DNA of 55,149 nucleotides, from positions 1 to 55,149 of the forward strand of contig CACKCD010000002.1 of assembly GCA_902598595.1 (NCBI GenBank), given 5' to 3'. The first letter of the stretch is position 1. The number at the start of each line of letters is the position of its first letter. Both the position numbers and the translations under genes were made by a program. This document shows, one piece after another, positions 1-55,149 of this stretch. A model generated the notes under the pieces. That model did no database searches, was not told the origin of the DNA, and saw only the letters and a list, made by a program, of their open reading frames with translations. This DNA is from an uncultured Pelagibacteraceae bacterium. Its GTDB lineage: Bacteria; Pseudomonadota; Alphaproteobacteria; Pelagibacterales; Pelagibacteraceae.

Positions 1-1136
1 CTATTTATTAATTTACAAATATATTCAGCCATAGCAACTGTTACTTTGTGGTGCAGAGGTAAGACCAGATATCTATTTTCCAAGTAATCCATATTTTTAA
101 ACTTTTTACCTTTAGCAAATCTTTTAAATATAGAATACCTATCATTTCTAAAATGAACTTGATTTGTTTCAATAGAAAATTCTCTAAGTTTTTTTTGAAG
201 AAAATCTTTGTTATCTACTAAAATAGTAAACAGCCATGCTGCGTGAGTTTTTTTTGTGTCATAGTCATTTACACAAAAAATCTTTTTGTTAGATGATAAA
301 TTTCTAAGATATATATTAAATATTTTTTGTCGATGAGATAGAATTGATTTAAATTCCATTAATGAGTCGTAGCCCATAGTCGCTGCAATATCAGTCATTT
401 GATATTTATAACCTATTTCGTCTACATCATTTTCCCAAGTTCCTTTCTGCTTTTTTGTTCTATCAATGCCAAACCATCTTATCCTTTTTGCTTTAGGCTC
501 AAGCTTTTTATCTTTTATAGTTAACATACCGCCATCCCCGGTGGTAAAATGTTTTATTGCCTGAAAACTAAAAGTTGTAAACTCACTTATACTTCCTATC
601 GGTTTTCCCTCATAAGTAGCTCCGATAGCATGAGCTGCATCTTCAATAATAGGAATTTTATATTTTTTTGCTAGAGATCTTAGATTTTGCATATCACAAG
701 GTAAGCCTCCATAATGAACACAAATTATAGCTTTAGTTTTTTTTGAAATAAGTTTTTTTACACTTTCAATACTTATATTCATTGTTTCTCTCTCAACATC
801 GGCAAACTTTATTTTTACACCCATATACAACAAAGGAATATTTGTAGCTGTGCAAGTAAAAACTGTTGTTATCACTTCATCATTTTTTTTTAAGCCGGCT
901 AAAATATATGCTAAATGTAATGAGTCTGTTCCCGATCCAGTTGCTATAGCAGAGCACTTATTTGCAAAAATCTTTTTAAATTTATTCTCAAATTTATCTA
1001 CCATAGGTCCTTGCCCCAACCATCGCCCAGATAATCTTTTTTTTAAATTTAGTGACGATTTTTTTGAAACATATGGATAAAACAACATAACACCTTTACT
1101 TTTATCTGGCATTATGGGCAATTCTTTAAAAGACAT
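1..1136 (-). CDS. DegT/DnrJ/EryC1-family sugar aminotransferase (3' end cut by window)
   Basis: PLP-dependent aminotransferase of the family that aminates nucleotide-linked keto-sugars for surface polysaccharide. The minus frame is open from an ATG at 1136 to the window edge, about 378 codons, and the stop is not reached. Visible family features are an N-terminal GRWLGQGP stretch, the GSGTDSLHLAY cofactor-pocket region, IEDAAHAIGA (Asp for the PLP pyridine) and SFQAIKHFTTGDGG with the internal-aldimine Lys. A family member normally has 370-390 residues, so only the last few are missing. It lies downstream of rfbB on the same strand, which would supply a dTDP-4-keto-6-deoxy sugar substrate (inference). 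The exact sugar, for example a 3- or 4-amino-deoxyhexose, cannot be told from sequence. Confidence 0.88.
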   Translation of the reverse strand, partial: MSFKELPIMPDKSKGVMLFYPYVSKKSSLNLKKRLSGRWLGQGPMVDKFENKFKKIFANKCSAIATGSGTDSLHLAYILAGLKKNDEVITTVFTCTATNIPLLYMGVKIKFADVERETMNISIESVKKLISKKTKAIICVHYGGLPCDMQNLRSLAKKYKIPIIEDAAHAIGATYEGKPIGSISEFTTFSFQAIKHFTTGDGGMLTIKDKKLEPKAKRIRWFGIDRTKKQKGTWENDVDEIGYKYQMTDIAATMGYDSLMEFKSILSHRQKIFNIYLRNLSSNKKIFCVNDYDTKKTHAAWLFTILVDNKDFLQKKLREFSIETNQVHFRNDRYSIFKRFAKGKKFKNMDYLENRYLVLPLHHKVTVAMAEYICKLIN

Positions 1137-1177
1137 CTAATCTCATTATCATAAGAAATTAATCAGCACAAATGACT

Positions 1178-1894
1178 TTAAGTCTTTTTTTTAATCAAAT
1201 TTTTTAATTTGTTTAAATTCATTGAAGGATTTTTTGGAAATTTAATATTTTTTAGTTTTTTTATCGAAATTTTTTTTATCTTTCTATTATATTGTTTTGC
1301 AAAATTATAAACTGTTTGAGTTGGACCTCCTAGATTGATTACTCCCCTCCTGTTGAGTATTTTCATCATTATAGGGATAACATCTTCGTGAAAAATAAAA
1401 TTAAGTTTTACATCTGAAAATGCCCTTTTATGAATAAATGGTTTTTCTGTCATACAAGCTCTTATGATTAATGAATTGTTATACATCTGAACCGCAGCTT
1501 CCCCACCAAGTTTTGACCAAGAATAATTATTTTTCGGCAGCAAGGGATCTGTTTCTTTATAATTACCTTTAGTTCCCGGGTAAACATAACTTGTAGAAAA
1601 ATAAATTAACTTAATTTTTAATTTTTGACATATTATAACAAGATTACATGTTCCAACTATATTGAGGCTTATACTTTCAGCAATATTATTTTCGTGTTTT
1701 TCAAGAGGTCTAGATAGACCAGCTAAATGAATAACAGTTTTGGTTTTTTTTCCTTTAAGATAATTTTCTATAGAATTTGGTTTTAAAATATTCAACTCAC
1801 TTTTATTTGGAAAATAAAAATTTTTAAATTTTTTTTCTTTTAAGATTTTTCCAAATCTTCCTGCACCACCTGTAACTACAATATTTTTTTTCAT
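1178..1894 (-). CDS. NAD-dependent epimerase/dehydratase (short SDR)
   Basis: Extended short-chain dehydrogenase-type nucleotide-sugar enzyme of 238 residues. It opens with the Rossmann motif VTGGAGRFG, has an AGLSRP stretch after the second strand and the catalytic pair in the order STSYVYPG then NYSWSKLGGE (Tyr-x3-Lys). The family is usually 300-340 residues; here the C-terminal substrate domain is short, so either the substrate pocket is reduced or the enzyme acts on a small sugar. The start overlaps the preceding gene by 4 nt (ATGA), indicating translational coupling in the minus-strand glycan operon. Whether it acts as epimerase, reductase or dehydratase is unknown. Confidence 0.8.
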   Translation of the reverse strand: MKKNIVVTGGAGRFGKILKEKKFKNFYFPNKSELNILKPNSIENYLKGKKTKTVIHLAGLSRPLEKHENNIAESISLNIVGTCNLVIICQKLKIKLIYFSTSYVYPGTKGNYKETDPLLPKNNYSWSKLGGEAAVQMYNNSLIIRACMTEKPFIHKRAFSDVKLNFIFHEDVIPIMMKILNRRGVINLGGPTQTVYNFAKQYNRKIKKISIKKLKNIKFPKNPSMNLNKLKNLIKKKT

Positions 1895-2682
1895 TTAATA
1901 GATCTTTCAAATAATAGATCGTACATATCTAAATCTTTATATTTTTCGTCAAAATTTTTAAAATTCATAAATTTAGTTACTTTGTTTGAACTTTTATTTT
2001 TGAGTTTATAATTATTGTCATTCATAAATTTTATAAAATTATTTAAATTTATCATATATAAATAGTTTATTTTTGGGTGCATATTAATTTGTTTTAAAAC
2101 CACTTTATTAACATCTTTTGGAGCACTAAAAAAAGGAGTTTGAGCTATTAAGATATATTTAGAGTTTAAAAAATTATTAATGATCTGTTCATAATTTTCT
2201 ATGTATTGCAAGGAACTACCAAAGTAAACTATATCTAAATTATCATTTATTTTTTCTTCATCTATAAATAAATTATCTAAATTTTTTTTGATTTTAAAGT
2301 CTTTAACAATATTTACAACTTTTTGCTGATCATAAAAAAAATATTTTAATTTTAAAAATTTTTTATTTAAATAATTATACAAATTAAGATTTCCGCCTCC
2401 ATAATCACAAAAGTAAAGTGTTTGATTCTCTTTTTTGATTACTAATAGTAAATTAAGTAAATTCGAATAAGAGATATAAGGAGTTTTTTCGATATTAGTA
2501 TTTAAATAAATTGCCTCGAGTTCATCAATCAGTTTTTCTTCAGTCTTATAATTATTTTGAGGCAATGAACTAAGTTTAGTTTCTATAAAAAAAATTTTAA
2601 AAATCTTAAATAATTTTCTAGAGAAAAAAGGATTTAGCTTGTCAAAGAAAATAGAACTAAAAAAAAGGTTTACTTTATTCAT
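1891..2682 (-). CDS. TIGR04325-like putative methyltransferase
   Basis: Protein of 263 residues that resembles the TIGR04325 methyltransferase family of polysaccharide clusters. The pattern seen is FCDYGGGNLNLY (degenerate SAM-binding glycine loop), a later Asp-rich stretch, DIVYFGSSLQYIENY (the family's SS-LQY block), then ILIAQTPFF and a C-terminal half rich in Asn and Lys. It overlaps both neighbours by 4 nt, so it is almost certainly co-translated with the epimerase and the DUF4422-like gene. It probably modifies a sugar of the cell-surface glycan, but the acceptor is unknown. The family call rests on motif resemblance and not on a search. Confidence 0.65.
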   Translation of the reverse strand: MNKVNLFFSSIFFDKLNPFFSRKLFKIFKIFFIETKLSSLPQNNYKTEEKLIDELEAIYLNTNIEKTPYISYSNLLNLLLVIKKENQTLYFCDYGGGNLNLYNYLNKKFLKLKYFFYDQQKVVNIVKDFKIKKNLDNLFIDEEKINDNLDIVYFGSSLQYIENYEQIINNFLNSKYILIAQTPFFSAPKDVNKVVLKQINMHPKINYLYMINLNNFIKFMNDNNYKLKNKSSNKVTKFMNFKNFDEKYKDLDMYDLLFERSIK

Positions 2683-3521
2683 TTTAATTGAATCTTATCT
2701 TTATTAGTATCGAAGAAAAAAATTGGCCACTCCAAAGGTTTAGAATATTTATTGAACCAATATGACAAATACCTTTCGGCTAAAAATGCGTAAATTCTAG
2801 TTTTAGCATAACCCTCAAGATCAAAACCAAAAAAACTTTCACAAGCTTCAAGCCAGTTGAATATTGAATTAAAATATTTTTTTAATAATTTATTTGACTT
2901 ACAAAAAAATAAATTTTCTCTATTAAAAGAGTAATTTTTATTGATATAGTCTGTAAAATCTTTTCTCTCTTTTGGATCCAAAGTAGTAATTGCTTTATCT
3001 AAATATCCGTCTCCATGAAATACGTCAAAATGTAATTTTATATTTTGATTTTTTTTAATAAAATAAGAGGGATTTAGTAGAAATTTTTTCTTTGCATGTT
3101 TTAATATTTTGCTAAACTTCCAATTATTGACAGGTATTTTTTCACCCAATATTACATCATAATTTTTCCATTTGTTGGGTATTTTTTTTAATATATAGTT
3201 TTCAAAATTATCTTTATCTATAAGACCACTTATCTCCTCAGACTTAAGCTCACTTTTTTGACTCCAGTGATATCTGTATCCTGAAAAACCAATCCAAGTA
3301 CCATCTTTTATTTCGTTCAAAATATTTTTCCAAAACCAATAATAAAAAGTATATTCACCATAATATTTATTCTTATGAGATATATTTGTTTTCGTATTGT
3401 CTCGAACCCATTCATTCGAAAAATTATTTTTACCTAGTCCAACCGGCGTATATCCTAATTTTTTTAAATTTTGCAAGTGATGATTATGCAAACACATACA
3501 AAAAATTTTATAGTCATTCAT
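2679..3521 (-). CDS. DUF4422-like glycosyltransferase-associated protein
   Basis: Protein of 280 residues. The N-terminal half carries the DUF4422 signature: a KIFCMCLHNHH opening, YTPVGLG, then DNTKTNISHKNKYYGEY and YYWFWKNI followed by WIGFSGYRYHW. The C-terminal half has YSFNRENLFFCKS, like the NMF block of that family, and an aromatic tail ending in WPIFFF. DUF4422 proteins occur in capsule and O-antigen clusters and are thought to be GT-like. No signal peptide or membrane segment is visible, so it should be cytoplasmic. It is coupled by 4 nt to the downstream methyltransferase and lies 27 bp from rfbB. Transferase activity is an inference. Confidence 0.65.
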   Translation of the reverse strand: MNDYKIFCMCLHNHHLQNLKKLGYTPVGLGKNNFSNEWVRDNTKTNISHKNKYYGEYTFYYWFWKNILNEIKDGTWIGFSGYRYHWSQKSELKSEEISGLIDKDNFENYILKKIPNKWKNYDVILGEKIPVNNWKFSKILKHAKKKFLLNPSYFIKKNQNIKLHFDVFHGDGYLDKAITTLDPKERKDFTDYINKNYSFNRENLFFCKSNKLLKKYFNSIFNWLEACESFFGFDLEGYAKTRIYAFLAERYLSYWFNKYSKPLEWPIFFFDTNKDKIQLK

Positions 3522-3548
3522 TATAAGTTTTTAAATAATTTTTAATCT

Positions 3549-4559
3549 TCATTTACCTAATCTTTTTGAAAATAAACTTTTTGAAATTTTTGAAAAATAT
3601 CTTTGATTTTCGATATACCAATTTATTGTTTTAGATATTCCTTGATCGAAAGTTATTTTTGGCCTCCATTTCAGTTTTCTTTTAATTTTATTACTATTAA
3701 GAGAATATCTAAAATCATGTCCTGGCCTATCTTTAACAAAAATTATTTTTACTTTTTTACCTATTTTTATTTTTTTAGCTGCAAATATTTTTAGTATCTT
3801 TTTTACAAGCAATGTATTGCTACAGTTTATACCTGAACCAATATTATATTTTTCTCCTGATTTTCCCTTAAAAAATAATTTTATTAAGGCTTCACAATGG
3901 TCATCAACATAGATCCATTCTCTAGTATTTTTTCCTTTTGCATATATTGGCAATGGTTTATTATTTAAAATATTGTAAATCATTTTAGGAATTAGTTTTT
4001 CTGGGAATTGTCTAGGGCCATAATTATTAGAACAATTTGAAATAACAGCATTTATTTTATAAGTTCTAATATAAGCGCTTATTAAATGATCAGAAGAAGC
4101 TTTGGAAGCAGAGTAAGGAGAGCTAGGGTGATAAGGAAAATTTTCGTTTGATTTTTTTGAGCCAGGAATATCACCATAAACCTCATCAGTAGAAATATGA
4201 ACTAATTTAATCCTCCTTTTATAATTTTTTAATGCCTCTAGTAGATTGTAAACTCCTAAAATATTATTTTTGATAAAATTAAAAGAATCATCTATCGATC
4301 TGTCAACATGAGTGTCAGCAGCCAGATTAAAAATACCATCTGGTTTATATTTGTTAAGGATCTTAATTATTTCTTTTTTATTATTTATATCAATTTTTTT
4401 AAAGGAGTAATTTTTACTTTTAATATCCTTTAAATTATATTTTTGGGCAGAATATGAGAGGCTATCAATATTTAAAACACTAAATTTTTTTTTTAATAAT
4501 AGCCTTATTAGGTTACTACCAATAAAACCATACCCACCAGTTACAATAAACCTTTTCAT
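3549..4559 (-). CDS. rfbB: dTDP-glucose 4,6-dehydratase
   Basis: Converts dTDP-D-glucose to dTDP-4-keto-6-deoxy-D-glucose, the branch point for rhamnose and amino-deoxyhexoses. At 336 residues it is full length. Motifs are VTGGYGFIGSN (NAD binding), ADTHVDRSI, STDEVYGD with the catalytic Thr-Asp-Glu, SPYSASKAS (Tyr-x3-Lys), SNCSNNYGPRQFPEKLIP and VDDHCEAL. It is the first gene of the minus-strand glycan operon and is divergent from the GT2 gene across a 65 bp AT-rich spacer. No rfbA, rfbC or rfbD is seen here, so the keto-sugar is more likely to be taken by the DegT aminotransferase downstream (inference) or by genes outside the window. Confidence 0.93.
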   Translation of the reverse strand: MKRFIVTGGYGFIGSNLIRLLLKKKFSVLNIDSLSYSAQKYNLKDIKSKNYSFKKIDINNKKEIIKILNKYKPDGIFNLAADTHVDRSIDDSFNFIKNNILGVYNLLEALKNYKRRIKLVHISTDEVYGDIPGSKKSNENFPYHPSSPYSASKASSDHLISAYIRTYKINAVISNCSNNYGPRQFPEKLIPKMIYNILNNKPLPIYAKGKNTREWIYVDDHCEALIKLFFKGKSGEKYNIGSGINCSNTLLVKKILKIFAAKKIKIGKKVKIIFVKDRPGHDFRYSLNSNKIKRKLKWRPKITFDQGISKTINWYIENQRYFSKISKSLFSKRLGK

Positions 4560-4624
4560 TTGCTATTATTTATATTATTTATATTTTTAAGTATAGTTTC
4601 TATCACAATGAAGGCATTTTTTGG

Positions 4625-5485
4625 ATGCAAATAACAAAAGAAAACTTAACAATAATTATAGTCACGATAAAGAGTCAAAATGTAATTGATGATTGCTTAA
4701 CTTCAATTGATCCAGATATAAAAAAAATAATTATAGAAAACTCCTCTGACAAAGAATTTATAAAGTCTTTAAAAGAAAAATATCAAAATATTGAATGTTA
4801 CCTTACAGGAGAAAATTTAGGTATGGGATCAGGTAATAATTTTGGAATAGAAAAATCAAGCACAAGATATGTCATGATTTTAAATCCTGATACAATTTTA
4901 AAACCTGATACGTTAAGTCAAATTTTCGAAAAATCAAAAAATCTTGAATTTGCTATTTTAAGTCCCTTAAGTGACGATAAAAATTACCCAAACTATAAAA
5001 CTAAAAAAAGTACTCTAACAAAAAATAATGATTTATTTGAGGTTGATCAAGTGGATGGCTATGCAATGATATTAGATAAAGAGCAATTTAATAACGTTTT
5101 TTTTGATGAGAAAATATTTATGTATTTAGAGAATGATGACCTATGCTTAAGAATTAAAAAATCGAAAAAAAAAATTTTTATATATGCAAAATCATTAATT
5201 TCTCATCTGGGGGGTAAGACAGTTGATAGAAAATACTTCAACGAGATAGAATTTTCAAGAAACTGGCATTGGAATTGGTCAAAATTTTATTTTAGAAAAA
5301 AACACTACGGATTTTTTTTGGCTTTCGTACCTGGACTTTTGACTTTTTTTAAAGCAGTTTTTAAAAGTTTGTATTTTTTTATTGTAAATAATAAATTTAA
5401 AAGCAAAATACACTATTGTAGGGCATCAGGATTTATTAATGCTGCTCTAAATAAAAAATCTTGGTTTAGACCAAGATTAGATTGA
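4625..5485 (+). CDS. family 2 glycosyltransferase (rhamnosyltransferase-like)
   Basis: GT-A fold transferase of 286 residues that should use a nucleotide sugar at the inner membrane. It begins with LTIIIVTIKS, has GENLGMGSGNNFGIE, then the metal-binding VMILNPDTIL (the D-x-D-like NPD of WbbL-type enzymes) and VDGYAMILDK followed by the acceptor/base region FMYLENDDLCLRIKKS. The C-terminal part carries a hydrophobic stretch (FFLAFVPGLLTFFKAVF) suggesting membrane association. It starts the plus-strand part of the glycan region and is followed 31 bp later by an epimerase gene. Donor and acceptor are not determined. Confidence 0.85.
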   Translation: MQITKENLTIIIVTIKSQNVIDDCLTSIDPDIKKIIIENSSDKEFIKSLKEKYQNIECYLTGENLGMGSGNNFGIEKSSTRYVMILNPDTILKPDTLSQIFEKSKNLEFAILSPLSDDKNYPNYKTKKSTLTKNNDLFEVDQVDGYAMILDKEQFNNVFFDEKIFMYLENDDLCLRIKKSKKKIFIYAKSLISHLGGKTVDRKYFNEIEFSRNWHWNWSKFYFRKKHYGFFLAFVPGLLTFFKAVFKSLYFFIVNNKFKSKIHYCRASGFINAALNKKSWFRPRLD

Positions 5486-5516
5486 TTTAATTGTTTCGTA
5501 GATATATTTAGTGCTA

Positions 5517-6407
5517 ATGTCGAAAATTAAAAAAAAAATTTTAATTACAGGTGGAGCAGGATTTGTTGGTACAAATTTAATCAATTTTTTTCTTAATAAA
5601 ACAAAGTTTGATATTGTTAGCTTAGATAATTATTCGTCAGGGACGAAAAAAAACCACATCAAAAATCGAAGAGTTAAATATATAAAAGGACATACAAAAA
5701 ATATTATAAATTTAATTAAAAATCCCAAACAAATTCATTCTGTTTTTCATTTTGGCGAATTTGCTAGAATTTATCAAAGCTTTTTAAAAATGAAAGAATG
5801 CGTTGACTCAAATTTTGTTGGTACCACAGCTGTATTTAATTTTTGTTTGAATAATAATATTAAACTTATTTATTCTGCTACATCAGCTTCTTTAGGAAAT
5901 AAAGGAAAAGACGAGAATTTGTCTCCTTACGCTTTTAGTAAGGCCAAAAATCTTGAAATATTAGAAAATTTAAAAAAATATTTTAAGTTTAAGTTCGAAG
6001 TTTTATACTTTTATAATGTTTATGGACCTCATCATATATCTAAAGGTAGTATGGCTACTGTAATTGGAATTTTCGAAGATCAATATTTGAGAAAAAAACC
6101 TTTAACTGTAGTCAATCCGGGAAATCAAACTAGAAGATTTACACATATTAATGATACGGTTAAAGTGTGTTACTTGGCCTGGAAAAAGGGATTGAATAGA
6201 CATTACATAATTACAAACAAAAAATCACACTCCATAAAAGAAGTTGCTAAAATGTTTAAATCTAAAATTACTTACTTACCTAAAAGAAGTGGGGAAAGGT
6301 ACTCTTCCGCATTAGTAAATAAAAATTTATCTAATAAAATTTATACTTTATTTGGAAAAATAAGTTTAAAAAATTATATTAACGATTTTATTAAGCAGCA
6401 TTCTTAA
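5517..6407 (+). CDS. NAD-dependent nucleotide-sugar epimerase
   Basis: Extended SDR of the UDP-glucose 4-epimerase/dehydratase group, 296 residues from the ATG at 5517; an in-frame GTG at 5511 is possible but adds only two residues. Motifs are ITGGAGFVGTN (NAD loop), SLDNYSSG (NAD-specific Asp), a short Ser-rich SATSASLG strand, SPYAFSKA (Tyr-x3-Lys) and FYNVYGPHH. The loop between the catalytic Ser and Tyr is shorter than in GalE. It belongs with the surface-glycan genes. It converges with apt, the two stops overlapping by 4 nt. Product sugar unknown. Confidence 0.82.
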   Translation: MSKIKKKILITGGAGFVGTNLINFFLNKTKFDIVSLDNYSSGTKKNHIKNRRVKYIKGHTKNIINLIKNPKQIHSVFHFGEFARIYQSFLKMKECVDSNFVGTTAVFNFCLNNNIKLIYSATSASLGNKGKDENLSPYAFSKAKNLEILENLKKYFKFKFEVLYFYNVYGPHHISKGSMATVIGIFEDQYLRKKPLTVVNPGNQTRRFTHINDTVKVCYLAWKKGLNRHYIITNKKSHSIKEVAKMFKSKITYLPKRSGERYSSALVNKNLSNKIYTLFGKISLKNYINDFIKQHS

Positions 6408-6943
6408 TGACCAGGAAATTCCATTAAACAATTGGTATTATAACCTTTTTTTTTAAGAAGATTATTGCCTGGCAAATCAAATAAGTTGATAACAAAGATA
6501 AATCCCGCAACTATACCACCAGAAATTTCTATTAATTTAGCTGCAGCTTCAGCAGTTCCACCTGTAGCAATTAAATCGTCTATAACAAGAACTTTTTCTC
6601 CTTTTTCAATAGAGTCTTTATGAACCTCTATCGTAGCTTCACCATATTCAAGTTTAAAATCTACAGAATGAGTTTCTGCAGGTAACTTATTTTTTTTTCT
6701 AAGCAAAATGAGAGGTTTATTCAAAGCGTATGATACAGTTGATGCGAATACAAAACCTCTTGATTCAATTGCTGAAACTTTATCGAATTCAATTTTTTTC
6801 GATAATTCAATAATTTTATCAGTTGTGAATTTAAAGGCTTGAGGATTTTTAATTAAAGTAGTGATATCTCGAAATAAAATACCTTCTTTAGGATAGTCTG
6901 GAATTGATCTGATATGCTTTTTTAAATCCATATTTAACTTCAA
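6404..6943 (-). CDS. apt: adenine phosphoribosyltransferase
   Basis: Salvages adenine with PRPP to give AMP in the cytoplasm. The 179-residue protein is full length, with IPDYPKEGILFRDIT at the N-terminus, SRGFVFAS, LLRKKNKLP and the PRPP-binding loop VLVIDDLIATGGTAEA. The start at 6943 gives MKLNMDLKKHIR; an internal ATG at 6931 fits the family N-terminus equally well. It is divergent from mtnP across only 28 bp. Context is telling: MtnP releases free adenine, which Apt would recycle. The shared spacer is too short for two separate promoters, so co-regulation or promoters within the facing genes are likely (inference). Confidence 0.95.
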   Translation of the reverse strand: MKLNMDLKKHIRSIPDYPKEGILFRDITTLIKNPQAFKFTTDKIIELSKKIEFDKVSAIESRGFVFASTVSYALNKPLILLRKKNKLPAETHSVDFKLEYGEATIEVHKDSIEKGEKVLVIDDLIATGGTAEAAAKLIEISGGIVAGFIFVINLFDLPGNNLLKKKGYNTNCLMEFPGH

Positions 6944-6971
6944 GTTTTAGCAAAAAAGCATTAATAATTAA

Positions 6972-7850
6972 ATGATGAAAAAAAGAAAACTCGGGATAAT
7001 TGGTGGTAGCGGTCTTTACAAAATGGATGGTTTTGAATCAACCAAATGGAAAAAACTTAAAACCTCTTGGGGAAATCCATCAGATGAAATTTTAATCGCA
7101 AAATTAGGAAAAGAAGAAATTTGTTTTATACCAAGACATTCTAGAGGTCATAAGATTAATCCAACAAATATAAATTTTAGAGCTAATATTGATGCCATGA
7201 AACAGCTGGGAGTAACTGATATAATTTCTGTCTCAGCAGTTGGTTCTCTTAAAGAGAAATTAGAGCCTGGTAAATTTGTAATAGTAGATCAATTTATTGA
7301 TAGAACTTTTTCTAGAGTAAAAACTTTTTTTGACGACGAGATCGTCGCACACGTTTCAATGGCAAAACCAATAAGCCCAGGTTTATCTAATTGCTGTGAA
7401 GCAGTTTTAAAAAAATTAAATATAGAATACCAAAAAGGAGGAATTTATATTGTTATGGAAGGTCCACAATTTTCAACTTTAGCTGAGTCAAATTTATATA
7501 GATCATGGGGTGCAGATGTAATAGGTATGACTAATATGCCTGAGGCAAAATTAGCAAGAGAAGCAGAAATTAGATATTGCACTATTGCCATGGTAACCGA
7601 CTATGATTGTTGGCATCCAGATCATGAGGAAGTTGACGTTTCTATGGTAATTCAAACTTTACAGAAAAATGCATCTAATGCACAAAATATGATTAAGGAG
7701 ATTGTCAAAACTTTTAAAGATTATTCAGTAGATAAAGACCCTGCAAATGATTGTTTAGATGTAGCAATAATTACCGATCCTAAAAAAAGAACAAAAAAAA
7801 CAATTAAAAGATTAAAATATATTGCAGGTAGAGTTTTAAATAAAAAATAA
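6972..7850 (+). CDS. mtnP: S-methyl-5'-thioadenosine phosphorylase
   Basis: Phosphorolyses 5'-methylthioadenosine to adenine and 5-methylthioribose-1-phosphate. The 292-residue protein has GIIGGSGLYKM, the phosphate-binding RHSRGHKINP, GPQFSTLAES and MTNMPEAKLAREAE. TDYDCWH marks the MTA-type rather than purine-nucleoside-type active site. It is the first gene of a six-gene plus-strand run and overlaps mtnA by 1 nt (TAATG). MTA is the by-product of spermidine synthase, encoded four genes downstream. The same enzymes often accept 5'-deoxyadenosine from radical-SAM reactions (family knowledge). Confidence 0.95.
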   Translation: MMKKRKLGIIGGSGLYKMDGFESTKWKKLKTSWGNPSDEILIAKLGKEEICFIPRHSRGHKINPTNINFRANIDAMKQLGVTDIISVSAVGSLKEKLEPGKFVIVDQFIDRTFSRVKTFFDDEIVAHVSMAKPISPGLSNCCEAVLKKLNIEYQKGGIYIVMEGPQFSTLAESNLYRSWGADVIGMTNMPEAKLAREAEIRYCTIAMVTDYDCWHPDHEEVDVSMVIQTLQKNASNAQNMIKEIVKTFKDYSVDKDPANDCLDVAIITDPKKRTKKTIKRLKYIAGRVLNKK

Positions 7851-8920
7851 TGAAAATTGAGGGTAAAACTTACAGAACGATTTGGTTTGAGAACAATACT
7901 GTAAAAATAATAGACCAAACAAAACTTCCTCATCAATTTTTAATTAAAGATTTAAAAAATGTAAAAGATGCGATTAATGCTATCAAGACCATGGAAGTTA
8001 GAGGAGCCCCATTAATTGGTGCTACTGCTGCTTATGGCTTAGTTTTATCCTTAATTGAAAAAAACGATTTATCATTTTTAAAAAAATCAAGTGAAGATTT
8101 AATTTCTTCCAGACCAACAGCAATTAATTTAAAATGGGCTGTAGACCGAATGATGAAAAAATTATTAGGAGTTAATGATAAAGATATTTTAAAAATCGCA
8201 TTAGACGAAGCTAAATCAATCGTAGAAGAAGATATAAATTATTGTAAAAGCATAGGTTTAAACGGGTTAAAAATAATTAAAGACATAGCAGATAAAAAAA
8301 AAGATACTGTGAATATTTTAACTCATTGTAATGCTGGCTGGCTGGCTACTATAGATTGGGGCACAGCAACTTCACCAATATATCATGCTCATCAAAATGG
8401 AATTAAAGTTCATGTTTGGGTAGATGAGACGAGACCAAGAAATCAAGGAGCAAATTTAACTTCATATGAACTTAATGAAGAAAAAATTTCAAATACAGTA
8501 ATTACTGATAACGCTGGAGGAATTTTAATGCAAAGAGGGCAAGTTGATATGTGTATAGTTGGTACAGATAGAACTTTATCTAATGGAGATGTGTGTAATA
8601 AAGTAGGAACTTATTTAAAGGCCCTAGCAGCAAAAGATAACAATGTTCCTTTTTATGTAGCACTACCCAGTTCAACAATTGATTGGGAAATTAAAAATCA
8701 TAAAAAAATCCCCATAGAAGAGAGAAATCCTGAAGAGTTATCTCATATTGAAGGTGTGGATGAGAATAACAATATAAAAAAAATTAGAATTTACCCCCAA
8801 AAAAGTAGATCATTAAACCTAGCCTTTGACGTAACACCTGCTAAACTAGTAACAGGATTAATTACAGAAAAAGGAATTTGTGAAGCATCAGAAAAAGGAT
8901 TGAAAGGATTATTTAAGTGA
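7850..8920 (+). CDS. mtnA: methylthioribose-1-phosphate isomerase
   Basis: Isomerises 5-methylthioribose-1-phosphate to methylthioribulose-1-phosphate. The 356-residue, eIF2B-alpha-like protein shows MEVRGAPLIGATAAYG, LTHCNAGWLATIDWGTA with the catalytic Cys, VDETRPRNQG, ITDNAGG and VGTDRTLSNGDVCNKVGTY with the catalytic Asp. This is the diagnostic MtnA set and separates it from true initiation-factor subunits. It overlaps mtnP by 1 nt and the next gene by 4 nt (GTGA), so the three are tightly coupled. Confidence 0.95.
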   Translation: MKIEGKTYRTIWFENNTVKIIDQTKLPHQFLIKDLKNVKDAINAIKTMEVRGAPLIGATAAYGLVLSLIEKNDLSFLKKSSEDLISSRPTAINLKWAVDRMMKKLLGVNDKDILKIALDEAKSIVEEDINYCKSIGLNGLKIIKDIADKKKDTVNILTHCNAGWLATIDWGTATSPIYHAHQNGIKVHVWVDETRPRNQGANLTSYELNEEKISNTVITDNAGGILMQRGQVDMCIVGTDRTLSNGDVCNKVGTYLKALAAKDNNVPFYVALPSSTIDWEIKNHKKIPIEERNPEELSHIEGVDENNNIKKIRIYPQKSRSLNLAFDVTPAKLVTGLITEKGICEASEKGLKGLFK

Positions 8921-10047
8921 AAAAAATATTATTAGTTCTATTTGCAGTTTTATTTTCTACTAGCCTATTAGCTCATTCATCTCCAAATTTTGACTCTAAA
9001 AAAAATTGTAGGAAAAAGCATTCAATGCTTCAAGGCATTGCTAAATTGAAAGGTTATGATGGAGGTAAAATAATTAAATTTAATTCATACACCGGATTTG
9101 ACCAAAGAACAGTTTTGACAGACGGTCATTTGAATAATCCTATTGAAATTACTGGATATCTTCGATTGCCAGAGGGAACAGGAAAAGTTCCTATAGTTAT
9201 TTATACCCACAGTAGTGGAGGACCTGGAGATTATGTTTGGGATGACTTTGTATATCATGCTGCACAAAATCTTCTGAAAGAGGGCATTGGCGTAATGTAT
9301 ATTGATAATTTTTGTTCAAGAGGCGCTAGGTCTACATGGAGAGATCAATCTAAAGTTCCTCTAATTAATGGAGCAATTGATGCGCTCATGGCTTTAAAAG
9401 TTTTACAAACTCATCCAAGATCTAATGGGAAATTTGGAACAACTGGTCATTCAAGGGGTGGAACTAATTCTTTTTTCTTAGCAGATGTAAAACTAACTTC
9501 TAAGTTTCTTGGAGGCACAAAAGGTTTTGACGCAATTCTTCCAGAAGCAGCAGAATGTAGGATGGCGGGTTTTTTTGCAGAACCAAAATTAACTTCTAAT
9601 ACAACAATGCTTGTAGTGCACGGCGGTGCAGATGATTACACTTTAGCCAAGTTTTGCAAGGAGCATGCAGAGAGAATTAAAGCTCCACCAGGAAAAGTAA
9701 AAATTGATATTAAAGAGGGCTGGTACCATGCATGGCATGCAGGTAAAAAACCTTGGAGAGAAAAGATGGCAATGACTCTTCATGATTGTCCTGATTTTTA
9801 CGTTGATAATGAAGGTCGATTTACTAATCCTATATGGGTAGAGTGGATGGTAAATAAACATAAAGTTTACCCTTCAGTAGAAGCGTTTTATGAAATGGCT
9901 CAAAAGAATCCAAGAAAAGCATGGAAATCTGGTTTTAAAATTATGAAAAAAGAAAAATGTATTTCAAAAGGAGTTACTATAGGTGGAGATAACGCTGATG
10001 CTTACATGCCACAATTTATCAATTTCTTTAAAGACAATTTGTTATAG
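8917..10047 (+). CDS. exported dienelactone-hydrolase-like alpha/beta hydrolase
   Basis: Secreted or periplasmic alpha/beta hydrolase of 376 residues. Residues 1-20 form a signal peptide (KKILLVLFAVLF... ending LLAHSS). The core shows VPIVIYTHSSGG, the nucleophile elbow GTTGHSRGGTNSF (Ser about residue 179), TMLVVHGGADDYTL with a candidate acid and GWYHAWH with the His. It is more than 100 residues longer than classic dienelactone hydrolases. GTG start, coupled by 4 nt to mtnA and 1 nt to the aldolase. An exported esterase inside a cytoplasmic MTA-recycling operon has no obvious role; its substrate is unknown. Confidence 0.8.
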   Translation: MKKILLVLFAVLFSTSLLAHSSPNFDSKKNCRKKHSMLQGIAKLKGYDGGKIIKFNSYTGFDQRTVLTDGHLNNPIEITGYLRLPEGTGKVPIVIYTHSSGGPGDYVWDDFVYHAAQNLLKEGIGVMYIDNFCSRGARSTWRDQSKVPLINGAIDALMALKVLQTHPRSNGKFGTTGHSRGGTNSFFLADVKLTSKFLGGTKGFDAILPEAAECRMAGFFAEPKLTSNTTMLVVHGGADDYTLAKFCKEHAERIKAPPGKVKIDIKEGWYHAWHAGKKPWREKMAMTLHDCPDFYVDNEGRFTNPIWVEWMVNKHKVYPSVEAFYEMAQKNPRKAWKSGFKIMKKEKCISKGVTIGGDNADAYMPQFINFFKDNLL

Positions 10048-10691
10048 TGAGTAAACTGAAAGCTGAAGTAATAAAATATTCTAACAAATTAAATATAACT
10101 AATTTATCCACCTTAAGATCTGGAAATATTTCTGCGAGAACAAAAGAGAAAGGAGTAGATGGTTTTTATATAACTCCATCGGGAAGAAAGTATTCATCTT
10201 TAAAGCCAAAAGATATTGTCTTTGTATCTCTTAAAGGTAAATATGATAAAAAAAAGAGTAAGCCATCCTCAGAATGGAGATTTCATCAAGATATTTATGT
10301 GAATAAAAAAGAGGCTAAAGCTATAGTTCATGCTCACTCCACTTGTGCAACAGCAGTGTCTACTCATCAAAAAAGTATTCCAGCTTTTCACTACATGGTT
10401 GCAGTTGCAGGAGGGGAAGACATTAAATGTAGTAAATACGCAACTTTTGGGACTAAAAATCTTTCTAAAAATATTATCAAAGCTTTAAAAAATAGATCAG
10501 CATGTTTGATTGCTAATCACGGTCAGGTTGCTTTTGGAGATAGCTTAGAAAAAACTTTTGAACTAGCTCAAGAGATAGAAAATATTTGCCATCAATATAT
10601 AAATGCCCTAAGAATTGGAATACCTAAGATTCTTTCAAAAAAAGAAATGAAAATTGTTTTGGGTAAGTTTAAAAATTATAAAAAAAGCTAA
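10047..10691 (+). CDS. FucA-like class II aldolase, candidate methylthioribulose-1-P aldolase (DHAP shunt)
   Basis: Zinc-dependent class II aldolase/adducin-family enzyme of 214 residues, with a GTG start overlapping the previous stop. SGNISARTKEKG and ITPSGRKYSSL bind phosphate, SSEWRFHQ carries the catalytic Glu, IVHAHSTCATAVS gives two zinc His and LIANHGQVAFG the third. The block HYMVAVAGGEDIKCSKYATFGT is much closer to fuculose-1-phosphate aldolase than to MtnB dehydratase as I recall these families. Next to mtnP-mtnA and with no mtnC or mtnD in view, it most likely splits methylthioribulose-1-phosphate to DHAP and an aldehyde (inference). MtnB is the main alternative. Confidence 0.75.
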   Translation: MSKLKAEVIKYSNKLNITNLSTLRSGNISARTKEKGVDGFYITPSGRKYSSLKPKDIVFVSLKGKYDKKKSKPSSEWRFHQDIYVNKKEAKAIVHAHSTCATAVSTHQKSIPAFHYMVAVAGGEDIKCSKYATFGTKNLSKNIIKALKNRSACLIANHGQVAFGDSLEKTFELAQEIENICHQYINALRIGIPKILSKKEMKIVLGKFKNYKKS

Positions 10692-10697
10692 TTTTTA

Positions 10698-11738
10698 ATG
10701 ATTAAAGTAGGTGAGCACATAACTATAGATTTCTTAGGTGTCAAAAAAGATTATTCACCAGAGTTCTACGAAAAAGTAATTTATAAAATTGCTAAAGCGG
10801 CAAAAGTTGAAATTTTAAATGTTGTATCTCATAGATTTGAACCTCAAGGCTTTACTTTAGTTGCTTTGCTAGCAGAAAGCCATTTTAGCTTTCATACATT
10901 TCCAGAAAGAGGCGTAATTAGTTTTGATTTCTTTACATGTGGTAAAGTTAATCCAAAGGTTGCACTTAAAATACTTAGAAAAGAAATTGATCATACCAGA
11001 GTAGTCACCCACGCTTTTGATAGAAGTAGTGTAGGCCTATACGACGATATTTACAGCACTCCAGGTCAAAAGAAATTTTATGTTGTTAAAGACGTTTTAG
11101 AAAAATTTACATCTAAAGTAGGTCAATTCGTAGAAATAATGGACCTAGAAGAATTTGGAAATGCTTTATTTATTGATCATGAAATACAAGTTGCTGAAAA
11201 AGATGAAAAAATTTATAGCTCAAATTTTTTCAAATCAAGTTATGATTTAAGCAAAAAAAATAATAACGTTGCTATTATTGGAGGTGGAGATGGCGGGGTA
11301 GCGAGAGCTTGTCTAGAAAATAATTCTAATTATATCGATTGGTTCGAGTTAGATCCAGAAATAGTTGATGCGTGTTATCGCCATTTACCAAAGGTTTGCT
11401 CTAAAGTTAAAAAAAGCAATAAAGTTAAAACTTTTTGGGGAGATGCTTTTAAAAGCATTAAAGAAATAGAAGATTCAAAATATGATAAAATTTTTGTAGA
11501 TTTAAATGATGATCAGTATTGCATAGATCTAGCTAGAAAAAATATGAAAGGACTTAAAAGAATTCTTAAAAAAGGCGGAGTCATCACAGCGCAAGTAGGC
11601 AGCAAGGATAAAAAACCTAAACAGGTTGAAAATTGGTGCAAAGTACTTGATAAAAGTTTTGGAAATGTGAAAGTTTCTGGAGCGTATATACCAAGTTTTG
11701 ACTGTAATTGGAATTTTGCTTCATCTATAATGAAGTAA
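10698..11738 (+). CDS. speDE: SpeD-SpeE fusion: AdoMet decarboxylase plus aminopropyltransferase
   Basis: Two polyamine enzymes in one 346-residue chain. Residues 1-115 are a bacterial pyruvoyl AdoMet decarboxylase: LLAESHFSFHTFPERG holds the Glu60-Ser61 self-cleavage site and His66, and FTCG the Cys81 active-site residue. Residues about 120-346 form a spermidine-synthase domain: a beta-rich start (GNALFIDHEIQVAEKDE), IIGGGDGGVARA for decarboxylated AdoMet, FELDPEIV and the catalytic-Asp strand IFVDLNDDQ, which departs from the usual D-S-S-D-P. Self-cleavage would leave the transferase attached to the pyruvoyl alpha chain (inference). The MTA it makes feeds mtnP. The acceptor could be putrescine or another diamine. 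Confidence 0.88.
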   Translation: MIKVGEHITIDFLGVKKDYSPEFYEKVIYKIAKAAKVEILNVVSHRFEPQGFTLVALLAESHFSFHTFPERGVISFDFFTCGKVNPKVALKILRKEIDHTRVVTHAFDRSSVGLYDDIYSTPGQKKFYVVKDVLEKFTSKVGQFVEIMDLEEFGNALFIDHEIQVAEKDEKIYSSNFFKSSYDLSKKNNNVAIIGGGDGGVARACLENNSNYIDWFELDPEIVDACYRHLPKVCSKVKKSNKVKTFWGDAFKSIKEIEDSKYDKIFVDLNDDQYCIDLARKNMKGLKRILKKGGVITAQVGSKDKKPKQVENWCKVLDKSFGNVKVSGAYIPSFDCNWNFASSIMK

Positions 11739-12535
11739 TGTTTCGAGTTTCTTGTATCCAGCTTTGTTCAAGTGATAATGTTGAACATAATTTAGATAAA
11801 ACAAAACAACTTATAATTAAGGCTGTTAAGCAAAAGTCACATTTTATTTTAACTCCTGAAGTTTCGTCAAAAATATCTTTAGATAAAAAAAAACTTTTAA
11901 ATACAGCAACTTCTATGGATAAAGACTTTTACTTAAATGGAATAAGAGTTTTAGCAAAAAAATACAAAAAATGGATTTTAATTGGTTCATTGATAATTAA
12001 GGTAGGTAAAAAAAAATTAGTTAATAGGTCTATTTTAATTTCGCCAAATGGAAAAATTAAATGTTATTACGATAAAATACATATGTACGATGCAGTATTA
12101 AGCAAAAAAGAAAAATATTTTGAGTCAAAACTATTTCAATCAGGCAATAAAATTAAGATTACTAAATTACCCTGGGGCAAGTTAGGACTTTCAATATGTT
12201 ATGATTTGAGATTTCCTGGAATGTATAAAAAGATGTCAAAGAGGGGAGCAATATTTATAAGTATTCCTTCTGCGTTTACTGAAACAACAGGCAAGAAGCA
12301 CTGGCATACTCTTTTAAAAGCAAGAGCTATAGAAAATTTTTCATATGTTTTTGCACCTGGTCAAGCTGGCAAACATTGCAACGGCAGAAAAACTTATGGT
12401 CATTCATTAATAGTATCTCCAGATGGAAAAATTTTAAAAGAACTTGGAAAAAAAGAAGGAGTTATTACCACAACAATTAATCCTAAATTAGTTAAAAATC
12501 TAAGAAGAACAATTCCTAGTGTCAATTTCGATTAG
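11738..12535 (+). CDS. nitrilase-superfamily carbon-nitrogen hydrolase (Nit1/Nit2-like)
   Basis: Cytoplasmic amidase of 265 residues from the ATG at 11738, which overlaps the speDE stop (TAATG). The catalytic set is intact: Glu41 in LTPEVSS, Lys113 in YYDKIHMYD and Cys154 in SICYDLRFPGMY. AIENFSYVFAPGQAG and RKTYGHSLIVSPDG match the branch that includes deaminated-glutathione amidase and omega-amidase. Co-translation with speDE hints at a role in nitrogen or keto-acid amide turnover, but family members also sit by chance in alphaproteobacterial operons. Substrate unknown. Confidence 0.82.
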   Translation: MFRVSCIQLCSSDNVEHNLDKTKQLIIKAVKQKSHFILTPEVSSKISLDKKKLLNTATSMDKDFYLNGIRVLAKKYKKWILIGSLIIKVGKKKLVNRSILISPNGKIKCYYDKIHMYDAVLSKKEKYFESKLFQSGNKIKITKLPWGKLGLSICYDLRFPGMYKKMSKRGAIFISIPSAFTETTGKKHWHTLLKARAIENFSYVFAPGQAGKHCNGRKTYGHSLIVSPDGKILKELGKKEGVITTTINPKLVKNLRRTIPSVNFD

Positions 12536-12927
12536 AAATGAGATTTTACTTCTTTAATACTAGATCCTAATTTTTCATTTATTTTTAATTTAATCTTAGC
12601 TCTTTCATCATTAAATTTATAAACATTTCTTGCTAGTTCAATAAAATTTTTTCCAAAATCTTTATTTTTTTCTGCTGTTCTTTTACCATCTTCTATATCC
12701 CAAAGTTTAAGATTAATCTCTTTAAGTTGATCTTTAAAAGTTAGTATCTTAGATTTTTCTAAAATAAATTTGTCCATTGTATTGTTCAATGAGTTTAATT
12801 CTTTATCTATTTCTTTTAACTTATTTTCATCGGAGATTTTATTTTTTTTGATTTCTAAAATGGTTATTTTATCAACCAATTCTCCAGCCGAAATTTCTGC
12901 CAATATTTTGTCTAATTTTGTATTCAT
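12532..12927 (-). CDS. DUF6165-like protein
   Basis: Protein of 131 residues, mostly charged alpha-helix with likely coiled coil. It matches my recollection of the DUF6165 pattern: EISAGELVDKITILEIK, then LKLWDIEDGKR, FIELARNVYKFNDERA and a C-terminal KEVKSHF. No signal peptide or membrane segment. The family occurs beside glycosyltransferase genes in marine bacteria, and here it is divergent from a GT9 gene across 48 bp. The stop overlaps that of the nitrilase gene by 4 nt. Function unknown. Confidence 0.7.
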   Translation of the reverse strand: MNTKLDKILAEISAGELVDKITILEIKKNKISDENKLKEIDKELNSLNNTMDKFILEKSKILTFKDQLKEINLKLWDIEDGKRTAEKNKDFGKNFIELARNVYKFNDERAKIKLKINEKLGSSIKEVKSHF

Positions 12928-12975
12928 TATATAATTTTAGTTTATACTGATTAATAAATATACTCGGAATTAATA

Positions 12976-13908
12976 ATGTCAAACATATTAATAATAAAAC
13001 ATGGTTCCCTTGGAGATTTAATTCAGGCTAATGGAGCTATTAAAGATATTAAAGAATTTTATAGTAATAGAAAAGTTTTCTTATTGACCTCTAGGCAATA
13101 TTCATTATTTATGTCCGAGTGCCCATATATAGATGGAGTGATTATTGATAAAAAATTACCTCGATGGAATCTATTTTATTTATATAATTTAAAAAAATTA
13201 TTATCCAAGTATCAATTTACTAAAGTATTTGATTTACAAAATTCCAGAAGAACAAGGTTTTACAAAAATTTTATTTTAAAAAAATTAGACTGGTCTTCTT
13301 CCTTAACTATTCTAGAACCAGGTCAAAGCAAGAAAGATTTTGATGATTATCCTGTTTTAGATCGAATGGAGCTGCAACTTAAAAAAAGCGGTATACCTGC
13401 AAACAATGTTAAAAATGTTGATTTAAGTTGGTCTTACGAAGATTTATCAAAACTTACTCAACAGTATACAAACAGAGATTATATTCTAATCTTTCCATTT
13501 TGTTCAAAAAAACATCAAAATAAAAAATGGCCTTTCTTTAAAGAATTGATTTCACAAATAAGAAGAGAATATAAAAACAATTATTCAGTTTTAATTGCTC
13601 CAGGTCCAAATGAAATGGCTGAAGCAAAAGAATTGAACGCAAATATTGTTTTGCATAAAGGAAATCCTATAAATATAAAAATGTTAATTTCTTTAATTAA
13701 TGGAGCAAAATTTATTGTTGCAAATGATACTGGCCCTGCTCATATTGCTTCTCATCTTAAAAAGAATGGATTAGTACTTTTTGGTAGTCATACATCAGCT
13801 GAAAAGGTTAGTATAGAAAACATTAACTTTAAGGCAATAAGTGTGAAGGACTTATCTAATTTAAATGTAGATACAGTTATGAGAGAGATTCAAAATAAAT
13901 TAGATTAG
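12976..13908 (+). CDS. family 9 glycosyltransferase (heptosyltransferase-like)
   Basis: GT-B enzyme of 310 residues resembling ADP-heptose:LPS heptosyltransferases. It begins with ILIIKHGSLGDLIQANGAIKDI, has the KVFDLQNSRRT strand, and the nucleotide-binding C-terminal motif FIVANDTGPAHIASHL followed by GLVLFGSHTSAEK. It probably adds a sugar to an LPS-type core or other envelope glycan from the cytoplasmic face. It converges with the GT4 gene, the ends overlapping by 9 nt. Donor not determined. Confidence 0.85.
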   Translation: MSNILIIKHGSLGDLIQANGAIKDIKEFYSNRKVFLLTSRQYSLFMSECPYIDGVIIDKKLPRWNLFYLYNLKKLLSKYQFTKVFDLQNSRRTRFYKNFILKKLDWSSSLTILEPGQSKKDFDDYPVLDRMELQLKKSGIPANNVKNVDLSWSYEDLSKLTQQYTNRDYILIFPFCSKKHQNKKWPFFKELISQIRREYKNNYSVLIAPGPNEMAEAKELNANIVLHKGNPINIKMLISLINGAKFIVANDTGPAHIASHLKKNGLVLFGSHTSAEKVSIENINFKAISVKDLSNLNVDTVMREIQNKLD

Positions 13909-14991
13909 TTCAATATATTTTTTAATAATTTTATTCCAACTAAAATTTTTTGAAAATTCAAAAGCATTAGCTCCTAGTTTTTTATATTGTTCATTGTCTA
14001 AAACTTTTAACAAAGTTTCATAAAGATCATTTAAATCATTACCATCACATAGGTAACCAGTTTTTCCTTCTTGAACGGCGTCTGCTTCGCCACCAAACTT
14101 CCCAGCTATTGAGGGTTTTCCATATGAAGCAGCTTCAATAAAAGTAATTCCAAATCCTTCTACAGATTTTTTATAAACTACAGACGGCATAATGAATATA
14201 TCTGATTGTTCTAGCAAACCTACTTTTTCTTGTTCAGTAGATTTGTATATGAATTTGACTTGATCTAATAAACCAAGTTCTTTTTTAAGTTTTTCCAAGT
14301 TACTTTTTTCATCACCATCTCCAATAGAAACATATTTTAATTTTGGAAATTTAGGTAAAAGATTTTTAATAGTCATCAAAATATTCTTATGACTTTTTCG
14401 TCCATCTAACCTCGATACTGTAATTAATTTTGGAAAAGCATCTCCATAAATTTTTTCAGCAAAATTTTTTGCTTCTTTTTTGACTTGAATAGGGTAGTTG
14501 CATCCAGGATTAATGACTTTGATATTCTTATTTTCATAACCTAATTTTGATAAAAGATTTTTTGTAAAATGTGAATTTGCGATTATAAAATTTGCTTTAC
14601 CTAAGGCATTCATCATTCTTTTATTTAATGAAGATCCAATTGCGTGATTAATTTCTTTTGAGTGTACTAGACAAAAAGATTTTGTTCTTTCTAAAGTTGA
14701 GATTTCTATATTTTCTATACTTTTCCAATGGTCAAAAAAAACCGCTCTAAGATCATTATTATTTATAAATTCTTTCACTAGGTTAGCTTTTCTATATTTT
14801 TTAAATATTTTAAAACCTGAAATTCTTTGTATATTTAATTTAGAATTTTGATCGTAACTTTCAGAATTTTCAAAATTATCAGCAAAAACTTTTACCGGAC
14901 CATGGTTAAGGAGAGCGTTTGACAAACCTTCCATTAAGTTTTGAATTCCCCCAATATCTGGAGGAAAATTTCTAGTAGAGATTAAAAACAT
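13900..14991 (-). CDS. family 4 glycosyltransferase
   Basis: GT-B glycosyltransferase of 363 residues. The N-terminal acceptor domain opens with RNFPPDIGGIQNLMEGLS, and the C-terminal donor domain has LITVSRLDGRKSHKNI, VKFIYKSTEQEKV, and VEGFGITFIEAASYGKP with the EX7E pair that holds the nucleotide sugar. No membrane segment is visible. It overlaps the stop of the upstream redoxin gene by 1 nt (TAATG), so the two are co-transcribed. Role in envelope glycan assembly is inferred from the family and the nearby GT9. Confidence 0.87.
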   Translation of the reverse strand: MFLISTRNFPPDIGGIQNLMEGLSNALLNHGPVKVFADNFENSESYDQNSKLNIQRISGFKIFKKYRKANLVKEFINNNDLRAVFFDHWKSIENIEISTLERTKSFCLVHSKEINHAIGSSLNKRMMNALGKANFIIANSHFTKNLLSKLGYENKNIKVINPGCNYPIQVKKEAKNFAEKIYGDAFPKLITVSRLDGRKSHKNILMTIKNLLPKFPKLKYVSIGDGDEKSNLEKLKKELGLLDQVKFIYKSTEQEKVGLLEQSDIFIMPSVVYKKSVEGFGITFIEAASYGKPSIAGKFGGEADAVQEGKTGYLCDGNDLNDLYETLLKVLDNEQYKKLGANAFEFSKNFSWNKIIKKYIELI

Positions 14992-15548
14992 TAATTAAAC
15001 CATTTAATATTACAGCCCATACTAGGAATTTGGTTTACAGGCCCTTTCTGAGTTTTTGCAATCTTTGTCATAGCTTTTATTAAATCACTTTCCCCATCTC
15101 TTACTGGTTTTAAATTTTTAAGTTCCCTAATTCTTCCTCTATATTGAAGTTCTAAATTTTTATTATAACCAAAAAAATCTGGTGTACACACGGCTCCATA
15201 TTTTTTTGCAATTTCTTGTGTTTCATCAATTAAATAATTTAAATCTTCAAAATTATTATCATTTGCAAATTTAATCATATTTTCAAACGAGTCTTCCGGA
15301 TAATTTTCTGTATCGTTAGACATGATAGCAACTGAATTAACTCCATAATTTTTTAACTTTTTACAATCCTCAACTAAGTCTCTAATAATAGCTTTAACAT
15401 ACGGGCAATGGTTACATATAAACATTATTAAAGTCCCATTAGTTCCCTTTATATTTTCTAATGAAATTAATTCATTATTTATCGATTTGAGTTTGAAATT
15501 CTCTGCTTTTTTATCGAAGTCACAAATTGGTGTTTTAGTTAAAGCCAT
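14991..15548 (-). CDS. thioredoxin-fold (AhpC/TSA-type) redoxin
   Basis: Cytoplasmic thioredoxin-fold protein of 185 residues with no signal peptide. The active-site region is LIMFICNHCPYVKAI, a CxxC of the peroxiredoxin-like thioredoxin group, preceded by the FKLKSINNELISLENIKG strand-loop typical of redoxins. VCTPDFFGYN supplies the cis-Pro loop with another Cys. It may reduce disulfides or peroxides, but the partner is unknown. It is transcribed with the GT4 gene and divergent from a carbonic-anhydrase-like gene across 41 bp. Confidence 0.82.
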   Translation of the reverse strand: MALTKTPICDFDKKAENFKLKSINNELISLENIKGTNGTLIMFICNHCPYVKAIIRDLVEDCKKLKNYGVNSVAIMSNDTENYPEDSFENMIKFANDNNFEDLNYLIDETQEIAKKYGAVCTPDFFGYNKNLELQYRGRIRELKNLKPVRDGESDLIKAMTKIAKTQKGPVNQIPSMGCNIKWFN

Positions 15549-15589
15549 ATTATATTATAAGAGTTATAAAATAATTATACAGCAATTTT

Positions 15590-16093
15590 ATGATTTACGA
15601 TTTTGAAGGCAAAACACCTAAATTAGACCCAAACTGTTGGGTTGCACCAAATGCAGTTGTTATTGGCAATGTTGATTTAAAAAAAGATTCGAATATTTGG
15701 TTTAACGTTACGCTTAGAGGTGATGTAGAAACTATTACAATAGGAGAGGGATCAAATATTCAAGATGGCAGCGTGGTACATACAGATCCTGGTTGTCCGG
15801 CCATTATAGGAAAGAATGTAACCGTGGGTCATTTAGTAATGCTTCATGGTTGCATCATAGAAGATGACTGTTTAATAGGAATTGGAAGCACGATTTTAAA
15901 TAAAGCAAAGATTGGAAAAAATTCTATCATTGGAGCAAATGCTCTAGTTACTGAAAATAAAGTTATCCCAGAAAGATCTTTAGTTCTCGGTAGCCCAGGT
16001 AAGATTGTAAGACAAGTTACAGATGAAGAAATAAAAAGCATTAAAGAAAATGCTGAACATTATGTTGCGAACTACAAAAAGTATAAAAAATAG
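15590..16093 (+). CDS. gamma-class carbonic anhydrase family protein
   Basis: Left-handed beta-helix protein of 167 residues made of hexapeptide repeats (I-G-x-x-x-x). It carries the zinc ligands of the gamma carbonic anhydrase/PaaY group: His in GSVVHTDPG and two in VGHLVMLHG. LRGDVETITIG contains the conserved Arg and Asp. The C-terminal helix (EEIKSIKENAEHYV) closes the trimer as in the family. Activity may be CO2 hydration or a thioesterase/acyltransferase reaction; many members have unproven function. The next gene begins inside its last codons. Confidence 0.88.
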   Translation: MIYDFEGKTPKLDPNCWVAPNAVVIGNVDLKKDSNIWFNVTLRGDVETITIGEGSNIQDGSVVHTDPGCPAIIGKNVTVGHLVMLHGCIIEDDCLIGIGSTILNKAKIGKNSIIGANALVTENKVIPERSLVLGSPGKIVRQVTDEEIKSIKENAEHYVANYKKYKK

Positions 16094-16895
16094 TTTCTTA
16101 ATAATTTTTACATTGTCAATTTTTAATAATGTTTCTGCAAAAGAAATTACTAACTTATCTTGGGAAAAAAGTGTTTATGTTGGTAAAAAACTTTCTAATT
16201 TTAGAGAAACAGTGTCCTCCCCTGCGATAGGAAAAAAGGCTTGGAAGATTACATTATTGCCTAAAGATTGTGGAAGAGAAAGAGAAGGTGATTACTCTGA
16301 TTGTAAAAATAATGGAAGGGATCCTGTAGTTGGACACGGAGGAGGAGACAGAGCAAGAAGTGAATATTATACACCTACAAAATTTCGTGGTGAAAAATGG
16401 CACTCGGTAAGCATTTTTATTCCAACCGATTTTAAAAGTGTAGAACCTGTGAGCACATCTTTTTTTCAAATTTATGAAAGTAAAGAGGGCCCAAGATTAA
16501 TGTTAAGACCTAAATGGGGTGTTTTGGAACCAAGATATTACCCGGTTAATGGCATGGACTCGGCTGGAGTGGTACACAAAACCCTTAAGATTGAAGACAT
16601 GAAGGGAAAATGGACAACAATTTTATTTCATACAAATATGTCAAAAGACCCAAAAAAAGGATTTATGAAAATGTATGTAGACGATGTTCTTTACAATGTA
16701 TTTGAAGGAAGAACGAGTTTTGGAGGAGAGCACTATATTAAATTTGGGATTTATCATAGTTGGATAAGCAGATGGAATGACAAAGTAGATGGCAAATATC
16801 CCAAACAAGAAATTTTCTATGATAATCTTTTTAGAACAAATAAAAAAAAGAAATTATTAAAACTAATTCAAAAAAATTGGGAAAATAATCAATAA
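16062..16895 (+). CDS. exported polysaccharide-lyase-like protein (heparin lyase I fold)
   Basis: Secreted jelly-roll protein of about 277 residues from the ATG at 16062; an in-frame ATG at 16050 adds four. Either start lies inside the upstream gene, an overlap of 32 or 44 nt. A signal peptide is visible (FLIIFTLSIFNNVSA). DRARSEYYTP, the RxE strand, and HYIKFGIYHSW, like the YFKxGIY strand of jelly-roll lyases, support a PF14099-type assignment, as does the spacing of Trp and Tyr residues. Such enzymes cleave uronic-acid polysaccharides by beta-elimination. Whether catalytic residues are complete cannot be judged. Coupled by 1 nt to the next exported protein. Confidence 0.68.
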   Translation: MLRTTKSIKNSFLIIFTLSIFNNVSAKEITNLSWEKSVYVGKKLSNFRETVSSPAIGKKAWKITLLPKDCGREREGDYSDCKNNGRDPVVGHGGGDRARSEYYTPTKFRGEKWHSVSIFIPTDFKSVEPVSTSFFQIYESKEGPRLMLRPKWGVLEPRYYPVNGMDSAGVVHKTLKIEDMKGKWTTILFHTNMSKDPKKGFMKMYVDDVLYNVFEGRTSFGGEHYIKFGIYHSWISRWNDKVDGKYPKQEIFYDNLFRTNKKKKLLKLIQKNWENNQ

Positions 16896-17884
16896 TGAAA
16901 AAATTAGTAATTTTTTTTCTAGCCTTTTTATTTTTTAATCTTAAAAACACTAATGCAGAAACTATTTACAATGGCACTCTAATCGATGCACATAGTCAGG
17001 TTGGCATTCTAATAAAAGATGAAGAAGTATCTAAAGAGATAAATGATAATGATGTTTATTTAACTTTATTATCAATGAGAGGAAAACATGAAAACGCTAC
17101 TAAAAGATACAAATCAATTAAAAAACAAACACAGGGTAAAGTAAGGTATCTAATTTCAACAAAATTAAAAGGTTTTGCTAGAAAAAAAAGAGACGCTAAT
17201 AAAGCTATAAGTGGAATTAAAGAATTAAAAAGACAAGCAATCAACAGTAAAATTAACTATGTCGGTTTTGGAGAAATCATAGTGCAACATGCTCCCCATG
17301 ATCACGAAAAGCTCAAATATGAAGGTATCAATCTTAACTTAAAGTCTTACAGAATAAAGAAGGCTATCGATATTGTTTTTGAAGATGACGTACCTATAAT
17401 TTTACATGTTGAGCTAAATGATTATGAGGAAGACTCAAAAAAAATATTAGATCAATTAGTAGAAATAGGTAATGAACATCCAGATAAAAATTTTTTGTTA
17501 ATGCATATGGCACAGATTGAATTAAAAGAAGCAAAGTTTATTTTTAAAAATACAAAAAATGTTCATTTTATTACCTCACATTCTGATCCCTATAGAGCAA
17601 AAAACGAGAAACGTAAAAGATTAGGAAAAGCACAAACTGGATGGATAACTTTATTTAATAAAAAAGAAAATTTAAAAAAAAAATGGAAAAATTTGATGAA
17701 TGAAAACCCTCACCGTTTTGTATTTGCCATTGATAATGTATTTGATCATCACTGGAAGAAAAATTATAAAGAAAGAGTATATTTTTGGCGTAAGGCTCTT
17801 GGATCTTTAAATAAAAAAACTGCATCACTAATAGCGTGTGGCAATGCCAATACTTATTTTAAACTAGAAATTCAATGTAAATAA
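16895..17884 (+). CDS. exported amidohydrolase-like TIM-barrel protein
   Basis: Exported protein of 329 residues with a clear signal peptide (LVIFFLAFLFFNLKNTNA). The rest reads as an amidohydrolase_2-like barrel: LIDAHSQVG at the first strand, VPIILHVELND, FLLMHMAQIE, VHFITSHSDP and FVFAIDNVFDHHW near the end. The usual HxH of the first strand is only partly present (AHS), so the metal site may differ or be lost. Its start overlaps the stop of the lyase-like gene (TAATG), so the two likely act in the same compartment. Substrate unknown. Confidence 0.6.
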   Translation: MKKLVIFFLAFLFFNLKNTNAETIYNGTLIDAHSQVGILIKDEEVSKEINDNDVYLTLLSMRGKHENATKRYKSIKKQTQGKVRYLISTKLKGFARKKRDANKAISGIKELKRQAINSKINYVGFGEIIVQHAPHDHEKLKYEGINLNLKSYRIKKAIDIVFEDDVPIILHVELNDYEEDSKKILDQLVEIGNEHPDKNFLLMHMAQIELKEAKFIFKNTKNVHFITSHSDPYRAKNEKRKRLGKAQTGWITLFNKKENLKKKWKNLMNENPHRFVFAIDNVFDHHWKKNYKERVYFWRKALGSLNKKTASLIACGNANTYFKLEIQCK

Positions 17885-17901
17885 TGAGGGTGACAAAGTT
17901 T

Positions 17902-18501
17902 TTAGGGAACTAGCCATTTATTTTTTTTATTTTCTAAATTAAATATAGCCCGTCGATGACCCTTCGCAGCTAAGTATAGCCATTCAATAGATTTAATTTT
18001 ACATTTGATTACCGTAAAATTTTCATATCCTTTTTCACTTTGCTCCATCGTATAATCAAAATCCTCTAATTTTGAAATCATACCTGACGTTGGATTTTCT
18101 GAAGCAGTGCCAGGTGCATCATCTGTAAGGTAACATCGTCTACTAATATGTTGAGTTTTTTTCCAAGCGTCTTCAGCTACTGGATTTTTATTGTTAATTT
18201 CACAAGTGACTTTAACTCTTAATTGAATTTTTTCTTCTTTATCATAAAAAACTAAAGAAGCGTTCTTATTTTTCTTAAGTATATCTATTTTTGGAGATCT
18301 AAGATCTGTATGAAATTGCAATACGTTATTACTTTTATCTGATTTTCTTAAAACTACTATTCTTCCATCGATGTCGTTTCGATCAGCACAAATGAAAACT
18401 GGTATCCTAAAAGGTGAACTTCTATTTATTACGGCATCATCTAACATGAACCATAACTTTTTTTGGATTTCCTCAAAGTTTTCGTAGTACGCCGGTTGCA
18501 T
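17902..18501 (-). CDS. pyridoxamine-5'-phosphate-oxidase-like flavoprotein
   Basis: Split-barrel FMN-binding-type protein of 199 residues. The pattern RIPVFICADRNDIDGRIVVLR, LQFHTDLRSPKI, ASLVFYDKEEKIQLRV and the C-terminal IEWLYLAAKGHRRAIF resembles the PNPOx-like Alr4036-type family more than PdxH, whose substrate residues are not seen. It may therefore be a general flavin oxidoreductase. It lies three bases after the beta-hydroxyacid dehydrogenase gene on the same strand, so they form a two-gene operon. Confidence 0.8.
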   Translation of the reverse strand: MQPAYYENFEEIQKKLWFMLDDAVINRSSPFRIPVFICADRNDIDGRIVVLRKSDKSNNVLQFHTDLRSPKIDILKKNKNASLVFYDKEEKIQLRVKVTCEINNKNPVAEDAWKKTQHISRRCYLTDDAPGTASENPTSGMISKLEDFDYTMEQSEKGYENFTVIKCKIKSIEWLYLAAKGHRRAIFNLENKKNKWLVP

Positions 18502-18504
18502 ACT

Positions 18505-19374
18505 TTACTTTCTAAATCTTTTTATTAAGCTTGAAGTATCCCATCTTTGACCACCCATCTTTTGTACTTCAGCATAATACTCATCAATCACTTTAGTTAT
18601 AGGTAGGGGAGAATTATTTTTCTTTGCTTCATCCATTGCTATTTTCAAATCTTTTCTCATCCAATCAACTGCAAATCCATAATCAAACTTATCTTCGATC
18701 ATCGTTTTATGTCTATTATCCATTTGCCAAGATTGAGCCGCGCCTTTAGAAATTACTTCAATTACATCATGCATATTTAAGCCTGCATTCATTCCAAAAT
18801 TTATAGCCTCAGATAAACCTTGAACTAAACCTGCTATACAAATTTGATTAACCATCTTAGTTAACTGTCCGCTACCAGAAGGTCCGAGTAATTTAATTTT
18901 TTTACTGTAGCAATCAATCACTGGTTCTGCTTTTTTAAATGCAGTTTCATCTCCACCAACCATAACAGTTAAAGTCCCGCCTTCGGCACCAGCCTGTCCT
19001 CCAGAAATTGGTGCATCTAAGAAATCAAATCCTTTTAATTTAGCTTCTTTATATAACTCTCGAGCAATATTTGCTGAAGCAGTAGTATTGTCGATATAAA
19101 TTGAACCTTTCTTAGCAGTTTTAAAAAGCCCTTTATCTCCTAGTGTAACTTCTCTTAAGTCATTATCATTTCCAACACATGTAAAAATATAATCTTTTTC
19201 TTTTGCCGCATCCATCGGTGTTTCAGCTAAGTTACCTTTGAACTCTTTAATCCACTTTTCTGCTTTTGACTTTGTTCTATTATAAACAGTTACATTGTGC
19301 CCAGCTTTTGATATATAACCTGCCATGGGATAACCCATGACACCTAAACCTATGAAAGCAACCTTACAACTCAT
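18505..19374 (-). CDS. beta-hydroxyacid dehydrogenase (3-hydroxyisobutyrate/tartronate semialdehyde reductase family)
   Basis: NAD(P)-dependent dehydrogenase of 289 residues, full length. The N-terminal dinucleotide motif is FIGLGVMGYPMAGY, the substrate motif DAPISGGQAGAEGGTLTVMVGG and the catalytic Lys lies in GSGQLTKMVNQI. VYNRTKSKAEKW after the second strand has an Arg typical of NADP use. The substrate could be tartronate semialdehyde, 3-hydroxyisobutyrate or succinic semialdehyde; sequence alone does not decide. The start codon lies only 2 bp from the divergent MFS start, so its promoter must be inside the MFS gene. Confidence 0.88.
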   Translation of the reverse strand: MSCKVAFIGLGVMGYPMAGYISKAGHNVTVYNRTKSKAEKWIKEFKGNLAETPMDAAKEKDYIFTCVGNDNDLREVTLGDKGLFKTAKKGSIYIDNTTASANIARELYKEAKLKGFDFLDAPISGGQAGAEGGTLTVMVGGDETAFKKAEPVIDCYSKKIKLLGPSGSGQLTKMVNQICIAGLVQGLSEAINFGMNAGLNMHDVIEVISKGAAQSWQMDNRHKTMIEDKFDYGFAVDWMRKDLKIAMDEAKKNNSPLPITKVIDEYYAEVQKMGGQRWDTSSLIKRFRK

Positions 19375-19376
19375 AA

Positions 19377-20591
19377 ATGATTAACCTTTCTTTAAACAAA
19401 AAAGTAATAATATTTGGTTTCATATTTACATTTTTTTCTAGTTTTGGACAGAGCTTTTTTCTGGGATTGTTTAACGCACCAATTAGAAATGAATTAGGCA
19501 TTACCCACGGTCAATTTGGAAATATTTATGCTACGGCAACAATTTTTTCTAGTCTTTTGTTAATTTGGGTTGGTAAGAAAATTGATGAATACCAAATAAT
19601 TTATTATTCTTTTTTTGTTATACTATTATTATTTTTATCTTCTTTATTTTTTTCTTTTATAAATAATATTTATTTTTTAGTTATTGGAATATTTTTAATG
19701 AGGTTTTCAGGCCAAGGTTTAATGAGCCATACTTCAACAACAACAATTTCAAGATTTTTTGAGAGATCTAGAGGAAAGGCTCTTAGCACAATTTGGTTTG
19801 GTTTATCATTCGCTGAATTTATTTTACCTGTTTCACTAACGTACATGTTAGTAATTTACTCTTGGAGAAGTATTTGGCAAGGAATAGCTATATTGATAAT
19901 TTTATTTTTACCGTTCTTAGTTTTAAATACAATTAAAAAAATTAAATTAGATTCTAGAGAAAAAGACCAAAACTCCTCAAAAAAAATAAGAATTAAAAGC
20001 TGGAGAAGAAGCGAGGTAATTAAAGATTATAGATTTTATATAGTTTCATTAAACATGTTAGCTATGCCTTGGATTGCTACAGGAATATTTGTATATCAGT
20101 CTTTTATTACTGACTCAAAATTGTGGAGTATTTATACTATACCTAAAGCTTTCATGGTTTATTCGATAGCTTCAATTATAACATTATTTTTTTCTGGCTT
20201 TTTGGTTGATAAATTCACGAGTAGGAAACTAATTCCATTAATGAATATTCCTTTACTTTTATCAATGTTTATATTGTTCTACTATAAACATGAGTTTTCA
20301 GCTTTTATTTTTTTAGGTTTAGTAGGAGTTTCTAACGGATTAGCAAACGTTTTAGGTTCTTCTACATGGGCAGAAATCTATGGGGTAAAATTTATTGGCT
20401 CTATTAAAGCCTTAACAACTGCATTTATGGTTTTTTCTACTGCATTTGGAACAGCAGTGTTTGGTCTATTAATTGATAATGGTTTTACGATTGAAAATAT
20501 TGCTTTTATTTCAGGTTTATATGTCGTTATTTCATTAACACTATTAATAACAATAAGAAAATCTTTAGAGCCAATTAAGCTTAGAAAATAA
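19377..20591 (+). CDS. MFS transporter
   Basis: Inner-membrane transporter of 404 residues with about 12 hydrophobic helices in two halves joined by a charged loop around residues 190-215 (KKIKLDSREKDQ... then KKIRIKSWRRSE). VGKKIDEYQ after helix 2 and GFLVDKFTSRKL after helix 8 match the MFS loop 2-3 and 8-9 motifs. SHTSTTTISRFFERSRGKAL is like the oxalate/formate and monocarboxylate antiporter branch. Substrate unknown. It is divergent from the hydroxyacid dehydrogenase with a 2 bp gap, which hints at an organic acid (inference). Confidence 0.85.
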   Translation: MINLSLNKKVIIFGFIFTFFSSFGQSFFLGLFNAPIRNELGITHGQFGNIYATATIFSSLLLIWVGKKIDEYQIIYYSFFVILLLFLSSLFFSFINNIYFLVIGIFLMRFSGQGLMSHTSTTTISRFFERSRGKALSTIWFGLSFAEFILPVSLTYMLVIYSWRSIWQGIAILIILFLPFLVLNTIKKIKLDSREKDQNSSKKIRIKSWRRSEVIKDYRFYIVSLNMLAMPWIATGIFVYQSFITDSKLWSIYTIPKAFMVYSIASIITLFFSGFLVDKFTSRKLIPLMNIPLLLSMFILFYYKHEFSAFIFLGLVGVSNGLANVLGSSTWAEIYGVKFIGSIKALTTAFMVFSTAFGTAVFGLLIDNGFTIENIAFISGLYVVISLTLLITIRKSLEPIKLRK

Positions 20592-20620
20592 TTGATTTAT
20601 TTAAATTATTTGAATATACA
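20592..20620 (+). promoter_or_regulatory. candidate sigma70 promoter of rpoZ
   Basis: TTGATT at 20592 and TATACA at 20615 are separated by exactly 17 bp. They lie just upstream of rpoZ in the gap after the MFS gene, giving a leader of only a few bases. Matches are 4/6 and 4/6 in AT-rich sequence, so chance is possible. Confidence 0.42.
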
Positions 20621-20629
20621 CTCACCATT

Positions 20630-21130
20630 ATGGCAAGAATTACCGTAGAAGACTGTTTAGAAAAAATTGATAATCAGTACGACTTAGTTTTATTAGCTAA
20701 AGAGAGAACTGTTCAGTTAAACGCTGGATCTCCTATGTTAGTTGAAGAAGATAATGATAAAAGAACCATTATATCTTTAAGAGAAATAGGGGACGGAAAA
20801 ATTTCAGTTAAAGAATTAGAAGAAAACGCAATTAAAAGATTAAGAAAAGAACCTGACGAGACTGAACAACAAGAGGAAATTGAGGAAGAAACAAATGATG
20901 ATTTCGAAGATTTATACAAGGGGCAAATTTCAAAAAGTGGAGTAGCAATTTTGCCTTCGAAAAGAACTAGAAGAATTCCAGAGGTTAAAAAACCTAGTTT
21001 AGCAGACGAAGCTTTGTCAGAATTAAAGTCAGAACAACCAGAGATTAAAGAAGAGAATTTAGAAAAAGAAGAAGAACCTCTAGAACTAAGTGAAGAGGCT
21101 CCAGACGTAGAAGATAATAAATCTGAATAA
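20630..21130 (+). CDS. rpoZ: RNA polymerase omega subunit with long acidic tail
   Basis: Small RNA polymerase subunit that helps fold and hold beta-prime. Residues 1-60 are the conserved domain: MARITVEDCLEKIDNQYDLV, LAKERTVQLNAG and RTIISLREIGDGKI. The protein then runs to 166 residues, while E. coli omega has 91. The extra C-terminal part is dominated by Glu and Asp with short Lys/Arg patches (PSKRTRRIPEVKKP) and looks disordered. Alphaproteobacterial omegas are often somewhat long, but this one is at the long end. It lies 3 bp before dusA and probably shares its transcript. Confidence 0.92.
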   Translation: MARITVEDCLEKIDNQYDLVLLAKERTVQLNAGSPMLVEEDNDKRTIISLREIGDGKISVKELEENAIKRLRKEPDETEQQEEIEEETNDDFEDLYKGQISKSGVAILPSKRTRRIPEVKKPSLADEALSELKSEQPEIKEENLEKEEEPLELSEEAPDVEDNKSE

Positions 21131-21133
21131 ACT

Positions 21134-22117
21134 ATGATCAAGACCATTTCAGTCGCTCCAATGATGGATTGTACTGATAAGCATGAAATTTATTTTTTAA
21201 GCTTAATCAGCAAAAATGTTCATCTTTATACAGAAATGATTGTAGCAAATGCAATTACAAGAGGAGATCGTAAAAAACTTTTATCATTTAAAAAAATAAA
21301 AAATCCGGTAATTTTACAAGTTGGAGGATCAAATCCAAACGAACTAGCTGAAGCTTGTAAAATTTCTGAAGACTATGGCTACAACGAAATAAATTTAAAT
21401 CTTGGATGTCCAAGTAAAAAAGTTCAAAAAAATAAATTTGGTGCTTGCTTAATGCAAGAGCCAGATCTTGTAGCAAGATGTATTGAAGCAATGTCAAAGT
21501 CCACAAAGTTACCTATAACTATTAAGACCAGAATAGGATTTAATGATGTTGAAAATTTCGATTTTTTAAAATCTTTTATACAGACTACTAAAGACGCTGG
21601 ATCAAAAAAATTTATTATTCATGCAAGAAAAGCTTTATTAAAAAGATTAACTCCGAAAGAAAATTTAAACATCCCACCTTTAAAATATGAATTTGTTTAT
21701 AAACTTAAAGAATGTTTTCAAAAGGATGAAATTATTATCAACGGGGGAATTAAGACCACAGAAGATATTAAGAGTCATTTGTTAAAGGTAGATGGGGCTA
21801 TGATAGGAAGAGCTGTTTATCATTCTCCATATTTTTTAGCTGATATCGAAAGAGATGTTTTTAATAATAAGGATGTCCCAACAAGATCTGAGGTGATGGA
21901 AAAATTAATTCCGTATATTCAAGAAGAAACCGCTAAAGGAACTCAGTTGAATCATATCATGAGACATACGGTTGGATTGTTTCATGGACAAAATGGTTCG
22001 CGAACTTGGAAACAATACCTTTCCAAGAATATGTGTATTAGAGATGCTGATCTTCAAAAAGTAAATCATATAATGGATCAGGTTAAAAAAACAAATCCTG
22101 TTTCTTTAGAAAGATAG
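21134..22117 (+). CDS. dusA: tRNA-dihydrouridine synthase A
   Basis: FMN-dependent enzyme reducing uridine to dihydrouridine in the tRNA D-loop. The 327-residue protein has VAPMMDCTDKHEIYFLSLIS, YTEMIVANAI, NLGCPSKKVQKNKFGACLM with the catalytic Cys, KTRIGF, FIIHARKA and the C-terminal HTVGLFHGQNGSRTWKQ. That last block separates DusA from DusB and DusC. The start follows rpoZ closely and the stop is 2 bp from the TauE-like gene. Confidence 0.95.
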   Translation: MIKTISVAPMMDCTDKHEIYFLSLISKNVHLYTEMIVANAITRGDRKKLLSFKKIKNPVILQVGGSNPNELAEACKISEDYGYNEINLNLGCPSKKVQKNKFGACLMQEPDLVARCIEAMSKSTKLPITIKTRIGFNDVENFDFLKSFIQTTKDAGSKKFIIHARKALLKRLTPKENLNIPPLKYEFVYKLKECFQKDEIIINGGIKTTEDIKSHLLKVDGAMIGRAVYHSPYFLADIERDVFNNKDVPTRSEVMEKLIPYIQEETAKGTQLNHIMRHTVGLFHGQNGSRTWKQYLSKNMCIRDADLQKVNHIMDQVKKTNPVSLER

Positions 22118-22119
22118 TT

Positions 22120-22950
22120 TTGGACATTATTTTTCAACAAGAAACAATCTATTTAATTTTAATAATGGTAGCTACTGCAATACCAGCCGGATTTGCAGCA
22201 GGTTTATTTGGAATTGGCGGGGGGTTAATTACAGTTCCTATCTTGTTTTATATTTTTGGTTCAGCAGGTATTGAGCCTACTTATTTGATGCACCTTGCAG
22301 TAGGAACTTCTTTTGCAATAATCATACCCACTTCTATAGTTTCGGTTTTAACTCACCATCAGCATAATGCTGTAGACTTTAACATCGTCAAAGGTTATGG
22401 GGTATTTGTAATTATTGGAGTTATTCTTGGAACAATCTTAGCTGCAGGTTTAAAAACTAAACCTTTAATACTATTCTTTACAATAGTTGTGTTCATTCTT
22501 GCTTTTTATTTATTATTCTTAAAAGAAAAAGAATCTGACATTTCTATTAAGATGGGACTACCGGCCAAGATTATATCAGGTATAATTACTGGTTTTATTT
22601 CAGCACCAATGGGTATTGGCGGAGCAGTAATGAATGTGCCTATATTAAAGTTTTTTGGTTATCCAATTAACAAAGCAATCGGAAGTGCAGCAGCTATAGG
22701 ATTTATAATAGCTTTGTTTGGTGCAATTGGTTTTTTAATCTCTGGCAAATATCTAACAGCTAATTTGCCACTAAGCATGGGTTTTTTAAATATACCAGCT
22801 TTTTTAATTTTTTTTCCCATAACTACTCTTATGGCACGATTAGGAGCGAAAGCGAGCCATAAAATTGATAAAAAGAAAATGACTAAGTATTTTGGTTTGT
22901 TCTTAATTATTATTGGAACAAAGTTTTTATATGAATATTTTAATCTTTAG
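22120..22950 (+). CDS. TauE/SafE-family anion exporter/permease
   Basis: Inner-membrane protein of 276 residues with about eight hydrophobic helices in two halves. Both halves carry the family's Gly-rich motif: AGLFGIGGGLITVPIL near the start and ITGFISAPMGIGGAVMNVPIL in the middle. Family members move sulfite, sulfoacetate, taurine or related small anions. The start is TTG at 22120, three bases after the dusA stop; an ATG inside the first helix would shorten it by about 15 residues. Substrate unknown. Confidence 0.87.
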   Translation: MDIIFQQETIYLILIMVATAIPAGFAAGLFGIGGGLITVPILFYIFGSAGIEPTYLMHLAVGTSFAIIIPTSIVSVLTHHQHNAVDFNIVKGYGVFVIIGVILGTILAAGLKTKPLILFFTIVVFILAFYLLFLKEKESDISIKMGLPAKIISGIITGFISAPMGIGGAVMNVPILKFFGYPINKAIGSAAAIGFIIALFGAIGFLISGKYLTANLPLSMGFLNIPAFLIFFPITTLMARLGAKASHKIDKKKMTKYFGLFLIIIGTKFLYEYFNL

Positions 22951-24389
22951 ATTTTTTGATCGTATTCTCCAACTTTTTTAGTCTTTTGGAGCAAATCGTC
23001 AATAAAATAAAAAATATTTTTTTTTCTAATTTCAGACGTAGGACTTTCAGTAACTATGACTAATGATGGCTTATTTGAGGAAGCTCTAATCAAACCCCAA
23101 GAACCATCTTCCAATGAAAACCTAATACCATTTACAGTTAATATTTCTGTAATAGAGAGATTATCTATCTTAATATTTTCTCTTTTTAATTGTTGAATTT
23201 TATTAACCATATCCTCCACAACTTGATATTTTTCTTCATCTTTACAAAAAGGAGACATTGTTGGTGTTTGATATGTTTTAGGTAACTCATTTAGTATTTC
23301 ACTCATCATTTTATTTTTTTTATCAAGAAGATGACAAACTTGTATAGCTGAGTTAATGCCATCGTCATAACCATAACCAAGTGGTTCATTAAAAAAGAAA
23401 TGTCCACTTTTTTCAAATCCAGCTAAAGCTTTCTCAGAATTTACTTTCCTTTTAATATGAGAGTGACCTGTCTTCCAATAAATTGTTTTACATTGGTTAT
23501 CTGAGAGAGTCTTGTCTTTCGAATAAAGACCTGTTGATTTTACATCTACAATAAACTTAGAGTTTTTATACTCACTAGCTAAATTTCTAGCAATTAACAG
23601 TCCTATTTTATCTGAAAATATTTCATTACCTTTATTATCAATTACTCCACATCGATCTCCGTCTCCATCAAATCCGAATCCTATATCAGCATTATTGTCT
23701 TTTACAGCTTTTGAAATTGCATGAAGCATTTTGAGATCTTCTGGATTTGGATTATATTTTGGAAAAGACCAGTCTAGTTTACAATCTAATTCAATAACAT
23801 CACAACCTATGCCTTTCAGAATTTCAGGCGCAAAAATACCAGCAGTTCCGTTTCCACAAGCAACAACTGCTTTAATTTTTTTTTTAATTTTATTTTTTTT
23901 AATTAAACTCTCTGAGTAGATTTTTTTGAAATTATCAATATTTTTAATATTACCTTTTCCTTCAATAAATCTTTTATTAAGCGTTATGTCTTTTAATTCA
24001 TTCATCTCTTCAGGGGCATGAGTTAGTCCTTTTTTGATACCCATTTTTACACCAGTCCATCCATTTTCATTATGACTTGCAGTTACCATTGCTATTGCAT
24101 CAGAGTTCATATTAAATTGAGCAAAATAAACAGTAGGGGATAGAGATAGCCCTATATCTTCAACATTGCATCCAGTTGAGATCAAACCGTTAACCAATGA
24201 CTTTTTGATTTTCTCACTGTAAGAACGATAATCATGACCTACTATTATTCTTGGGTTCTTTTTTTTGGTATGTTTAATTATTTGGGTTCCCAAACCCCTC
24301 CCTAAATCAGTGATTCCCTCTAAATCTATGTCTTTTTCAAAGACCCACCTTGCGTCGTACTCTCTAAAACCGTTTGGATTGATTTTCAT
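22947..24389 (-). CDS. phosphomannomutase/phosphoglucomutase
   Basis: Alpha-D-phosphohexomutase of 480 residues. The phosphoserine loop is TASHNENGWTGVKMG, the metal loop GFDGDGDRCGVID, the sugar-binding loop GFEKSGHFFF (E-x-S-G-H) and the phosphate-binding C-terminal LEDGSWGLIRASSNKPSL. It interconverts hexose-1- and hexose-6-phosphates and so feeds GDP-mannose, UDP-glucose or dTDP-glucose precursors for the glycan genes in the window. Whether it prefers mannose or glucose cannot be told. It converges with the TauE-like gene (4 nt overlap) and is divergent from nrdA across 186 bp. Confidence 0.92.
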   Translation of the reverse strand: MKINPNGFREYDARWVFEKDIDLEGITDLGRGLGTQIIKHTKKKNPRIIVGHDYRSYSEKIKKSLVNGLISTGCNVEDIGLSLSPTVYFAQFNMNSDAIAMVTASHNENGWTGVKMGIKKGLTHAPEEMNELKDITLNKRFIEGKGNIKNIDNFKKIYSESLIKKNKIKKKIKAVVACGNGTAGIFAPEILKGIGCDVIELDCKLDWSFPKYNPNPEDLKMLHAISKAVKDNNADIGFGFDGDGDRCGVIDNKGNEIFSDKIGLLIARNLASEYKNSKFIVDVKSTGLYSKDKTLSDNQCKTIYWKTGHSHIKRKVNSEKALAGFEKSGHFFFNEPLGYGYDDGINSAIQVCHLLDKKNKMMSEILNELPKTYQTPTMSPFCKDEEKYQVVEDMVNKIQQLKRENIKIDNLSITEILTVNGIRFSLEDGSWGLIRASSNKPSLVIVTESPTSEIRKKNIFYFIDDLLQKTKKVGEYDQKI

Positions 24390-24452
24390 TAACTATAAAT
24401 ACTAAAAAATAAGGAATTATGTTATTAAATGTTTATTAACAAAACTTTCCAC

Positions 24453-24481
24453 TTGCAAAATTAAATTGATGTTCATATAAT
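24453..24481 (+). promoter_or_regulatory. candidate sigma70 promoter of nrdAB
   Basis: TTGCAA at 24453 and a perfect TATAAT at 24476 are separated by 17 bp. This places transcription start near 24488, immediately before the two NrdR-type boxes and about 90 bp upstream of the nrdA ATG. It lies in the longest intergenic stretch of the window. Confidence 0.6.
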
Positions 24482-24494
24482 GTTCTATTGATTT

Positions 24495-24541
24495 AGATGT
24501 TATATAGTATACAACCTGCAATATAACACTATATATAGTGT
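24495..24541 (+). promoter_or_regulatory. paired NrdR boxes upstream of nrdAB
   Basis: The 16 bp at 24526-24541 (ACACTATATATAGTGT) is a perfect palindrome and equals the NrdR-box consensus as I know it; the palindrome extends to 22 bp (24523-24544). A weaker copy at 24495-24510 matches 11 of 16 positions. The centres are 31 bp apart, three helical turns, the usual NrdR arrangement. The pair lies just downstream of the candidate promoter, so NrdR bound to dATP would be expected to block transcription. nrdR itself is not in the window. Confidence 0.85.
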
Positions 24542-24575
24542 TATTTGTTAATAAATCGATCAAAATAAGGAAAAT

Positions 24576-26528
24576 ATGAATAAAAATGTATCATTGGCAA
24601 TAGAGAAAGCTGTCGGCAGTATAAGCGAAAAAAACCAAAATGAACTAAAAAATAATAATGGTCCTAAGAAACCAGATTTATTTTCTTTATCTGGTGAAAC
24701 AGAACTTTTTCAAAATGAAAAAGGAATAACAATTAAGATTGATCGATCTAGAGATGCCAATCTAACTGATTTTGGCAAAGCAACACTTAAAGATAGATAT
24801 TTAGGACAAAATGAAAGTTTTCAAGACTTATTTGCTAGAGTAGCAAGCGTGTATGCAGATGATAATCTACACGCTCAAAGAATTTATAATTATATAAGCA
24901 ACCTTTGGTTTATGCCAGCAACACCCGTTTTATCAAACGGTGGAACAGAAAGAGGTTTGCCAATTTCTTGTTTTTTAAATGAAGCAAATGATAGTTTAGA
25001 GGGAATTACAGATCTATGGGAAGAAAATGTTTGGTTAGCCGCAAGAGGGGGAGGCATAGGAAGTTATTGGGGCAACTTAAGATCAATAGGAGAAAAAATA
25101 GGTAAAGTTGGCAAGACATCAGGAATTATTCCTTTTATAAAAGTTATGGATTCTCTAACTTTAGCAATTAGTCAAGGTTCTTTAAGAAGAGGATCGGCAG
25201 CTTGTTATTTACAAATAGATCATCCTGAAATTGAAGAATTTATTGAAATGAGAAGACCAACTGGTGGAGATGTTAATAGAAGATCTTTAAATTTACATCA
25301 TGGCGTTCTTGTTACTGATGATTTTATGAGAGCGGTAGAAACTGATGGTCAGTGGGCTCTTAGAAGTCCCTATGACGGTTCAGTTCAATCTACTATTTCA
25401 GCTAGAAATTTATGGATTAGACTTTTAACAGCAAGAATTGAAACAGGTGAACCTTATATAATATATATTGACACCGTTAATAGACAAATCCCTCAGCATC
25501 ATAAATTGGCAGGACTGAAAGTCAAAACTTCAAACTTGTGTAGTGAAATTACTTTACCTACTGGACAGGACAACGATGGTAAACAAAGAACAGCTGTTTG
25601 TTGTCTGTCATCCTTAAATATAGATACGTATGATCAATGGAAGGATAATGATCAATTTGTTGAAGACGTTATGAGATTTTTAGATAACGTGATGACAGAC
25701 TTCATAAACAGAGCTCCTGAAGAATTTGCTCATGCTAAATATTCTGCAATGAGAGAAAGAAGCGTTGGTCTTGGAGTGATGGGTTTACATTCTTTTTTTC
25801 AACAAAAGAATATTCCTTTTGGTTCTGTGATGAGCAAAGTATGGAACAAAAAGATTTTTAAAAATATTCAGGAGAAAGTCGATTTAGCTTCAAAAAATCT
25901 TGCAGAAGAAAGAGGAGCATGTCCTGATGCGGAAGAATATGGAATAAAAGAAAGATTTTCAAACAAGACTGCGATAGCTCCGACTGCGTCAATTTCAATT
26001 ATTTGTGGAGGTTCGTCGCCAGGAATTGAACCAATTGCAGCTAATAGCTACACTCACAAAACTTTATCCGGGTCATTTAATGTAAGAAACAAATATCTAA
26101 AAAAAATACTTCAAAAATACAATAAAGACACAGATGCGGTGTGGTCATCTATTACAACTAATCAAGGATCAGTTTCCCATTTAGATTTTTTAACAGCAGA
26201 TGAAAAAGATACTTTTAAGACCGCTTTTGAAATAGATCAAAGATGGATTGTTGAATTAGGAGCAGATAGAACTCCTCATATTTCTCAAGCACAATCCATA
26301 AATGTGTTTGTGCCAGCAGATATTCATAAAAAGGAACTTCACGATATTCATTTTCAAGCTTGGAAAAAGGGACTTAAAAGCCTTTATTATTGTAGATCTA
26401 AATCTATTCAAAGAGCTGAAAATGTAGAGGTAGGATCATCAACAGATGTGACGAAAAATGTTTATTCGAAATCGAATGAATCAAATAATAAAGACAACAA
26501 CTATGAGGAGTGTTTATCATGTCAGTAG
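24576..26528 (+). CDS. nrdA: class I ribonucleotide reductase alpha subunit, no ATP-cone
   Basis: Catalytic subunit that reduces ribonucleotides to deoxyribonucleotides. The 650-residue chain has all expected active-site residues: Cys132 in LPISCFLNEAND, Asn320, Cys322 and Glu324 in NLCSEITLP, the Cys in AVCCLSSLN, and the C-terminal relay pair Cys646/Cys649 in ECLSCQ. The N-terminus is low-complexity and there is no ATP-cone, which normally adds about 90 residues and gives dATP feedback. E. coli NrdA is about 760 residues. The stop lies inside nrdB (10 nt overlap). Expression is likely controlled by NrdR boxes upstream. Confidence 0.94.
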   Translation: MNKNVSLAIEKAVGSISEKNQNELKNNNGPKKPDLFSLSGETELFQNEKGITIKIDRSRDANLTDFGKATLKDRYLGQNESFQDLFARVASVYADDNLHAQRIYNYISNLWFMPATPVLSNGGTERGLPISCFLNEANDSLEGITDLWEENVWLAARGGGIGSYWGNLRSIGEKIGKVGKTSGIIPFIKVMDSLTLAISQGSLRRGSAACYLQIDHPEIEEFIEMRRPTGGDVNRRSLNLHHGVLVTDDFMRAVETDGQWALRSPYDGSVQSTISARNLWIRLLTARIETGEPYIIYIDTVNRQIPQHHKLAGLKVKTSNLCSEITLPTGQDNDGKQRTAVCCLSSLNIDTYDQWKDNDQFVEDVMRFLDNVMTDFINRAPEEFAHAKYSAMRERSVGLGVMGLHSFFQQKNIPFGSVMSKVWNKKIFKNIQEKVDLASKNLAEERGACPDAEEYGIKERFSNKTAIAPTASISIICGGSSPGIEPIAANSYTHKTLSGSFNVRNKYLKKILQKYNKDTDAVWSSITTNQGSVSHLDFLTADEKDTFKTAFEIDQRWIVELGADRTPHISQAQSINVFVPADIHKKELHDIHFQAWKKGLKSLYYCRSKSIQRAENVEVGSSTDVTKNVYSKSNESNNKDNNYEECLSCQ

Positions 26529-27526
26529 CAGAAAAAGTTAAGCCAGGAATAATTCAACCAAAAAAAATGGGTTTATTAGTAGAAAACCCTGTCTATAAAC
26601 CGTTTAGATACCCATGGTGTTACGATGCCTGGTTAACACAACAAAGAATTCACTGGCTACCAGAAGAAGTACCTCTCGGAGATGACGTAAGAGACTGGCA
26701 AAAAAATTTAACTAAAGAAGAAAAAAATCTTTTAACACACATCTTCAGATTCTTTACTCAAGCCGATGTTGAAGTTAACAATTGTTATTTAAGACATTAC
26801 ACAACTGTTTTTAAACCAACTGAAGTTTTAATGATGATGACTGCTTTCGCGGCCATGGAAACAGTTCACATAGCTGCTTACTCTCATCTTTTAGATACAA
26901 TTGGAATGCCAGAAACAGAATACTCAGCTTTCTTGCAATATAAAGAAATGAAAGACAAATATGACTACATGCAAGGTTTTGATGTTAAATCAAAACATAA
27001 TATTGCGATGACGATGGCAGTGTTTTCAGCTTTTACAGAAGGTTTACAATTGTTTGCAAGTTTTGCAATCTTATTAAACTTCCCAAGATTTAATAAAATG
27101 AAAGGGATGGGCCAAATTGTAACTTGGTCGGTGAGAGATGAAACTTTACATTGCAATTCCATGATCAGATTGTTTAGAGACTTTATAAAAGAAGAACCAC
27201 AAATTTGGAATGATAAACTTAAAAAAGAAATCGTTGATGCTTGCAAAACAATTGTAACGCACGAAGATGCATTTATAGATTTAGCTTTTCAAATGGGTCC
27301 GTTACAAGGTTTAACAGCAGATGAAATTAAACAGTACATCAGGTTTATTGGAAATAGAAGACTTGAACAATTAGGTCTTGACCCGATTTATGATGTTAAG
27401 AAAAATCCTTTAACATGGTTAGATACTATGTTGAACGGTGTAGAGCACATGAACTTCTTTGAAGGTAGAGCTACAGAGTATTCTAAAGCTTCTACAAGAG
27501 GAACGTGGGGCGAAGTATTTGCTTAA
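26519..27526 (+). CDS. nrdB: class I ribonucleotide reductase beta subunit
   Basis: Radical-generating subunit, 335 residues from the ATG at 26519. A GAGGAG ribosome-binding site 8 bp upstream favours this over an in-frame GTG at 26510. The ferritin-like core shows FFTQADVEV (first acidic ligand), METVHIAAYSHLL (Glu, His and the radical Tyr), AFTEGLQLFASF (Glu) and SVRDETLHCNSM (Glu, His). The Tyr suggests a class Ia-type tyrosyl radical. The chain lacks an N-terminal ATP-cone, so neither subunit carries the usual activity-control domain. Confidence 0.95.
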   Translation: MSVAEKVKPGIIQPKKMGLLVENPVYKPFRYPWCYDAWLTQQRIHWLPEEVPLGDDVRDWQKNLTKEEKNLLTHIFRFFTQADVEVNNCYLRHYTTVFKPTEVLMMMTAFAAMETVHIAAYSHLLDTIGMPETEYSAFLQYKEMKDKYDYMQGFDVKSKHNIAMTMAVFSAFTEGLQLFASFAILLNFPRFNKMKGMGQIVTWSVRDETLHCNSMIRLFRDFIKEEPQIWNDKLKKEIVDACKTIVTHEDAFIDLAFQMGPLQGLTADEIKQYIRFIGNRRLEQLGLDPIYDVKKNPLTWLDTMLNGVEHMNFFEGRATEYSKASTRGTWGEVFA

Positions 27527-28567
27527 TTAACAACCTTTAAAAGACTTAGACATATTACTAATTAAGTCAAAATATAAATTTTTTCCTGGATTTAAAGTAG
27601 CCCCTAATGGATCTATTACTCCGGTCTTAATATTTGTATCTTTTGCTACTGCTTTAATTATATCAGGGTTAAATTGAGGTTCAGAAAACACGCAACTTAC
27701 TTTTTCATGTTCAATTACTTCTCTTATCTCAGATAATTGTTCTGCACCAGGTAATACGTCTGTATTTACTGTAAAAGCTCCTAAAATATTTACACCAAAT
27801 CTTTTTTCAAAATATTGGTAGGCGTCATGAAAAACAATTGATTTAAAATCTTTATTTAACTCAGATTTTACTTTTTTTGTAAGTTTGTCTAAATCTTTGT
27901 GGGCTTTTTTTAAATTAGCTTTATATTTAGATGCATTTTCTTGATCGTTTTCAATTAGATGTTCTGCCATTTCGCTTAAAATTACTTTTGCGTTCATTGG
28001 ATCAAGCCAAATATGTGGATCATGTTCACCGTGTGCATGCTCATGATGGTCATCGTGTTTATCTTCTTTATGACCATGCTCTTTATGCTCATCTTCTTTA
28101 TGTTCGTCATGTCCATGATCGTCATGTTTATCTTCTTTATGACCATGCTCTTTATGCTCATCTTCTTTATGTTCGTCATGTCCATGATCATCATGTGCAT
28201 CAAATATGTTTCTTTCTCTAAATTCCAATTTATTTAATCCCTTGATTTCCATTAATTCTACTTTTTCAGCTTTTTTTGCTATTGAATTTAATGGTTTTTC
28301 TAGAAAACTTTCCAAGTCTTCACCAACCCAGAATATTAAGTCAGCATTTTGCAACATTTTAGCGTGTGATGGTTTTAACGCAAATCCATGTGGGGAATTA
28401 TATCCATCTACAATTAAATCTGGTTTACCCACTCCATCCATCAAATAACTTGCTAATGAATGTATAGGTTTTATAGAGGCTACAACTTTAATGTCTGCAT
28501 TAGCAGAAAAATTTATAGCAAATGTAAAAAATAAAGTAATTGTAAGCTTTAAAAATTTGTTTATCAT
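27527..28567 (-). CDS. znuA: zinc ABC transporter substrate-binding protein with duplicated His-rich loop
   Basis: Periplasmic zinc-binding protein of 346 residues. A signal peptide spans 1-24 (ending INFSANA). Zinc ligands are His in KPIHSLASYLM, His after the loop in GEHDPHIWLDP, His in VFHDAYQYFEKRFG and Asp in GVIDPLGAT; Cys in KVSCVFSEP and the C-terminal Cys can form the ZnuA disulfide. Between the first two ligands is a His/Asp/Glu/Lys loop of about 60 residues made of two 23-residue repeats, thought in the family to collect or sense zinc. It is divergent from znuC across 58 bp holding two Zur-like boxes. Confidence 0.94.
   Translation of the reverse strand: MINKFLKLTITLFFTFAINFSANADIKVVASIKPIHSLASYLMDGVGKPDLIVDGYNSPHGFALKPSHAKMLQNADLIFWVGEDLESFLEKPLNSIAKKAEKVELMEIKGLNKLEFRERNIFDAHDDHGHDEHKEDEHKEHGHKEDKHDDHGHDEHKEDEHKEHGHKEDKHDDHHEHAHGEHDPHIWLDPMNAKVILSEMAEHLIENDQENASKYKANLKKAHKDLDKLTKKVKSELNKDFKSIVFHDAYQYFEKRFGVNILGAFTVNTDVLPGAEQLSEIREVIEHEKVSCVFSEPQFNPDIIKAVAKDTNIKTGVIDPLGATLNPGKNLYFDLISNMSKSFKGC
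28058..28195 (-). repeat. two tandem 69-bp repeats encoding the ZnuA His-rich loop
   Basis: Copy A is 28058-28126 and copy B 28127-28195; I find one base difference, in the last but one codon. Each encodes 23 residues rich in His, Asp, Glu and Lys, in frame. Within each unit shorter HKED/HKEHGHKED echoes suggest older duplication. Confidence 0.92.
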
Positions 28568-28570
28568 AGT

Positions 28571-28600
28571 GTTATAATATAACGTTTGTTATAATATAAC
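28571..28600 (+). promoter_or_regulatory. twin Zur-like operator between znuA and znuC
   Basis: The 13-mer GTTATAATATAAC occurs exactly twice, at 28571-28583 and 28588-28600, 17 bp apart. Each is a near-palindrome and resembles alphaproteobacterial Zur boxes of the TGTTATAATATAACA type. Each contains TATAAT, so the operator probably overlaps the -10 boxes of the divergent znuA and znuCB-zur promoters. Zinc-loaded Zur, encoded at the end of the znuC operon, would repress both. Confidence 0.78.
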
Positions 28601-28625
28601 ATATTTTAGGTCAAGAGATAAAATT

Positions 28626-29372
28626 ATGCTTGAAAATAAAAAAATGCTACTCAAAGTTGAGAATGTTGGGATTTCGGTAAATGGAAAATCTTTAGTAAGA
28701 GGTGTTTCTTTAGAGGTTAAAAAAGGAGAAATAGTTACACTAATTGGTCCAAATGGTTCTGGAAAATCAACTACGGCTAAGATTGCTCTTGGTATTTATA
28801 AAAAGATAGATGGTAAAGTTAAAACATATACTGACAAAATAGGGTATGTGCCTCAAAAAATTTCAATAGATTGGACTTTACCAATTAGAGTGTTGGATTT
28901 CATGACTTTGACAGAAGAATTAACTCAAGATCAAATTAATTCTGCCTTAAACATGACAGGAGTTGAGCATTTAAAAAATAAAAGTTTAAGTAATTTATCT
29001 GGAGGGGAGTTTCAAAGAGTTTTGATTGCAAGAGCTATTTCTAAGCAACCGGAACTTTTAGTGCTAGATGAACCAGTTCAAGGGGTAGATTTTAAAGGTG
29101 AAATTGCATTATACAAATTAATTAAAGAGATCTCAGAGAAAATGAAATGTGGAATTCTTTTAATTTCACATGATTTACATGTAGTCATGTCGGCAACTGA
29201 TTTTGTAGTCTGTTTAAATGGACATGTTTGTTGTTCAGGGACACCTCATGTAGTTGTGCAAGATAATAAGTATAAAGAGTTATTTGGAGATAGGGCATCT
29301 AATATATTATCTCTTTACGAACACAAACACGATCATACTCACTCACAGGATGGAACGATAGATCATAAATAA
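28626..29372 (+). CDS. znuC: zinc ABC transporter ATP-binding protein
   Basis: Cytoplasmic ATPase of the ZnuABC importer, 248 residues. Walker A is LIGPNGSGKSTTA, the Q-loop IGYVPQK, signature LSGGEFQRVLIARA, Walker B LLVLDEPVQGVD and the switch His in LLISHDLHVV. The C-terminus carries a small His-rich tail (EHKHDHTHSQDG), seen in many ZnuC proteins. It is preceded by the Zur-like operator and followed one base later by znuB. Confidence 0.94.
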   Translation: MLENKKMLLKVENVGISVNGKSLVRGVSLEVKKGEIVTLIGPNGSGKSTTAKIALGIYKKIDGKVKTYTDKIGYVPQKISIDWTLPIRVLDFMTLTEELTQDQINSALNMTGVEHLKNKSLSNLSGGEFQRVLIARAISKQPELLVLDEPVQGVDFKGEIALYKLIKEISEKMKCGILLISHDLHVVMSATDFVVCLNGHVCCSGTPHVVVQDNKYKELFGDRASNILSLYEHKHDHTHSQDGTIDHK

Positions 29373-29373
29373 T

Positions 29374-30177
29374 ATGCTTGATGATTTTTTTATAAGAGCC
29401 TTGCTTGCTGGTATTGGAATAGCACTAATAACAGGTCCACTAGGATGTTTTGTTATTTGGAGACGACTATCTTTTTTTGCAGGTACACTAGCACACTCAG
29501 CATTATTAGGTGTAACAATGGCTTTAGTGTTTGAACTTAATATTGCTTTTTCGGTTTTTTTAATATCAGCAGTTTTAGCAATTTTTCTCCTTCAATTACA
29601 AACAAAAACAAATTTACCAAATGATGCCTTATTAGGTTTACTAGCACACTCTTCATTAGCAATAGGTTTAGTTATTATAGGTTTTTTAACAACAATTAGA
29701 TTTGATGTAATGGGATTATTATTTGGAGATATACTAGCAGTCAATCAAACGGACTTATTATTCATTTGGGTTGGTGGAGCTTTTATTCTTATAATCTTAA
29801 AATTTATTTGGAAACCTTTATTTGCATCAACAATTAATTACGATTTAGCAAAAGCTGAAGGCATGAATCCTGATAGGTACAACGCGTTATTTACAATATT
29901 AATGGCAGCAGTAATTGCTATTTCAATAAAAATAGTTGGTCTTCTTTTAATAACAGGTATGCTTATTATTCCAGCAGCTTTAGCAAGAAACATTTCCAAC
30001 AATCCTAAACAAATGGTTATTCTCTCAATATTTGCAGGACTTTTATCGGTTCTAATAGGATTATTTTCTTCTTTAGAATTTAATACTGCATCAGGCCCAT
30101 CAATTATAACTGCTGCTTTAATACTTTTTTTGATTACACTTATTAAGATTCGGAAATTTTCTGAATTGAAAAAATAA
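29374..30177 (+). CDS. znuB: zinc ABC transporter permease
   Basis: ABC-3-type permease of 267 residues with about eight hydrophobic helices. Features are ALITGPLGCFVIWRRLSFFAGTLAHSALLGV near the N-terminus (read in parts), LPNDALLGLLAHSSLAIG, the cytoplasmic coupling segment YDLAKAEGMNPDRYN and GLLLITGMLIIPAALAR. It lies one base after znuC and 22 bp before zur, so the three form one operon. Confidence 0.93.
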   Translation: MLDDFFIRALLAGIGIALITGPLGCFVIWRRLSFFAGTLAHSALLGVTMALVFELNIAFSVFLISAVLAIFLLQLQTKTNLPNDALLGLLAHSSLAIGLVIIGFLTTIRFDVMGLLFGDILAVNQTDLLFIWVGGAFILIILKFIWKPLFASTINYDLAKAEGMNPDRYNALFTILMAAVIAISIKIVGLLLITGMLIIPAALARNISNNPKQMVILSIFAGLLSVLIGLFSSLEFNTASGPSIITAALILFLITLIKIRKFSELKK

Positions 30178-30199
30178 ATATGAATTGGTAAATTTAACT

Positions 30200-30598
30200 A
30201 TGGCTCAAACACAGACATTTTCTAAAAATCAAAGAATAGTACTAGATATTGTTGAAAAAGCTAAAGGACCATTAAAAGCGTATTCAATTTTATTCAATGT
30301 TCAGAAAAAGGGTATTAATGCACCTCAACAAATTTACAGAGCCTTAGATAAACTAATAGAAGCCGGAAAAATTCATAAAATTGAAAGTAAAAATGCATTT
30401 GTTGCTTGTAAAAATTCTAATTGCGAAGTTTCAAAAGCCACTGCTTTTTCAATATGTGAAAGCTGTGAAATAGTTGATGAAATAAGTGATACAAAACTAT
30501 CAAAATATTTATCAAAATTTAATCACAAAAAAGGTATGAAATTTAAAAGATTCAATTTAGAATTTTTTGGTTTGTGCAAAAAGTGTAAAATCAAGTAA
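30200..30598 (+). CDS. zur: Fur-family zinc regulator
   Basis: Zinc-responsive repressor of 132 residues from the ATG at 30200; an in-frame TTG at 30185 is less likely. The N-terminal winged helix includes KNQRIVLDIVEKA and QQIYRALDKLIEAGKIHKI. The dimerisation part has two Cys pairs for structural zinc, CESC and CKKC, and extra Cys in CKNSNCE. The sensory His-rich cluster of iron-type Fur is not seen. Its position behind znuCB, with two Zur-like boxes at the operon front, supports Zur with autoregulation. Confidence 0.9.
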   Translation: MAQTQTFSKNQRIVLDIVEKAKGPLKAYSILFNVQKKGINAPQQIYRALDKLIEAGKIHKIESKNAFVACKNSNCEVSKATAFSICESCEIVDEISDTKLSKYLSKFNHKKGMKFKRFNLEFFGLCKKCKIK

Positions 30599-30611
30599 AA
30601 TAACAATTTAA

Positions 30612-30640
30612 TTGGTCTTATCTTAGAAGAATATTACAGT
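30612..30640 (+). promoter_or_regulatory. candidate promoter of the EutA-like gene
   Basis: TTGGTC at 30612 and TACAGT at 30635, spaced 17 bp, in the 53 bp gap after zur. An AGGA ribosome-binding site follows just before the ATG at 30652. Each hexamer matches at about 4/6, so it is only suggestive. Confidence 0.35.
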
Positions 30641-30651
30641 ATATTAGGATA

Positions 30652-31401
30652 ATGACTTTATCTATTAAACACATTGATAGTAAATTTAAGAATAAAAACA
30701 AACCTAAAGTCGGTTTAATTGCCTTATCTACCGATCAGACAATTGAAGGTGATTTCAACACAATTTGTAAAAACTTACCTTTAGATATCTTTGTAAATCG
30801 TATTCATAACCAAAATCCATTAACAAAAGAAAATTTATTAAAAATGGAAAAAGATCTCGAGTCAGTCACAAACAAGATATTACCTGAAGAAAGAATTAAT
30901 ACGATCGCATATGGCTGTACGTCAGGCACCATTGCAATTGGAGAAAATAAAGTAAAAGAAAAAATATTGTTAGCTAAACAGAATTGTTATGTAACTACAC
31001 CGGTAACATCAGCACTTAGAGCTTTTAAACAAATGAATATTAAAAATATTGCTTTATTTACACCATATCCTGATGCTGTAAATAAAACGATATTAGATTA
31101 TTTTATCAAAAAAAACATTGAAGTTTCATCATTTGCTAGTCTAAATTTAAATTTAGATTCTGAATTTGCTAATGTAGATCCAAATTATATTTTAGATATC
31201 TCATCAAAATTAGAAATGAAAGATGCAGATGCTTTGTTTATTTCCTGTACAGCATTACCAGTGCTAAATATCCTTGATAAGTTAGAAGAAAAATTACAAA
31301 AACCAGTATTATCTAGTAATCAAACTTTAATATGGGATACGTTAAGATCAGTAGGGTATCTATCTCCAGTAAAAGGATACGGAAAACTTTTAGAGAAATA
31401 A
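30652..31401 (+). CDS. Asp/Glu racemase-superfamily protein (EutA/maleate isomerase-like)
   Basis: Cytoplasmic protein of 249 residues with the two-Cys design of the family: TIAYGCTSGTIAIG in the first half and ALFISCTALPVLN in the second, plus VGLIALSTDQTIE near the start and ALFTPYPDAVN. This fits maleate cis-trans isomerases and EutA of ectoine-utilisation clusters better than glutamate racemase. It ends exactly where an ectoine-hydrolase-like M24 gene starts, a pairing known from eut/doe loci. The substrate is not proven. Confidence 0.8.
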   Translation: MTLSIKHIDSKFKNKNKPKVGLIALSTDQTIEGDFNTICKNLPLDIFVNRIHNQNPLTKENLLKMEKDLESVTNKILPEERINTIAYGCTSGTIAIGENKVKEKILLAKQNCYVTTPVTSALRAFKQMNIKNIALFTPYPDAVNKTILDYFIKKNIEVSSFASLNLNLDSEFANVDPNYILDISSKLEMKDADALFISCTALPVLNILDKLEEKLQKPVLSSNQTLIWDTLRSVGYLSPVKGYGKLLEK

Positions 31402-32568
31402 ATGCTTTTTGAAAAAAAAGAATACAAAGAACGTTTAAAAAAAGTCAAGATCAGCATGCAAAAAAAAGGCATTGATCTTCTAGTGTCTCAAGATCCGGCC
31501 AATATGAACTATCTAACTGGTTACGACGCCTGGTCTTTCTATTATGCTCAATGTGTTTTAGTTCATATAAATGAAGATGAACCTATTTGTTTTGTAAGAG
31601 CTCAGGATGGAGGAGGAGCATATATTAAAACTTATTTACAAGATAAAAATATTATTGAGTACGATGAAAAGTATATCCATACATGGCCCCTACATCCTTA
31701 CAAATATCTGGTAGAAATTATTAAAAAGAGAAAATGGGACAATCTGAATATTGGTTTAGAAATGGATAGTCATTACTTTACTGCCTTTTGCTATGAAACC
31801 ATTAAGAAAGGTTTACCAAATGTAAAATTAAAAGATGCTGAACGATTAGTTAATTGGGTTCGAGTTATTAAATCAAATGCGGAAATTAAATTAATTCAGT
31901 CAGCTGCCCGTATAGTTGAAAGCGGGATGAAAACAGCGTTTAAAAGTATTAATCCAGGTGTAAGACAATGTGATGCTGTAGCAGATATTCAAAAAGCTTT
32001 ATTTAATGGCACAAAAGAATTTGGAGGAGACTACCCAAGCATTGCAACTTTATTACCAACTGGAAAGGGAACTTCCGCCTCTCATTTAACCCATACAGAT
32101 GAAAAGTTTATTTCTGGAGAGGCAACAATTATTGAAATAGCAGGTGTATTTAAAAGATACCATTGTCCTATGGCTCGTACAGTTTTGTTAGGAGAAAAAG
32201 ATCAAAAAAAAATTGACACTATGAAAGCTACCAACGAAGCGTTAAACGCCGGTATTTCAGCAACAAAACCTGGAAATACTGTTGATGATGTCGCCCAAAA
32301 GTTTTGGGGTGTATTAGATAAATACAAGATAAAAAAAAAGTCTAGAACTGGATACTCAATAGGAATTGGTTATCCTCCAGATTGGGGTGAGCAAACATTC
32401 AATATATTAAAAGGTGATAAAACCATTTTACAACCTAACGTTACTTTTCATATGATTGCAGTAATGCAATTCGGCAATTGGGGTGTAGAAGCTAGTGAAG
32501 CAGTCAGAGTAACTGAAAATGGTTCTGAATTATTCTGCAATTTATCTAGAGAATTACATATAAAATAA
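31402..32568 (+). CDS. M24 (creatinase-fold) hydrolase, ectoine hydrolase DoeA-like
   Basis: Pita-bread-fold protein of 388 residues. The N-terminal creatinase domain has SQDPANMNYLTGYDAWSFYYAQ, which strongly recalls ectoine hydrolase. In the catalytic domain the metal ligands of aminopeptidase P look replaced: IIEIAGVFKRYHCPMART lacks both Asp, while YSIGIGYPPDW and EASEAVRV keep the framework. Metal-free action is known for creatinase, so the chain is probably active on a small cyclic or amidine compound. Next to the EutA-like gene, ectoine or 5-hydroxyectoine ring opening is the best guess. DoeB and transaminase genes are not in the window. Confidence 0.75.
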   Translation: MLFEKKEYKERLKKVKISMQKKGIDLLVSQDPANMNYLTGYDAWSFYYAQCVLVHINEDEPICFVRAQDGGGAYIKTYLQDKNIIEYDEKYIHTWPLHPYKYLVEIIKKRKWDNLNIGLEMDSHYFTAFCYETIKKGLPNVKLKDAERLVNWVRVIKSNAEIKLIQSAARIVESGMKTAFKSINPGVRQCDAVADIQKALFNGTKEFGGDYPSIATLLPTGKGTSASHLTHTDEKFISGEATIIEIAGVFKRYHCPMARTVLLGEKDQKKIDTMKATNEALNAGISATKPGNTVDDVAQKFWGVLDKYKIKKKSRTGYSIGIGYPPDWGEQTFNILKGDKTILQPNVTFHMIAVMQFGNWGVEASEAVRVTENGSELFCNLSRELHIK

Positions 32569-32576
32569 TAAAAAAC

Positions 32577-32606
32577 TTGAAATAAATTTTCTTAAGTGCT
32601 TTAAAT
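32577..32606 (+). promoter_or_regulatory. candidate promoter of potA-like gene
   Basis: TTGAAA at 32577 and TTAAAT at 32601, spaced 18 bp, in the 47 bp gap between the M24 gene and the ABC ATPase. If real, the transporter has its own start site and is not only read through from the catabolic pair. Weak evidence. Confidence 0.33.
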
Positions 32607-32615
32607 AATAATTAT

Positions 32616-33710
32616 ATGACGTCTTCAAAAAGCTTTGTAAAATTTGATAAAGTCGATAAAAGTTATGACGGTAAAGTATTAGTCGTTAAAGACCTAAATT
32701 TAGATATCAACGAAGGTGAATTTATCACGATGTTGGGACCATCTGGTTCTGGTAAAACAACTTGCTTGATGATGTTAGCTGGGTTTGAAACACCAACAAA
32801 CGGTGAAATTTATTTAGACTCAAAACCTATTTCTAGAATTCCTCCACACAAAAGAGGGATAGGAATGGTTTTTCAAAATTATGCTTTATTTCCTCATCTA
32901 ACAGTTTATGAAAATTTAGCTTTCCCGCTTAAAGTTAGAAAACTTTTAAAAGATGATATTGATAAAAAAGTTGATAAAGCTTTATCTATGGTTTCTCTAT
33001 CTGGATTTGAAAAGAGAATGCCTAATCAGTTATCTGGTGGACAACAACAAAGAGTAGCTGTTGCAAGATCTTTAGTATTTGATCCTCAATTAGTTTTAAT
33101 GGACGAACCATTAGGAGCTTTAGACAAAAATTTAAGAGAAAGTATGCAGTATGAAATTAAACACATACACGAAAATATTGGTGTAACAGTAGTTTACGTT
33201 ACTCATGATCAAAGTGAAGCTTTAACTATGTCTAGTAGAATAGCAGTATTTAATGATGGAAAAGTTCAACAATTGTCTAGTCCTGATAAATTGTATGAAG
33301 AACCAGTTAATTCATTTGTTGCAGAGTTTATTGGAGAAAATAATACTTTTTCGGGAGAAGTGACCGATATAGCTGGAGGCAAATGCAAGGTTAAATTAGA
33401 TACTGGAGCTGAGATAATTTCTAACCCAATAAGAGTTAAGTCTAAAGGAGAAAAAACTAAAGTTTCTCTTAGACCTGAGAGAGCAATAATAGATCCAGAA
33501 GATAAAATGGACAATAAACACAAAGGTAAAATTGAAGAAATCATTTATCACGGAGATCATGCTAGGGTAAGATTAAATTTACTGGGAAATAAAGAATTTA
33601 TTTTAAAAGTGCCAAATAGTTCAGCTAGAATGGACATTAAGAGAGGAAACGAAATTAATGTTGGTTGGAACAGCCAAGATGCTAGGGCATTAGATCCAAA
33701 ATCAATCTGA
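32616..33710 (+). CDS. potA: polyamine-type ABC transporter ATP-binding protein
   Basis: Importer ATPase of 364 residues of the PotA/FbpC family. Walker A is LGPSGSGKTTCLMMLAG, Q-loop VFQNYALFPHLTV, signature LSGGQQQRVAVARSL, Walker B LVLMDEPLGALDK and switch His in VTHDQSEALT. The C-terminal 120 residues form TOBE-type beta domains (AEFIGENNTFSGEV, KTKVSLRPERA). It is followed by binding protein and two permeases, the full PotABCD set. Substrates in this family include putrescine, spermidine and other small cations. Confidence 0.9.
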   Translation: MTSSKSFVKFDKVDKSYDGKVLVVKDLNLDINEGEFITMLGPSGSGKTTCLMMLAGFETPTNGEIYLDSKPISRIPPHKRGIGMVFQNYALFPHLTVYENLAFPLKVRKLLKDDIDKKVDKALSMVSLSGFEKRMPNQLSGGQQQRVAVARSLVFDPQLVLMDEPLGALDKNLRESMQYEIKHIHENIGVTVVYVTHDQSEALTMSSRIAVFNDGKVQQLSSPDKLYEEPVNSFVAEFIGENNTFSGEVTDIAGGKCKVKLDTGAEIISNPIRVKSKGEKTKVSLRPERAIIDPEDKMDNKHKGKIEEIIYHGDHARVRLNLLGNKEFILKVPNSSARMDIKRGNEINVGWNSQDARALDPKSI

Positions 33711-33765
33711 GATTGATTTAATCAAAAACTATTCAATTTTAAGGATAATTTAACAAAATCAGAGG

Positions 33766-33794
33766 TTGACTTAATTTTTGTTAATTGTTGTAAT
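33766..33794 (+). promoter_or_regulatory. strong candidate promoter in front of potD
   Basis: TTGACT at 33766 and TGTAAT at 33789, each 5/6 to consensus, spaced exactly 17 bp, in the 118 bp gap between potA and potD. A GGAGGG ribosome-binding site at 33818-33823 follows, 8 bp or so before the ATG. This is one of the best promoter and SD combinations in the window and suggests high independent expression of the binding protein. Confidence 0.65.
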
Positions 33795-33828
33795 AAAGCA
33801 TTAAAAAACGTTTAAACGGAGGGAAATA

Positions 33829-34947
33829 ATGAAAAAATTAAGTAAACTATTACTTACATTAGTATTTGCTCTTTCAATTTCTTCTACTTCATATGCAGTA
33901 ACTGTAGCATCATGGGGTGGAGCTTACACAGAAAGTCAAAAACTAGGTTACGGAGATCCAACTGCTAAGAAATTAGGTATACCTATTAACTGGGTAGACT
34001 ACTCAGGCGGATTATCCGAAATTAAAGCTCAAAAAGCAGCAGGTAAGATTACTTGGGACATCATAGATGTTTTTGCTATGGATACTATCAATGGATGTGA
34101 TGAAGGTTTATTTGTTAAATTTGATTTTGACAAAGACTTTCCAGCAGCTCCAGATGGAACTAAAGCTAGTAAAGATTTCTTTACGTCAATGCCAAGTGAA
34201 TGTGCTGTAGGAAATATTTTATATTCTTGGACTTATGCTTATAACGATTCAAAAATCGGAAGCACTAAACCAAAAACAATAAAAGATTTCTTTGACACTA
34301 AAAAATTTCCTGGAAAAAGAGGTATCTATAAATCAGCTATGCACAATGTAGAAATGGCAGTAGCTGCAGCAGGTACTAAGCCAGGCAAAGGTGGAAAAAA
34401 TATCTACAAAAAACTTTCAAAAGCTAAAGGTTTAGATGCTGCAATTAAAAAAGTTGAAGCTCTATGTAAAGATCCAAATGGCGGATGTGTATTTTGGTCA
34501 GCTGGTGCAAAACCACCTGAACTACTTATGCAGGGTGAAGTTGTAATGGCAACAGGTTGGAATGGTAGATTCTTTAACGCTGAAGTTGGAGAAGGCGCAC
34601 CATTAAAACAAGTTTGGGATGCTCAAGGTTTAGATTACCAGTACATGGTAGTTGTTAAGGGTGGACCAAACGAGGCTGATGCTATGAAAGCAATTGCGCA
34701 AATGACTAGCACAGAAGGTTTAGCTGGTTCTGCGAAATACATTGCTTATGCACCTTGGAGAAAATCTTCTCTAAAAGTTATTGAAGCGGGTGAACCATGG
34801 TACAAAGATGGTAAAACAAAAATGATGTCTCAAATGCCAACTCATCCAAACAATACAAAAAGCTATATCCTGATTGATCCATTATTCTGGGCTGACAACG
34901 GTTCAGAAATCGGTGAAAAATGGGAAGCTATGAAGTCTGGTCTTTAA
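33829..34947 (+). CDS. potD: polyamine-type ABC transporter substrate-binding protein
   Basis: Periplasmic binding protein of 372 residues. Signal peptide 1-23 ends SSTSYA before VTVASWGGAY. The family pattern includes WDIIDVFAMD, GNILYSWTYAYND, PKTIKDFFDTKKFPGKRG and MATGWNGRFFNAEVGEG, which holds candidate ligand contacts. Three conserved-looking Cys (GCDEG, ECAVG, LCKDPNGGC) are unusual for PotD and may form a disulfide. It has its own promoter and strong ribosome-binding site upstream and a hairpin terminator downstream, both consistent with excess over the permeases. The ligand is not proven. Confidence 0.87.
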   Translation: MKKLSKLLLTLVFALSISSTSYAVTVASWGGAYTESQKLGYGDPTAKKLGIPINWVDYSGGLSEIKAQKAAGKITWDIIDVFAMDTINGCDEGLFVKFDFDKDFPAAPDGTKASKDFFTSMPSECAVGNILYSWTYAYNDSKIGSTKPKTIKDFFDTKKFPGKRGIYKSAMHNVEMAVAAAGTKPGKGGKNIYKKLSKAKGLDAAIKKVEALCKDPNGGCVFWSAGAKPPELLMQGEVVMATGWNGRFFNAEVGEGAPLKQVWDAQGLDYQYMVVVKGGPNEADAMKAIAQMTSTEGLAGSAKYIAYAPWRKSSLKVIEAGEPWYKDGKTKMMSQMPTHPNNTKSYILIDPLFWADNGSEIGEKWEAMKSGL

Positions 34948-34982
34948 TTAATTTTAAAAGACTTTGATGATATATTAAATTT

Positions 34983-35011
34983 AGGGCGGTTATGAACTAA
35001 CCGCCCTTTTT
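34983..35011 (+). terminator. intrinsic terminator between potD and potB
   Basis: Perfect 10 bp stem AGGGCGGTTA / TAACCGCCCT with a 5-nt loop (TGAAC), followed by five T. Its GC-rich stem stands out sharply from the surrounding AT-rich sequence. The potB ATG lies 4 bp after the T tract, so readthrough or a leaderless start is needed for the permeases. Confidence 0.9.
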
Positions 35012-35015
35012 ATTT

Positions 35016-36269
35016 ATGAGCAGTGAAACACAACGAATTTTGACAACTGACGGTATACCTCTAGAGGTAAGTCTTAAAAAAGTTGAAAGAAGAAATAAAT
35101 TTAAAGCATTTCTTCTTGTTGCACCCTTATTATTTTTTTTATTAATAGTTTATATTTCTCCTATTATTGGAATGTTATTCAATAGTGTCGATGACCGTAT
35201 GGTTACGAACGCTCTACCCAAAACATTTATTGCTATGGAGAAATGGGATGGAAAAGAGCTTCCATCAGAGGAAGTATTTGAAGCTTTTTACATTGATTTT
35301 CAAAAATTAATTGAGGAAGAAAGAGAGGGAAAACTATCAACTCAATTAAATTATGAAAAAAATGGTTTTAAAAGCATTATAAAAAAATTAAGACGAAAAT
35401 CAAAATCCTTTGAAGAAGGAAATTATAAAGAACAAATTATGGCAGTTCATGAAAGATGGGCAGACGTGGAATACTGGAGAGCAATTAAAAGACGTGCACC
35501 TTCTTATTCGTATTCAAAATATTTAAAGGGTGTTGATATGTATCAAAATCAAGAGGGAAAGTTTGTTCAAGTTGAAGAGGATCGAAGAATTTATAAAAAA
35601 TTATGGGTTAGAACTTTAAAAATAGCTTTTTATGTCACTCTATTTTGTTTTTTAATGGCTTATCCAATTGCACACTTATTAGCTACTCTTCCAATGAAAT
35701 ATAGTAATTTATTAATGATTTGTGTTCTTCTTCCTTTTTGGACTTCATTATTAGTCAGGACTGCAAGTTGGATGATTTTACTTCAACAACAGGGAGTAGT
35801 TAATGATTTTTTAGTTTGGATAGGTTTGGTAGCAGACGATGAGAGATTAGTCATGATGTATAATGAAACCGGTACTTATATTGCAATGACACAAATTCTC
35901 TTACCATTTATGGTTTTACCGCTTTATAGTGTTATGAAGACAATATCTCCTAGCCTAGTTAGAGCTGGAAAATCTCTTGGTGGAACACCTTTTACAACAT
36001 TTTGGAAGGTATACTTTCCGCTAACTATCCCGGGAATAGGGGCAGGATCACTTTTAGTTTTTATTCTTGCGATTGGCTACTACATTACCCCTGAATTAGT
36101 AGGAGGTGCATCAGGAACCCTTATTAGTAATATGATTGCATATCACATGAAGTATACTTTAGATTGGAGTTTTGCCTCTGCTATGGGACTGATGTTGTTA
36201 GCAGGAGTTCTTGCAATTTACTGGGTTTATAACAAATTAGTCGGAATAGATAATATTAAATTAGGATAG
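35016..36269 (+). CDS. potB: polyamine-type ABC transporter permease 1
   Basis: Inner-membrane permease of 417 residues. After a cytoplasmic N-terminus and first helix (FLLVAPLLFFLLIVYI) comes a periplasmic, charged insert of about 135 residues before helix 2 (FYVTLFCFLMAYPIAHLLA). Classic PotB is about 285 residues, so this insert explains the extra length; similar long permeases occur in alphaproteobacteria. The coupling EAA-like loop is SPSLVRAGKSLGGTPFTTFWKVYFP. It lies directly after the hairpin terminator and 2 bp before the second permease. Confidence 0.87.
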   Translation: MSSETQRILTTDGIPLEVSLKKVERRNKFKAFLLVAPLLFFLLIVYISPIIGMLFNSVDDRMVTNALPKTFIAMEKWDGKELPSEEVFEAFYIDFQKLIEEEREGKLSTQLNYEKNGFKSIIKKLRRKSKSFEEGNYKEQIMAVHERWADVEYWRAIKRRAPSYSYSKYLKGVDMYQNQEGKFVQVEEDRRIYKKLWVRTLKIAFYVTLFCFLMAYPIAHLLATLPMKYSNLLMICVLLPFWTSLLVRTASWMILLQQQGVVNDFLVWIGLVADDERLVMMYNETGTYIAMTQILLPFMVLPLYSVMKTISPSLVRAGKSLGGTPFTTFWKVYFPLTIPGIGAGSLLVFILAIGYYITPELVGGASGTLISNMIAYHMKYTLDWSFASAMGLMLLAGVLAIYWVYNKLVGIDNIKLG

Positions 36270-36271
36270 AT

Positions 36272-37126
36272 ATGGCTTTACCAAAATATACAGAACCACA
36301 TTATAGAATATGGCATTATGTTTATCTTTTTATTTGTGGTTGTGTTTTTTTCTTTTTAATAGCTCCTTTATTTGTAATTTTTCCACTGTCATTTAATGCA
36401 GAAGAATTTTTAGTAATAACTGACGGCATGAAGAGACTAGATCCAGATGCTTTCTCCTTAAGATGGTACAAGGATATGGTTTATGGAACTAAAAATCCTT
36501 GGGGATTAGCGGCAAAGAATAGTTTTTTTATAGCAATATTTGCAACAATTGGTGCTGTTATTTTAGGAACAGTTGCTGCATTAGGTTTGAGTAGCAGATA
36601 CATGCCTTATAAAGGAATAATAATGGCAACCTTAATTTCTCCAATGATTGTTCCATTAATTATTTCTGGAGTTGCAATTTTCTTTTTTATGGCTAAAGCA
36701 GGTTTAGCAGCAACCCACACAGGAATAATTATAGCTCATATAATTTTAGGAACACCTTTTGTTGTAATTACTGTTACCGCCACTTTATCTGGTTTTGATC
36801 ATAGTGTTACAAGAGCTGCCGCAAGTTTAGGAAGCAACCCTGTAAATACTTTTATGAAAATAACATTACCTTTAATTTTACCAGGCGTAATATCAGGGGC
36901 CTTATTTGCTTTCGTTACTTCTTTTGATGAAGTTGTAATTGTATTATTTTTAGCTGGTTTAGATAACACAACTATTCCAGTTCAAATGTGGACTGGATTA
37001 AGAGAACAATTAAGCCCAACTATATTATCTGTTGCTACTTGTTTGATATTGCTCTCAACATTAGTCCTAGTTGCCGCGGAACTTTTAAGAAGAAGATCTG
37101 AAAGAATTAGAGGAATAAATAGATAA
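36272..37126 (+). CDS. potC: polyamine-type ABC transporter permease 2
   Basis: Second permease, 284 residues, with about six helices. Helix 1 is YLFICGCVFFFLIAPLFVIF, the coupling loop DHSVTRAAASLGSNPVNTFMKITLP and the last helix LILLSTLVLVAAELL. SFDEVVIVLFLAG is typical of PotC-type permeases. It completes the transporter, and its stop abuts that of the convergent cyclophilin gene with no gap. Confidence 0.9.
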   Translation: MALPKYTEPHYRIWHYVYLFICGCVFFFLIAPLFVIFPLSFNAEEFLVITDGMKRLDPDAFSLRWYKDMVYGTKNPWGLAAKNSFFIAIFATIGAVILGTVAALGLSSRYMPYKGIIMATLISPMIVPLIISGVAIFFFMAKAGLAATHTGIIIAHIILGTPFVVITVTATLSGFDHSVTRAAASLGSNPVNTFMKITLPLILPGVISGALFAFVTSFDEVVIVLFLAGLDNTTIPVQMWTGLREQLSPTILSVATCLILLSTLVLVAAELLRRRSERIRGINR

Positions 37127-37774
37127 TTAATTTATAAGCAATTTAAAACTATTAATAAAGTCTGGCCGTAACACATATTCAGATTTATCATTGTTTTTTA
37201 TTTTCTTCAAAACCTCAATACCATAAAGAACTTTTCCAACAGGAGTATATTTACCATTAAAAGTTGGAGAGTCTTGTAATAAAATAAAAAACTGACTGTC
37301 CTCAGTATCTTTTTTATCTAATTTAACCATAGCCACCGTACCTTCTTCAAATTTAAATTTTTTATTAAACTCTGATTTAATGAGACCAAATCCAGACTTT
37401 CCTGATCCAATGTAGGTATAGTTTATATTATCCTTTTTTCCAAATTCTAAATCTCCTGCTTGAACTAAGACGTCTTTAATAACTCTGTGAAAAGCAACAT
37501 CATCATATTTTCCAGCTTGAATTAACATTTTGAATCTTTTTACCGCAACTGGAGAAATATCTGGGTAAAGTTCTATAATTACATTTCCGCAACTTACGTT
37601 TAAAACTGAAATGTTCTCAGGTTTTTCAAAATTAATTTCCTTCGGGTCATAATTTTTTACAAATAAACATTTATTAGGCAGAATTACAAAAATATATAGA
37701 ATTAATATAATTAATATTAGAATTAAGCCTACAAGAAATTTTTCAGATTTACTTTGTTTGATTAATTCAGACAT
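37127..37774 (-). CDS. membrane-anchored cyclophilin-type peptidyl-prolyl isomerase
   Basis: PPIase of 215 residues. Residues about 12-32 form a hydrophobic anchor (FLVGLILILIILILYIFVI), so the domain should face the periplasm. The catalytic domain has AVKRFKMLIQAGKYDDVAFHRVI with the key Arg, VLVQAGD and SQFFILLQDSP followed by GKYTPVGKVLYGIEVL. It would speed folding of exported proteins. A Cys pair near the N-terminal part of the domain (KCLFV and VSCGNV) could form a disulfide. Transcribed after argE with a 17 bp gap. Confidence 0.9.
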   Translation of the reverse strand: MSELIKQSKSEKFLVGLILILIILILYIFVILPNKCLFVKNYDPKEINFEKPENISVLNVSCGNVIIELYPDISPVAVKRFKMLIQAGKYDDVAFHRVIKDVLVQAGDLEFGKKDNINYTYIGSGKSGFGLIKSEFNKKFKFEEGTVAMVKLDKKDTEDSQFFILLQDSPTFNGKYTPVGKVLYGIEVLKKIKNNDKSEYVLRPDFINSFKLLIN

Positions 37775-37791
37775 AAAGATAAAATTAAGTA

Positions 37792-38970
37792 TTATTTACT
37801 TTCAATTCTTTTTTGGAGATTGATCAGCATTTTCAAACATTTCTTAAGCTGATCATAGGAAATAAATTCATCTACTGTATGTGCTTGATCAATAGATCCT
37901 GGTCCACAAATTACAGTGCTAATCCCAGAATTTTGAAATAAACCTGCTTCAGTTCCAAATGACATAGTGTTTTTTGAATTGTCTCCAGTTAAATTACAAA
38001 TAAGATTTACAGCTTCAGAGGAGTCATCTTTATTGAAACCCACCACCTCACCAATTATTTCCTTTTTAATGTCGCCTTTAGGATTATTCTTTCTAATTTT
38101 AGGTATCAAAAAATTCTTCGTATAATCATCGATATTTCTATTAATAAACTCAGCATCTTCTTTATTAATTGGTCTTACTTCCCATTCTAACGAGCATTGG
38201 TCTGCAATTACATTAGCACCTATTCCTCCATCAATTTTTCCAATTTGAAGTGTAGAACAAGAGGGTGAAAAAATTTTTGGATCAGGGTTTCTCTTTTGCA
38301 ATTCGTTTCTTAATTCGATTAGTTTATTACTATACTGAATTGCATATTCAATAGCACTTACTCCGTTCTCAGGATTAGAAGCGTGTCCAGATAAACCTAT
38401 AAAATGAGTTTTATACTCATTATAACCTTTGTTTGCATTTATAACTTTCATGTTTGTTGGTTCTCCAATTATACAGGCTGAAAAATTTAAATTTCTTTTT
38501 TTTAAATCGTCTAAGACTAAAGGAGCACCCAAGCATCCTGTTTCTTCATCAAAAGTATACGAAAAGTGAATTGGTTTTGTTAATTTTTTTGATGCAAACA
38601 AAGGAGCTACCGCAAGGGTACAAGCAATAAACCCTTTCATATCACAAGTTCCTCTACCATAAACCCTATTATTTTTTTCTTTTGCCACGAATGGATCAAA
38701 CGTCCACTCATCAGGTAAAGCTGGAACCACATCAGTATGGCCTGATAAAATGATGCCGTTATTATTTGATTTATCTTTTCCTGGTATTGTAGAAAATAAA
38801 TTAGCTTGGCTTTTAGATTTATTAAAAGTTTTAAAAGATGTTGCTCCTACTTCGGCTAATTTCTGTTCACAATATTTGATTAATTCAAGATTTGGCATTC
38901 CCGAAACTGTTTGAAATTTTACTAAATTTTTAAGAATTTTTAATGTTTCCGGAAATATCTTATCGATCAT
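37792..38970 (-). CDS. argE: acetylornithine deacetylase (ArgE-type M20 hydrolase)
   Basis: Zinc hydrolase of 392 residues that removes acetyl from N-acetylornithine in arginine synthesis. M20 metal residues are seen in ILSGHTDVVPA (His, Asp), YGRGTCDMKGF (Asp), FDEETGCLG (Glu pair) and CIIGEPTNMKV, with the last His in IDQAHTVDEFI. The substrate-size and GHASNPENGVSAIEY dimerisation domain fits ArgE. It follows prpC with no gap, an unusual partner. A different N-acyl substrate is possible, since M20 enzymes are broad. Confidence 0.87.
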   Translation of the reverse strand: MIDKIFPETLKILKNLVKFQTVSGMPNLELIKYCEQKLAEVGATSFKTFNKSKSQANLFSTIPGKDKSNNNGIILSGHTDVVPALPDEWTFDPFVAKEKNNRVYGRGTCDMKGFIACTLAVAPLFASKKLTKPIHFSYTFDEETGCLGAPLVLDDLKKRNLNFSACIIGEPTNMKVINANKGYNEYKTHFIGLSGHASNPENGVSAIEYAIQYSNKLIELRNELQKRNPDPKIFSPSCSTLQIGKIDGGIGANVIADQCSLEWEVRPINKEDAEFINRNIDDYTKNFLIPKIRKNNPKGDIKKEIIGEVVGFNKDDSSEAVNLICNLTGDNSKNTMSFGTEAGLFQNSGISTVICGPGSIDQAHTVDEFISYDQLKKCLKMLINLQKRIESK

Positions 38971-40095
38971 TTATCTTTGGTTTAACAACATTACTTCTCT
39001 TACTTCTTGTCCTTTATATTTAGATAAAGGCCTAATTAACTTGTTCGACGCATGTTGTTCCATGATATGAGCTGACCAGCCAGTAATTCGAGACATTACA
39101 AATATGGGTGTATAAAAATCTATATCTATTCCCATCATGTAATAAGTAGGTCCACAAGGAAAATCTACATTAGGATGGATATTCTTTCTATCCAACATTA
39201 CTTTTTCTAAAGTTTCATACATTTTAGTGTATTTTTCCTTCTTTAAAAGTTTTGCCACTTTAAACATGTAGTGTTTCATTGTCGGAACTCTAGAATCTCC
39301 TGTTCTATAAACTCTATGTCCAAAACCCATAACTACTTTTTTCTTTTCTAGGGCATTTTCTATCCAATCTTTAGCTTTTTCTGGCTTACCTATTTCTTTC
39401 ATCATGTGCATTACTGCTTCATTCGCACCACCATGAAGAGGCCCTTTTAAAGATGCTATTGCTCCAGTAATTGCTCCATGTAGATCCGATAAACTACTTG
39501 TAATAGTCCTAGCGGTAAAAGTAGAGACATTAAAGCTATGTTCAGCGTATAAAATTAAAGAGATATCAAATGCTCTAACAATTTCTTTGTCAGGCACTTT
39601 GTTAAACATCATTTTAAAAAAATTCTCTGAAAAGGATAATTTCTTACTAGGAGATATTATTTTTTTTCCTTTTCTAGCTCTAAAGTATGCCGCAACTGCA
39701 GTTGGAGTTTGAGAAAAAATTCTTAAAGCTTTTCTCATATTGGCTTTAGGAGAGTTATCTTTAGTATCTTTGTCCTCTAATGCCATTAAGCTAACACAAG
39801 TTCTAATCACATCCATAGGATGAGCATTTTTTGGCATTTGTTGAATATTCTTAATTATAGTTTTAGATAGTTTTCTGTTTGATCTTTCATCCTTAATAAA
39901 TTTTTTTAGCTGTTTTTTACTTGGAAGTTCTCCATGAAGAACTAAAAATGCAACTTCTTCGAAGTCACATTTATCACAGAGATCTTGAACTTTATAACCC
40001 CTGTAGGTCAACGCACTTAATTCTGGAACAACGTGGGAAATCGTAGTTTCATCTACTACAATTCCTAATAGACCTTTTTTAATTTCTTCACTCAT
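38971..40095 (-). CDS. prpC: citrate synthase family enzyme, probable 2-methylcitrate synthase
   Basis: Condenses propionyl-CoA (or acetyl-CoA) with oxaloacetate. The 374-residue protein has the small type seen in PrpC. The active-site His residues are in SLKGPLHGGANEAVM and GFGHRVYR, the Asp in HPNVDFPCGPTYYM, and the CoA end region SRITGWSAHIMEQ. Linkage with a PrpB-like lyase, coupled by 1 nt, favours methylcitrate synthase over the housekeeping citrate synthase. No prpD (methylcitrate dehydratase) is in the window; aconitase could serve (inference). Confidence 0.85.
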   Translation of the reverse strand: MSEEIKKGLLGIVVDETTISHVVPELSALTYRGYKVQDLCDKCDFEEVAFLVLHGELPSKKQLKKFIKDERSNRKLSKTIIKNIQQMPKNAHPMDVIRTCVSLMALEDKDTKDNSPKANMRKALRIFSQTPTAVAAYFRARKGKKIISPSKKLSFSENFFKMMFNKVPDKEIVRAFDISLILYAEHSFNVSTFTARTITSSLSDLHGAITGAIASLKGPLHGGANEAVMHMMKEIGKPEKAKDWIENALEKKKVVMGFGHRVYRTGDSRVPTMKHYMFKVAKLLKKEKYTKMYETLEKVMLDRKNIHPNVDFPCGPTYYMMGIDIDFYTPIFVMSRITGWSAHIMEQHASNKLIRPLSKYKGQEVREVMLLNQR

Positions 40096-40991
40096 TATTC
40101 ATGTCCTTCAGTGGAAAAATCAGTTATTTTTTTTCCAGGCGTATTGTACTTCTCATATTCTACTAATTCGTACAACCTTTTTCTAGTTTGCATTTTGTCT
40201 ATAATATTGTTTTGGTGTCCGTCCTTAAAAATAGATTTAAGACCATCTTCTACGCTTTTCATAGCCAACCTTTGAGTTGTTACTGGATATATAACCAAAT
40301 TATATCCAAGATTTTCTAATTGTTTTTTATCTAATAATTTAGATTTACCAAACTCTGTCATATTAGCTAATAAATATCCTTTGGTGTTTTTTCTTACCTT
40401 TTCAAACTCACTTTCATCTTTCATTGCTTCAGGAAATATCATATCTGCGCCTGCATCTTCGTATGATTTAATTCTGTTTATTGTCTTATCTAGCCCTTCA
40501 ACTAAATTAGCATCGGTTCTTACAATGATTAAAAAGTTTTTATCTTTTCTTGTTTTTACAGCGATTTTAATTTTTTCAACCATTTCTTTTGTGGAAATAA
40601 GCTCTTTGTTATCTAAATGTCCGCATCTTTTTTCATCAATTTGATCCTCTATATGACATCCAGACAAACCTTTACTTTCAAATGTTGAAACAGTTTTTTC
40701 ACAATTTTTAAATCCGGTATCAGCATCAACTATTGAGGGTAAATCTGTAACTTTAGCTATTTGTTCAGATCTATAACTTACTTGGTTTAAAGTTGTTAAA
40801 CCTATATCTGGTATTCCTAAATCATTAGACATAACACCACCTGAAATATAAACACCGTCAAAACCTATTTCAGAAATAACCTTTGCGCATAAAGGGTTAT
40901 AGGCACCAGGAAATCTAAGGAGTTTATTTGATTTTAATAACTTTACTAGATCAGAGCGTTTTTCATTATTAGTCTTTTTTGTAAAATGCAT
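40095..40991 (-). CDS. prpB: methylisocitrate lyase (ICL/PEP mutase family)
   Basis: Cleaves 2-methylisocitrate to pyruvate and succinate. The 298-residue TIM-barrel protein shows RFPGAYNPLCAKVISEIGF, VYISGGVMSND, IVDADTGFKN (metal-binding Asp), IEDQIDEKRCGHLDNKELIS with the catalytic Cys in KRCGH, and IIVRTDANLVEGLD. Length and the KRCGH loop fit PrpB rather than the longer isocitrate lyase. It overlaps prpC by 1 nt and begins the minus-strand prpB-prpC-argE-cyclophilin run. Confidence 0.9.
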   Translation of the reverse strand: MHFTKKTNNEKRSDLVKLLKSNKLLRFPGAYNPLCAKVISEIGFDGVYISGGVMSNDLGIPDIGLTTLNQVSYRSEQIAKVTDLPSIVDADTGFKNCEKTVSTFESKGLSGCHIEDQIDEKRCGHLDNKELISTKEMVEKIKIAVKTRKDKNFLIIVRTDANLVEGLDKTINRIKSYEDAGADMIFPEAMKDESEFEKVRKNTKGYLLANMTEFGKSKLLDKKQLENLGYNLVIYPVTTQRLAMKSVEDGLKSIFKDGHQNNIIDKMQTRKRLYELVEYEKYNTPGKKITDFSTEGHE

Positions 40992-41030
40992 TAGAGGTTT
41001 TATATTAGAGAGAATTTAAAAAATCAAAGA

Positions 41031-41630
41031 TTATTTAATCAAAATATAACCAGCAGTTACAAACAATAGTATTGCAAGAATATACTCAATTATCTTTTTG
41101 GTTTTAGTGTTATTAATATAAAGTCTTAGACTATTTCCAAAAATCGCCCAAATACAAATAGATGGAAAACATATTAAAGCTGCAGTAGAAGTCAAAAAAA
41201 TAGTTGCTAAATAAAAATTTTCTTCTGAAGGAAAAAAAGCAGATACAACCGTTATAGCAATAGTCCAAGCTTTAGGATTGATAAATTGAAATAAAGCAGC
41301 TTCATACAACTTTAAAGGTCTTCCACTTTTTTTTTTAGTTAAGGTTAAAGAGCCCAATATTGTCCAACTTAAATATAGTAAATAAAAAAAACAAATAATT
41401 TTTAAATAAAATTGTAATTCTGGAAATCGAATAAATAAATTTCCTAAACCCAAGCAAACTAAAGATATTTGGATTATATGACCAGTTGGTATTCCTATTA
41501 AATGTGGAAGTGTTCTCACAAAACCATATTTCATACCCGAAGCAGTTAACATGGCATTATTAGGACCAGGTGTAACAAACATAATAAAATAATATGTTGA
41601 TAAAGCAGATAATAATGCAAATGAAATCAT
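41031..41630 (-). CDS. LysE-family amino acid exporter
   Basis: Inner-membrane exporter of 199 residues with about six helices. The N-terminal family motif is FVTPGPNNAMLTASGMKYGF, followed by PHLIGIPTGHIIQISLVCLGLG and FQFINPKAWTIAITVVSAFF. Members export basic or neutral amino acids such as lysine, threonine or homoserine lactone. It overlaps the upstream HAD gene by 4 nt. Substrate unknown. Confidence 0.9.
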   Translation of the reverse strand: MISFALLSALSTYYFIMFVTPGPNNAMLTASGMKYGFVRTLPHLIGIPTGHIIQISLVCLGLGNLFIRFPELQFYLKIICFFYLLYLSWTILGSLTLTKKKSGRPLKLYEAALFQFINPKAWTIAITVVSAFFPSEENFYLATIFLTSTAALICFPSICIWAIFGNSLRLYINNTKTKKIIEYILAILLFVTAGYILIK

Positions 41631-42289
41631 AGATAGTTATTGATAATTTTATCAAAATTTACAAAATCTTTGATCAAGTAGTCGTGTTTTATTTCCTTTG
41701 GTGATTTGCCTGTGTACCCATCTTCTACTAATATAAAAGGCAGTTTAGCATTTATTGCTGCCATTTCATCAACTTCGCTATCTCCCACCATAATTGTTTT
41801 CTTTAAATTACCTTCTAATATTTCAACAACATTTGTTAAGTGTCTAGCATCTGGTTTGTTAAAATCAAATGTGTCTGATCCCGCCACAAAATCAAAATAT
41901 TTCATTAAATCAAGTTTAATCAAAAGATCATTTGCGAGTCTTTCTTGCTTATTAGTACATATAGCCATAACTATTTTTTTTGATTTTGCCCATTTAAGAA
42001 AGTCAACAAGACCATTGATAGGTTTACTACTTCTGTCAATATTCTTTGAGTAATAATCAATAAATTCTTTTGTCATATTTTTTTTTAAATTTTCGTCGTT
42101 TATCTCCTCTTTAAATGATCTTTGCATCATTACCCATGCACCTTTTCCTGCAAGTGTTTTAATATCTTCCATTTTCTTTTCTTCATATCCGAATTTTCTC
42201 ATTACGTGATTATGTGCTGCCATTAGATCTGGAGCTGTATTAATAATTGTCCCATCTAAATCGAATAAAATTGTTAAATTTTGAGTCAT
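41627..42289 (-). CDS. gph: HAD-family phosphatase (phosphoglycolate phosphatase-like)
   Basis: Cytoplasmic HAD phosphatase of 220 residues. Motif I is ILFDLDGTIINTAPDL with the nucleophile Asp, motif II AICTNKQ, motif III the Lys in FDFNKPDA and motif IV MVGDSEVDEMAA. The helical cap between residues 15 and 85 is of the Gph type. It likely removes phosphoglycolate or a similar phospho-ester; HAD substrate range is broad. Coupled to the LysE gene (ATGA) and divergent from the GlmU-like gene. Confidence 0.85.
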   Translation of the reverse strand: MTQNLTILFDLDGTIINTAPDLMAAHNHVMRKFGYEEKKMEDIKTLAGKGAWVMMQRSFKEEINDENLKKNMTKEFIDYYSKNIDRSSKPINGLVDFLKWAKSKKIVMAICTNKQERLANDLLIKLDLMKYFDFVAGSDTFDFNKPDARHLTNVVEILEGNLKKTIMVGDSEVDEMAAINAKLPFILVEDGYTGKSPKEIKHDYLIKDFVNFDKIINNYL

Positions 42290-42359
42290 TTTTTAAAGTA
42301 TTAAAAAGAAATATTTTGTGACTTATTTCAGTTACATTAATAATGTAAAGAAAAATTCT

Positions 42360-43007
42360 ATGAATACAAATAATAAATTAAATAAAGCTAACTCTTATAG
42401 ACTTTCACAAGAACTTTTAAGAAATAAAGCTCTAAAGAAAGGGGTTAACTTGATTGCTCCAGAGACAATTTTTTTATCCAAAGACACTTTTTTTGGAAAA
42501 AACGTAACCGTAGAACCTTATGTAGTGATTGGAGCTAAAGTAAAAATTGGTGATAATAGTTATATAAAATCTTTCACACATATCGAAGGAACTAGAATTG
42601 AAAAAAATGTAGTCGTTGGTCCTTACGCAAGATTAAGACCAGGTACAATTTTAAAGTCAAATACGAAAATTGGAAATTTTGTTGAAACAAAAAAATCAAG
42701 CATTAACACTAATTCGAAAGTTAATCATCTTTCCTATATAGGTGATACTGTAATAGGAAAAAATTCAAATATTGGAGCTGGCACAATTACTTGCAACTAC
42801 GATGGTATTAAGAAATCTAAGACAAAAATATCTGACAATGTTTTTGTAGGCTCTAATTCAGCCCTTGTAGCCCCAGTTAAATTAGAAAAAAATTCTACAA
42901 TTGGAGCTGGTTCGGTAATAACTAGAAATGTAAAAAAAGACTCTCTAGCAATTACAAGAGCATTTCAAAACGAAATTAAAAACTATAAAAGAAAAAAGAA
43001 AAAATAA
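42360..43007 (+). CDS. GlmU C-terminal acetyltransferase domain as a separate protein
   Basis: Left-handed beta-helix protein of 215 residues from the ATG at 42360; an in-frame GTG at 42318 would add 14 residues. It matches the second half of GlmU: SYRLSQELLRNKALKKGVNLIAPETIF (linker, read in parts), THIEGTRIEKNVVVGPYARLRPG, NFVETKKS, VNHLSYIGDT with the catalytic His, and NIGAGTITCNYDG. The N-terminal uridylyltransferase (LxxGxGTRM) is absent; nothing upstream encodes it. So it should acetylate glucosamine-1-phosphate only. It overlaps glmS by 1 nt, which supports a role in UDP-GlcNAc synthesis. Confidence 0.85.
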   Translation: MNTNNKLNKANSYRLSQELLRNKALKKGVNLIAPETIFLSKDTFFGKNVTVEPYVVIGAKVKIGDNSYIKSFTHIEGTRIEKNVVVGPYARLRPGTILKSNTKIGNFVETKKSSINTNSKVNHLSYIGDTVIGKNSNIGAGTITCNYDGIKKSKTKISDNVFVGSNSALVAPVKLEKNSTIGAGSVITRNVKKDSLAITRAFQNEIKNYKRKKKK

Positions 43008-44824
43008 TGTGCGGGATTATTGGAATAGCAAGCAGTAAACCAGTTTCAATGAATATTATAAATTCATTAAAAAAATTAGAATACAGAGGATATGATTCTG
43101 CTGGATTAGCCACAATAAGTAAAAATGAAATAAGTGAAAAAAAATGTTCAGGTAGAGTTGAAGAACTAGAGAAGATTTTATTTAAAACACCATCAGATGG
43201 AAATCTTGGCATTGGACACGTTAGGTGGGCAACTCATGGCATACCTAACGAAGTTAACGCACATCCTCATTCTTCTGAAATTGTTTCTGTTGTCCATAAT
43301 GGAATTATAGAAAATTCAGATGAAATAAAAAAAAAATTAGAGTCGAAAGGTTTAAGATTTAAATCTCAAACAGATACGGAAGTTATAACTTTATTGATTA
43401 CAGAGGCTTTAAAAGACAATGAGCCTTTAGAATCTGTTTTTAAAACATTGAAACAATTAAAAGGTAGTTTTGCTCTTGGAATTATTTTTAAAGATTTTAA
43501 AGATATTATTATAGGTGCTCGAAGAGGAAGTCCTTTGGCTGTCGGATATTCAAATAAAGAAAATTATCTTGGCTCAGATTCTTACGCACTAAAGTCAATG
43601 ACTAATAAAATTTCTTATTTAGATGATGGTGACCTATGTGTTTTATCTAAAGATAAAGTTGAATTTTATGATGTTAATAAAAGAAAGATTAATAAAAAAG
43701 TATACGCTTTATCTGATGATGAAAATATTTCTGATAAAGGAGATTATAAAAACTTTATGTCAAAAGAGATATTTGAACAATCTACAACTGCAAAAAATTG
43801 TATTAATGAATATATTGATAGCTTAAAAAAAGATATCAATATTTATAACTTTCCAATTAAACCAGAAAAAATAAATAAAATTATTTTAATAGGATGTGGT
43901 ACTGCTTATCATTCATGTCTAGTTGCAAAATATTGGTTTGAAGAGCTAACATCAATCGACGTTGAAATTGATATAGCTTCTGAGTTTAGATACAGAAAAT
44001 TAAGATTTAATTCTGATAGTCTGTATATTTTTGTTTCCCAGTCAGGAGAAACAGCAGATACTGCAGCAGCATTAGATATATGCAAAAAAAATAAAGTAAA
44101 AACTTGTTCAATAGTAAACACTGTAGAAAGTACTATTGCAAGAAACTCTGATTGGGTTCTTCCAATACATGCTGGCCCAGAAATCGGTGTAGCTTCAACA
44201 AAAGCATTTTTAGGTCAAATGTTAGTTCTTTATATTTTATGTTTAAAAATATCTAAAATAAGAAAAGATATAGATGAAATAAAATACCAAAATAGTATAA
44301 AGAATTTAAAAACTCTTCCTGAGGCTATTAAAGAAAGTTTAAAAATAGAAAACAATATTCAAGTTATGGCTAAAGAATTTCTTGATGCTAAAGGATCTAT
44401 GTTTTTAGGAAGAGGTTTATCTTTTCCAATCGCATTAGAGGGAGCTTTAAAACTTAAGGAATTATCATACTTACATGCAGAAGGATATCCAGCGGGAGAA
44501 ATGAAGCACGGTCCTTTAGCTTTAATTGAAGAAGGCCTGCCTGTAATTGTGATTGCTCCAAAAGATAAATATTTTGAAAAGACTCTCTCTAATATGCAAG
44601 AAGTTATAGCAAGAGGAGGAAAGATTCTATTTATTACTGATCACAAAAAACAATTAATGAATGAGAACATTAGGTTTGGTATCAGAGTTCCAGCTGTAGA
44701 CAATTTACTTTCTCCTATATTGTTAACCATTCCGATTCAGTTATTGGCTTATCATGTAGCACTATTAAAAGGTTGTGATATAGATAAACCAAGAAACCTA
44801 GCTAAATCAGTCACTGTTGAGTAA
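43007..44824 (+). CDS. glmS: glutamine--fructose-6-phosphate aminotransferase
   Basis: Makes glucosamine-6-phosphate from fructose-6-phosphate and glutamine, the first step to UDP-GlcNAc. The 605-residue protein is full length. Cys2 after Met removal (MCGIIGIAS) is the glutaminase nucleophile; GIGHVRWATHG and HNGIIEN follow. The isomerase half has two SIS domains: GCGTAYHSCLVAKYW, SQSGETADT, GPEIGVASTKAF and the second with LGRGLSFPIALEGALKLKE; it ends in KPRNLAKSVTVE. Coupled by TAATG to the GlmU-like gene. Confidence 0.96.
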   Translation: MCGIIGIASSKPVSMNIINSLKKLEYRGYDSAGLATISKNEISEKKCSGRVEELEKILFKTPSDGNLGIGHVRWATHGIPNEVNAHPHSSEIVSVVHNGIIENSDEIKKKLESKGLRFKSQTDTEVITLLITEALKDNEPLESVFKTLKQLKGSFALGIIFKDFKDIIIGARRGSPLAVGYSNKENYLGSDSYALKSMTNKISYLDDGDLCVLSKDKVEFYDVNKRKINKKVYALSDDENISDKGDYKNFMSKEIFEQSTTAKNCINEYIDSLKKDINIYNFPIKPEKINKIILIGCGTAYHSCLVAKYWFEELTSIDVEIDIASEFRYRKLRFNSDSLYIFVSQSGETADTAAALDICKKNKVKTCSIVNTVESTIARNSDWVLPIHAGPEIGVASTKAFLGQMLVLYILCLKISKIRKDIDEIKYQNSIKNLKTLPEAIKESLKIENNIQVMAKEFLDAKGSMFLGRGLSFPIALEGALKLKELSYLHAEGYPAGEMKHGPLALIEEGLPVIVIAPKDKYFEKTLSNMQEVIARGGKILFITDHKKQLMNENIRFGIRVPAVDNLLSPILLTIPIQLLAYHVALLKGCDIDKPRNLAKSVTVE

Positions 44825-44857
44825 TTTTTTTTTCAAAAGTCTTTAAAAAGTCTGTTT

Positions 44858-44863
44858 TATAAT
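44858..44863 (+). promoter_or_regulatory. perfect -10 box upstream of class II DAHP synthase
   Basis: TATAAT at 44858 in the gap after glmS. I see no convincing -35 at 16-18 bp, so only the -10 is listed. It would give a leader of about 15 nt before the ATG at 44886, which includes an AGG at 44877 as a short ribosome-binding site. Confidence 0.35.
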
Positions 44864-44885
44864 TTATATATAGCTCAGGTTGAAT

Positions 44886-46262
44886 ATGAAAAAATGGAAT
44901 TTAAACAGTTGGACTAAATATCCTGCAAAACACTTACCTGTGTACAAGGATAAGAAAGAATTGGATTTAGTACTTAGCAAAGTAAAGAAATATCCTCCAT
45001 TGGTTTTTGCAGGTGAAACGAGATCTTTAAAAGAGTCTTTAGCAGAAGTTGTTAAAGGAAAGGCCTTCTTATTACAAGGAGGAGACTGTGCTGAAAGTTT
45101 TGAGGAATTTAATCCTGACAATATAAGAGATACATTTAAAGCTATTCTTCAAATGTCTTTAGTTTTAACTCATTCAGCATCAATGCCAGTCATTAAAGTT
45201 GGAAGAATTGCTGGACAGTTTTCAAAACCACGAAGTTCACCTACTGAAGAAAAAGATGGTAAAGAATTACCTAGTTATTTAGGTGATAATATTAATGGTA
45301 TGGAATTTACAGAAAAAGCTAGAGTTCCAGATGCGAAAAGATTATTCAGAGCTTATTCTCAATCTGCTTCTACATTAAATTTAATTAGAGCATTCTCACA
45401 AGGAGGATTTGCAGATTTAAGGCAAGTTCATTTATGGAACTTAGGATTTATAAATAAAAAGACTAAAGGCAAATATAAAGAAATAGAAGACAAAATAAGT
45501 GATGCTTTATCATTTATGGAAGCTTGTGGAATAACTCCTGAAAACAACAGAAGACTAAGAACAGTCAACTTTTATACTTCGCATGAAGCTCTTTTACTTC
45601 CATTCGAAGAGGCTATGACAAGAGTAGACTCCACAACTGGAGAGTATCACGATACATCAGCTCATTTTGTTTGGATAGGAGATAGAACAAGACAACCAGA
45701 TGGTGCACATGTTGAATTTTGTAGAGGTATAGAAAATCCTATCGGATTGAAATGCGGACCTTCGCTCAAAGCAGAAGAACTAATTAAGCTTTGCAATATT
45801 TTAAATCCCAAAAATGAAGCTGGAAGACTTACTTTAATTTCTAGATTCGGAGCAAATAAAGCAGAAGAGTTTTTACCTAAATTAATCAAAGCTGTTAAGA
45901 AAGAAGGTTTAAATGTAATTTGGTCTTGTGATCCAATGCACGGTAATACAATTAAGGCAACCAGTGGACTTAAAACTAGACCTTTTGAAAGTGTTTTGAA
46001 GGAAGTAAAAAATGTGTTTGGCATTCATCAATCTGAAGGAACCTACGCTGGCGGACTTCACGTTGAAATGACAGGTCAAGATGTAACAGAATGCACTGGT
46101 GGAGCCCAAAAAATATCAGATAGAGATTTATCTAATAGATACAGAACTCATTGTGATCCGAGATTAAATGCCTCACAAGCTTTAGAACTTGCTTTCTTAA
46201 TTTCTGAGGAAATAAAGAAAAATTCTAAATATTCAAAAAATATTATTAAAGAAGCGTCTTAA
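44886..46262 (+). CDS. class II 3-deoxy-7-phosphoheptulonate synthase
   Basis: First enzyme of aromatic amino acid synthesis: PEP plus erythrose-4-phosphate to DAHP. The 458-residue chain (ATG at 44886; TTG at 44880 is less likely) is the plant/Mycobacterium-type. Blocks seen are FLLQGGDCAESFEEF with a metal Cys, VGRIAGQFSKPRSSP, FTSHEALLLPFEEAMTR (as FYTSHEA...), WIGDRTRQPDGAHVEF, GLKCGPSL, SCDPMHGNT and GLHVEMTGQDVTECTGG. The stop is followed by a 52 bp gap before nadE. Confidence 0.95.
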   Translation: MKKWNLNSWTKYPAKHLPVYKDKKELDLVLSKVKKYPPLVFAGETRSLKESLAEVVKGKAFLLQGGDCAESFEEFNPDNIRDTFKAILQMSLVLTHSASMPVIKVGRIAGQFSKPRSSPTEEKDGKELPSYLGDNINGMEFTEKARVPDAKRLFRAYSQSASTLNLIRAFSQGGFADLRQVHLWNLGFINKKTKGKYKEIEDKISDALSFMEACGITPENNRRLRTVNFYTSHEALLLPFEEAMTRVDSTTGEYHDTSAHFVWIGDRTRQPDGAHVEFCRGIENPIGLKCGPSLKAEELIKLCNILNPKNEAGRLTLISRFGANKAEEFLPKLIKAVKKEGLNVIWSCDPMHGNTIKATSGLKTRPFESVLKEVKNVFGIHQSEGTYAGGLHVEMTGQDVTECTGGAQKISDRDLSNRYRTHCDPRLNASQALELAFLISEEIKKNSKYSKNIIKEAS

Positions 46263-46314
46263 TAGTTATTGAAATTATTAAGACCAAACCTTAAAAGAGA
46301 GGTAGGTACTATTT

Positions 46315-47052
46315 ATGGAAGTAAAAAAAAGAGCAGAAATTATAACTAACTGGATAAATAACTATTGCGATTCGGCATCTTATAAGCCGAAGGCTTTAAT
46401 CGTTGGAATTTCTGGTGGAATTGACTCTTCTGTAGTTAGTACTTTATGTGCAAGTACTGGACGTAAAACAATTGTGTTAACGATGCCAATTAAACAAATT
46501 AAATCTCAACATGACTTAAGTTTGTTACATGCTAAATGGTTAAAACAAAAATATAAAAATGTGGAGCACCATTTATTAGAAATGGATAAAATTTTTACTT
46601 CATTTTCTCAGGTTTTAACTAAATTTAATAATGATCATGGATACGCAAACTCTAGAGCGAGGTTAAGAATGGCAACTTTATATCAAGTAGCAGCCGCTAA
46701 TAATGGAATAGTTGTAGGTACAGGGAATAAAGTCGAAGATTTTGGCGTTGGTTTTTATACTAAATATGGTGACGGTGGAGTTGATATTTCTCCAATAGCT
46801 GATTGTACTAAAACACAAGTTTGGGAACTCGGAAAACATTTAGGTGTTTCTCAAGATATAATAGATACACCGCCAACCGACGGTTTATGGGACGATGGAA
46901 GAAACGATGTTCAACAACTTGGAATGAGTTACGAAGATCTAGAAAAAGCTATGGAAAATAAAAATGATCCTAATTATAAAAAATATTTAGAAATTAGAGA
47001 AAAAAATTTACACAAAATGAATCCTATACCAGTCTGCAAATTTAATGAGTAA
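46315..47052 (+). CDS. nadE: NAD+ synthase (ammonia-type)
   Basis: Makes NAD from nicotinate adenine dinucleotide, ATP and ammonia. The 245-residue protein lacks the nitrilase domain of the glutamine-using form. The ATP loop is VGISGGIDSSVVSTL, followed by RMATLYQVAAANNGIVVGTGNKVED and YGDGGVDISPIADCTKTQVWELG. The C-terminal ELTD-like and KxxxPP region is DTPPTDGLWDD. A GAGAGG ribosome-binding site lies about 15 bp upstream. Overlaps cysS by 8 nt. Confidence 0.94.
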   Translation: MEVKKRAEIITNWINNYCDSASYKPKALIVGISGGIDSSVVSTLCASTGRKTIVLTMPIKQIKSQHDLSLLHAKWLKQKYKNVEHHLLEMDKIFTSFSQVLTKFNNDHGYANSRARLRMATLYQVAAANNGIVVGTGNKVEDFGVGFYTKYGDGGVDISPIADCTKTQVWELGKHLGVSQDIIDTPPTDGLWDDGRNDVQQLGMSYEDLEKAMENKNDPNYKKYLEIREKNLHKMNPIPVCKFNE

Positions 47053-48394
47053 TCTTCAACTTACTAATTCCTTATCAAGAAAAAAAGAAATTTTTAAACC
47101 AATAAATTCTAAGAAAATTTCTTTATACGCTTGTGGCCCTACCGTTTATGATAATCCCCATGTAGGTAACGCTAGAAGTTTAGTAGTATTTGATATTTTG
47201 TTTAGAGTTTTAAGATTAATTTATGGAACAAATGTTAATTACGTAAGAAACATTACAGACGTAGATGATAAAATAATTGAAGCCTCTAAGAGAAATAAAA
47301 AAAGCATTAATGAAATCACAAATGAAGTCACAAAAGTTTTCCATGAAAATTGCAGAAGTTTGAATTGTTTAGACCCTACTGTAGAGCCAAAAGCAACAGA
47401 ACATATTAAAGAGATGATTGAAATGTCCTCCTCTTTAATAAAAAAAGGTTATGCTTATGAAAATAAAGGCCATGTTTACTTTGCCATCAATTCCTTCAAG
47501 AACTATGGAAAGTTATCAAATAAAAATTTAGAGGAATTAAAAGCTGGAAATAGAATAGAAATTTCCGATCTTAAGAAAAATCCATTAGATTTTGTTTTAT
47601 GGAAACCTTCAGAAGATAATGATCCAGGATGGGACTCGCCATGGGGAAGAGGTAGACCAGGTTGGCATTTAGAATGTTCTGTCATGAGCGAAAAATATTT
47701 AGGAAAAAATTTTGATATACACGGTGGAGGTTTAGATTTAATTTTTCCACACCATGAAAATGAAATTGCGCAGTCTTGCAGTAATAATTCTACAGAAAGT
47801 TTTGCAAATTATTGGGTTCATAATGGCTTTGTTACATTTAACAAAGAAAAGATGTCTAAATCTTTAGGCAACATCATTACAATTTCAGAAGCTGTGAAGC
47901 AATACTCTGGTCAAGTTGTTAGATTAGCTTTGTTGAGCGCACATTATAGTCAACCATTGGACTGGAATGATGAATTGCTACAAAATCAAAAAAACACAAT
48001 TAATAAATGGTACAAACTTTATGAAGAAACTAAAAATGAAAATATTTTAGATATTTCAGAAACTTTATTAGATGATTTAAATACCCCAGGCTTTATTGCT
48101 AAAATACACGAATTATATAATGCTGCTAGTAACGGAGATAAAAAAAGTAAATCACTATTTAATAATGCATGCAAATTAATAGGTTTATTTAATATCAATA
48201 AACAAGAATGGGAGAATTTAAAAAAATCTAATATAAAAGTCTCAGAGGATTATATTTCAAAGAAAATTGCTGAGAGAACTAAAGCAAAAAAAGAGGGAAA
48301 TTTTACTCTAGCTGATCAAATAAGGAAAAATTTGTTAGAGCAAGGGATTGTAATTGAAGATCAACAAGATAAAACAATTTGGAAATTAAAATGA
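47045..48394 (+). CDS. cysS: cysteinyl-tRNA synthetase
   Basis: Class I aminoacyl-tRNA synthetase of 449 residues. ATP motif HVGNARS (HIGH type) follows the zinc-binding YACGPTVYDNP; other zinc ligands are in WHLECSVMS and FPHHENEIAQS. The second ATP motif is KMSKSLGN. The DALR-like C-terminus is short but ends as expected (ADQIRKNLLEQGI). It begins inside nadE and its stop overlaps the cimA start by 4 nt (ATGA), so three core genes are coupled. Confidence 0.96.
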   Translation: MSNLQLTNSLSRKKEIFKPINSKKISLYACGPTVYDNPHVGNARSLVVFDILFRVLRLIYGTNVNYVRNITDVDDKIIEASKRNKKSINEITNEVTKVFHENCRSLNCLDPTVEPKATEHIKEMIEMSSSLIKKGYAYENKGHVYFAINSFKNYGKLSNKNLEELKAGNRIEISDLKKNPLDFVLWKPSEDNDPGWDSPWGRGRPGWHLECSVMSEKYLGKNFDIHGGGLDLIFPHHENEIAQSCSNNSTESFANYWVHNGFVTFNKEKMSKSLGNIITISEAVKQYSGQVVRLALLSAHYSQPLDWNDELLQNQKNTINKWYKLYEETKNENILDISETLLDDLNTPGFIAKIHELYNAASNGDKKSKSLFNNACKLIGLFNINKQEWENLKKSNIKVSEDYISKKIAERTKAKKEGNFTLADQIRKNLLEQGIVIEDQQDKTIWKLK

Positions 48395-49995
48395 GCAAAG
48401 ATAAAATTTATATATTTGATACTACTTTAAGAGATGGTGCTCAAACTGAAGGAGTAGATTTTTCTATAGAAGATAAAAATAAAATTGCAAATGTTTTATC
48501 AGACATTGGAGTTGACTATATCGAAGGAGGTTGGCCAGGAGCAAACCCTAATGATACTAAATTTTTTTCTAATCCACCAAAATTAAAAAAAAGTATTTTC
48601 ACAGCTTTTGGTATGACAAAAAAGATAGGAAGAAGCGCTGATAATGATCCGGGATTAGCATCTTTAATGAATGCAAATTCACCCGCAGTTTGTGTTGTAG
48701 GTAAAGCTTGGGATTTTCATGTGAAGGTTGCTCTAGGTATTAAAAATGAGGAAAATTTAGAAAATATTAAAGAAACTACAAAACTTTTTGTAAAAAATAA
48801 AAAAGAGTTTTTGTTTGATGCTGAGCATTTTTTTGATGGTTATAAAGCTAATTCAAGTTATGCATTAGACTGTCTTAAACATGCTTATGACTCTGGGGCT
48901 AGATGGTTAGTGTTGTGTGACACGAATGGTGGAACTTTACCCCATGAAATAACTGAAATAGTTTCAAAAGTTTCTAAAACTATTCCAGGAAAAAATCTTG
49001 GAATACATGCCCACAACGATACAGAAAATGCAGTAGCAAATTCTTTAGCAGCCGTAGAGGCAGGCGCAAGACAAATTCAAGGTACTATTAATGGCTTAGG
49101 AGAAAGATGTGGCAATGCTAATTTAATGTCAATTATACCTACACTTTTTTTAAAAAAATCATTTAGTGAGAAATATGAAATTAATATTAAAAAAGATAAA
49201 TTATCTTCATTAACAGAATGCTCAAGATTACTTGATGAAATTTTAAATAGAAAGCCAAATAAAAATATGGCTTATGTGGGGGCATCTGCATTTTCTCATA
49301 AAGGAGGGCTACACGTATCTGCAGTGCAAAAAGATCCAAAAACTTATGAGCATGTTGATCCCAAGTTAGTTGGCAACCACAGAAATATAGTTGTTTCTAA
49401 TCAAGCTGGTAGATCAAATATTCTTTCTCGTTTAGAAAAATATGGTGTTAAGATTGATTCAAAAGATCCAAAAGTTAAAAAAATTTTAGAAGAAGTTAAA
49501 GATAGAGAATTCAGTGGATATTCGTATGATGGCGCTGATGCTTCTTTTGAATTATTAGCTAACAGGCTTTTAGGAAAAGTTCCTGAATATTTAAAGGTTA
49601 AAAGTTATAATGTTAGTGTAGCAAAATCAGATACTATAAAAACAAAAGCGAATGTTGTTTTTTTAATTGATGGAAAAGATATTGAATGCAATGGAGAGGG
49701 GAATGGTCCTGTTAATGCATTAGACAATGCAATAAGATCTAATTTTAAAAAAGTTGAAAAATATTATAATTTTTTTTCTGATTTAAAATTATTAGATTAT
49801 AAAGTAAGAATTTTAAACACAGGAACCGAAGCAACGACAAGAGTTTTAATAGAAAGCACAGACAAAACAGGAATTAGTTGGTTTACTGTTGGAGTTTCTC
49901 CAAATATTATTGAAGCTTCGTTTAAGGCCTTAATAGACAGCCTAGATTATAAACTTTATAAAGAAAAAGCACCCGCTAACTTAAATGAAAAATAA
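48391..49995 (+). CDS. cimA: citramalate synthase
   Basis: DRE-TIM enzyme of 534 residues that condenses pyruvate and acetyl-CoA to citramalate, the threonine-independent route to isoleucine. Features are IFDTTLRDGAQTEGVDFS, DYIEGGWPGANPND, VLCDTNGGTLPHE, IHAHNDTENAVANS (metal His), NGLGERCGNANL and the C-terminal LeuA regulatory domain from about residue 400. WPGANP and the CimA-like GAQTEGVDFS set it apart from LeuA. Start at 48391 overlaps cysS; an upstream in-frame ATG at 48379 would add four residues. Confidence 0.9.
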   Translation: MSKDKIYIFDTTLRDGAQTEGVDFSIEDKNKIANVLSDIGVDYIEGGWPGANPNDTKFFSNPPKLKKSIFTAFGMTKKIGRSADNDPGLASLMNANSPAVCVVGKAWDFHVKVALGIKNEENLENIKETTKLFVKNKKEFLFDAEHFFDGYKANSSYALDCLKHAYDSGARWLVLCDTNGGTLPHEITEIVSKVSKTIPGKNLGIHAHNDTENAVANSLAAVEAGARQIQGTINGLGERCGNANLMSIIPTLFLKKSFSEKYEINIKKDKLSSLTECSRLLDEILNRKPNKNMAYVGASAFSHKGGLHVSAVQKDPKTYEHVDPKLVGNHRNIVVSNQAGRSNILSRLEKYGVKIDSKDPKVKKILEEVKDREFSGYSYDGADASFELLANRLLGKVPEYLKVKSYNVSVAKSDTIKTKANVVFLIDGKDIECNGEGNGPVNALDNAIRSNFKKVEKYYNFFSDLKLLDYKVRILNTGTEATTRVLIESTDKTGISWFTVGVSPNIIEASFKALIDSLDYKLYKEKAPANLNEK

Positions 49996-50713
49996 GTTTG
50001 GTTTCATTTTAATAAAACCACAGCTTGGTGAAAATATTGGGGCATGTGCACGATCTTTAAAAAATTTTGGATTTTCAAAACTATCCATTGTCTCTCCAAA
50101 ACATTCTTGGCCTAACAATAAAGCAAAAGCCACTTCTGTAGGTGCATATGATATTATTAAAAAGGCAAAAATTTATGATAATACTCATGAAGCTATAAGT
50201 AATTTTAATATAATTATATCTTTAAGTGCTAGAAAAAGAGACATAAATAAAAAGCACATTTCAATTAATCAATTTTTTAAGATAATAAGATCAAACAAAA
50301 ATACTAAGTTTGGTCTTATGTTCGGTCCAGAAGCATCTGGTTTATCAAATGATGATTTATCATTATCAAATTATATTTTGCAGATTCCAACTTCAAAAAA
50401 ATTTAAATCACTAAACTTGTCTCATTCATTAAGTATTATATGTTACGAGATTTTTAAATTGGAAAATTTCGGTAAATTTGAAAAAAATATAAAAAATATA
50501 AAAATTTCTTCTAAAAGAAAAATTTCTTCTTTAGTCTTACATCTTAAAAAATTACTTGAAAAAAAAGGTTTTTTTGTACCAAATGAAAAAAAACACTCAA
50601 TGTTAATGAATATCAACAACCTAATTTATAGAATGGAGCCTAATGATAAAGAAGTAAGGATTTTAGCCAGTATTATTAGCTCTTTAAGTAAAAAAAATAT
50701 TAACCATAATTGA
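49985..50713 (+). CDS. trmJ: tRNA 2'-O-methyltransferase TrmJ (SPOUT)
   Basis: Knotted SPOUT methyltransferase of 242 residues, expected to methylate the ribose of tRNA position 32. Motif 1 is QLGENIGACARSLKNFGFS, motif 2 FGPEASGLSNDDLSLSNYILQIP and motif 3 SLNLSHSLSIICYEIF. ATSVGAYDIIKKA is typical of TrmJ. The C-terminal helical extension is short and Lys-rich. It begins inside cimA (11 nt overlap), and its stop codon lies inside the -35 box of the rpsD promoter. Confidence 0.88.
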   Translation: MKNKFGFILIKPQLGENIGACARSLKNFGFSKLSIVSPKHSWPNNKAKATSVGAYDIIKKAKIYDNTHEAISNFNIIISLSARKRDINKKHISINQFFKIIRSNKNTKFGLMFGPEASGLSNDDLSLSNYILQIPTSKKFKSLNLSHSLSIICYEIFKLENFGKFEKNIKNIKISSKRKISSLVLHLKKLLEKKGFFVPNEKKHSMLMNINNLIYRMEPNDKEVRILASIISSLSKKNINHN

Positions 50714-50737
50714 CAATTACACCTGAAGTCTTATAAA
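50710..50737 (+). promoter_or_regulatory. strong promoter of rpsD
   Basis: Perfect TTGACA at 50710 and TATAAA at 50732, spaced 16 bp. It gives a start about 8-10 nt before the rpsD ATG at 50754. The -35 contains the TGA stop of trmJ. Best -35 hexamer in the window. Confidence 0.7.
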
Positions 50738-50753
50738 CACTCAACAATTAAAT

Positions 50754-51371
50754 ATGACAAAAAGACTTAAATCTAAACATAAAGTTGATCGTAGATTAAA
50801 AGCTAATCTATGGGGAAGACCTAAAAGTCCTTTTAATTCAAGAGCATATCCCCCAGGTCAACACGGACAAAACAAGAAAGGCAAGCCAACAGATTATGGA
50901 ATTCAATTACAGGCAAAGCAAAAACTAAAAGCCTATTACGGGAACATTAATGAAAGACAGTTTAGAAATATTTATCGAAAAGCTCTTGCAAAAAGAGGGG
51001 ATACCACAGAAAATTTAATTGCATTGCTTGAAAGTAGATTGGATACGATAATTTATAGAGCTAAGTTTGCCACAACTGTTTTTTCTGCTAGACAAATGAT
51101 TAATCACGGTCATATTAGAGTAAATAAAAAAAGAGTTAATATTTCTAGTTACCTAGTTAAAGACTCTGATTTAATTGAAATTAGAGAAAAATCAAAAAAA
51201 CTTACTTTCATAGAAGGTGCACTTCAAAGTAAAGAAAGAGATGTGCCTGAATACATTCAACTAGATGATAAAAATAAGACAGTAAAGCTAGTAAGAGTTC
51301 CAAAATTCTCAGAGGTGCCTTATCCAGTAATTATGGAACCAAGTTTAGTCATTGAATATTACTCAAGATAA
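50754..51371 (+). CDS. rpsD: 30S ribosomal protein S4
   Basis: Primary 16S-binding protein of 205 residues. N-terminal region has [19 protein letters not shown] and [13 protein letters not shown]; the S4 domain shows [36 protein letters not shown] and the C-terminal [18 protein letters not shown]. This is the alphaproteobacterial type without the Cys zinc motif of some S4 proteins. It stands alone with its own promoter, away from other ribosomal genes. Confidence 0.97.
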
Positions 51372-51451
51372 TTCATAAATCTAAGTATAAAATTACTTAC
51401 CAAATAATATTCTTTCAAAAAATTTATAAAGCATTATTATCTATTAAATTA

Positions 51452-53032
51452 ATGCAAATTATAAAAAAAAACTTTTTAATAATATTTTTATTTTTCTATT
51501 TAATCTTTGGCTCCTTTGCGGCAATTAAATCAGGTATTTCTTTTGATGAAAACCATGAAGAAATTAATTGGAGAGATAACATTAATATTTCAATGAAATT
51601 ATCTAGTTATCTATTCTACGGTGAAGAATTTGATCCAAAGATTTTAGAAAGTACGATAGGATATGGAATTGGATTCCAACTAATTTCACAACCAATACAA
51701 TTTCTTATAAAAGATTTGATAGCAACTAATAATATAAGTGATTTTGGTAAACACTTACTTGCTAAACATTTTGTTGTATTTTTATTTTTCTTTATATCAG
51801 GGATATTTTTTTATCTAATTCTAAAAAAGATTATAGAAAATGAGAATTTTAGTAAAACTGGAACAATAATTTATTTATTGTACCCGTATCTCTTTGGTCA
51901 ATCATTATTTAGTCCCAAGGATGTACCCTTCATGTCCATTTGGCTTATTTGCACTTATCTAAGTTTAAAATTATTTGAAAAACTAATAGATAAAAGAAAG
52001 ATCTCTTATTTTAATACTTTTTTGTTTTCTTTAATGACCTCATATTTATTGTCAATTAGAATAGCAGGTATACTAATCTTTCTCCAATACCTCATTACTT
52101 TTATAATTTATTTAAGTTTAACAAATACTAATGTCTTTCTTTTTATAAAAAAATTTTACTTAAATTTACTTTTTTTTATATTTAGTACAATTTTGTTAAC
52201 TATAGTTTTTTATCCCGAATTGTGGATTAATCCATTCGGCGTTGTTGAAATAATAAACACAATGTCTAATCATTTTAATAACGTTGGAACAAATACATAT
52301 GGAAAAATAATGTATTCTACTAATTTACCATCTACTTACATGTTGATTTGGTTTTCAGTAAAGTTACCCTTAATAATTATTATTGGCATCTGTTTAATTC
52401 CCTTTACTGAAAAAAGAATATTTAATTCATCTAAAAAATCAATTTATTTTGGCTCACTTTTGATAACTACAATCTTGATACCGTTAGTTTTGATTTTTAG
52501 AAAAGTTCATTTATATGATGAATTAAGACAAGTTATGTTTTTATTTCCATTAATATTTATTATTGGTTTAGTATCAGTATATACATTTTCTAATAAGTTT
52601 TTCTATATAACTGGTATGCTAACTATAACTCTTTTTTTGATTGAGAATATAAAGATTAACCCTTATCAGTATGTATGGTTTAATTTACCATCTCGATATA
52701 TTGATTTAACAAATAAGTTTGAATTAGAATATCAAGGATTAAGCGGTAGAGAAATTGCAGAATTTTTAAATAGTTCAGATAAAAAAGATTTGTGTATTCT
52801 TGCAAATCCAATGCATAGTGTAAAACCTTTTTTGAATAAAAATAAATTTACTTGTTTTGATAGCTGGCAGAAAATTGACACAAATTATAAAAGACCATTT
52901 TTAGGTGTTCAAAATGTTAGAAATCTTAAAAAAAGCAAACCTTACATGTGTGAAATAATTCATGAGACAGGTTTTAAACTTTTATTTCATAAAAAAAAGT
53001 TCACAACAGGTAAACTGTTAGAGTGTACCTAA
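51452..53032 (+). CDS. multi-spanning GT-C-like membrane glycosyltransferase
   Basis: Integral membrane protein of 526 residues with about 11 hydrophobic helices and a soluble C-terminal tail. After helix 1 the first periplasmic loop holds ISFDENHEEINW, like the acidic Asp-Glu of PMT/ArnT-type GT-C enzymes, and a later loop holds SPKDVPFMS. The C-terminal domain has LSGREIAEFLNSS and CFDSW with Cys residues. It would use a lipid-linked sugar on the periplasmic side. Family membership is inferred from topology and these loops only. Lies 80 bp after rpsD with no clear motif in the gap. Confidence 0.65.
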   Translation: MQIIKKNFLIIFLFFYLIFGSFAAIKSGISFDENHEEINWRDNINISMKLSSYLFYGEEFDPKILESTIGYGIGFQLISQPIQFLIKDLIATNNISDFGKHLLAKHFVVFLFFFISGIFFYLILKKIIENENFSKTGTIIYLLYPYLFGQSLFSPKDVPFMSIWLICTYLSLKLFEKLIDKRKISYFNTFLFSLMTSYLLSIRIAGILIFLQYLITFIIYLSLTNTNVFLFIKKFYLNLLFFIFSTILLTIVFYPELWINPFGVVEIINTMSNHFNNVGTNTYGKIMYSTNLPSTYMLIWFSVKLPLIIIIGICLIPFTEKRIFNSSKKSIYFGSLLITTILIPLVLIFRKVHLYDELRQVMFLFPLIFIIGLVSVYTFSNKFFYITGMLTITLFLIENIKINPYQYVWFNLPSRYIDLTNKFELEYQGLSGREIAEFLNSSDKKDLCILANPMHSVKPFLNKNKFTCFDSWQKIDTNYKRPFLGVQNVRNLKKSKPYMCEIIHETGFKLLFHKKKFTTGKLLECT

Positions 53033-53743
53033 CTAATCTATTTTTTTTAAAAATAATTCGTCTACAAAAATATGATTTATATTAGTTATGCTCGACCATT
53101 TTTTTTTATAGTTTAATTTTGTTAAAAATTTAAAAATATCAGAATTTTCAATAATTTTATCTGTTATTTCTACACAAATTATTTTTGGTCTATAAATTTC
53201 AAAATTTAGTGAGTTTAATGCACTTATGTCGGCTCCTTCTAGGTCTATATTAAGAAAATCTATTTTTCTATTACGAAATCTACTATTATCTAAAATTGTT
53301 GTTAATTTTTTAGAAGTCATTTTTTTTTCTTTAATTGGTCCTTGCATTCTATCTTTAGCTACATCTTTTCTAATAGTAGATAATTGGCTAATATTTTTTT
53401 GATGATAAACGATCACTTCTTTTTCTGAATTTGAAATAGCAGAATGAACATTTACATCATTTGGCCGCATATAATTAAATAAGTCTATTGAAAATTTACT
53501 TAGATCTATATTTAAACCACTCCACTTTTTTTTATATAGAAGGTAAGTATTATTTAGATGAAGAGGATGATAGCAACCAGCATCAACGTAAAATCCCTGG
53601 TTAATATTTTTAGTCATTTTAAGCAATTCTAAATCTTCACCCTCCATGGAATAACTTTTCTTTTTGATAAGAAACTTGTTTTTAAGATAAATGTTTTGAA
53701 TTATGTGAAGTTTATTGTATACGTTTCTAATTATACCGATCAT
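53033..53743 (-). CDS. FkbM-family methyltransferase
   Basis: SAM-dependent methyltransferase of 236 residues. The SAM region is GFYVDAGCYHPLHLNNTYLLYK, followed by GLNIDLSKFSID, VNVHSAISNS and IDFLNIDLEGADISAL, the FkbM block with D-x-E-G. IICVEI closes the core. Family members O-methylate sugars or natural products. It abuts the convergent GT-C gene with no gap and overlaps the next minus gene by 4 nt. With the glycosyltransferase it may decorate an envelope glycan (inference). Confidence 0.87.
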   Translation of the reverse strand: MIGIIRNVYNKLHIIQNIYLKNKFLIKKKSYSMEGEDLELLKMTKNINQGFYVDAGCYHPLHLNNTYLLYKKKWSGLNIDLSKFSIDLFNYMRPNDVNVHSAISNSEKEVIVYHQKNISQLSTIRKDVAKDRMQGPIKEKKMTSKKLTTILDNSRFRNRKIDFLNIDLEGADISALNSLNFEIYRPKIICVEITDKIIENSDIFKFLTKLNYKKKWSSITNINHIFVDELFLKKID

Positions 53744-54003
53744 TCAGCAGACTTAAGTTCATTCTTAATCTTTTGAATGAACTGGTTAATTAAAACTCTT
53801 TCATCTTCGTCTAGATAATTTTCTTTTTTAATAGCTTTTTCCATCTCTATCTTGATAGAAGAAACCATTCCTTTTCTGCCTTCTTTAGTAAATAATATTT
53901 CAGTTTGTGAACTAATTCTGTTAATTGTTTTTCCAATAGTAAATTCAAATACAACTATTAAGGCTATAACTGCAATTAGAGTTTTATAAATATAGTTTCT
54001 CAT
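53740..54003 (-). CDS. small single-span membrane protein of unknown function
   Basis: Protein of 87 residues. Residues about 8-25 are hydrophobic (TLIAVIALIVVFEFTIG) and the rest is a charged helix (KIEMEKAIKKENYLDEDERVLINQFIQ). The charge pattern suggests an anchored protein with its C-terminus in the periplasm or cytoplasm; topology is unclear. It lies between grxD and the FkbM gene on the same strand with a 4 nt overlap to the latter. Not recognised. Confidence 0.7.
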   Translation of the reverse strand: MRNYIYKTLIAVIALIVVFEFTIGKTINRISSQTEILFTKEGRKGMVSSIKIEMEKAIKKENYLDEDERVLINQFIQKIKNELKSAE

Positions 54004-54011
54004 TTATATAA

Positions 54012-54329
54012 TTAGATTAATTTTTTAGTCTCTAGTAACTTTTTTAGCTCACCTTTTTCAAACATCTCTTTAACAATGTCACAACCTCCTATAAATTCAC
54101 CTTTGATGTAAAGCTGAGGTATTGTTGGCCAATCACTAAAATCCTTTATTCCCTGTCTTAAATTTTCATCCTCTAAAACATTAACGCCATTAAAATTTAT
54201 TTTTAGATGTTTAAGTACATTAGAAACTGCCATTGAAAATCCACATTGGGGAGAATCTGGTGTTCCTTTCATAAACAAACAAACGTCATTGTTATTTATT
54301 AAATTTTTTATTTTTTCTTTAGTGTTCAT
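54012..54329 (-). CDS. grxD: monothiol glutaredoxin
   Basis: CGFS-type glutaredoxin of 105 residues that carries and hands over [2Fe-2S] clusters with glutathione. The active site is SPQCGFSMAVSNVL after the KGTPD turn; WPTIPQLYIKGEFIGGCDIVKEM holds the cis-Pro and glutathione-binding residues. It overlaps the bolA stop by 4 nt, the classic BolA-Grx4 partnership. Confidence 0.96.
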   Translation of the reverse strand: MNTKEKIKNLINNNDVCLFMKGTPDSPQCGFSMAVSNVLKHLKINFNGVNVLEDENLRQGIKDFSDWPTIPQLYIKGEFIGGCDIVKEMFEKGELKKLLETKKLI

Positions 54330-54559
54330 AATTTTCCTTCGGTAGTAATTGATAAAGCATGAAGTTCATTTCCCATTTTACCCTTCAATGATTTGTATAC
54401 TAACTTATGTTGATCAATTTTATTTAAACCATTAAACATCTTAGATTTAATTATTGCTGAGTAGTGATTATTGTCTCCCATTAGATCTTTGATTTCAATA
54501 GATGCATCGGGAATTGACGAAAGTATAAGTTTTTTTATTTCTTCTACAGGTAAAGGCAT
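54326..54559 (-). CDS. bolA: BolA-family protein
   Basis: Small protein of 77 residues partnering CGFS glutaredoxins in Fe-S handling. The conserved region includes DNNHYSAIIKSKMFNGLNKIDQHKLVYKSL (read in parts) and the C-terminal ELHALSI His motif, a shared cluster ligand. It overlaps grxD by 4 nt and purL by 1 nt, an order common in alphaproteobacteria. Confidence 0.93.
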   Translation of the reverse strand: MPLPVEEIKKLILSSIPDASIEIKDLMGDNNHYSAIIKSKMFNGLNKIDQHKLVYKSLKGKMGNELHALSITTEGKL

Positions 54560-55149
54560 TAATAATTATTGTACCATTGATTGTTAATTTTATACAGTTT
54601 TTTAATATCAATTTTTAATTCTTTTTGAATTTCAAAATAATCTTTTTGAGTGAAACCTATATTTTCATAAAAAATATTGTTGTTTTTTAATATTATTTCG
54701 ACTTTTTCTAAATTATTTTTATCTACTTCCAAAATATATCTACCCTGATCTTCACCAAAAAAATACTTAAATAAATTTGTTAAATTTTTTGGTTTATTTA
54801 TTTTAACACCATAATTAGAGCCCATAGACATTTCTGCTAATGCAACAATTAATCCGCCATTTGAAATGTCATGAACAGAATTAACTAAATTTTTTTTTAT
54901 TATTTCTAGTACGCTTTCCCCATTATTTTTTTCATTTACTAAGTTTATTTCTGGAGGCTGACCATCAAATATCGAATAAATTTCTTCAAGAAACACACTT
55001 TGTTCTAGATGCCCAAAAGTTTTACCAACTATTAATATAATACTATTATTTTTTTTAAATTTATGATCCATGGGGTTTTTTAATTTTTGAATTAAACCGA
55101 CACCACCTATAACAGGTGTAGGTGAAATATTTTTTTTATTTGTACCATT
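54559..55149 (-). CDS. purL: phosphoribosylformylglycinamidine synthase PurL (C-terminal part only)
   Basis: Purine-synthesis enzyme converting FGAR to FGAM. Only about 196 C-terminal residues are in the window; the frame is open to the right edge, so 55071 (an internal ATG) is not the start. The edge reads NGTNKKNISPTPVIGGVGLI, the conserved PurL stretch. DISNGGLIVALAEMS follows. This is the small PurL (with separate PurS and PurQ) judging by the neighbouring bolA and no glutaminase domain at its C-terminus. Confidence 0.93.
   Translation of the reverse strand, partial: NGTNKKNISPTPVIGGVGLIQKLKNPMDHKFKKNNSIILIVGKTFGHLEQSVFLEEIYSIFDGQPPEINLVNEKNNGESVLEIIKKNLVNSVHDISNGGLIVALAEMSMGSNYGVKINKPKNLTNLFKYFFGEDQGRYILEVDKNNLEKVEIILKNNNIFYENIGFTQKDYFEIQKELKIDIKKLYKINNQWYNNY

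Follow-up and report, generated by a model that had tools for sequence, protein, structure and literature searches.

The fusion gene and its surroundings

On the forward strand of the window (the whole stretch of 55,149 nucleotides that was analysed), positions 10698-11738 hold speDE, one unbroken frame of 346 codons from ATG to TAA. It stands in a head-to-tail series between 6972 and 12535, in which mtnP, mtnA, a hydrolase gene, an aldolase gene, speDE and a nitrilase-family gene overlap or are separated by short gaps, and apt lies divergently in front of this series. The genes and the features of the fusion are listed here with the basis of each assignment.

6404..6943, minus strand: apt, adenine phosphoribosyltransferase (adenine salvage); TIGR01090, 203 bits, cut-off 185.85
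6972..7850, plus strand: mtnP, MTA phosphorylase; NF006492, 440.7 bits, cut-off 437
7850..8920, plus strand: mtnA, methylthioribose-1-phosphate isomerase; TIGR00512, 423.5 bits, cut-off 279
8917..10047, plus strand: alpha/beta hydrolase-like protein, 376 aa, start judged by eye to be signal-like; Pfam and NCBIfam gave no match at 1e-3
10047..10691, plus strand: class II aldolase (214 aa in other loci), candidate 5-methylthioribulose-1-P aldolase (DHAP shunt), function suggested by context
10698..11738, plus strand: speDE fusion, AdoMet decarboxylase-aminopropyltransferase, 346 aa; frame, Pfam, orthologues
10716..11024, plus strand: class 1b AdoMet decarboxylase domain, residues 7-109, PF02675; Pfam, TIGR03330
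10875..10880, plus strand: predicted self-cleavage site E60/S61 (pyruvoyl from S61); sequence, cleavage expected from the family
10893..10895, plus strand: H66, predicted processing/catalytic His; sequence, role assumed
10938..10940, plus strand: C81, predicted catalytic Cys; sequence, role assumed
11052..11198, plus strand: Spermine_synt_N (tetramerisation-type) domain, residues 119-167; Pfam
11208..11714, plus strand: aminopropyltransferase catalytic domain, residues 171-339; Pfam, structure matches
11280..11297, plus strand: GGGDGG, dcAdoMet-binding motif; GGGDGG in 78/80 named loci, GGGDAG in 2/80
11496..11516, plus strand: catalytic loop VDLNDDQ (D268, D271); sequence, alignments
11738..12535, plus strand: gene of the nitrilase family, its start overlapping the stop of speDE; the closest models are those for deaminated glutathione amidase, cut-off not reached

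The first-pass annotation had described a single chain of 346 residues joining an AdoMet decarboxylase to an aminopropyltransferase (APT), and both the frame and the Pfam matches bear this out (AdoMet_dc PF02675, residues 7-109, E 3.1e-27; Spermine_synt_N PF17284, residues 119-167, E 7.9e-5; Spermine_synth PF01564, residues 171-339, E 5.5e-24, with 85.2 bits against a gathering cut-off of 22.9). The decarboxylase domain scores above the NCBIfam equivalog for the B. subtilis-type AdoMetDC (TIGR03330, 92.9 bits, cut-off 75.65), and in the PDB it matches the AdoMetDC chains 1tlu, 1vr7 and 2iii. It contains the residues of a class 1b AdoMetDC, namely ESH with S61, His at +5 (H66) and Cys at +20 (C81), just where the annotation had placed them, and ESH is kept in 80/80 of the named loci described below. 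The roles of H66 and C81 are those that we presume from the T. maritima AdoMetDC. Because the predicted cut would fall between E60 and S61, the transferase would remain on the pyruvoyl (alpha) chain after cleavage, as had also been proposed earlier together with a direct hand-over of decarboxylated AdoMet, which is a conjecture.

The transferase domain stays below the NCBIfam speE equivalogs (TIGR00417 and NF002010, 99.6 against 249.55 and 121.1 against 260), and the automatic name "spermidine synthase" is therefore not warranted. GGGDGG, E217, D249 and both Asp residues of the catalytic loop are retained in the alignment. The spermine synthase signature of PMC11107197 (the Asp of motif 2, the Gly two residues after it and the Glu of motif 3) is found in GGGDGG and FELD, where taking E217 as the Glu of motif 3 is our own reading of that signature. 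The protein also has the make-up of a Pelagibacter-type fusion: one chain with a class 1b AdoMetDC followed by an APT, a DLNDD loop, and absence of the APT C-terminal segment.

Chance or an assembly artefact can be rejected as the origin of the fusion, since the protein is matched at E 1e-10 or better in 158 of the 197 genomes of the family sample (at least four of the 158 matches are fragmentary) and since speDE is under strong purifying selection, with dN of 0.016-0.095 and dS from 0.88 to saturation in six comparisons. Named genomes were scanned with the SAR11 alignment, and the best 80 of at least 503 confirmed relatives were kept; of these 80 loci, 78 are whole and two interrupted by contig ends, every one bears the title Pelagibacteraceae, Pelagibacterales or Ca. 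Pelagibacter, and identities run from 66 to 98%. The window is accordingly of SAR11 (Pelagibacteraceae) origin. At the level of the genus, the fusion is matched in 28 of 61 genomes, which comprise the window's own and 27 relatives. The source genome amounts to 725,424 bases on 39 contigs at 65.6% completeness, and on these contigs the search for a second copy of the fusion found none, giving only one weak partial match (E 0.06). Origin as a phage copy was likewise rejected: of the 136 phage records that match at E 1e-5, not one covers at least 80% of the protein, and the 20 listed are annotated as SpeD or AdoMet decarboxylase. One genus of the family sample, g283, has neither the loop pattern (0/13 genomes) nor a protein match (0/13), and four of its 13 genomes are 89-99% complete (for example G448, one contig, 99%).

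What might be the meaning of the neighbouring genes? Aminopropyl transfer releases MTA. According to the available text of PMC10986504, the DHAP shunt in its phosphorylase form consists of MtnP, MtnA and an aldolase. The mtnP-mtnA-hydrolase-aldolase stretch (6972-10691) resembles such a shunt and might take up the MTA of the fusion, the aldolase itself scoring below every NCBIfam cut-off shown. We surveyed the neighbours by tblastn (1e-10, within the locus) in 84 loci, that is the 80 named ones and four complete genomes, some ending at contig ends. Near speDE, mtnA was found in 77 loci, the aldolase in 76, apt in 71, mtnP in 70, the nitrilase in 60 and the hydrolase in 10. Two examples depart from this arrangement. 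At the presumed HTCC1062 locus (L172), a 174-aa PNP_UDP_1 gene (7820-8344, minus strand), which resembles MTA/SAH nucleosidases at scores below the equivalog cut-offs, stands in place of mtnP-mtnA-hydrolase-aldolase; in a second complete genome (L170), the same search within the locus found no mtnP, mtnA or aldolase near speDE. MTA-removal genes thus accompany the fusion usually, not always. A further variant, at L131 (3858-5894, minus strand), is a 678-aa bifunctional aldolase/short-chain dehydrogenase that lies between mtnA and speDE and replaces the 214-aa aldolase. Separately, about 21 kb from speDE, the window holds polyamine-type ABC transporter genes (32616-37126, plus strand). They encode an ATPase that scores above the TIGR01187 potA subfamily cut-off and below the PotA equivalog, a solute-binding protein and, judged by eye, two proteins of permease-like type.

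The catalytic loop across the lineage

The first-pass annotation had drawn attention to a catalytic loop reading VDLNDDQ in place of D-S-S-D-P. The letters of the loop stand, within the context K-I-F-V-D268-L-N-D271-D-Q-Y, with the correction that both acidic positions of D-S-S-D-P are kept. An alignment of 76 proteins (A3) sets D268 and D271 (i, i+3) against the two acidic residues of D-S-T-D-P, and alignment with the B. subtilis enzyme (loop DSTEP) places them likewise. A SpeE-type loop would read D-S/C-S/T-D/E-P followed by G-P; here it is D-L-N-D-D-Q, so that relative to D-S-S-D-P the changes are S to L, P to D, and the loss of two residues from the following G-P stretch. Catalytic death of the transferase is unlikely, given that both loop Asp, GGGDGG, E217 and D249 are retained and that orthologues are active.

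How widespread is this loop? Of the 158 family genomes in which the protein is matched, 143 contain DNA encoding exactly (V/I)DLNDDQ, and no genome outside the 158 does. Eleven of the other 15 were examined and all proved intact, with DLNDDP (5), DLNDDD (5) or DLNDDE (1); the remaining genomes (G006, G485, G504, G518), with short or weaker matches, were left out of the loop reading. The best 80 of at least 503 named loci read VDLNDDQY (79/80) or VDLNDDQF (1/80), and the genus sample reads VDLNDDQY in 26 of 27 relatives, the 27th (L029) ending at a contig end before the loop. From genome to genome the codons of the loop differ at silent sites but encode constant residues. A loop change specific to this organism is therefore rejected, and reading the loop as evidence of an altered enzyme in the source organism finds no support: judged by the sequences compared, DLNDD is the ordinary loop of the SAR11 lineage and not a new specificity switch in one organism.

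Two genomes, G466 and G475, we take to be those of HTCC1062 and HTCC7211, strains whose fusions have been assayed (see below). Their loops read KIFVDLNDDQF and HIFVDLNDDQF, and their fusions are 63 and 62% identical to the protein studied here. If the two genomes are what we take them to be, then the assayed proteins carry the DLNDD loop. As the loop is shared throughout the family and, very probably, with the assayed enzymes, it should not be taken for a sign of new specificity. The literature on the fusion, in the parts available to us, holds no remark on the SAR11 DLNDD loop.

Leu after the first Asp is also found in other Pseudomonadota fusions, as DLNDP (L173) or DLTDP (L175, L184, L188), and DLTDP occurs in one stand-alone enzyme as well (L196) and in the solved T. 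thermophilus and P. calidifontis enzymes; the fusions L035, L036, L037 and L039 retain DSTDP. Three traits are specific to SAR11 among the compared rows: P and G-P are absent, which makes the loop two residues shorter; YSSN (or alike) stands where others have YHE of the YHEM motif; and the C-terminal segment, the last 45-50 residues, is absent. This segment measures 41-76 residues in 11 other transferase rows, and 45-55 in nine of them. Given YSSN for YHEM and the missing C-terminal segment, a substrate range cannot safely be transferred from E. coli-type SpeE.

Predicted fold and relatives

The structure model has a mean pLDDT of 93.0 and a pTM of 0.77 (an earlier model built from 7 near-identical rows, with a pLDDT of 63.8, was discarded). 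Searched with this model, Foldseek returns human spermine synthase chains in its first six rows, over 357-369 alignment columns. VIA-align of the whole chain with 3c6k_D gives a Z of 26.3 over 322 residues at an rmsd of 5.5, model residues 4-346 corresponding to chain residues 5-365. Human spermine synthase (3c6k/3c6m) is thus an end-to-end structural match, with an AdoMetDC-like N-domain in front of an APT. Like the SAR11 protein, it is without the last part of the SpeE profile and stops at about the same place: in the A3 profile of 393 positions it ends at 341, whereas full SpeE-type chains reach 384-392. It differs in sequence, with 18-21% identity to the SAR11 protein, and in its N-domain, which in animal spermine synthase has lost decarboxylase activity according to the available text of PMC12803844, whereas the SAR11 protein keeps ESH, His and Cys. 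The same text traces the animal enzyme back to an AdoMetDC-spermine synthase fusion of bacteria. The dead N-domain of the animal enzyme is paralleled among bacteria by two alphaproteobacterial fusions (L036, 1171-2601, plus strand; L037, 1198-2568, minus strand), in which the AdoMetDC-like domain has ETSN for ESH and looks inactive and whose contigs each contain a separate SpeD match.

For the transferase domain, VIA-align gives Z scores of 28.3 with 1uir, 30.3 with 7xif and 29.0 with the M. truncatula thermospermine synthase 6bq6, along with 25.5 to 29.0 for many spermidine synthases and 21.6 for that of H. pylori. Since spermidine synthases score as high, the fold does not single out a product. 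The thermospermine-type APTs 1uir (T. thermophilus) and 7xif (P. calidifontis) share the D-L-x-D loop with the SAR11 protein but have P after it, and together with 6bq6 they are unfused and possess the full C-terminal segment, both unlike the SAR11 protein. Bacterial SpeE (E. coli 3o4f, B. subtilis 1iy9) has the same fold and the same dcAdoMet motifs, but differs in its D-C-T-D-P or D-S-T-E-P loop, its YHEM motif and its longer C-terminus.

An APT tree of 41 rows chosen from the A3 alignment puts the non-SAR11 fusions at more than one place: the DL-loop fusions L173, L175, L184 and L188 group with the stand-alone L196, and the DS-loop fusions L035, L036, L037 and L039 fall among ordinary SpeEs. 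The SAR11 stem is 4.2 changes per site long and is met by the long branch of L038, for which the program gave a warning, and we assign no sister group. L038 itself (157-1269, minus strand) is a divergent fusion with the loop DLPDEQ and GSSEG for GGGDG, and its transferase may have another function.

Products, acceptors and direction of the reaction

The first assay of a Pelagibacter fusion is said to be that of Green et al. in 2011. More recently, the AdoMetDC-APT fusions of Ca. Pelagibacter ubique HTCC1062 and Ca. Pelagibacter sp. HTCC7211 (WP_011282223, WP_008544956) were expressed in E. coli (Li et al. 2024, PMC11107197), which agrees with the earlier statement that such fusions are known in bacteria. 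As described in the available text of that paper, both fusions formed spermidine in a speD deletion strain (BL21speD), so that their decarboxylase domain works, and with the speE deletion strain BL21speE as host the products of both were spermine and thermospermine. Relatively large amounts of norspermidine were obtained with both from added 1,3-diaminopropane (Dap). The words "loop" and "cadaverine" are absent from its main text. Another study (PMC8437039, in the part available) cites Green et al. for a multidomain SAR11 SpeE with broad substrate range. The two assayed fusions agree with ours in domain order and length, and the presumed genomes share VDLNDDQ, GGGDGG, ELD and a nearby apt; their identity to our protein is only about 63%. 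A loop common to relatives with proven spermidine synthase activity, which the first-pass annotation had itself named as evidence against its proposal, is hence what we find, the identity of the strains being presumed.

We judge that the gene encodes a SAR11-type AdoMetDC-aminopropyltransferase fusion that makes spermidine, spermine and thermospermine and carries the ordinary loop of its lineage (probability about 0.88), most likely as a broad-acceptor spermidine/spermine/thermospermine synthase. Both activities and the products have been shown by others on orthologues, and the enzyme type is largely already known. We envision that the proenzyme would cut itself between E60 and S61, and that S61 would become the pyruvoyl group and decarboxylate AdoMet. 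The C-terminal domain would then transfer the aminopropyl group to an amine presumably held by D268/D271, converting putrescine to spermidine and this in turn to spermine and thermospermine, by homology to the tested Pelagibacter enzymes; norspermidine might be formed as well if 1,3-diaminopropane is present. The released MTA would probably be cleared by mtnP, mtnA and the aldolase in front, in a DHAP-shunt-type route, with apt recycling the adenine. With respect to the supply of putrescine, PF02784 genes occur in 40 of 41 genomes of the genus, with two in the window's own genome; this family also includes LysA, and the count is therefore weak evidence for ODC. The available text of PMC8437039 lists speC, a putrescine source, among SAR11 genes.

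Might the loop nevertheless make cadaverine, 1,3-diaminopropane or norspermidine the principal acceptor in vivo, with putrescine and spermidine as side substrates? The norspermidine that the orthologues make from added Dap (PMC11107197), the loop, which falls two residues short of the canonical length, and the import of cadaverine, agmatine and norspermidine by HTCC1062 and HTCC7211 cells (PMC8437039) are consistent with this. We nonetheless consider it unlikely, as these orthologues turn E. coli's own polyamines into spermidine and spermine/thermospermine (PMC11107197) and as the loop is lineage-wide rather than peculiar to the source genome. Of the earlier suggestion of another acceptor, the part concerning 1,3-diaminopropane accordingly finds support in the orthologues, whereas a new specificity signalled by the loop does not.

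Alternatively, the transferase may run in reverse in vivo and degrade imported spermidine or norspermidine (spermidine and MTA giving putrescine and dcAdoMet), as has been proposed for the SAR11 SpeE from experiments with HTCC7211 cells (PMC8437039). The PotA-type ATPase, solute-binding protein and two permease-like genes at 32616-37126 in the same window would fit such a role. MTA-removing genes beside speDE would, however, pull the reaction forward; the proposal stems from cell experiments; and, in the available text, its authors call the HTCC1062 data less clear and remark that the SpeE of other cells does not work in reverse (PMC8437039). Reversal thus appears quite improbable to us.

Some SpeD homologues have become ornithine or arginine decarboxylases, and conceivably the N-terminal domain could have undergone such a change and no longer decarboxylate AdoMet. 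This is very hard to reconcile with the restoration of spermidine by the HTCC1062 and HTCC7211 fusions in the speD deletion strain (PMC11107197), or with a domain that passes the AdoMetDC equivalog cut-off TIGR03330, and we regard it as highly improbable.

To return to the preferred reading, a fused spermidine/spermine/thermospermine synthase, we may speculate, with a good deal of doubt, that the rebuilt SAR11 active site (shorter loop, YSSN, no C-terminal segment) forms a more open pocket that would accept either end of spermidine and diaminopropane, and possibly allow the reverse reaction. What is added here to the published picture is that the loop is family-wide and very probably present in the assayed enzymes, and that the enzyme is usually found near MTA-removing genes. 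It is useful to know, and already in print, that several polyamine syntheses are covered by a single fused enzyme. SAR11 are among the most abundant bacteria of the ocean, and polyamines are part of the nitrogen that they use; if the idea of an open pocket were true, the fused enzyme would replace several enzymes in the streamlined SAR11 genome.
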